This document shows positions 1 to 25,161 of a stretch of DNA of 25,161 bases, piece after piece; positions within the stretch are counted from its first letter, which is position 1; every line of letters starts with the position of its first letter. Both the position numbers and the translations under genes were made by a program. A model generated the notes under the pieces. It saw only the letters and a list, made by a program, of their open reading frames with translations, was not told where the DNA came from and did no database searches. Where the stretch lies: the IMG/VR virus record IMGVR_UViG_3300020184_000031, positions 1 through 25,161 of that record; one strand, written 5' to 3'. The DNA is from a virus.

Positions 1-2
1 AC

Positions 3-1013
3 GACTACCAGAAGTTGTGGGAGCAAACTCAACTTGCAGCAAGGGCTGCCGACCTTGGGCCTGTCGAAAGGGCAATGCTGTGGCGAGAGACGAGCCGTGG
101 GGACGACTGGCACGAAATGCCAGTTCCAATGGACTACTTTCTTACGGACGCATATTATTTTGGTGCTGGTCTTAACCTGCGCGAAGCGATTGGCGATGTT
201 CTCCAAGAGTTTTGGAAGATTGACTCAAACTACGAACTCTGGGTATTCATTGCTGGTATTGGTACGGGGAAGTCTTTCTCCGGTGCGCTCTCTATCGCGT
301 ATGCCCTCTATCTTCTTTCTTGCGTAAAGCGACCTGCACGTTACTTCTCGCGGTTCCCCGGTGTATCTCTTTCTGAAGACTCTGAGATTGTCGTCTTGAA
401 CGCATCTGCTGCTGGCGCTGAACAGGCGTCAAAGGTTGTCTTCGGTGACGTTGTTGAGAGGATTATCAACTCTCCATACTTTGCTGACCACTACGCACCG
501 AACGACCGGGTAAGAAGCGAACTGCTGTTCCCTAACCGAATTAGGTTTTCCCCCGGAACAAGCAGGTGGCAGTCTGCTCTTGGTTGGAACGTCTTTGGTT
601 TCATCGTTGACGAGGCCGCGTTCGGTGTCGAATCACGACGCGCAGACTATGTTGGCGAACTTTTTAAGGCGCTCAACCAGCGTCGCCGCTCTAGGTTTGG
701 GTCACTTGGATTTGGCGCACTTCTTACGTCGCCATCGCACGACCAAGCATTCGTTGAGTCTTTGGCCCGGCAGGGAACAACGTGGGATAACACCATGCTC
801 GTTACCCGCATGAGCACATGGGACGCGAAGGGAGAAATCAAAGAAGGAGAAAAAGTCTTTCTCTTTGACAGGCACCCGAACAGAATGCGAATTATTAAGA
901 CTGGTCTGATTTACAAAGAGCCGGGTGTCGTGATTGACGAGGACGGAAACGAAATTCGTTACCGGTCTGAAATCAACGAGCCAAGCCCAATGTTGGAGGC
1001 TGGTAGTGGCTGA
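3..1013 (+). CDS. terL: Terminase large subunit, ATPase part (5' end outside window)
   Basis: This is the ATPase motor domain that drives DNA into the prohead. The frame is open to the left edge (codons GAC TAC CAG AAG precede the TTG at 15), so the true start lies upstream. Counting from 15, a Walker A motif GIGTGKS is at residues 81-87, a Walker B motif (FGFIVDEAAF, with Asp199 and Glu200) at about 194-203, and a coupling-type motif ending TSPSHD at about 238-243. The ORF stops at TGA 1011-1013, before any nuclease domain, at about the length of an ATPase domain alone. The nuclease domain follows in the +1 frame as a separate ORF. ATPase identity is secure from the motifs. Whether the split is natural or a single-base error cannot be decided from one sequence. 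Confidence 0.9.
   Translation, partial: DYQKLWEQTQLAARAADLGPVERAMLWRETSRGDDWHEMPVPMDYFLTDAYYFGAGLNLREAIGDVLQEFWKIDSNYELWVFIAGIGTGKSFSGALSIAYALYLLSCVKRPARYFSRFPGVSLSEDSEIVVLNASAAGAEQASKVVFGDVVERIINSPYFADHYAPNDRVRSELLFPNRIRFSPGTSRWQSALGWNVFGFIVDEAAFGVESRRADYVGELFKALNQRRRSRFGSLGFGALLTSPSHDQAFVESLARQGTTWDNTMLVTRMSTWDAKGEIKEGEKVFLFDRHPNRMRIIKTGLIYKEPGVVIDEDGNEIRYRSEINEPSPMLEAGSG
995..999 (+). promoter_or_regulatory. Ribosome-binding site for the terminase nuclease gene
   Basis: GGAGG lies six bases before GTG 1006-1008. The start overlaps the upstream stop in GTGGCTGA (1006-1013). This spacing is ideal for initiation and supports a genuine start here rather than the TTG at 934, which has no comparable site. 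Confidence 0.65.
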
Positions 1014-2046
1014 GGGGCTAGAAGGGCTAGACATTATCGCTGTCCCTGAGTCTTACATGGCGGAGTTCCGCCGTGACCCGACCGACTCAATGCTTAAGTA
1101 TGGTGCTCTGCCAACTCGCGCAAGAAGCCCATTCTTTACCGACCCGGAAAAGATTGAGTCCGCAGCACAGTTGCCCAACTTTGTCACCGGTGCTTTGGCT
1201 ACTAAGCGAGTCCACCCGCAGAACTCAGAAATTGAGTGGAACGCTGGTGTAGCGCACCCCACAGAAGACGCTCTTCTTGGTGCGCTAAACCCGGATATGC
1301 TGCAAATGCGGAACGACTGGAACGGTGCCGCTTGGCACGTTCATGTTGACCCCGGTCTTAACCGTGGGCGGAAGGGCGATGCCGCAGGTATTGCGGTCGG
1401 GAGGATTCTTGACCAAGCGGCTGTTGAGGTCGGCTCTGACTACCGCGTCGTAAATCGTTTTGTTGTCCCAATAGTCATGCAGATTGTCGCACCAGAAGCC
1501 GGAGAAATCTTTCTTACTTCAATTACCCGCTTTATTCTGCAAATGCGAGGCTATCTGGGTATCAACATTTCTTCTTTCTCATACGACTCGTTCCAGTCGG
1601 CAGGCGCAATTCAGGAACTTTCCGGCGCAGGTATGGTGACTGCCGGGATGCAGTGGGACGATTATGGGCAAAGACTTGAGGGTCTTGGTAAGCCGTTCTC
1701 AGTTGATAGAACAGTCAATGCGTACCAAGAACTGAAAGAGGCCACTAACGAAGGTCGTATCCTTTTACCCGATTATTGGCCTCTTAAGTCAGAACTTGAG
1801 AGGCTTGAAGACATACCGGGGCGTGCCCCAGACCACCCTGTTGGCGGCTCAAAAGACTGCTCTGACGCCGTTGCTGGCGTAGTTGGATACCTATCTCAAT
1901 ACGGGCACGCTGTTACAACCTCTGGTTTTCAAGCAACTGTGGGTAACAACCAGCAAATTGGTCCAGATATGCAGGCCGCAGAACTCATTAAACTTCTTAA
2001 CGAAATGGGAAGCGATGACCCTCCTGCCATGCTGGCTATTGACTGA
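1006..2046 (+). CDS. terL: Terminase large subunit, nuclease part (separate ORF)
   Basis: This is the RNase H-fold nuclease half of a large terminase, which cuts concatemeric DNA before and after packaging. From GTG 1006 (346 aa), the N-terminus (LDIIAVPESYMAEFRRDP, about 8-25) matches the linker that normally joins the ATPase and nuclease domains. Candidate metal-binding acidic residues are Asp115 (HVHVDPG), Asp193 (FSYDSF) and Asp284/Asp287 (KDCSDAVAG). The frame is open back to TTG 934, but only GTG 1006 has a good Shine-Dalgarno sequence (GGAGG, six bases away), and it overlaps the ATPase stop by eight bases, as expected for translational coupling. Identity as the nuclease half is secure; independent translation is inferred. 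Confidence 0.85.
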   Translation: MAEGLEGLDIIAVPESYMAEFRRDPTDSMLKYGALPTRARSPFFTDPEKIESAAQLPNFVTGALATKRVHPQNSEIEWNAGVAHPTEDALLGALNPDMLQMRNDWNGAAWHVHVDPGLNRGRKGDAAGIAVGRILDQAAVEVGSDYRVVNRFVVPIVMQIVAPEAGEIFLTSITRFILQMRGYLGINISSFSYDSFQSAGAIQELSGAGMVTAGMQWDDYGQRLEGLGKPFSVDRTVNAYQELKEATNEGRILLPDYWPLKSELERLEDIPGRAPDHPVGGSKDCSDAVAGVVGYLSQYGHAVTTSGFQATVGNNQQIGPDMQAAELIKLLNEMGSDDPPAMLAID

Positions 2047-2066
2047 CAACGGGGTAGAATAAGCAA

Positions 2067-2405
2067 ATGGCTCCTAAAATTACTTGTCCAGCCGGTTCCT
2101 ACCACGAGAAGGATGGTAAGGCTGGCGTACAGTGTAAGATTGAAGACTCTTTCCTTTCCTTCCGCGACAACCCTAAGTCGTTGCTCCGTTGGTGCTCTGA
2201 CGAGTATCACCGCTGTCCGGTTTGGATTGCAGAGAAAGAGAACGACCCTGCCGTTGATAAGGCGCAGGGGAAGACGCCTATGACCAACTGCCCGGAATGT
2301 GGTGGTACCGGAATCGAAAAGGTTGAGCGGCTTGTGTCAGGGCTGTTTATCCCCGACGAAGTTCGGTGTGATGGCTGTGTCGGCTCTGGGAAGGTTCCCG
2401 TTTAA
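2067..2405 (+). CDS. Small Cys-rich zinc-finger protein
   Basis: This 112-aa protein has two CxxCxGxG-type motifs, CPECGGTG (75-82) and CDGCVGSG (101-108). These are the repeat units of DnaJ-type zinc-binding domains and would bind one zinc between them. The N-terminal half carries four more cysteines (7, 23, 43, 50), including an RWCSDEYHRCPVW segment that could hold a second metal site. It starts at ATG 2067, 20 bases after the nuclease stop, with only a weak G-rich ribosome-binding site. Its TAA stop shares one base with the portal ATG (TAATG). The position between terminase and portal suggests a role in head assembly or packaging, but the function is unknown. Confidence 0.75.
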   Translation: MAPKITCPAGSYHEKDGKAGVQCKIEDSFLSFRDNPKSLLRWCSDEYHRCPVWIAEKENDPAVDKAQGKTPMTNCPECGGTGIEKVERLVSGLFIPDEVRCDGCVGSGKVPV

Positions 2406-4114
2406 TGGGCGTTTTTGATTTCTTTCGCGACTCTCCTGAGATTAACGGTGAGTCTGCTATTGACGAACTTGAGAAGCAGATTGAGGCTCTTACTGAAGCC
2501 TCTTATCTTGACCAAGCCGCTAACCGAATGTTGGAGCGAAGGCTTGAAGACCTGACGTACAGGTTCTTTGATATGGCTGTCGCTAATTCAGACGACTTGC
2601 CAGACAATCGTCGTAGGATTATCCGTCGTGCCTATAGGTATTGGGCAGAAGACCCCATTGTTGGCCAGTCTCTTAATCTTTTGACTTGGTACACCTTTGG
2701 TCGTGGTGTCCCAATGCCGACGATTCCTGACTACGTTGAGTTGGAAGACGCGCAGAGAAAGGACGCCGAAGCCGCTATTAAGCGCTTCTGGCAGTCAGCA
2801 GAGAATCAGGCCACGCTTTGCACCTTGCAGGCTCAGGAGCAGAAGAGCCTTGAGTTGCAGATTGAGGGCGAAGTCTTCATCGCGATGTTTGACAGCGATG
2901 ATGGGCTTGTCCTGTCTGATATTGACCCAATTGAAATCAGTAACGTAATTGTCTCTACAGACAACCGTAAGATGCCTCTGTATTACGAGCGCACTTATTA
3001 CCCGGCGAAGTATGACTTCAAGACTCGTTCTTACCAGCCTTCAAAGAAGAAGGTAATTAAGTATTACAAGCATTGGCGTAACGAGCCGGGGAACAACGAC
3101 CCGAAGCCGCCCGCTTCACTTCTTGACGGCAGCGCACGCATCATGCACGTTGCCGTAAACCACACCTCTAATCAGACTCGTGGTAACTCTGAGGTCAGAA
3201 GGATTCTTGAGTGGGCGAAGGGGTTCCGTGAGTTCATGGAATCGCGGCTTGCGGTTGCACGGGAAATCAACCGTCTTGCCCGCGTCGTCAAGGTGGACGG
3301 TGGTCCGAGCGAGTTGGCGAAGGTCATTTCGCAGTTCAAGGCGTCGGACCCGCTGAACCTTACTCAGGTTCCTCTTATTGACCCGCAGATTGCTCAGCCG
3401 CAGGCAGCAACGATGTTTAGGACGCCCAATGTAAACATTGAGCCGAATACATTTGAGACTGGTGCTGGCGTTGCTCAGTCTGACAAGGCTTCTTTCCTTG
3501 GTCAGATTGCTGCCGGGACTGGCTGGCCTTCGCACTACCTTGGTGGCGACGGCTCCGCTTCTCTGGCAAATATGACGGCAATGGAGTTGCCCATCCTTAA
3601 GATGGTCGAAGCCCGTCAGGAGTTGTGGGAAAGCGTAATTCGTAATATTACGAAGGAAGCGCTTGTGCGTGCTGGGTTCGATGATATTGAGCCTGAAGTG
3701 ACGATGCCGCCAATCTTGCAGAGGGATACTTCGGCGCTTGCCGGTGCTCTTCAGGCTATGGTCGCAGTTATTGACCCGCAGCAGGAGAATATGTCCGTTA
3801 AGCGCTGGGCTACCAGCCAGTTCTTGTCGTTGTTCGGTGAGAACAATGTTCAGGAGCGGACAAACGAGATTATTAATGAGGCCATCAACCTGCTTGAAGA
3901 CCAAGCAGAGGCAGAGGCAGCGACCGCGCAGCAGCAGGCTGAACAGATTCAGCAGCAGCAGGCCGAGCAGCAGGGGAACCTTGCCGTCCCTGACGACGTA
4001 AATCGTCAGACCAATGCGAGCAGGATGGGCAGAACGCCATACGGCTCTCCGTCCGCTGAGACGATGGCCGACAACCTTGCCGACCCAACTAGGACCGACC
4101 CGCGTAATCAGTGA
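2405..4114 (+). CDS. Portal protein
   Basis: This 569-aa protein is identified as the portal, the dodecameric ring at the capsid vertex through which DNA passes and to which terminase docks. Features typical of portals are an N-terminal region with tryptophan- and tyrosine-rich helices (RRAYRYWAEDP, LLTWYTFGRG), a central beta-rich wing (residues about 150-230), a segment ending SHYLGG followed by NMTAMELPILKMVEARQE, and a low-complexity Gln/Ala-rich tail near 500-525. Length is within the usual 450-600 aa. The start overlaps the preceding stop by one base. The last codons overlap the GTG of the next gene (GTGA). Assignment rests on fold-like pattern plus position next to terminase and a MuF-like protein. 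Confidence 0.85.
   Translation: MGVFDFFRDSPEINGESAIDELEKQIEALTEASYLDQAANRMLERRLEDLTYRFFDMAVANSDDLPDNRRRIIRRAYRYWAEDPIVGQSLNLLTWYTFGRGVPMPTIPDYVELEDAQRKDAEAAIKRFWQSAENQATLCTLQAQEQKSLELQIEGEVFIAMFDSDDGLVLSDIDPIEISNVIVSTDNRKMPLYYERTYYPAKYDFKTRSYQPSKKKVIKYYKHWRNEPGNNDPKPPASLLDGSARIMHVAVNHTSNQTRGNSEVRRILEWAKGFREFMESRLAVAREINRLARVVKVDGGPSELAKVISQFKASDPLNLTQVPLIDPQIAQPQAATMFRTPNVNIEPNTFETGAGVAQSDKASFLGQIAAGTGWPSHYLGGDGSASLANMTAMELPILKMVEARQELWESVIRNITKEALVRAGFDDIEPEVTMPPILQRDTSALAGALQAMVAVIDPQQENMSVKRWATSQFLSLFGENNVQERTNEIINEAINLLEDQAEAEAATAQQQAEQIQQQQAEQQGNLAVPDDVNRQTNASRMGRTPYGSPSAETMADNLADPTRTDPRNQ
3927..3974 (+). repeat. CAG-rich low-complexity tract inside the portal gene
   Basis: Runs of CAG codons interrupted by GCT, GAA and ATT encode a Gln-rich segment near the portal C-terminus. 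It is likely flexible and could be prone to length change by slippage. Confidence 0.6.
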
Positions 4115-5067
4115 CGCCGCCTAAGCGCTTCATAGAAAAGCAGGAGAGAATAGAGCAGTTGCGGCGCAAGCAGTTTGCTCGCAACTCAGCGAAGCGCGTG
4201 AGGAAGGCTGACAGGTCGGGAATCCCACGGGACACGAGCATCGCTCGCGAACAGCAGTATTTCTCTCAGCACGTTAAGGCGTCTTCTACGAGGATGCAGT
4301 ACGCAGAAGAGTTGGATTTTGTAGAAGACGACTCGCCTCGCGGTGGTTACTGGATTCTTGGACCAACAAAGACTCATACGCCCGACTGCGTTGCTATGTC
4401 TGGCAAGAACTGGTCGTGGAAGACTCTTAGAAAAATCAATCCAATGAATCGCCACACAGGATGTGGATGCTCAATTATTCCTTGGAGAGAAGGTAAGCCA
4501 ATCGGAGAAAATACATTGAGCAACGATGAGTTGAGAAACATCCAACTTTCCGAGTCGCGTCTTGGCGGGTCCATGGGCGGGAAAGACCCGAGGAAGTATG
4601 GAAAGATTCGTTCTATTGTCAGGACGTTTGGTAAGTGGGCTGGCGGAAAGCAGTCAATTTGCGCGAAGCGTCTTGCTGTTGAGCACCCTGAGATTTGTCG
4701 TGGGAACTGCAACGCGCTGTGCGCTTGGCTTAAGGACCAGTGGGCAGGCACTACTAAGTGGCGCGGGACTGGTCCTAAGCAGAAGGCAGAAGACGCTGCA
4801 ATCCGTGCAAAGGCTTACGCAAAGAACGCTCGCTTTATGCTTTCCGCAGACCCGCCCCTGACTGATGATGGGCTTGACGCTCTCTATGAACTTGCAAAGC
4901 AGGAGCGCGGGCTGGGCAGCATTCTTAATGAGGCTTACGAGGACGCAAGAGAGCGTGGAACGCTAGACGCCACAGTCGCCCTTATGGAGTCTGATGTTGC
5001 AGAAGGCAGCATTGGTGAAGACGAAATGCTGGCAATCCTTGAGCGTCTAGACGCTGATATCTGCTAG
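4111..5067 (+). CDS. MuF-like minor head protein with Cys-rich C-terminal extension
   Basis: The N-terminal 70 residues are basic and helical. Residues 88-125 resemble the MuF/SPP1 gp7 C-terminal motif: THTPDCVAMSG, a W-x-L core, then RHTGCGCSIIPW, with Cys93, Cys118 and Cys120 in the positions where MuF domains often have cysteines. MuF proteins bind the portal or go inside the capsid, and some carry ejected effector domains. A second Cys cluster follows (Cys184, 196, 200, 204; CAKRLAVEHPE and ALCAWLKDQWAG), then an acidic helical tail (250-318) ending in Cys. It starts at GTG 4111, overlapping the portal stop (GTGA), and is the last gene of the plus-strand operon. MuF identity is likely; the extension is of unknown function. 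Confidence 0.7.
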   Translation: MTPPKRFIEKQERIEQLRRKQFARNSAKRVRKADRSGIPRDTSIAREQQYFSQHVKASSTRMQYAEELDFVEDDSPRGGYWILGPTKTHTPDCVAMSGKNWSWKTLRKINPMNRHTGCGCSIIPWREGKPIGENTLSNDELRNIQLSESRLGGSMGGKDPRKYGKIRSIVRTFGKWAGGKQSICAKRLAVEHPEICRGNCNALCAWLKDQWAGTTKWRGTGPKQKAEDAAIRAKAYAKNARFMLSADPPLTDDGLDALYELAKQERGLGSILNEAYEDARERGTLDATVALMESDVAEGSIGEDEMLAILERLDADIC

Positions 5068-5104
5068 GCTATGCAAAGCCTCTACCGCACACCCCAGTAG
5101 AAAG

Positions 5105-5130
5105 CAGAAGGCCCCGTCAGGGGCCTTCTG
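5105..5130. terminator. Bidirectional rho-independent terminator between convergent units
   Basis: An 11-bp perfect stem (CAGAAGGCCCC / GGGGCCTTCTG) with a 4-base loop (GTCA, 5116-5119) is followed on the plus strand by TGTTTCTGC and on the minus strand by CTTTCTAC. It lies 37 bases after the MuF-like gene stop. The minus-strand gene's TGA (5119-5117) sits in the loop, so its last codons form one arm. This hairpin can end transcription from both sides. Confidence 0.85.
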
Positions 5131-5923
5131 TGTTTCTGCTGCTGGCAAAGACGTTGCTCCACTTGCGCCAACGCCTCAGACCCTCCGCAAGGCATTCTGG
5201 CTGCGACCACTTGGTTTTGGGGACAGGCTGGCGGGGCGGGAGAATCCATCGTCCCGAGTCCTGCCACACACGGCTTCCGCCAAGATAGATTTCAAATCCC
5301 TTAAAGTGAGCGACAGACCTAGCAGAAAGGCTTGGGTTAGATGCTCCAAAGATGTACACCCTGCAACCCGGAGGGAACAATTGCGACAACTCCTTTAGTC
5401 GCATCATCCTGCGTGCTTGGTAGTCCTTGTATCGCGAGTAGGTGACACCACGAGATATCACAATGTCACGAATATCGTGTTTATCAACGAAGTCACTAAT
5501 CTTTTTGTCGTCAACGTCTGTGGTTGACATTGGCCACTCAATCGCCGCAGACAAACCATGCGCACGAATCTCTTCAAATGTCTTAAATGAACGAGAGCGC
5601 AATGACGCGGGGGCAGAAAGTGCTCCTACCAAGTTGATACCGGTAGAGCGGCACCACTGCCAGCAAGCAGCCCTATCGCCTTCCCAGAAAGCCTTAGAGG
5701 CGTTCTCTGCGTGAAGCAGGAACAGACCGACCCAAGCGTCGTGGCGAAGCCCAAGAGTCTCCCTAACGTCTTCAGGGTAAGACTTACGAGCCGCTATAGA
5801 ACTAAGCGTTAGGCCCCACGAAAGATGCTCGTCTGACGCGACAGAGGTACGCACCTTAGACCAAGAGTTTGCAAGAGCAATAAACCTGTCCGGGGAAACT
5901 CTTAGGTCTTGTCCTTCTGCCAC
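5117..5923 (-). CDS. Unrecognised protein, possible TIM-barrel-like enzyme
   Basis: I do not recognise this 268-aa protein with confidence. The middle and C-terminal parts alternate hydrophobic strands and helices (INLVGALSAP, LSAAIEWP, IRDIVISRGVTYSR, CRVYIFGASNP, GFEIYLGGSRVWQDS), as in a TIM barrel. The strand-helix-strand near the C-terminus loosely recalls the end of tRNA-guanine transglycosylase/DpdA-type barrels, which act in 7-deazaguanine modification. I see no zinc-binding Cys cluster, so this is only a suggestion. The start is GTG 5923, supported by an AAGGAG upstream. It overlaps the end of the ribbon-helix-helix gene by 22 bases and ends inside the terminator hairpin. It is the last gene of the minus-strand series. 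Confidence 0.6.
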   Translation of the reverse strand: MAEGQDLRVSPDRFIALANSWSKVRTSVASDEHLSWGLTLSSIAARKSYPEDVRETLGLRHDAWVGLFLLHAENASKAFWEGDRAACWQWCRSTGINLVGALSAPASLRSRSFKTFEEIRAHGLSAAIEWPMSTTDVDDKKISDFVDKHDIRDIVISRGVTYSRYKDYQARRMMRLKELSQLFPPGCRVYIFGASNPSLSARSVAHFKGFEIYLGGSRVWQDSGRWILPPRQPVPKTKWSQPECLAEGLRRWRKWSNVFASSRNTEGP

Positions 5924-6084
5924 TCCCCACGCTCCTTCTCAATGAGAATATCAAGCGCTTCGCGAATAGTTGCTGCCTGAGACTTGCGCTTGCGAAAGGA
6001 GCGCCAACGAAGGAAATCATCCTGCTCGCGCCGGATGTACATTGCCTTCATAACTAGGTCTGGGTCAACTGGCTGGCGCGGCAT
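5902..6084 (-). CDS. Small ribbon-helix-helix-like DNA-binding protein
   Basis: This 60-aa basic protein has a short N-terminal strand-like part (LVMKAMYIRREQDDFLRWRS) followed by two helices (AATIREALDILIEKE). The layout resembles MetJ/Arc/CopG-family ribbon-helix-helix regulators, which bind DNA as dimers. ATG 6084 is preceded by AGGGGAGC, a good ribosome-binding site. The 37-bp spacer upstream holds an imperfect inverted repeat (6095-6121) that could be its operator. The gene is upstream of and overlaps the 268-aa gene, so it may regulate that pair. The fold assignment is by pattern only. Confidence 0.6.
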   Translation of the reverse strand: MPRQPVDPDLVMKAMYIRREQDDFLRWRSFRKRKSQAATIREALDILIEKERGEWQKDKT

Positions 6085-6094
6085 AATGCTCCCC

Positions 6095-6121
6095 TATAAG
6101 TAGATAACCACACCTACTATA
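6095..6121. promoter_or_regulatory. Imperfect inverted repeat, possible operator of the small regulator
   Basis: Arms TATAAGTAG and CTACTATA flank a 10-base centre, in the only gap among the four accessory genes and just before the small regulator. The AT-rich arm on the minus strand also resembles a -10 box (TATAGT), but no matching -35 box is seen. Operator function is inferred. Confidence 0.3.
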
Positions 6122-6334
6122 TCATGGCATCTTGCCGAGAACCCTCGCCACAGCACCAGTAATTTTGTCGTTTGCCTCCATAAGGCTGGTAGGCGCTGCT
6201 ACCTCTACAGAGTCAAGCGCCTCCATCAATGGGGCAAGAAACTCAGGGATGCTGCCGTTGTCGTATGTACAGGCAGCACGAAGAATTAGAGCCTCAGTAA
6301 GCAAGTCGTACATTGCCGCTTCAAAGTCGCTCAC
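6122..6334 (-). CDS. Small acidic protein of unknown function
   Basis: This 70-aa protein is mostly helical and acidic in its first half (MSDFEAAMYDLLTEALILRA) with no motif I recognise. It starts at GTG 6334, overlapping the stop of the metallophosphoesterase gene by four bases (GTGA), which implies translational coupling with that enzyme. It has no membrane segment or signal peptide. It is called real because of the coupled start and tight packing. Confidence 0.55.
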   Translation of the reverse strand: MSDFEAAMYDLLTEALILRAACTYDNGSIPEFLAPLMEALDSVEVAAPTSLMEANDKITGAVARVLGKMP

Positions 6335-7413
6335 GACTGTACAATTCGCCCTTCGACAAAACGAAAATACTCAGGAACCATCTTTACAAGAGTCCCGTCT
6401 TCACCGACAGTGATTGTCAAGATGTGAAATCCAACTGCCGGTGACAACCCAAGCCGGGTGAGAAACGGTGACTGCCACTCAAAACATGCGGGGAACAAAA
6501 CCTGAACCCCACGAGCCTCAAATGCACCACGAACATGCCAGTGGCCCACAGTAAGAATTGCTGGCTTCCTCTCAGACCTATATCCGTCCGCCAACTTCTG
6601 AGCCTTATAGGAGTAGGAATATGACATTCCACCCTTGCCGTGAAGAAGGTGCATCCAGCACGGGTTATCGTCTGAACCGTAATTGACCCAAGCGCTGTAG
6701 TCGCCAAGAAACTCAACATCGTCGCGCTGGTTAGCCATAGCGACGACAGGGTTAGCGCCTACACGACCAAAGTCGCCCTCAATGTCATGGTTACCGGAAA
6801 TACCGCGAGTAGTAATACCTTGACGCTGAGGGTAATTATCTACGAGATACTGAACCTGCTGCTCAAACGTATGGTTCTTAATCTCAGAAACCTGACCACG
6901 AAAAATTCCAGCACCACAAGTCCAGTCCCCGGCGTGAAGAACCTCAGAAATTCCGCGTTCCTCGAAAATGTCATAAGCAAGATGCAACTCGCTTAGCGCC
7001 TCTTCGTTAGAAGAAAGATGCGTGTCGGAAACGATTCCGATTACATGCTCTTCTCCATCAAAAAGAGACTTGTGGAGGTTGGTGCGGGAGGGGGGAACCT
7101 TGTGGAGAGAAACAGTTGAGTTCTCTTCCAACTCTACGCGGTAACCATCACGCGCGAGTTCTTCAATTGCCTCACGAATACGCTTTGGGGCGACGTTGAA
7201 CTTGTTTGCAAGAGACTCAACATCGTTTTCAGAAGACTTTTGTAGCGCCTTGTGAATAGACGCTCTTAAGCCTTCATGCGTATCAACCTTGTCCGGCTTC
7301 TTCTTTAGAAGCCTTCTGATTGAATGGCGGGATACACCGTAGTCCTTGGCAATATCCGTTTTTGTTTCGCCGTTTGCAAGACGACGACGAACTTCGTCAG
7401 GGCTAATGTCCAT
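6331..7413 (-). CDS. Helix-turn-helix / calcineurin-like metallophosphoesterase fusion
   Basis: From ATG 7413 the protein is 360 aa. Residues 4-38 form a homeodomain-like helix-turn-helix (DEVRRRLANGET...YGVSRHSIRRLLKK). Residues about 46-105 look like a second, winged helix domain (VESLANKFNVAPKRIREAIEEL). Residues 124-345 form a calcineurin-like phosphoesterase with SDTH (129-132), GD (162-163), GNHD (207-210), a LLHG histidine (258) and GHWH (290-293). These are the full set of metal ligands, so hydrolysis of a phosphodiester or phosphomonoester is expected; the substrate is unknown. The frame is open up to a TTG at 7449, but ATG 7413 begins the recognisable domain. Neither start has a strong ribosome-binding site. 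It overlaps the 70-aa gene by four bases. Confidence 0.85.
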   Translation of the reverse strand: MDISPDEVRRRLANGETKTDIAKDYGVSRHSIRRLLKKKPDKVDTHEGLRASIHKALQKSSENDVESLANKFNVAPKRIREAIEELARDGYRVELEENSTVSLHKVPPSRTNLHKSLFDGEEHVIGIVSDTHLSSNEEALSELHLAYDIFEERGISEVLHAGDWTCGAGIFRGQVSEIKNHTFEQQVQYLVDNYPQRQGITTRGISGNHDIEGDFGRVGANPVVAMANQRDDVEFLGDYSAWVNYGSDDNPCWMHLLHGKGGMSYSYSYKAQKLADGYRSERKPAILTVGHWHVRGAFEARGVQVLFPACFEWQSPFLTRLGLSPAVGFHILTITVGEDGTLVKMVPEYFRFVEGRIVQS

Positions 7414-7509
7414 AAATGTAGGTAAGCACAGTACTGGGACTGCGCACAACTTATGCCTGTCTGTTGCTCGCGAGTAGGAGGGTGAGGGTCATGCGCTAGG
7501 GCTGGCCGA

Positions 7510-8559
7510 TTATGTGGGCACCGCAGACAGTTGCGTAAAACTCATCCACGAACCAGCAACAGCAGTGAACGGAGACCCACCGGCAGGCTTGTTGTAGCAG
7601 TTTATTGTGAGATAGTCACCGGCAGAAACCACGGCCACGCTTGTCAGAATCTCTTGCACAGACGTTCCGTTGACTGCGTAACCGATGTTCGACACTGAAC
7701 CCAACCCGCCGTTGACGGTCATGCCGGTCTGCGTTGAGTCGTTGCCGCTTCCAACATCCCACCTCATGTATGCAACGCAGAGGTACATCCCGTCAGCCGG
7801 GAACACCAGCCGCTCCGGGTCTGGTGACGCGGCCCACGCGCCACCCGTGTTGTCCTCGCGCAAGTGGGTCCACTCAAGGAGGGTTGCCCTTGGATACGAA
7901 ATGTTCGACGCGAGATAGACCTCGGCGTGATACGGGCGTGTTGCCCTTGCCGTGTCCTCCCACGAAGAACCGTCGTAGTACCGGGTCAGCCCAGTGTCAG
8001 TCTCATAAATCGTCTGCCCCTCAAACGGACTCGCGGGCCGCGTGGAGGAAGTGCAGATGATGGTGCCCGTGGTGACGGCGGGCCACTGGGTTGCCTCCAC
8101 AATCTTGGATACGCGGAGGAACTGTGGAGGGTACGGCGAACCTGCTCCAACGTATCCGTTCCTTGATGCGTTGCTGACGTAGCCGCCAACCCTAAAAGTG
8201 TGCGAACCAGCAGCCGGGGTCATGCGGTATTGCAGCGCCACAGGGACAAGATGCCCAATAGCGTTCGTGCGGTTGGCGACCCTTCCCCAACTGCCCTCCT
8301 GCACAGAGCCGTCATAGACAAGAGAGAAGTTGAGTTGGTCGCCGGTTCCCGCAGCGTCCTGTGTTGCCCTAGCGATTGGCGCGTAGTATTCGACAAGAAC
8401 TGGTGAGCCGTCGCAAACCACCGTCATTTCCGTCGTAAGCCAGTCGGGTGACGCAGACGATGTAGCAGTGAGGGTGACGGCGTTATCGTTCTCCACATAC
8501 CCCAACTCCACCAGCCCGCCGCTTGCGGTCACTACCTGTGTGTCTGTGAGTGAGGTCAT
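7510..8559 (-). CDS. Tail appendage protein with two C1q/TNF-like domains
   Basis: The 349-aa protein has an N-terminal beta-sandwich (about 20-155; ending AGSHTFRVGGYVS...FLRVSKI), the short spacer module CTSSTRPASPFEGQTIYETDT plus YYDGSSW (169-200), and a C-terminal C1q-like head (about 208-349; FPADGMYLCVAYMRW, SAGDYLTINCYN). Such trimeric heads are typical of phage receptor-binding tips. The spacer is shared, even in DNA sequence, with the gene at 11158-12117. The ATG overlaps the stop of the preceding gene (ATGA). It is the last gene of the tail series, a usual place for host-range determinants. The role is inferred from fold and position. Confidence 0.7.
   Translation of the reverse strand: MTSLTDTQVVTASGGLVELGYVENDNAVTLTATSSASPDWLTTEMTVVCDGSPVLVEYYAPIARATQDAAGTGDQLNFSLVYDGSVQEGSWGRVANRTNAIGHLVPVALQYRMTPAAGSHTFRVGGYVSNASRNGYVGAGSPYPPQFLRVSKIVEATQWPAVTTGTIICTSSTRPASPFEGQTIYETDTGLTRYYDGSSWEDTARATRPYHAEVYLASNISYPRATLLEWTHLREDNTGGAWAASPDPERLVFPADGMYLCVAYMRWDVGSGNDSTQTGMTVNGGLGSVSNIGYAVNGTSVQEILTSVAVVSAGDYLTINCYNKPAGGSPFTAVAGSWMSFTQLSAVPT
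7994..8058 (-). repeat. Spacer-module DNA repeat, copy A
   Basis: By eye, 58 of 65 bases match copy B at 11630-11694, and the first 44 bases differ at one position. It encodes the CTSxTRPASPFEGQ / IYETDT spacer module of the appendage protein. Confidence 0.85.
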
Positions 8560-9155
8560 GCGCTCACCGCCTTGACGTAAGCGGTGCCAATGAAGTTGAT
8601 GGTCCCCGTGTTGCCAGCCGCGTAGGTAATGTTCGCGGTGAACCTGTACGTCTTGCTCGCGTAGAGGTAGTAAAGGATTGGGTTCGACTCACCTTCACGG
8701 TGATGCTGGTACGGGCCATTCCAGTCTTGGATGTAGTGGAGGATGTAGGTGGCTGAAAGGTCAGTTGGGGTGAACTGCGTTGACATACCAATGCCGCTGT
8801 TCAGTTCCCACATGCCGGTCTTTTGACCAATCTCGTAGTACCCATCCCACGGTGGAGTAAACGTAACCGTGTTGTAGTCACCGACTGTCACGTTGGTTAT
8901 GGACGTACTGCTGAACACTTGAGTCGCGCTGCCGCAGTTCCAGCGACAGAGAGTTGCCTGTCCAAGCGGTAGCCACTTCGTTCCGTCGTACTGCATAGGC
9001 AACGCCGCGCCGATGTTCCCTGCGCCAGTGTGCTTGTAGGTGACTACCTCACCAATCTGCGGGCTAGAAGGCAACGTCGTGACAATCGGGGGCGTAGTGC
9101 CAAGCGCCTGAGCCTGCCGGGGTACGTCAGAGTATGCCTTGATGATTGTGGTCAT
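8556..9155 (-). CDS. Tail appendage protein with a beta-sandwich head
   Basis: The 199-aa protein has an N-terminal spacer (residues about 20-65; PPIVTTLPSSPQIGEVVTY, then MQYDGTKWLPL) that is a divergent version of the module seen in other fibres. A C-terminal all-beta domain (68-199) contains FTPPWDGYYEIGQ, the typical C1q/TNF-like centre strand, and ends in NFIGTAYVKAV. It probably forms a trimeric tip. ATG 9155 overlaps the preceding stop (TAATG) and its own stop overlaps the next gene (ATGA). It is probably a receptor-binding or decoration protein of the tail fibre. Confidence 0.65.
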   Translation of the reverse strand: MTTIIKAYSDVPRQAQALGTTPPIVTTLPSSPQIGEVVTYKHTGAGNIGAALPMQYDGTKWLPLGQATLCRWNCGSATQVFSSTSITNVTVGDYNTVTFTPPWDGYYEIGQKTGMWELNSGIGMSTQFTPTDLSATYILHYIQDWNGPYQHHREGESNPILYYLYASKTYRFTANITYAAGNTGTINFIGTAYVKAVSA

Positions 9156-9412
9156 TACTCAGGAAGCGGCTCTAAGTTGCCTACGTCGGGGAGTACCGGG
9201 TCAGGAGCGCTGAGAATGATTGCATCACGGTCTGCCGGAATGTCAGTTACATCTGGGTCTGCAAGCATACGAGCAGTCTCCGCAGCAACCAACTCGTCGC
9301 CAGCGATGCGGGCACGTTCCTTGATTGCGTTCTCGGTCCACTGCTGAGGGTCGGCCATGACGTATGACAGGGCCTTTACTTCTACTTCGGTAAGAGTAAT
9401 AGAAATGTCCAC
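9155..9412 (-). CDS. Small conserved tail-fibre-associated protein
   Basis: This 85-aa acidic protein begins ISITLTEVEVKALSYVMADP, followed by QQWTENAIKERARIAGDELV. This pattern (a short strand, then a helix with Asp-Pro and Trp, then an Ala/Glu-rich helix) recurs in small proteins next to fibre genes of many tailed phages, where an assembly role is usually proposed. The C-terminus is Pro/Asp-rich. It lies between two fibre genes with overlapping or abutting ends. The family resemblance is from memory and has not been checked. Confidence 0.6.
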   Translation of the reverse strand: MDISITLTEVEVKALSYVMADPQQWTENAIKERARIAGDELVAAETARMLADPDVTDIPADRDAIILSAPDPVLPDVGNLEPLPE

Positions 9413-10045
9413 CTACGATACCTTCCATCCAACAAAGTAGTTGTTCTGGTTGTAGTGCGTCTGTCCTACGTTCATGTAGACGCCTACCGTGTCGTTGGCG
9501 CTAAGCGAAAAGATGACAATGCCGGGGTTTAGGGCGACGTAGGTGCTGGTCCCGTTCTGCGTGTATGTGCGCCAGTAGGCAGCACCGTTGAGCAGGAAGT
9601 AAACCTGCGCCGATTGTCCCGCTTCCGTGAACGCGCTAAACGTAAAGAAATACTTCCCAGCGGCAGGCGCAGTAAATAGACCAGTAGTAGGGTTGAAGTG
9701 GTTGCCGACGTTGGCGTTCACATCAACGTAGGTGTTCCATGTGCCCGTTGCCGTTGTCCCTGCCGTGGCCCGCGCAGCAAACATCGGCTGGTACGGAAGG
9801 CTTACACGACCAGCAGCGTCACTCTCAATAGACTTCTTCGGCACATTGAACGTGGTTGAGCCGTCGCCAACTCCGTAAGTGGTGCCAATCGCGCTAAACA
9901 GGTCGGCATAGTCGGTGCGGGAGATAGCCTGACCGTCTACCTCAATCCAGCCCGTGGGGATGTTCTGCCCCGGCCAATCGTGGATGATGGTCCCAACGGG
10001 GGCAGGCTGAACAGCGTTGACGAACTGTGCGCCAATCTGGGCCAT
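9413..10045 (-). CDS. Short tail collar / C1q-head fibre protein
   Basis: The 210-aa protein combines a phage tail collar domain (about 16-72: PAPVGTIIHDWPG, GWIEVDGQAISRTDYADLF, GDGSTTFNVP) with a C1q-like domain (about 86-210: NHFNPTTGLFTAPAAGKYFF, VGVYMNVGQTHYN). Collar domains occur in short tail fibres and in adhesins. In most collar proteins a His-rich region follows; here it is replaced directly by the C1q head, so this is a domain swap relative to the proteins at 13153-14019 and 16203-17366. ATG 10045 overlaps the preceding stop by one base. A host-binding tip function is inferred. Confidence 0.8.
   Translation of the reverse strand: MAQIGAQFVNAVQPAPVGTIIHDWPGQNIPTGWIEVDGQAISRTDYADLFSAIGTTYGVGDGSTTFNVPKKSIESDAAGRVSLPYQPMFAARATAGTTATGTWNTYVDVNANVGNHFNPTTGLFTAPAAGKYFFTFSAFTEAGQSAQVYFLLNGAAYWRTYTQNGTSTYVALNPGIVIFSLSANDTVGVYMNVGQTHYNQNNYFVGWKVS
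9846..9869 (-). repeat. Collar-module DNA repeat, copy 1
   Basis: These 24 bases match 13607-13630 at 21 positions by eye. They encode the GDGSTTFN strand of the collar domain. Confidence 0.65.
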
Positions 10046-10347
10046 TAGTCGCTCTCCGTGAAGTAAGCCACCGTCTGAGTACCACTCTGGGCTACCGCGT
10101 AAATCGCAGCAGTGGGCGACTTGTCAATCGTAAGAGCCTGACCGGGGGCCAGACGGATGCCCTCGTTGGCTGCGATACCGGAGTCGCCAATCCAGACGTA
10201 ATCGCTACCAAGATTCGTTAGAACAGCAGTACGCCGAGTTGCATCAGCAGAAAGAACCGCAGCAGAGGAAGTCGTAACGCTTGCGTTGCCAGAACCAATG
10301 GTTGTGCCACGCTCAACCGTCTTGACTGTGTTGACAACGACGCCCAT
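10045..10347 (-). CDS. Small all-beta tail protein
   Basis: The 100-aa protein is rich in Thr, Ser, Ala and Val. The segment ADATRRTAVLTNLGSDYVWI, then LAPGQALTIDKSPTAAIYAV, resembles small beta-sandwich virion proteins common in tailed phages. It has no signal peptide or catalytic motif. It sits in a run of three small beta proteins (with 10347-10700 and 10700-11152), each overlapping the next by one base (TAATG), so all are made together. It is probably a fibre or baseplate decoration or adaptor; the exact role is unknown. Confidence 0.6.
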   Translation of the reverse strand: MGVVVNTVKTVERGTTIGSGNASVTTSSAAVLSADATRRTAVLTNLGSDYVWIGDSGIAANEGIRLAPGQALTIDKSPTAAIYAVAQSGTQTVAYFTESD

Positions 10348-10700
10348 TAGTTGGCAATCCTGTTCACATAACCACCAATGTTCACAACAGAACCAGTCGC
10401 CGCATATGCCTTAACAACCAACGAATTCTGAAGAATCAACTTCTCAACAATCTGGACCTGACCGACCTGACCGGGGATGTTGAACTTAATCTCGTTGGCG
10501 GTTCCTGTGCCGCCAAACTCAATCGTCACTAGAACGTCAGAAGACGAAGTGTTGATGGCGTACAGCGAAATCTCGTCAATATCCGACGTACCAGAGACAG
10601 CCGTGTGAATAGTGTCGGCAGAACCAGTAGCGGTACCGGTTACCTGAATCAACTTCCCATTAGTAGACCCAGAAAGAATCTGCTTTGAGATTGTGGCCAC
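10347..10700 (-). CDS. Small all-beta tail protein
   Basis: The 117-aa protein has a strand-rich sequence with ISLYAINTSSSDVLVTIEFG and QVQIVEKLILQNSLVVKAYA, then a C-terminal VVNIGGYVNRI. This layout (two sheets with an exposed loop and a terminal GGYVNRI strand) matches small virion structural proteins found beside fibre genes. It shares one base with each neighbour. It may pair with the similar-sized protein at 10045-10347. I do not recognise a precise family. Confidence 0.6.
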   Translation of the reverse strand: MATISKQILSGSTNGKLIQVTGTATGSADTIHTAVSGTSDIDEISLYAINTSSSDVLVTIEFGGTGTANEIKFNIPGQVGQVQIVEKLILQNSLVVKAYAATGSVVNIGGYVNRIAN

Positions 10701-11152
10701 TAGCCAAACACCTCACCAAATAGTTTGACTTGGTAGCCCAAATCACCAACAGACAACTTTGCTGAGGTCACTGACCCATCAGCAAGCGCAGCCGTAGTAA
10801 TCGTTCCAACTGGCACCGAAGTCGTAGCGTCCACCAACAGAATACTCGCAGTAACGTCCATCACGTTAGCGGTTCCTGCGGTTATCTTGATTACGTCGCC
10901 AGCCTCTAGTGCAAACGGCTTATCAAGCACGTTCATCGAAGATGCAGCAGGAATTTCTGCATCCTTGATAAGGGTGAACGTGGCAATAGCCGACGAATCG
11001 TAGAAAGATGCAGTAGCAGTGCGCGTTGTTGAGTCTTCGTTAGCCACGACAACCGACTGCACAAGCGCAGAGCAACCACCCGGCACCGTGTAAAGGTCCG
11101 TAGCCGAAGTGGTTGTAAGTTCTACCGCTGCGTTGACGTATCGGTTAGCCAT
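10700..11152 (-). CDS. Beta-sandwich tail protein, stand-alone paralogue of the next fibre's N-terminus
   Basis: Residues 1-107 clearly resemble the N-terminal domain of the protein at 11158-12117 (MANxYxNAAVxLTxTxATDLYTxP, then LVQSVxxAN, ASSMNVLDKPFALEAGDVIK). Residues 112-140 hold an ITTAALADGSVTSAKL spacer, as seen in many fibre proteins. Here the domain stands without a receptor-binding head (150 aa). It probably occupies the same attachment site or acts as an adaptor. ATG 11152 follows the preceding stop by five bases and lacks a strong ribosome-binding site, so coupling to upstream translation is likely. Confidence 0.65.
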   Translation of the reverse strand: MANRYVNAAVELTTTSATDLYTVPGGCSALVQSVVVANEDSTTRTATASFYDSSAIATFTLIKDAEIPAASSMNVLDKPFALEAGDVIKITAGTANVMDVTASILLVDATTSVPVGTITTAALADGSVTSAKLSVGDLGYQVKLFGEVFG

Positions 11153-11157
11153 TAGTG

Positions 11158-12117
11158 CTAATTGTCCTTAATCCAATGGCCGGTGAACGTACTTTCTGCC
11201 CTGAGCAGATTAGACGCACCACTCACATGACCGCCGCCCGCATACACAACCTGCCCTGCGGTCAAAGAAATCAAGCCGCTTACGCTGAGCGAATGGTAAT
11301 CCGTTGAGTGTGCTGCGCCGAAAATGCAGTGAAGGTTTGGTGCTGCCCATTGGGTTGTTCCGCTGCGGTAGATGTACGCCCTCAAGTAGCCAGCAGAAGC
11401 AGTGTTGTCAAGACGGCAGTTGAGAGAAAAGAAATAGACACCATCAACAGGGGCAACAAATGCTCCGGTAGAAGTGTTGTAACAACTACCGTTGTCAAAA
11501 CTCTCAAGGTCAAGAATAAAGTTGTAAAACCCGTTTGTGGAACCCTGATAATTTGTGCCATACGCGGCAAAGGAAATGTCCCTCCACGCAACCCGCCAAG
11601 CAGAGCCGTCGTAAATGTATTCAAGGTCGGTGTCAGTCTCATAAATCTTCTGCCCCTCAAACGGACTCGCGGGGCGTGTCCCAGAAGTGCAGATAGTCGT
11701 TGCAGACAGGCTAGAAGCCAACTTGTCTGCCGTCACCGCATCGTCGGCAATCTTGACTGTCGTGATTGACCCGTCAACGTGGGGAGTAGTCGGGTCCTGC
11801 TCCATGATTGAGGCGGTCGCGTGGAGCGTATTTGCCGCAGAAGCCTGCACACGAATAATGTCGCCCGGCTCCAAGACGCATGGAGTATCAAGAGCGTTCA
11901 TCGCTGTACCAGCAGGAATGAATCCGTTGTACAAGAGCGTGTAAGAAGACCCAGCAGAAGCGTCGTACCACGTTACGGTCGCGTACCTGTTAGAACTATC
12001 AACATTTGCAATGTTGACTGACTGAACCAAAGAGCGAGTGTTCGACGGTGCCGTATAGAGGTCGGTAGCCCCAGTGCTAGTCAAAACAACTGCTGCGTTT
12101 TTGTAGGTGTTAGCCAT
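11158..12117 (-). CDS. Tail fibre protein: N-terminal attachment domain, spacer, C1q head
   Basis: The 319-aa protein has three parts. The N-terminal beta domain (1-107) is paralogous to the 150-aa protein downstream. The linker (115-175) contains ITTVKIADDAVTADKL and the spacer module CTSGTRPASPFEGQKIYETDT with YIYDGSAW. The C1q-like head (about 180-319) contains GAFVAPVDGVYFFSLNCRL, SVSGLISLTAGQVVYA and a final FTGHWI. The layout of attachment, linker and trimeric head is that of a receptor-binding fibre. The DNA of the spacer is nearly identical to that in the gene at 7510-8559. The ATG overlaps the preceding gene by eight bases. Confidence 0.75.
   Translation of the reverse strand: MANTYKNAAVVLTSTGATDLYTAPSNTRSLVQSVNIANVDSSNRYATVTWYDASAGSSYTLLYNGFIPAGTAMNALDTPCVLEPGDIIRVQASAANTLHATASIMEQDPTTPHVDGSITTVKIADDAVTADKLASSLSATTICTSGTRPASPFEGQKIYETDTDLEYIYDGSAWRVAWRDISFAAYGTNYQGSTNGFYNFILDLESFDNGSCYNTSTGAFVAPVDGVYFFSLNCRLDNTASAGYLRAYIYRSGTTQWAAPNLHCIFGAAHSTDYHSLSVSGLISLTAGQVVYAGGGHVSGASNLLRAESTFTGHWIKDN
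11630..11694 (-). repeat. Spacer-module DNA repeat, copy B
   Basis: This pairs with copy A (7994-8058), with 58 of 65 bases identical by eye. A more diverged third copy (C) lies at about 12998-13062, where the protein motif is kept but much of the DNA is not. Confidence 0.85.
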
Positions 12118-12484
12118 TCTTGGGGTACTCGTCCTTCACAGCCCGCAACCGAGCCGCCATATCGTCTGGAAACACGCCAGCGTGAAAAAGAGCATCCAAC
12201 TGGTCGCCAATAGGAGGATACGCAAGTACCCTTTGGCGAGCGTATTCGTTTTCCTCCCACTCTGCTGTCATGCGGGCAAGTTCCGCTTCAATTTCTAAAA
12301 CTGTTGGCTTGGGTCCTGTGTAAATAACAACACCATCGGCTGGGCCAACATACACACCGTCTGCATTTACACTGTCAGAATTATCATGCCATGAAATAGT
12401 AGAAAAATCCGACGGGTCAACAGAATAACCGGCACCCGGCGCGAGCGACCTAATCGCGTCGTGAATATCAGGTGGGGTATTCAC
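12110..12484 (-). CDS. Tail fibre assembly chaperone-like protein
   Basis: The 124-aa protein ends with YARQRVLAYPPIGDQLDALF (81-100), then an HAGVFPDD loop and RLRAVKDEYPK (112-122). This 'YPPIGDQLDAL ... W/L..aVKaKYPK' pattern is common in small phage proteins encoded beside tail fibres and is usually linked to fibre assembly (XkdW-like or gp38-like, by function rather than proven homology). The N-terminal half has beta-like segments (ADGVVIYTGPKPTVLEIEAE). It starts at GTG 12484, overlapping the upstream stop (GTGA), and lies between two fibre genes. Confidence 0.65.
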   Translation of the reverse strand: MNTPPDIHDAIRSLAPGAGYSVDPSDFSTISWHDNSDSVNADGVYVGPADGVVIYTGPKPTVLEIEAELARMTAEWEENEYARQRVLAYPPIGDQLDALFHAGVFPDDMAARLRAVKDEYPKNG

Positions 12485-13152
12485 CGAATCTCCATAAGCG
12501 TCATAGTCGCGTAATCAGTTCCCTGATAGTTGCGGTTCATGTAGATGTAAGTGCCCGAGTTGTTGGTGTAAGGCTTGACGTACAGTTGGTAGTACTGATT
12601 AGAAGTGGCGTTTGGCCGAGTTGCCTGATGGAGCCAATTTACACTCAACACATTTCCATGAGTTGTTGAGTCATAACCGGCCCCCATGTGCGAAGTCTGC
12701 CAAAGCAAACCACCAGCGGCACTACTATTGATGCCCCAGCCACCACCAACATCGCTACCCTGACTTGCCATATGCAGCGGAGCGCTAATAAGAATAAGAA
12801 TCTTGGAATCGCTGCGAAGCGGTGTGATGTAGCAGTAGCAGTCAGAGTTGTAGGCGTAGTTTGCAGCGTTGCTATAGCCCGTCGTGCGAGTCGCCAACTG
12901 GATAACCGAACCTGTCGGCATGTTCTCCGTTGGAAACTGCGCTGACCCGGAGTAGACCTTGCTCCATGCCGAACCCTCGTAGACGTACACGAGGTTAGTG
13001 TCAGTCTCGTAGATGATGTTTCCTTCGCTGGGCGAAGAAGGGCGTGTCGCAGAAGTGCAAGTGATAAACTCAGCGGATTCTGATGAAGTCTCAAAATAGC
13101 CGGTTTTATCGCGAAGATAGTCGCGTGCGTTAAATGGTCCAGAGATAGCCAT
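12481..13152 (-). CDS. Tail fibre protein with spacer module and beta head
   Basis: The 223-aa protein starts with a short linker, then the spacer module TCTSATRPSSPSEGNIIYET with YVYEGSAW (31-63). An all-beta domain follows (about 80-223; MPTGSVIQLATRTTG, LISAPLHMAS, YMNRNYQGTDYATMTLMEIR). Ending in a 'xxTLMEI' strand is frequent in receptor-binding domains of marine and freshwater phage fibres. The protein has two near-central cysteines (DCYCY). ATG 13152 abuts the preceding stop. It is probably a host-recognition tip; the target is unknown. Confidence 0.7.
   Translation of the reverse strand: MAISGPFNARDYLRDKTGYFETSSESAEFITCTSATRPSSPSEGNIIYETDTNLVYVYEGSAWSKVYSGSAQFPTENMPTGSVIQLATRTTGYSNAANYAYNSDCYCYITPLRSDSKILILISAPLHMASQGSDVGGGWGINSSAAGGLLWQTSHMGAGYDSTTHGNVLSVNWLHQATRPNATSNQYYQLYVKPYTNNSGTYIYMNRNYQGTDYATMTLMEIR
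12998..13062 (-). repeat. Diverged spacer-module repeat, copy C
   Basis: It encodes the TCTSATRPSSPSEG / IYETDT version of the module. Its ends still resemble copies A and B in DNA (GTGTCAGTCT at one end, AGGGCGTGT plus CAGAAGTG at the other), while the centre has drifted. Confidence 0.6.
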
Positions 13153-14019
13153 TTAGTTACCCATAAATACAGTAAAGGCTTCGCTTGCTTCGGCGTGTGA
13201 GTCACCGAGAAGCGTGGAGTACGTCGCCTTGATGATGTAGTTCAGCGCGATGTATGGCTGCATGTTGTTGTGAGAGCCGTCGCCACCAGTATTCTGGTTA
13301 GTCGCTGTCGCTTGGTTGATAGACAGAGCAATAGGCGTTGTCACAATGTCCGGCTCGCCGGGAGTGGTGTCTGTAACAGAAATTGTGTTTGAGTTGCCGG
13401 GGCTTACCCGGATAAGACCATAACCACCAAGGCCAGCATTAGCATTGTGGGTGTGACCGTGCGCGTTCTGCGTGTGGGTGTGAGACGGCATTTCAGCGGT
13501 AGACAACTGGTGCGTCTCCGCGCCACCAGTAGAGCCAAGCGTGCGGTCTGTAAGCCCAGTCCCCTGTCCGCTACCAATCATCGTGCGTCCACGCATATCT
13601 GGAAGGGTGAACGTAGTTGAGCCGTCACCAGCACCAAACATCGTGCCTATAAGCCCAGCGTTGTCCGCAAGTGCAAATAAGTCGGCGTAAGCAGTGCGGC
13701 TGAGGGTTGAGCCGTCACATGAAAGAAAACCCACAGGTGGGGTTGAGAAAAGATATGGGACAACAGTCCCAATTGGTACATCAACCGCAAGGTAAGCGAA
13801 CTCTCCAACTCCGGACGGATTTGCCCGGACAATCTGGTTTGGCGACCCAGTTTCCATCTTTGAAAACTGAATGCCAGCGCTGGTGTCTACATTTGCGTTG
13901 ACAATCTTTTGCCACGACGCATTACCATCAGCGTCGCTGACAATCACCTTGTCAGACGCAGGACTGCCGCCCGTAAGTTTTAGGGCGACAGTCTCAAGTG
14001 TCTTTAGGATTCGGGGCAT
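13153..14019 (-). CDS. Tail collar domain protein, His-rich
   Basis: The 288-aa protein has an N-terminal stalk-like region (1-75), a collar domain (about 81-145: VPIGTVVPYLFSTPPVGFLS, SRTAYADLF, GAGDGSTTFTLPDMRGR), then a His-rich loop (170-191; ETHQLSTAEMPSHTHTQNAH and further HxH). It closes with HNNMQPYIALNYIIKA (250-265) and a short extra tail. HxH motifs in such fibres (T4 gp12, gp37) bind metal along the trimer axis. This layout matches short tail fibre and 'microcystin-dependent protein' families. ATG 14019 follows a GGGGGG ribosome-binding site. A role in cell attachment is inferred. Confidence 0.85.
   Translation of the reverse strand: MPRILKTLETVALKLTGGSPASDKVIVSDADGNASWQKIVNANVDTSAGIQFSKMETGSPNQIVRANPSGVGEFAYLAVDVPIGTVVPYLFSTPPVGFLSCDGSTLSRTAYADLFALADNAGLIGTMFGAGDGSTTFTLPDMRGRTMIGSGQGTGLTDRTLGSTGGAETHQLSTAEMPSHTHTQNAHGHTHNANAGLGGYGLIRVSPGNSNTISVTDTTPGEPDIVTTPIALSINQATATNQNTGGDGSHNNMQPYIALNYIIKATYSTLLGDSHAEASEAFTVFMGN
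13607..13630 (-). repeat. Collar-module DNA repeat, copy 2
   Basis: This pairs with 9846-9869 (21 of 24 bases). It encodes the same GDGSTTF strand in the second collar protein. Confidence 0.65.
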
Positions 14020-14032
14020 CTAGCCCCCCACA

Positions 14033-15256
14033 CTAGCCGATGACGACGACGCGGTACTGATTCGTCGTGGGAGCCACGGCGAAGTCCAGAGTAACCTGCG
14101 AAGTCGAAGTCATCGTAATGTCAGGGATAACAACCGCACCAGAAGACTTCTCATAGACCTGAACAGTGCAGTCAAGAGTCCCAAGGCTGTGGGTAACCGC
14201 AATGCTCGTGGCAGACCCATTACCAACGTCTGCCGCGTAGCGGGTCATAAACCCGAGGTTGGTCTTCGCGCCTGCGGCGGTCGAAGCCCCGGTACCACCG
14301 TGTGAAACGCCAACGTCGGTGCCTTCCCACGTTCCAGTGGAGATAGTGCCGAGCGTTGTAATAGAAGACTGACCAACATAGTTAGCATCAATATCAATGT
14401 TGTTGGCACCAACCGAAATACGGTTAGAAGTTCCAACAGCATCAATAGTGTTGCCAGTCTTCGTAAGACCGTTACCAGCAGTAATCTGACCAGCACCGGA
14501 GAACTGCTGGAAAGTTAGGGCAGTAGTTCCGAGAGTAATGGTCCCATCGGTGGTGAGAACGTAACCGTTGTCGCCGTTAGCAGTTCCTTCTTCAACAAAG
14601 ACGAACATGCCAGCAGTGACTTCAGAGTTACCATCAGCGTCCTGCGAACGCGACCAAGAACCCGAAGTAGATGCAACGTAAATTCCGTTATCTGCGGCAG
14701 AAGTCTGGTCCTTGACCAAAATCCTGTCACCGTCAACGATGGTCTGACCGTCAAGGCTCGTAGTGCTGTTTGACAGGGTAATGTTGCTACCAGTAGTAGC
14801 CAGCCGTACAGAAGCCTTGGTGTCAAGACCCTGAACAAACGAGTCAACGTATGCCTTCGTGGCAACGTGCGCAGTGTCGGTTGGGTTACCGAACTTAGCC
14901 TGACCATTAGAATCGCGCTCAACAAGAGTTGACGCAGTAGCGTTACTCGTGGAGCCATCCAACTTGGTCTTGTCAGAAGCGGACAGTGAACCAGCGGCGC
15001 TGGTGGTCGCAGCATCAATGCTAATGGTCGGAGTTGCACCGCCCGTGCTCTGAATCGGGGCAGTACCAGAGACAGACGACACCCAGTTGTCGTCAAGACG
15101 GTCCCACCCGCTGCCGTTGTAGACACGGAGATACCCAAGGGTGGTGTCGTAGTAAATCTGGCCGGTAACCGGCGACGAAGGAGCAGACGCAAGATTCTGA
15201 ATCCGTGCGTTCTGGACCTCGTTCTGAACAAGATTCAGATTATTGAGAATCTTCAA
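14033..15256 (-). CDS. Long tail fibre protein
   Basis: The 407-aa protein has an N-terminal attachment segment (1-51; LNLVQNEVQNARIQNLASAP, SSPVTGQIYYDT, YNGSGW), a low-complexity Ser/Thr/Ala shaft with VATKAYVDS (131-139), and a domain of residues 145-255 (DGDRILVKDQTSAADNGIYV, TAGMFVFVEEG) widely found in fibre proteins. An SHGGTGAS motif (318-325) is typical of long tail fibres. A C-terminal domain (345-407; IAVTHSLGTLDCTVQVYE) resembles the one in the 111-aa neighbour. The start is TTG 15256 with a GGGGGC ribosome-binding site; the first residues fit known fibre N-termini. It probably links the baseplate to receptor-binding units. Confidence 0.8.
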   Translation of the reverse strand: MKILNNLNLVQNEVQNARIQNLASAPSSPVTGQIYYDTTLGYLRVYNGSGWDRLDDNWVSSVSGTAPIQSTGGATPTISIDAATTSAAGSLSASDKTKLDGSTSNATASTLVERDSNGQAKFGNPTDTAHVATKAYVDSFVQGLDTKASVRLATTGSNITLSNSTTSLDGQTIVDGDRILVKDQTSAADNGIYVASTSGSWSRSQDADGNSEVTAGMFVFVEEGTANGDNGYVLTTDGTITLGTTALTFQQFSGAGQITAGNGLTKTGNTIDAVGTSNRISVGANNIDIDANYVGQSSITTLGTISTGTWEGTDVGVSHGGTGASTAAGAKTNLGFMTRYAADVGNGSATSIAVTHSLGTLDCTVQVYEKSSGAVVIPDITMTSTSQVTLDFAVAPTTNQYRVVVIG

Positions 15257-15269
15257 CGTCTAGCCCCCG

Positions 15270-15605
15270 CTAGTTGAGATACGCCTTGCCGCTAAAAGAA
15301 GCGCTAAAAGTAACTGTAACTTGGTAAGCAGAATCATACTGAACATCGCTGATAATCACACTACCCGCAGAGTCAATTACAACAACAGAAGGGTGCTTAC
15401 CAAGATTATGCTCAATTACCCAAGTGTCTGATGCAACTGACTGAGTGTGTGTGTAAGTCTCGTTTGCTGGACCTGCTGGCCCCTGCGTCCCGATAGAGAC
15501 AACAGAAATAACTTCCTCTGTTACATATACCTGAATTTCGTCGCCAGATACAGAGACAGAAGGCTCATCTTGGCTGACGATAACCTCAAAGCCGTCTTCA
15601 GCCAT
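15270..15605 (-). CDS. Small tail protein sharing the fibre C-terminal domain
   Basis: The 111-aa protein has an acidic beta N-terminus (VSVSGDEIQVYVTEEVISVV), a short collagen-like GPAGPA (42-47) and a C-terminal domain (about 60-111; TWVIEHNLGKHPSVVVIDSA). This domain matches in pattern the end of the 407-aa fibre (IAVTHSLGTLDCTVQV). The domain is common in tailed-phage appendage proteins. The start ATG 15605 shares one base with the preceding stop. It is likely a minor fibre or adaptor; no enzyme motif is present. Confidence 0.65.
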   Translation of the reverse strand: MAEDGFEVIVSQDEPSVSVSGDEIQVYVTEEVISVVSIGTQGPAGPANETYTHTQSVASDTWVIEHNLGKHPSVVVIDSAGSVIISDVQYDSAYQVTVTFSASFSGKAYLN

Positions 15606-15829
15606 TAATTATCCTCTGCTTCAACAATTGCGACCAAGCGCATGTATGGCCAACTTTTAGAGATTACTTCTCTAACTATGCAGGTCATGCAGCCACAAAA
15701 CGGCGCAGAAACATCGGCATAAGAATCGTCGCTGTCAAGAGCCTCAAAGCACATAGCAAGATGCTCTTCGGCAGCCTGTGCTGCATTTGAAATCGCTACT
15801 TCAATAAACGCATCGCCGGTGATGCTCAC
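15605..15829 (-). CDS. Small acidic Cys-containing protein, unknown
   Basis: The 74-aa protein has an acidic helical first half (ISNAAQAAEEHLAMCFEALD) and a CGCMTC cluster (45-50; FCGCMTCIVREVI) that could form a disulphide or bind metal. The C-terminus is hydrophobic (YMRLVAIVEAE) but too short for a clear membrane span. It starts at GTG 15829, overlapping the preceding stop (GTGA). I know no family for it. Its place among baseplate and fibre genes suggests a structural or assembly role, which is only an inference. Confidence 0.5.
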   Translation of the reverse strand: MSITGDAFIEVAISNAAQAAEEHLAMCFEALDSDDSYADVSAPFCGCMTCIVREVISKSWPYMRLVAIVEAEDN

Positions 15830-16203
15830 CGGGTTACCTCTGGGTTCACAATAAAGTCACCGTGCAGAAGGCGCGTAACGTCACCGCTCCCAGAAATCAA
15901 CTCTAGGTCATACACGCCGACAAGCGCGTCTGAAAAACCACTTGGAACAGCGGTCGAAAAACCAGCAGTAGCGGTGTCGGAAATATAAAGCGTAATAGTC
16001 CCGTTTGACCCGCCAAGCGTAATTCCACCGTTGGCCGTCGTAAGTTCAACAATTGTTGATGACGCCGACATTGTCGTCCGCGCCTGCATTCTTGCGCTGT
16101 ACCCACTCAGGTTTACAAGTGCGCCAGAAGAGTCTTTCCACGTTATCGTCTTGCGGAAAGTCGCACCTTGGTCCACAACAATGTCATATCTACCAGAAGT
16201 CAT
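15826..16203 (-). CDS. Small beta-sandwich baseplate/tail protein
   Basis: The 125-aa protein shows a pattern familiar from many tailed phages: DIVVDQGATFRKTITWKDSS near the N-terminus, then LVNLSGYSARMQART, GTITLYISDT, VYDLELIS and TRLLHGDFIVNPEVTR at the end. Proteins of this type lie beside fibre genes and are considered virion structural proteins, although a precise role is not established. The start ATG shares one base with the preceding stop, and its own stop overlaps the next start. The family resemblance is strong; the function is open. Confidence 0.7.
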   Translation of the reverse strand: MTSGRYDIVVDQGATFRKTITWKDSSGALVNLSGYSARMQARTTMSASSTIVELTTANGGITLGGSNGTITLYISDTATAGFSTAVPSGFSDALVGVYDLELISGSGDVTRLLHGDFIVNPEVTR

Positions 16204-17366
16204 TAGTACCTAATAATGTGGTTCAAAATGATTGTCGGCTGAGTATTCTGGTGAGCAGAAGATGCGTTGAGAGCAGTCACGGTGTGAACATGGGAACCGC
16301 CGGTAACAGAGTGCGAGTGACGGGCCGTTGCGCCGCCCAAACCGGCAAGGCCATATCCGCCGTACTGCGCAGCAGAGTTAATGTTTGCACTTGACTCGGC
16401 GTTGTAGGTCTGCACCAGCGCACCGCCGCCGGGAATGGCGTGCGAGTGGTCGGGTGTATCAACACCAACGGTGTGACTATGCCCGCCATCAGCGTTGACG
16501 CTATGCGCTGGCATACCAGACTGCGAAGAGTTCAACTGATGCGTTTCAGAGCCACCGGCACTTCCAAGCAAGGTCCCAGTAACACCAGAACCACCAGTAG
16601 TCAGCCTGCCCGCGGTGCTGCCGTTCATATTGTCCTTACCCGCAACAACCCTGCCACGCAGGTCTGGGAGCCGGAAAAACCCAGAAGTCTCGGCACCGTT
16701 GTTGTAATCGGTTCCGATAACTGAAAACAGGTCAGCGTATGTGCTTTCAGAAATCTCTTGACCTGCGCAGAGCAAATACTGTGCAGGAGCAGACGAGCCA
16801 GCAAACGGGATAACAGAACCGACCGGAACAAGAAGATTCTGAAGTGCTACCGCAAGGTCGCTAAGAACAATTGTGTTGTCAACAATTTGAGTTGAGCCAA
16901 CCGAAGACGCGGGCAATGGGTCGGTAGTAAGGGTGTGCATGTGGCCATGCTTCCCATACCCAGCAATCTGGACAAGTGAAGAAAGCGCTGAAGACCCGTC
17001 CCAAGAAACAGTCGCTACCTTACGGTAGTTTGCGGCGCTTGGAACTCCCGTACCCGCAACCTTTTCAAGCGCAAAAGCCGACAAAGAATCGTCGTCGCTT
17101 GTGGTCGCAAAAATCCCATACGTTCCGGAGGCATCAGAACCAGTAAAAGCGACGCTTAGCGGCGTTTCAATGTAACGGAACTTGTCATCAATCGTAATTG
17201 ACGAAACACTGTTCCCGGCCCCGGCGTTGAGGACGACCGAAGTTCCAGAGATAGCCAAAGCCATATTAGTGGCCTGACCGGCTTCGATTTCCTGAATTCG
17301 ATTGAGGAACTGGGCAGCAACAATCGTAGTCCCGTCAACAAAATCAACCTGCTTTGGTGCGGCCAC
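16203..17366 (-). CDS. Large tail collar protein with His-rich metal-binding-like region
   Basis: The 387-aa protein has an N-terminal beta domain (1-135) that may attach to the baseplate, a short GYGKHGHMHTL stretch (136-146), a collar domain (about 180-240: VPVGSVIPFAGSSAPAQYLL, ESTYADLFSVIG, FFRLPDLRGRV) and a long C-terminal region with repeated HxH motifs (GHSH, DHSH, RHSHS, SHVHT; 288-361) ending HQNTQPTIILNHIIRY. In T4 gp12 and gp37 such HxH motifs bind metal on the trimer axis. The start is GTG 17366 with a GGGGG ribosome-binding site. It is probably a short tail fibre or baseplate spike-associated protein. Confidence 0.85.
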   Translation of the reverse strand: MAAPKQVDFVDGTTIVAAQFLNRIQEIEAGQATNMALAISGTSVVLNAGAGNSVSSITIDDKFRYIETPLSVAFTGSDASGTYGIFATTSDDDSLSAFALEKVAGTGVPSAANYRKVATVSWDGSSALSSLVQIAGYGKHGHMHTLTTDPLPASSVGSTQIVDNTIVLSDLAVALQNLLVPVGSVIPFAGSSAPAQYLLCAGQEISESTYADLFSVIGTDYNNGAETSGFFRLPDLRGRVVAGKDNMNGSTAGRLTTGGSGVTGTLLGSAGGSETHQLNSSQSGMPAHSVNADGGHSHTVGVDTPDHSHAIPGGGALVQTYNAESSANINSAAQYGGYGLAGLGGATARHSHSVTGGSHVHTVTALNASSAHQNTQPTIILNHIIRY

Positions 17367-17378
17367 AAATACCCCCGG

Positions 17379-18413
17379 CTAAAGTGCGTCGCCAGCCCTA
17401 GAGACGCCAGACACAAACGTCGCGTAACTTACAGAAGTCTGAATACCAGCGGGCTTAATCCTTGAAATAAGAGACTCTGCGGCAGAACGATACTTTGCCG
17501 CATCTGCGTCTGTACCGCTTAGATTAAGCCTGAATACCACATTGTACGTTGAATAGTTGTCAGTAACGACAATGCTAGAGCCGACTTGTCCATTCAACGA
17601 GTTAAAAAACTCTGTCCTTAGACCGCCAACGCCGCGAATGCTCTCTTCGATAATTTGACTTCTTTCCTGAGTGCTCAAAGAGACAAGCGAGGGAAGTCCC
17701 AAAAATTGCTCCCAAACAGGCACAGCCCACGTTGCCTGTGAAGGGAATGACTGAAGCGCATAGTCGTCGTAAATAGAATAAATATCACCAATTGCACGAG
17801 CCTGCGCAAAGTAGATATCGCGAGCAGCCTGAGTATCTGAAAGAAAAGACGGAGCGGCAGTATCAATCATGTGGCTAACAATGTCTCTTACTGGCCAGTT
17901 CCAGACAAATGTTTCATCAAAAAGAACATCCCCGCCAGCGGTTTGAATTTCTAGGCGAACCGACTCTGACTCAGCAAAAGAAGGAGTGGTTACCGGCACC
18001 TCACCGCTAACCGAATCTCCAAGCGGGTGAAAATAAATTACTCCGTCTTCCCAAAACCAAGAGTTTGGCGTTGTGTCAACAGCCGCAGCGCTTGATGCTT
18101 TTGGAATAAGAGAGCGGCTTGGGTTCGTTAGATAAAGTACTTCTCTGTCAGAAGAAGCCTCAAAATGGTTAGACACGGGCGACCAAGCAGGCTCAAACTC
18201 TGTACCCGGCAGCGGAGAATAACCATGAACCCAAAACGCAAACTCGTCGGGAACCGAAGTTGATGATACGCCGGTTTCCCAATCCTGCCCGTTTACTCTC
18301 CAACGAATGCTGGAAGGATTCGTAGAGACAGAAGAAATGTCTCCAATAATAAGCAAGCGGCCATTGCCAACAGTGTTTGGTTGCCAAACAGGGATGTTAA
18401 CTACAAGAGGCAA
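17379..18413 (-). CDS. Baseplate protein, gpI/XkdU-like C-terminal domain
   Basis: The 344-aa protein has an N-terminal beta-rich region (1-185; WRVNGQDWETG, FAFWVHGYSPLPG, WFWEDGVIYFHPLGD) and a C-terminal domain (about 199-330) with YALQSFPSQATWAVPVWEQF and TQERSQIIEESIRGVGGLRT. The latter fits the P2 gpI / Mu gp48 / PBSX XkdU (YmfQ-like) wedge proteins that follow baseplate J. The N-terminal part is longer than usual. The only upstream start is TTG 18413, immediately after the in-frame TAG of the XhlA-like gene, and no Shine-Dalgarno sequence is evident, so translation by re-initiation is likely. Gene order after J supports the call. Confidence 0.7.
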   Translation of the reverse strand: MPLVVNIPVWQPNTVGNGRLLIIGDISSVSTNPSSIRWRVNGQDWETGVSSTSVPDEFAFWVHGYSPLPGTEFEPAWSPVSNHFEASSDREVLYLTNPSRSLIPKASSAAAVDTTPNSWFWEDGVIYFHPLGDSVSGEVPVTTPSFAESESVRLEIQTAGGDVLFDETFVWNWPVRDIVSHMIDTAAPSFLSDTQAARDIYFAQARAIGDIYSIYDDYALQSFPSQATWAVPVWEQFLGLPSLVSLSTQERSQIIEESIRGVGGLRTEFFNSLNGQVGSSIVVTDNYSTYNVVFRLNLSGTDADAAKYRSAAESLISRIKPAGIQTSVSYATFVSGVSRAGDAL

Positions 18414-18686
18414 CTAGAGCGCACCAGAAACTATTGCAACAATAATTGCCGAAGCCGTAGAGAGTCCCGCAGCAAAAACCGCAAGCCCCAAAGTCCAACG
18501 ACGCTGGCTGTCTTCGCGTCGGTGCTCTTCGTTCACTTCATCACGGTGCTGAGAAAGCGAAAGAGCACCAATAGTGTCAACCAAGCCATCAATCTTGTTA
18601 ACAAGCCGCTCAATGTCGTCAGAAAGACGCTGAATGTCTCGTTCGTAGATGTGCCATGGAACATAGTCGGGAATTGATGCGGACAT
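18414..18686 (-). CDS. XhlA-like coiled-coil membrane protein
   Basis: The 90-aa protein has a heptad-patterned amphipathic coiled coil (about 14-60; IYERDIQRLSDDIERLVNKI) followed by a single hydrophobic span (64-88; WTLGLAVFAAGLSTASAIIV). This architecture, a cytoplasmic coiled coil with a C-terminal anchor, matches PBSX XhlA, which acts with a holin in host lysis. Here it lies between baseplate J and the XkdU-like gene rather than at the end of the operon. ATG 18686 has an AAGG ribosome-binding site. A lysis role is plausible but unproven; a baseplate or membrane-contact role is the alternative. Confidence 0.6.
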   Translation of the reverse strand: MSASIPDYVPWHIYERDIQRLSDDIERLVNKIDGLVDTIGALSLSQHRDEVNEEHRREDSQRRWTLGLAVFAAGLSTASAIIVAIVSGAL

Positions 18687-18697
18687 AGATACCTTGC

Positions 18698-20335
18698 CTA
18701 GATTGCCGTTAACGTCAAGGTGCCCAAAACGGGTCCTTGGTCTGACTCTAGGGTTGTCAGGTTTGTGTTCACAGACAAAGAGTTGAGTTGCAAATTCTCG
18801 TAATCAACAACTCCACGAGTGTCGTGAATAATGTTCGCAATCTCCGCAATACGAATTACGGAGCCAGACGGCAGACGCCTAAAGTAATCGCTAATTGAGG
18901 ACTCAATAATCCCCTCAATGTCTGCGACAACAAGACCAGCATCAAGAAGAATCTCGCCAGTTACATCAACTGACGCAGAGCGAGCAGACCTGACAGTAAC
19001 CTGAATTCCAATAGGAACCTGACCCGTCAAAAATCCGCCGGTCGTACTCTTTATCCGAAGCCCATCAACGACAACCGTGTTTGTAGTCGAAGAGGTTGCA
19101 GGATGCTCAAGGGTAATTTCTACCGACTGAACAGAAGCCCAACTGAAATCAGAGGCTTCAGTAAAGTCGGAACGGGGGATGTTCAGTACTGCCCTTGTCG
19201 TAATGTTTGACAACGAGTTAATTGTTGCCGCGCTGATGGTCGCAGTAGCAGTTCCGCTATTGGAAGAAATAAACTTAACAATAAAGTTCTGCAAGTCCCC
19301 GGCAGACGTAACCCGCTTGATGAATAGAGAAACCTCGTCTGCGGCACTGTCAAATTCCGACAAATCAACAATATTGCTAAACGTGTGACTAATCGTTGTT
19401 TCGTCCGGATGATGTGCGTCAATCTGAATGCTTTCTTTTCCTTCAAGAGCAGCAGAAACAGTTGTTCCATTCGTCCAAGACTCAGGCGCCTCAAAGTGCG
19501 CCAAGTTTTTGACAGACGGGTCAAAGAACTCCTGAAGCCTCTCAACCGTATCTGGGCCAACATAAGGCGCAAGACGGCCTGAGAGCGTGACCAAAGCGGT
19601 TCCGTTACCGTCCCAAAGGTCGGTCACGGCCACGTTCTGAACATCTGGCTCACGCAAAGCAACAGCGTTGTAATAAGCAGCATTCGCGGTCCCCGCAAGC
19701 GACTGAAGGCGCTGAGAAAGCGAAAGGCGAAGTGATTCATCGTCTTCCTCGTCTGCGCCACCGCTTGCGGCGGTCGGGTTAGTTACAGAAGAAATACCAT
19801 CTGGTGCATCAACGATAAGCGTGATTTCGCCAGCATCAACATTTGAAACAAGTCCAGCAGTAGTTGATACGCACGGGACACTGATGCTGCCGCCCGCGGG
19901 GATAGTTGCTTCTTCTGACGGAACAAAAGACACGCTCTCAACGCCAGTAGCAGAGTCACCAGCACTCGCAAAAGTAGAGTTGTTCGCATTGAGAACAACA
20001 CCAGAAGTACCGGTCACGGTGACGTTGACCGTTGAGTTCAGGGCACCGCCGCGACTTACCCCAAGTTCGCCAGCACGAATATCCAGATAATCGCCAGTGG
20101 CGTAGGCCACAAAAGACTGCTGGAAAAGTTCGCTCGCATAAGAAATAAGACGAGCACGCTCAAAAACTAGCGGTCGGAAAAGACCGTGAATGACGGAGCC
20201 TTCGCGAGTGTTGTACGAGTTTCCGCCCGGAGGTGCGGGGAGGTCCGCAAGCATCCTCTCCGTAATTGTCTCTTCGCTTTCAGCAGGAAGAAGGCTGTTG
20301 AAGTCAATGTCAGCCAAAGGTGGCCCCACCCTCAA
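18698..20335 (-). CDS. Baseplate J protein with an inserted beta-sandwich domain
   Basis: The 545-aa protein is a baseplate wedge component of contractile tails. The J region shows GSVIHGLFRPLVFERARLIS (46-65), GDYLDIRAGELGVSR (81-95) and the conserved ...NPTAASGGADEEDDESLRLS (186-205). It resumes at about 435 with GQVPIGIQVTVRSARS and ends normally. Residues about 272-432 are an insert with the look of a carbohydrate-binding jelly roll (SEFDSAADEVSLFIKRV, TTNTVVVDGLRIKS). The start is uncertain: the frame opens at TTG 20335, and GTG 20329 or TTG 20317 (which overlaps the upstream stop) are alternatives. It overlaps the gp25-like gene by up to 26 bases. Confidence 0.85.
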   Translation of the reverse strand: MRVGPPLADIDFNSLLPAESEETITERMLADLPAPPGGNSYNTREGSVIHGLFRPLVFERARLISYASELFQQSFVAYATGDYLDIRAGELGVSRGGALNSTVNVTVTGTSGVVLNANNSTFASAGDSATGVESVSFVPSEEATIPAGGSISVPCVSTTAGLVSNVDAGEITLIVDAPDGISSVTNPTAASGGADEEDDESLRLSLSQRLQSLAGTANAAYYNAVALREPDVQNVAVTDLWDGNGTALVTLSGRLAPYVGPDTVERLQEFFDPSVKNLAHFEAPESWTNGTTVSAALEGKESIQIDAHHPDETTISHTFSNIVDLSEFDSAADEVSLFIKRVTSAGDLQNFIVKFISSNSGTATATISAATINSLSNITTRAVLNIPRSDFTEASDFSWASVQSVEITLEHPATSSTTNTVVVDGLRIKSTTGGFLTGQVPIGIQVTVRSARSASVDVTGEILLDAGLVVADIEGIIESSISDYFRRLPSGSVIRIAEIANIIHDTRGVVDYENLQLNSLSVNTNLTTLESDQGPVLGTLTLTAI

Positions 20336-20801
20336 ATGTTAGTGACGAATTATCGTCAAGTATTGCTGTTGCCTCAAATGCAAGACGGTAATCATCAATA
20401 AAACCGACGCGAACATCATCTATGCGGTCAATGCGCTCGTGATTAAGAATCGCGTCCTCAATAGCGACAATAACCTGCTCTTCGATATCTGAAATATTTG
20501 CAGTGCTAGTACTAACAATGTCTGCTAGCACGCTTCCAAAGTTCTCGCTAAATATCAATTCATCGCCACGGCGAGTGACAAGTGCGTTCTGAACCCACTG
20601 CGAAAGAGCGCGACCTTCATCACAGATTACAAGGTCAAATTCGGTGCTGAGAGAAAGGTCGTCACCCAACGCATCAAAAGAAATATCAACACCAAGCGGT
20701 ACGGGTGGTGTTGCATCGTCCTGCTCTACGTCGGCAACGTAGTCAGGAACGAGGTCGGGCTGTAGCCCAAACTCTGTAATAAAAGGAAGTGTGGAAGCCA
20801 T
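20310..20801 (-). CDS. Baseplate wedge protein, gp25/XkdS-like
   Basis: The 163-aa acidic protein sits directly before baseplate J, where gp25-like or XkdS (DUF2634) proteins are found. In XkdS-like fashion it has a beta strand with DLSLSTEFDLVICDEGRALS, a helix (WVQNALVTRRGDELIFSENF), the FGSVLADIVS segment, and a helix of EEQVIVAIEDAILNHERID, followed by two beta strands (DVRVGFIDDYRLAFEATAIL). This is the usual gp25/XkdS order, which forms the wedge that contacts the sheath. The start ATG 20801 abuts the preceding stop. Length is close to the family norm. Confidence comes from pattern plus synteny. Confidence 0.75.
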   Translation of the reverse strand: MASTLPFITEFGLQPDLVPDYVADVEQDDATPPVPLGVDISFDALGDDLSLSTEFDLVICDEGRALSQWVQNALVTRRGDELIFSENFGSVLADIVSTSTANISDIEEQVIVAIEDAILNHERIDRIDDVRVGFIDDYRLAFEATAILDDNSSLTFEGGATFG

Positions 20802-21071
20802 TTAGGCGTTCACCCTCATAATAAAAAATCCACCCGAATACACTGGAAGCACAAGAACCACATGACCAACAGAAGGAGTGTACCCATGTGCCGTTACAAA
20901 GTCTTCGTCTTCAAGAGTCAATTGACTACCAAGCACACGAACACGGACAGGGTTTGATGCGATAACTCTTCCAACATCAATTATTGGCATTGACATTTCC
21001 ACATGCCCCGAAGAGCGTGCGTCTGCCAAGGCAACAAAAGAAGCAGCAAGACTGTCAAAACTATCCGCCAA
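20802..21071 (-). CDS. Short baseplate protein, XkdR-like OB-fold candidate
   Basis: The 89-aa protein has a helical N-terminus (SFDSLAASFVALADA) and five short strands (VEMSMPIIDVGRVIA, PVRVRVLGSQLTL, VGHVVLVLPVYSG, FFIMRV). This is the pattern of a small OB fold, as in PBSX XkdR (DUF2577) and other short baseplate proteins between hub and gp25-like genes. It starts at TTG 21071, overlapping the hub stop by 11 bases, with AGGAG eight bases upstream. It would bridge hub and wedge. The identification rests mainly on its position. Confidence 0.6.
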   Translation of the reverse strand: MADSFDSLAASFVALADARSSGHVEMSMPIIDVGRVIASNPVRVRVLGSQLTLEDEDFVTAHGYTPSVGHVVLVLPVYSGGFFIMRVNA

Positions 21072-23253
21072 TTACCCTGCTCCTATACCCGTCCCCGCGC
21101 ATTGAAACATTCGGGTTTTTACCAGAAATGTCACGATAAAAATTCTTGACGTTGGATGCCCAGATAACAGGAGAATTTGTCACGCTGCTTGACTGAGCAT
21201 AAAGCAAAGACATTTCATCAATAGTCTCCGCCTTTTCGTATGCGCTGCTACTAAGAAGCCGTGGTCCAGTAGTGGCAATGATGCACTCTTCGTAGGAATT
21301 AAACGAAGCCTTCGACGGCCCACCACCAAAGCCGGTGATGTTCTTGGTCCTTTGAGACGGCCCATACTTGCCCAAATTGCTTTCATAACAAGCAATTGCA
21401 ACCACAAAGATTGGGTCTATCTCGTGCTGCTCAGAGTACTCCAAGAACACATCAGAAAGTTCGATAAAGAACTTTTCGGCCCCAAAAGACAAAAGTTTTG
21501 CCTCAAGCGCGGCAGCATTAACCCTCGTATCAACCCCACCAGTGTTGCCGCCCGTTGAATAACCAACATTCGTCGGGTCTTCACTGACAGACTTCGACCA
21601 CTCTTCTCCAACAGCGCTAATCCTTGCAGTGCGCGAGCCAGCAGAAGTTGTCCCACCAGCAGAACTTGTTGCAGTACCAGTACCCTGACGCGACAAAGGA
21701 ACAGGGCGACGGATTGTTGTGAGACTAGAGCGCACGCTATTAAGCGAAATCTTTGTCCCCGTTCTGCGAGCCTCCCACTGCTTGCCGTTCCCGGCATAAA
21801 GGGCAACATGACCTGAGCCATAAAAAATAAGGTCGCCCGGAGCCGCCTGAGAAATTGAAGGCACATTTTCCCCGAAAGCAATCTGCTGATAGGTAACGCG
21901 GGGAATACTGATATTCGCGCCGTACTTCCAAGCGAGCATCGTAAGCGCGGAGCAATCAAGGCCCTTATACGGAGTGGTGCCGCCAAAAAGATAGGGAACG
22001 CCCGCCTGAGTAGCGGCCCACTGGGCTGCACGTTCTCCCATAAGGCCGCTATACGCCATTGGTCCAGTTGTAAAGGAAGAACCACTACTTCCGCCGGTCC
22101 TCGTCGTGCTAACCGCCGCAGGGTTGTACTCTTCCTCCGAAACACCAACCTCTGGGAACTTTGCTGTGTAACTAAGTTCAAGGTCCATGTTGTGACCAGC
22201 GGGGCTAAACGAGTGGCTAACACTAGAAACAAAATAATTTCCGTTAAGCCCTGTCCCCTTGTCTTGGATAAAAACAAGGTCGCTTGCCCTTAGCGTCGGG
22301 GTGCCAACTCCCTTAATTTTTGCTGTCCTCTTAAGAGAGCGCTGCTTTCTAAGTTCCGTGCGAGCAACCCTCTTCGCGTCACTGGGCCGAGTGTTTTTCG
22401 GGAGGACTTCAAACTTTCTGATTCTTCCGTAACGTGCTACAGCATTTGAATCAGAAACGGTCACACGGCTGACTTCCTTGCCGTCCTTGTCTACGACAAG
22501 ACCCGTGTATTCGCTGACAAGGTCTTCAAGAGACTCAGTCCTGTCTGCACCAATAATGTTGTCTTCATCCGTAAGCGCCCACCTGTAGTCCTGATAAACC
22601 ACTGGCTCAATCACAATCATGCCCGGATTGAGAATTCCGCCTTCAGGATTTCTAGAAGACCTTCCCGCGCGAATGCGGTACGAGGCGCCCGTGACCTGCT
22701 TATCGCGCATGTACGCCTTTAGGATTGCCTCATAAGGAGTTACTTCCTGAAGGTTAAACCACTTAATCTTGTAAGAAGTGGGCGTAATCATTGCGTAGCG
22801 AGAAAGCCCGTACTGCCCAAGAATGTTTGCTGCAATTTCTGATGCAGTCCAACCATTCTTCTTAGACTTAGTCTTACGAAAGAGAAAATTCCTCGTGCCC
22901 TGCCTCTGCAAGAAGGAAACCGTGTCTAGGGCGACAATTGTCGCCTGACGAATCCTCTCGTCGGACACCGTTCTTTCCCAAACATAAAGTCGCGGGCAAA
23001 TGTGAATTCTTTTCCCGTTAATTGGAGAGCGACCAACAACCGTAAGCCAAGTGCCCGGAGCAATAGTCTTCCCAACACCATTTACGTCATCAATAGTGAT
23101 GGAGGCTTCGGTTGCGCACCGTGAAGACTCGTCGCGAATATCAATCGCGCTAAGAACGTCGCCAAGCCGTATTGGACGCGACTTGTAGGGGTACGCGGTT
23201 ACCTCAATGTCCGTGAAGACACCGGGGCGGAGAGGGACAGAAAGGGTAGGCAC
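21061..23253 (-). CDS. Tail hub protein fused to two peptidoglycan hydrolase domains
   Basis: The 730-aa protein has an N-terminal hub region (1-370) of the T4 gp27/XkdQ type, with RVARTELRKQRSLKRTAKIK and LNGNYFVSSVSHSF typical of these hubs. Residues about 400-520 form an NlpC/P60 cysteine peptidase: Cys434 in GLDCSALTML, His482 in GSGHVALYAG, and a possible third residue Gln492 (NGKQWEAR) in place of the usual His. After a Ser/Gly/Thr-rich linker (521-580), residues about 585-710 resemble a glucosaminidase/lysozyme-type domain, with Glu624 in the ACYESNLGKYG segment. The start is GTG 23253 with GAAGG upstream. It probably cuts peptide and glycan bonds of a Gram-positive wall during DNA entry. 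Confidence 0.85.
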   Translation of the reverse strand: MPTLSVPLRPGVFTDIEVTAYPYKSRPIRLGDVLSAIDIRDESSRCATEASITIDDVNGVGKTIAPGTWLTVVGRSPINGKRIHICPRLYVWERTVSDERIRQATIVALDTVSFLQRQGTRNFLFRKTKSKKNGWTASEIAANILGQYGLSRYAMITPTSYKIKWFNLQEVTPYEAILKAYMRDKQVTGASYRIRAGRSSRNPEGGILNPGMIVIEPVVYQDYRWALTDEDNIIGADRTESLEDLVSEYTGLVVDKDGKEVSRVTVSDSNAVARYGRIRKFEVLPKNTRPSDAKRVARTELRKQRSLKRTAKIKGVGTPTLRASDLVFIQDKGTGLNGNYFVSSVSHSFSPAGHNMDLELSYTAKFPEVGVSEEEYNPAAVSTTRTGGSSGSSFTTGPMAYSGLMGERAAQWAATQAGVPYLFGGTTPYKGLDCSALTMLAWKYGANISIPRVTYQQIAFGENVPSISQAAPGDLIFYGSGHVALYAGNGKQWEARRTGTKISLNSVRSSLTTIRRPVPLSRQGTGTATSSAGGTTSAGSRTARISAVGEEWSKSVSEDPTNVGYSTGGNTGGVDTRVNAAALEAKLLSFGAEKFFIELSDVFLEYSEQHEIDPIFVVAIACYESNLGKYGPSQRTKNITGFGGGPSKASFNSYEECIIATTGPRLLSSSAYEKAETIDEMSLLYAQSSSVTNSPVIWASNVKNFYRDISGKNPNVSMRGDGYRSRVIGG

Positions 23254-23255
23254 GT

Positions 23256-24266
23256 TTACGCCTTCGGGCGCGGCAACTTAATCCGCTTCTTCGTGAAGGA
23301 AATCTCGTATGCCTTCTTGCTGCTCTTGCTTGTCCAACTTCTAACGCGCTTTGCCTTTGCATCGTTGTTGTGCAAGGCGACGTACTTCCAGAGGCTAACG
23401 CTTCCGTAGTACCTCTTAGCGATATCTTGGTAATCCTCGCCCTTCTTAACCGTGTGCGCTTTTGGAACCTTTGCGGAAACAGCGTAAGCACCAGAAGCAA
23501 AAGAAACGCTCTGCTTTCTCCACCCGGAAAAAGCAATTCTCACACGGCGGTCAAACGGAGTCCCGGCCTCTTCTCCCCATTGCACATCATCAATCCGCAT
23601 ATAGTCATTGAAGATGTAGTCGTTGAGTCCTTCGTAGGTTCGCCTGTTCCCAATAACCAGACGGAAAACGTCCATGTTTGAAGCGAGGCTATCTACATAC
23701 TTAATCCACCTTGCAGGGTCAACAAAGTAGTCTTGGTTGTTGATTGCAAGACAAATTGCCGGGTCGTAACTACCCGGAAGAATCGCTTCGACAGAAATAA
23801 CAGGAAGACCCTTAATCCCAGAGTGGGCAGTCCGCCCAAGGCCGATAATGTCAATCTCTTCCCAGTCGTAAGACTGCGCAACCTCGTAATTCTCCGGTGC
23901 AACAGGAAACCAAAGGCCATTTTGCGGAAGAGTCGTCTTAGTGATTGGCTCAGCAACAATCCTGATTGACCGGGCAACAGTCTCAACGTCAACAATATTT
24001 GCCTGCTCGCCACCATATACAGGGGAACCACCAGCAAGATATTTGGCACGAGTCTGCAAAGACGCAAGAAAAGAAGCGTGAGCACGCTTGACAGCAGCAG
24101 AGGCGTTCCTGCCGGGTGCCTTTGGACCACCCCAAGGGCTGAGGTCACTGCCAGAGTTAAGAAGGTGAAGCCAAGTCCAACCACCACCGCTGGACTTCGA
24201 CGGGTTCCACACAAGAATGTTTCCATTGGCAGCAGTTTGCGCCTTAACGAGATTAAGGACACTCAT
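23256..24266 (-). CDS. LysM-containing baseplate protein, XkdP-like
   Basis: The 336-aa protein has a middle region with LWFPVAPENYEVAQSYDWEE and IDIIGLGRTAHSGIKGLPVI, typical of XkdP-like tail proteins that clamp hub and tube. A C-terminal LysM-like domain (about 271-327) contains HTVKKGEDYQDIAKRYYGSV and LWKYVALHNND. LysM binds glycan or serves as an assembly module. The preceding N-terminal region is poorly defined. ATG 24266 overlaps the tape measure stop (ATGA). Its position between tape measure and hub matches PBSX and related contractile tails. It ends with a basic tail (KKRIKLPRPKA). Confidence 0.75.
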   Translation of the reverse strand: MSVLNLVKAQTAANGNILVWNPSKSSGGGWTWLHLLNSGSDLSPWGGPKAPGRNASAAVKRAHASFLASLQTRAKYLAGGSPVYGGEQANIVDVETVARSIRIVAEPITKTTLPQNGLWFPVAPENYEVAQSYDWEEIDIIGLGRTAHSGIKGLPVISVEAILPGSYDPAICLAINNQDYFVDPARWIKYVDSLASNMDVFRLVIGNRRTYEGLNDYIFNDYMRIDDVQWGEEAGTPFDRRVRIAFSGWRKQSVSFASGAYAVSAKVPKAHTVKKGEDYQDIAKRYYGSVSLWKYVALHNNDAKAKRVRSWTSKSSKKAYEISFTKKRIKLPRPKA

Positions 24267-25161
24267 GCGAGCATTGCCCCAGCATCAGCCCTTGGGACAT
24301 TTGAAACTGCCCTTCTTACTGCACTTTCCAACTTGCTGACAAACGCGGACATATCTTCGCCGCTGTTAATAGTCACATTCCCAATCTGAACAAGGGGCGA
24401 TGAGGTCCGCTGCCCTCGTGCGGACCCCACGCCCATTCCGGCCTCGCGCATGATTTGCTCACGACGGGCGCGGTTTGTAAGCGGGATGACTGCTTCTGGG
24501 CCACGCTCACCAAGCGTTGACAACGTAAAACCAGTGACAATTCCACCGCGGGCATTACTTTCGCGTCCACCGGCCATACCACCGTATGGCGCCTGCCCAC
24601 GCATGGTTTCAAGGTCCCTCATAATCTGAGCAACTTCAGTCTTGAAGTTCTCCAACTCTTCTCTTGCGCCTTGCAAGAAAACCTGAGTAGACCCGCGAGC
24701 GATGCTGTTCTTGCTTTCAAGACCAGCGATGAAGTCAGAAGCGCCCTTAGCGGCGGCAGTCTGCATTTCCTTCGGCAACTTGCCGATTTCTGACATTACC
24801 TGAGTCTTAAGACCAGCAGCAGAATTCTTCGTCGCCGGAATGTCGGAAAGAATTCCCTCCACGATTCCACGACCACGATTACCGGCAGCATTAGCACCCA
24901 TCATCCTTGACGCTGCCATCATCTGTGGCGTTGCCTGCTTGCTAAACGGACCCTGCCCAGAAAGAACCGTTGCAGCAGTGCCACCAACGAAAATAGTGCT
25001 CAAAGTGGTCGTGGCGGCGGCGCCAAGAGTCCCAAGCCCGGCAAATCCAGCAAAGCGTCCTGCGCCACGGAGAATGCCCCCAAGGCGCCCGCCCTTGCCA
25101 GCAGCCTTCCCTGCGGTGCCGACAACCCCTCCGGGTCCACCTCCACCACCGGCAATCATCG
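24263..25161 (-). CDS. Tail tape measure protein, C-terminal part (5' end outside window)
   Basis: The frame is open at the right edge, so only the last part of the protein is seen. It has a Gly/Ala-rich stretch with a hydrophobic segment (about 38-68 from the ATG at 25159: FAGFAGLGTLGAAATTTLS), then helical regions. The typical tape measure ending follows: RGGIVTGFTLSTLGERGPEA and VIPLTNRARREQIMREAGMG. Tape measures set tail length and leave the tail with the DNA. The stop overlaps the next start (ATGA). The ATG near 25159 is unlikely to be the real start, since such proteins usually exceed 600 aa. Identity is based on the C-terminal motif and its position. Confidence 0.85.
   Translation of the reverse strand, partial: MIAGGGGGPGGVVGTAGKAAGKGGRLGGILRGAGRFAGFAGLGTLGAAATTTLSTIFVGGTAATVLSGQGPFSKQATPQMMAASRMMGANAAGNRGRGIVEGILSDIPATKNSAAGLKTQVMSEIGKLPKEMQTAAAKGASDFIAGLESKNSIARGSTQVFLQGAREELENFKTEVAQIMRDLETMRGQAPYGGMAGGRESNARGGIVTGFTLSTLGERGPEAVIPLTNRARREQIMREAGMGVGSARGQRTSSPLVQIGNVTINSGEDMSAFVSKLESAVRRAVSNVPRADAGAMLA

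What the first reader, a model, noticed from the sequence alone, without database searches (positions are those of the whole stretch)
1..2046. Large terminase split into two coupled genes, ATPase and nuclease, at a proper start site
The sequence shows a complete ATPase motif set ending at TGA 1011-1013 and a complete nuclease motif set in the +1 frame. The second half has its own GTG 1006 with GGAGG six bases upstream, and the two overlap as GTGGCTGA. A prfB-like +1 frameshift is less likely, because the Shine-Dalgarno sequence is eight bases from the last sense codon (GGC) rather than about three, and that codon is not slippery. The well-placed ribosome-binding site argues for a true two-gene terminase. 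A one-base sequencing error remains possible. If real, the motor and nuclease would have to assemble as separate polypeptides.
Basis: partly seen in the sequence, partly recalled or inferred. Interest (0 to 1): 0.75.

Follow-up and report, generated by a model that had tools for sequence, protein, structure and literature searches.

The report
Phage DNA-packaging motor split in two
In a small family of uncultured tailed phages, the enzyme that pumps DNA into the virus head, normally one protein with a motor half and a cutting half, is encoded by two neighbouring genes; this is not a sequencing error, and it means the two halves must find each other after they are made.

Summary
The large terminase (TerL) ATPase ends at TGA 1011-1013. 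The nuclease starts in the +1 frame at GTG 1006, with GGAGG six bases upstream. Four other metagenome contigs carry the identical junction; one differs at 119 of 2044 bases with no indel and mostly third-position changes, so a sequencing error is excluded. A far more distant relative (G005, 75,957-bp contig, 54-58% protein identity) is split at the homologous site but laid out differently: ATPase ends at TAG, 33 bases follow, and the nuclease has its own ATG in the same frame. What is conserved is the split, not a frame relation, which argues against programmed +1 frameshifting or readthrough. Other relatives whose halves could be read (77 IMG/VR loci, ten GenBank phages) keep one chain, apart from one unrelated split (L118). 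Predicted structures of the separate halves match a TerL ATPase (Z 18.1) and a TerL nuclease (Z 16.5). Most likely two polypeptides are made by coupled initiation and assemble without a covalent link. The break lies about 38 residues before the nuclease domain, so the nuclease chain keeps a conserved linker helix pair. Separate products and their assembly are inferred, not shown.

The parts
1..1013 (+). TerL ATPase gene (frame 3; the start lies off the window, at ATG nine codons upstream in L006; 345 aa in all)
   Evidence: Open frame 3-1010; PHROG 2 terminase large subunit E 9.6e-6; AlphaFold model pLDDT 86.5, best matches P74-26 TerL ATPase Z 18.1 and HK97 TerL Z 18.1
255..275 (+). Walker A, GIGTGKS
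   Evidence: K99 invariant among 46 relatives
600..617 (+). Walker B, FIVDEA
   Evidence: D212 and E213 invariant among 46 relatives
995..999 (+). Shine-Dalgarno GGAGG, six bases before GTG 1006
   Evidence: SD enrichment at early starts of the 50-kb relative, Fisher p 8.8e-8
1006..1013 (+). Junction GTGGCTGA: nuclease start and ATPase stop overlap by 8 bases, +1 frame
   Evidence: identical in L001, L004, L005, L006; different arrangement in G005
1006..2046 (+). TerL nuclease gene, 346 aa
   Evidence: AlphaFold model pLDDT 76.6, best matches T4 gp17 Z 16.5 and G20c TerL nuclease Z 16.4
1048..1104 (+). Helix pair SYMAEFRRDPTDSMLKYG: the segment that links ATPase and nuclease in one-chain relatives, kept here on the nuclease chain
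   Evidence: predicted helices at residues 15-23 and 25-33; aligned motif in one-chain relatives
1342..1356 (+). Nuclease motif HVDPG (D115)
   Evidence: invariant in 47 relatives
1582..1599 (+). Nuclease motif YDSFQS (D194)
   Evidence: D194 invariant
1846..1875 (+). Nuclease motif GSKDCSDAVA (D284, D287)
   Evidence: D284 and D287 invariant

Best explanation
This is a two-gene large terminase. The ancestral single TerL gene was broken in the ancestor of this clade, in a variable stretch about 38 residues before the nuclease domain (shown by comparison). Ribosomes finishing the ATPase at UGA 1011 restart at GUG 1006, helped by GGAGG, so the two halves are made in linked amounts (inferred). 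The nuclease chain keeps the conserved helix pair that joins the halves in one-chain terminases; I propose that this pair docks on the ATPase and holds the motor together without a peptide bond (inferred, untested).
For: Identical split in the window and four other contigs, with purifying selection on both halves. Homologous split in G005 at 54-58% identity but with a different junction: TAG, 33 bases, own ATG, same frame. Window, L004 and G005 nucleases form one clade, support 100/100. No second TerL match in these records. SD motifs are enriched at early starts in the 50-kb relative, other GTG starts included, p 8.8e-8, and a 5-base SD at the right distance is rare at internal codons, 3/400. 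Each half alone is predicted as a complete domain with low-confidence ends at the break: ATPase 334-345 and nuclease 1-3 under pLDDT 50.
Against: No protein or RNA data. A fused protein made at low level by frameshifting is not excluded. The -10-like box before the G005 nuclease ATG was seen by eye only. G001, G005 and the window are incomplete or possibly incomplete records, so an intact TerL elsewhere in the genome cannot be fully excluded.
Confidence: 0.86

Rival explanations
1. One protein made by a programmed +1 ribosomal frameshift just before TGA 1011.
For: The frames differ by +1 and overlap openly from 934 to 1013; the ATPase frame ends at UGA, as at the prfB shift site.
Against: The last sense codon GGC would have to re-pair with GCU, with a middle-base mismatch; the SD is 8 bases from it instead of about 3, but 6 from GTG. 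Junction RNA folding is ordinary (z -1.04 and -1.59), and the downstream hairpin carries an uncompensated change in L004. G005 has no +1 relation at all.
Confidence: 0.07
2. Sequencing or assembly error, or a broken gene.
For: Metagenome contigs; single-frame TerL is the norm in relatives.
Against: Four contigs from other samples agree, one at 6% divergence with synonymous-biased change; a 54-58% relative is also split. No intact copy is found in the records.
Confidence: 0.02
3. The split is bridged by recoding in each lineage: stop readthrough or bypassing in G005, frameshift in the window lineage, giving a fused TerL in both.
For: In G005 the halves are in the same frame across one TAG and 33 bases; a likely bypass in the terminase of Streptomyces phage Hau3 is cited in PMC5009743.
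Against: Needs two different recoding events at the same place; both nuclease genes have a plausible own start; the protein ends at the break are not conserved between the two lineages.
Confidence: 0.05

Closest known systems
One-chain TerL of Vibrio SIO-2-like, Gordonia GMA3-like, Rhodococcus ReqiDocB7-like and Streptomyces Faust-like phages
   Same: Homologous over both halves at about 25-35% identity, same motifs
   Different: Single gene in all ten annotated examples read, sometimes with an in-frame insert
T4 gp17, G20c and P74-26 TerL
   Same: Same two folds, ATPase Z up to 18.1 and nuclease Z up to 16.5
   Different: One chain; low sequence identity (8-18%)
Parabacteroides phage PDS1 (MN929097, PMC10773633)
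   Same: TerL domains annotated as two CDS; the authors raise a codon-table or assembly explanation
   Different: The two reading frames look like one continuous protein broken by a frame change, and the nuclease CDS is annotated as only 148 aa; no conservation of the split was shown
Jug phages (PMC12363816) and Bastillevirinae (PMC11878797)
   Same: terL in pieces
   Different: Group I introns separate the pieces and RNA splicing rejoins them; here there is no intervening sequence
IMGVR_UViG_3300002378_000134 (L118)
   Same: TerL ATPase and nuclease as adjacent ORFs, TGA then SD-like AGGTGG and ATG
   Different: Different position, lower GC, elsewhere in the tree: an independent split, seen in one contig only

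Membership tests
Phage large terminase (TerL), ATPase part | Walker A and Walker B with invariant K, D, E | tested here: met
   GIGTGKS 255-275, FIVDEA 600-617; K99, D212, E213 invariant
Phage large terminase (TerL), ATPase part | TerL ATPase fold | tested here: met
   P74-26 Z 18.1 over 206 residues, rmsd 3.6
Phage large terminase (TerL), nuclease part | RNase H-like TerL nuclease fold | tested here: met
   G20c Z 16.4 over 179 residues, rmsd 2.7; T4 gp17 Z 16.5
Phage large terminase (TerL), nuclease part | Three acidic catalytic positions | tested here: met
   D115, D194, D284/D287 invariant in 47 relatives; that these are the catalytic ones rests on general knowledge of T4 and G20c TerL
Phage large terminase (TerL) | Both domains in one polypeptide | tested here: not met
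   Separate reading frames, each with its own stop and start, in window and G005
Phage large terminase (TerL) | Packages and cuts DNA at the portal | not testable with these tools
   Needs experiment; the portal gene lies just downstream at 2405-4114
prfB-like programmed +1 frameshift | Slippery P-site codon with SD about 3 bases upstream of it | tested here: not met
   GGC before TGA, SD 8 bases away
Intron-split terL | Intervening sequence between the coding pieces | tested here: not met
   Pieces overlap by 8 bases in the window; only 33 bases between them in G005

The most novel reading that the evidence does not exclude
The nuclease is a separable subunit of the motor: it binds at initiation and termination of packaging and can leave during translocation, so that cutting is controlled by assembly instead of by movement within one chain.
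Probability: 0.12. Interest if true: 0.85.

Novelty: new variant of a known kind. Interest (0 to 1): 0.56.

Why it matters
TerL is used as a one-gene marker of tailed phages and is modelled as one chain whose nuclease domain moves with its ATPase. A conserved two-gene version would show that the peptide link is dispensable in nature. It gives a ready system to ask how motor and nuclease communicate, since each half can be made, changed or left out separately. It also warns that split terminases in metagenomes are not always assembly faults.

Tried and rejected
Junction conservation as evidence for a recoding signal: the 81-base substitution-free stretch in L004 is only the fourth longest in the gene pair, so it was dropped. 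RNA structure at the junction: not different from shuffles. L118 as a recoded TGA: no large ORF other than TerL merges under code 4, so recoding is unlikely. Bacterial and archaeal genomes: no relative found with the nuclease alignment. PDB by sequence profile: no terminase hit, so the fold search was needed. Pfam: nothing for the ATPase, one hit below the curated cut-off for the nuclease. Papers: no clear account of a conserved two-gene TerL in the held library. SEA-PHAGES function names for separate TerL ATPase and nuclease domains are recalled from memory and were not verified, so precedents outside the held papers are possible.

Full report
Observation. The ATPase frame runs from base 3 to TGA 1011-1013; the nuclease frame is +1 to it and runs from GTG 1006 to TGA 2044-2046. 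GGAGG lies at 995-999, six bases before the GTG. In L006 the ATPase begins nine codons left of the window with ATG.

Not an error. Contigs L001, L005 (same contig as L002), L006 (same as L003, 50,031 bp) and L004 come from metagenomes 3300023108, 3300018426, 3300017985 and 3300006802 and have the same junction base for base. L004 has 75 substitutions in the ATPase (61 at third positions, 12 amino-acid changes) and 44 in the nuclease (41 at third positions, 2 changes), without indels. Both halves are under purifying selection in their own frames.

A distant relative decides between the readings. A degenerate pattern for DHPVGGxKD found contig IMGVR_UViG_3300044940_000144 (G005, 75,957 bp). Its ATPase and nuclease are 54% and 58% identical to those of the window over the full alignment. 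Its ATPase ends ...PAEDEGV then TAG; 33 bases follow; then ATG opens the nuclease MSQKINGRDVVAIP..., in the same frame as the ATPase. The window has an overlap and a +1 frame, G005 a gap and the same frame. A recoding signal would have to differ in kind between the two, whereas two genes explain both.

The split is a derived state. Of the 79 IMG/VR loci fetched with the nuclease profile (L022-L100), 77 have both domains in one ORF and the other two begin at a contig end; the ten GenBank phages read in detail are all single ORFs. The maximum-likelihood tree puts window, L004 and G005 in one clade (100/100) on a long stem. One further split, L118, groups with one-chain relatives elsewhere (96/86) and breaks at another place; it is known from one contig only and its branch is long, so its exact place is unsure.

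How it is translated. In the 50-kb relative, SD motifs of four or more bases precede 41 of 185 early start codons and 39 of 552 internal ones (p 8.8e-8), and another GTG start with GGAGG at the same spacing of six occurs (9351 of G001). Five-base SDs at spacing 4-9 precede 3 of 400 internal ATG/GTG codons. The only ATG or GTG in the nuclease frame between its upstream stop and the ATPase stop is GTG 1006. In G005 the sequence before the ATG, TATGCTTTGCAT, resembles a -10 box placed for a leaderless message; this was seen by eye and not tested.

Structure. Modelled separately with relatives, the ATPase (pLDDT 86.5) matches P74-26 and HK97 TerL (Z 18.1) and aligns up to about residue 305; its last twelve residues have low confidence. 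The nuclease (pLDDT 76.6) matches T4 gp17 (Z 16.5) and G20c (Z 16.4), with the match starting near residue 38-41. So the break lies upstream of the nuclease domain, and residues 1-38, with predicted helices at 15-23 and 25-33, correspond to the VPxxYxxxFxxDPxxALRDxAG stretch between the domains of one-chain relatives. I propose that this pair is the contact that keeps the motor together. This is inference.

What is shown and what is not. Shown: two frames with own start and stop, conserved across the clade, both halves intact, no other TerL match in the records. Inferred: two products, coupled initiation, non-covalent assembly. Not testable here: packaging.

Known relatives of the situation. 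PDS1 has TerL annotated as two CDS, put down by its authors to codon table or assembly (PMC10773633); my reading of the frames suggests one protein broken by a frame change. Jug and Bastillevirinae terL pieces are joined by intron splicing (PMC12363816, PMC11878797). Hau3 may use bypassing in its terminase (PMC5009743). None of these is a conserved two-gene TerL, but the library searched holds only open-licence papers.

Noticed in passing
window 2067-2405 (+); G005 homologue in L131: Small cysteine-rich protein (112 aa, with DnaJ-like CxxCxGxG motifs) between TerL nuclease and portal, conserved in G005; both copies have a -10-like box (TAGAAT, TAAGAT) 6-7 bases before ATG, as for leaderless messages.
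   Followed up: partly
L118 1330-1344: Apparently independent TerL split: TGA, then AGGTGG and ATG nine bases after the stop, same frame, standard code.
   Followed up: partly
L012, L013, L040, L045, L059, L063, L073, L079, L099: TerL ORFs with in-frame inserts of about 260-410 aa inside the ATPase, most of them right after the P-loop (profile position about 102): probably inteins.
   Followed up: no
window 9413-10045, 13153-14019, 16203-17366 (-): Three tail-collar/tail-fibre paralogues in one tail module, next to a baseplate wedge gene: a myovirus-like phage with several possible receptor-binding proteins.
   Followed up: no
G001 (L132 1690-1765) and G005 (L141 14172-14254): Both phages carry a tRNA-Leu with anticodon CAA.
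   Followed up: no
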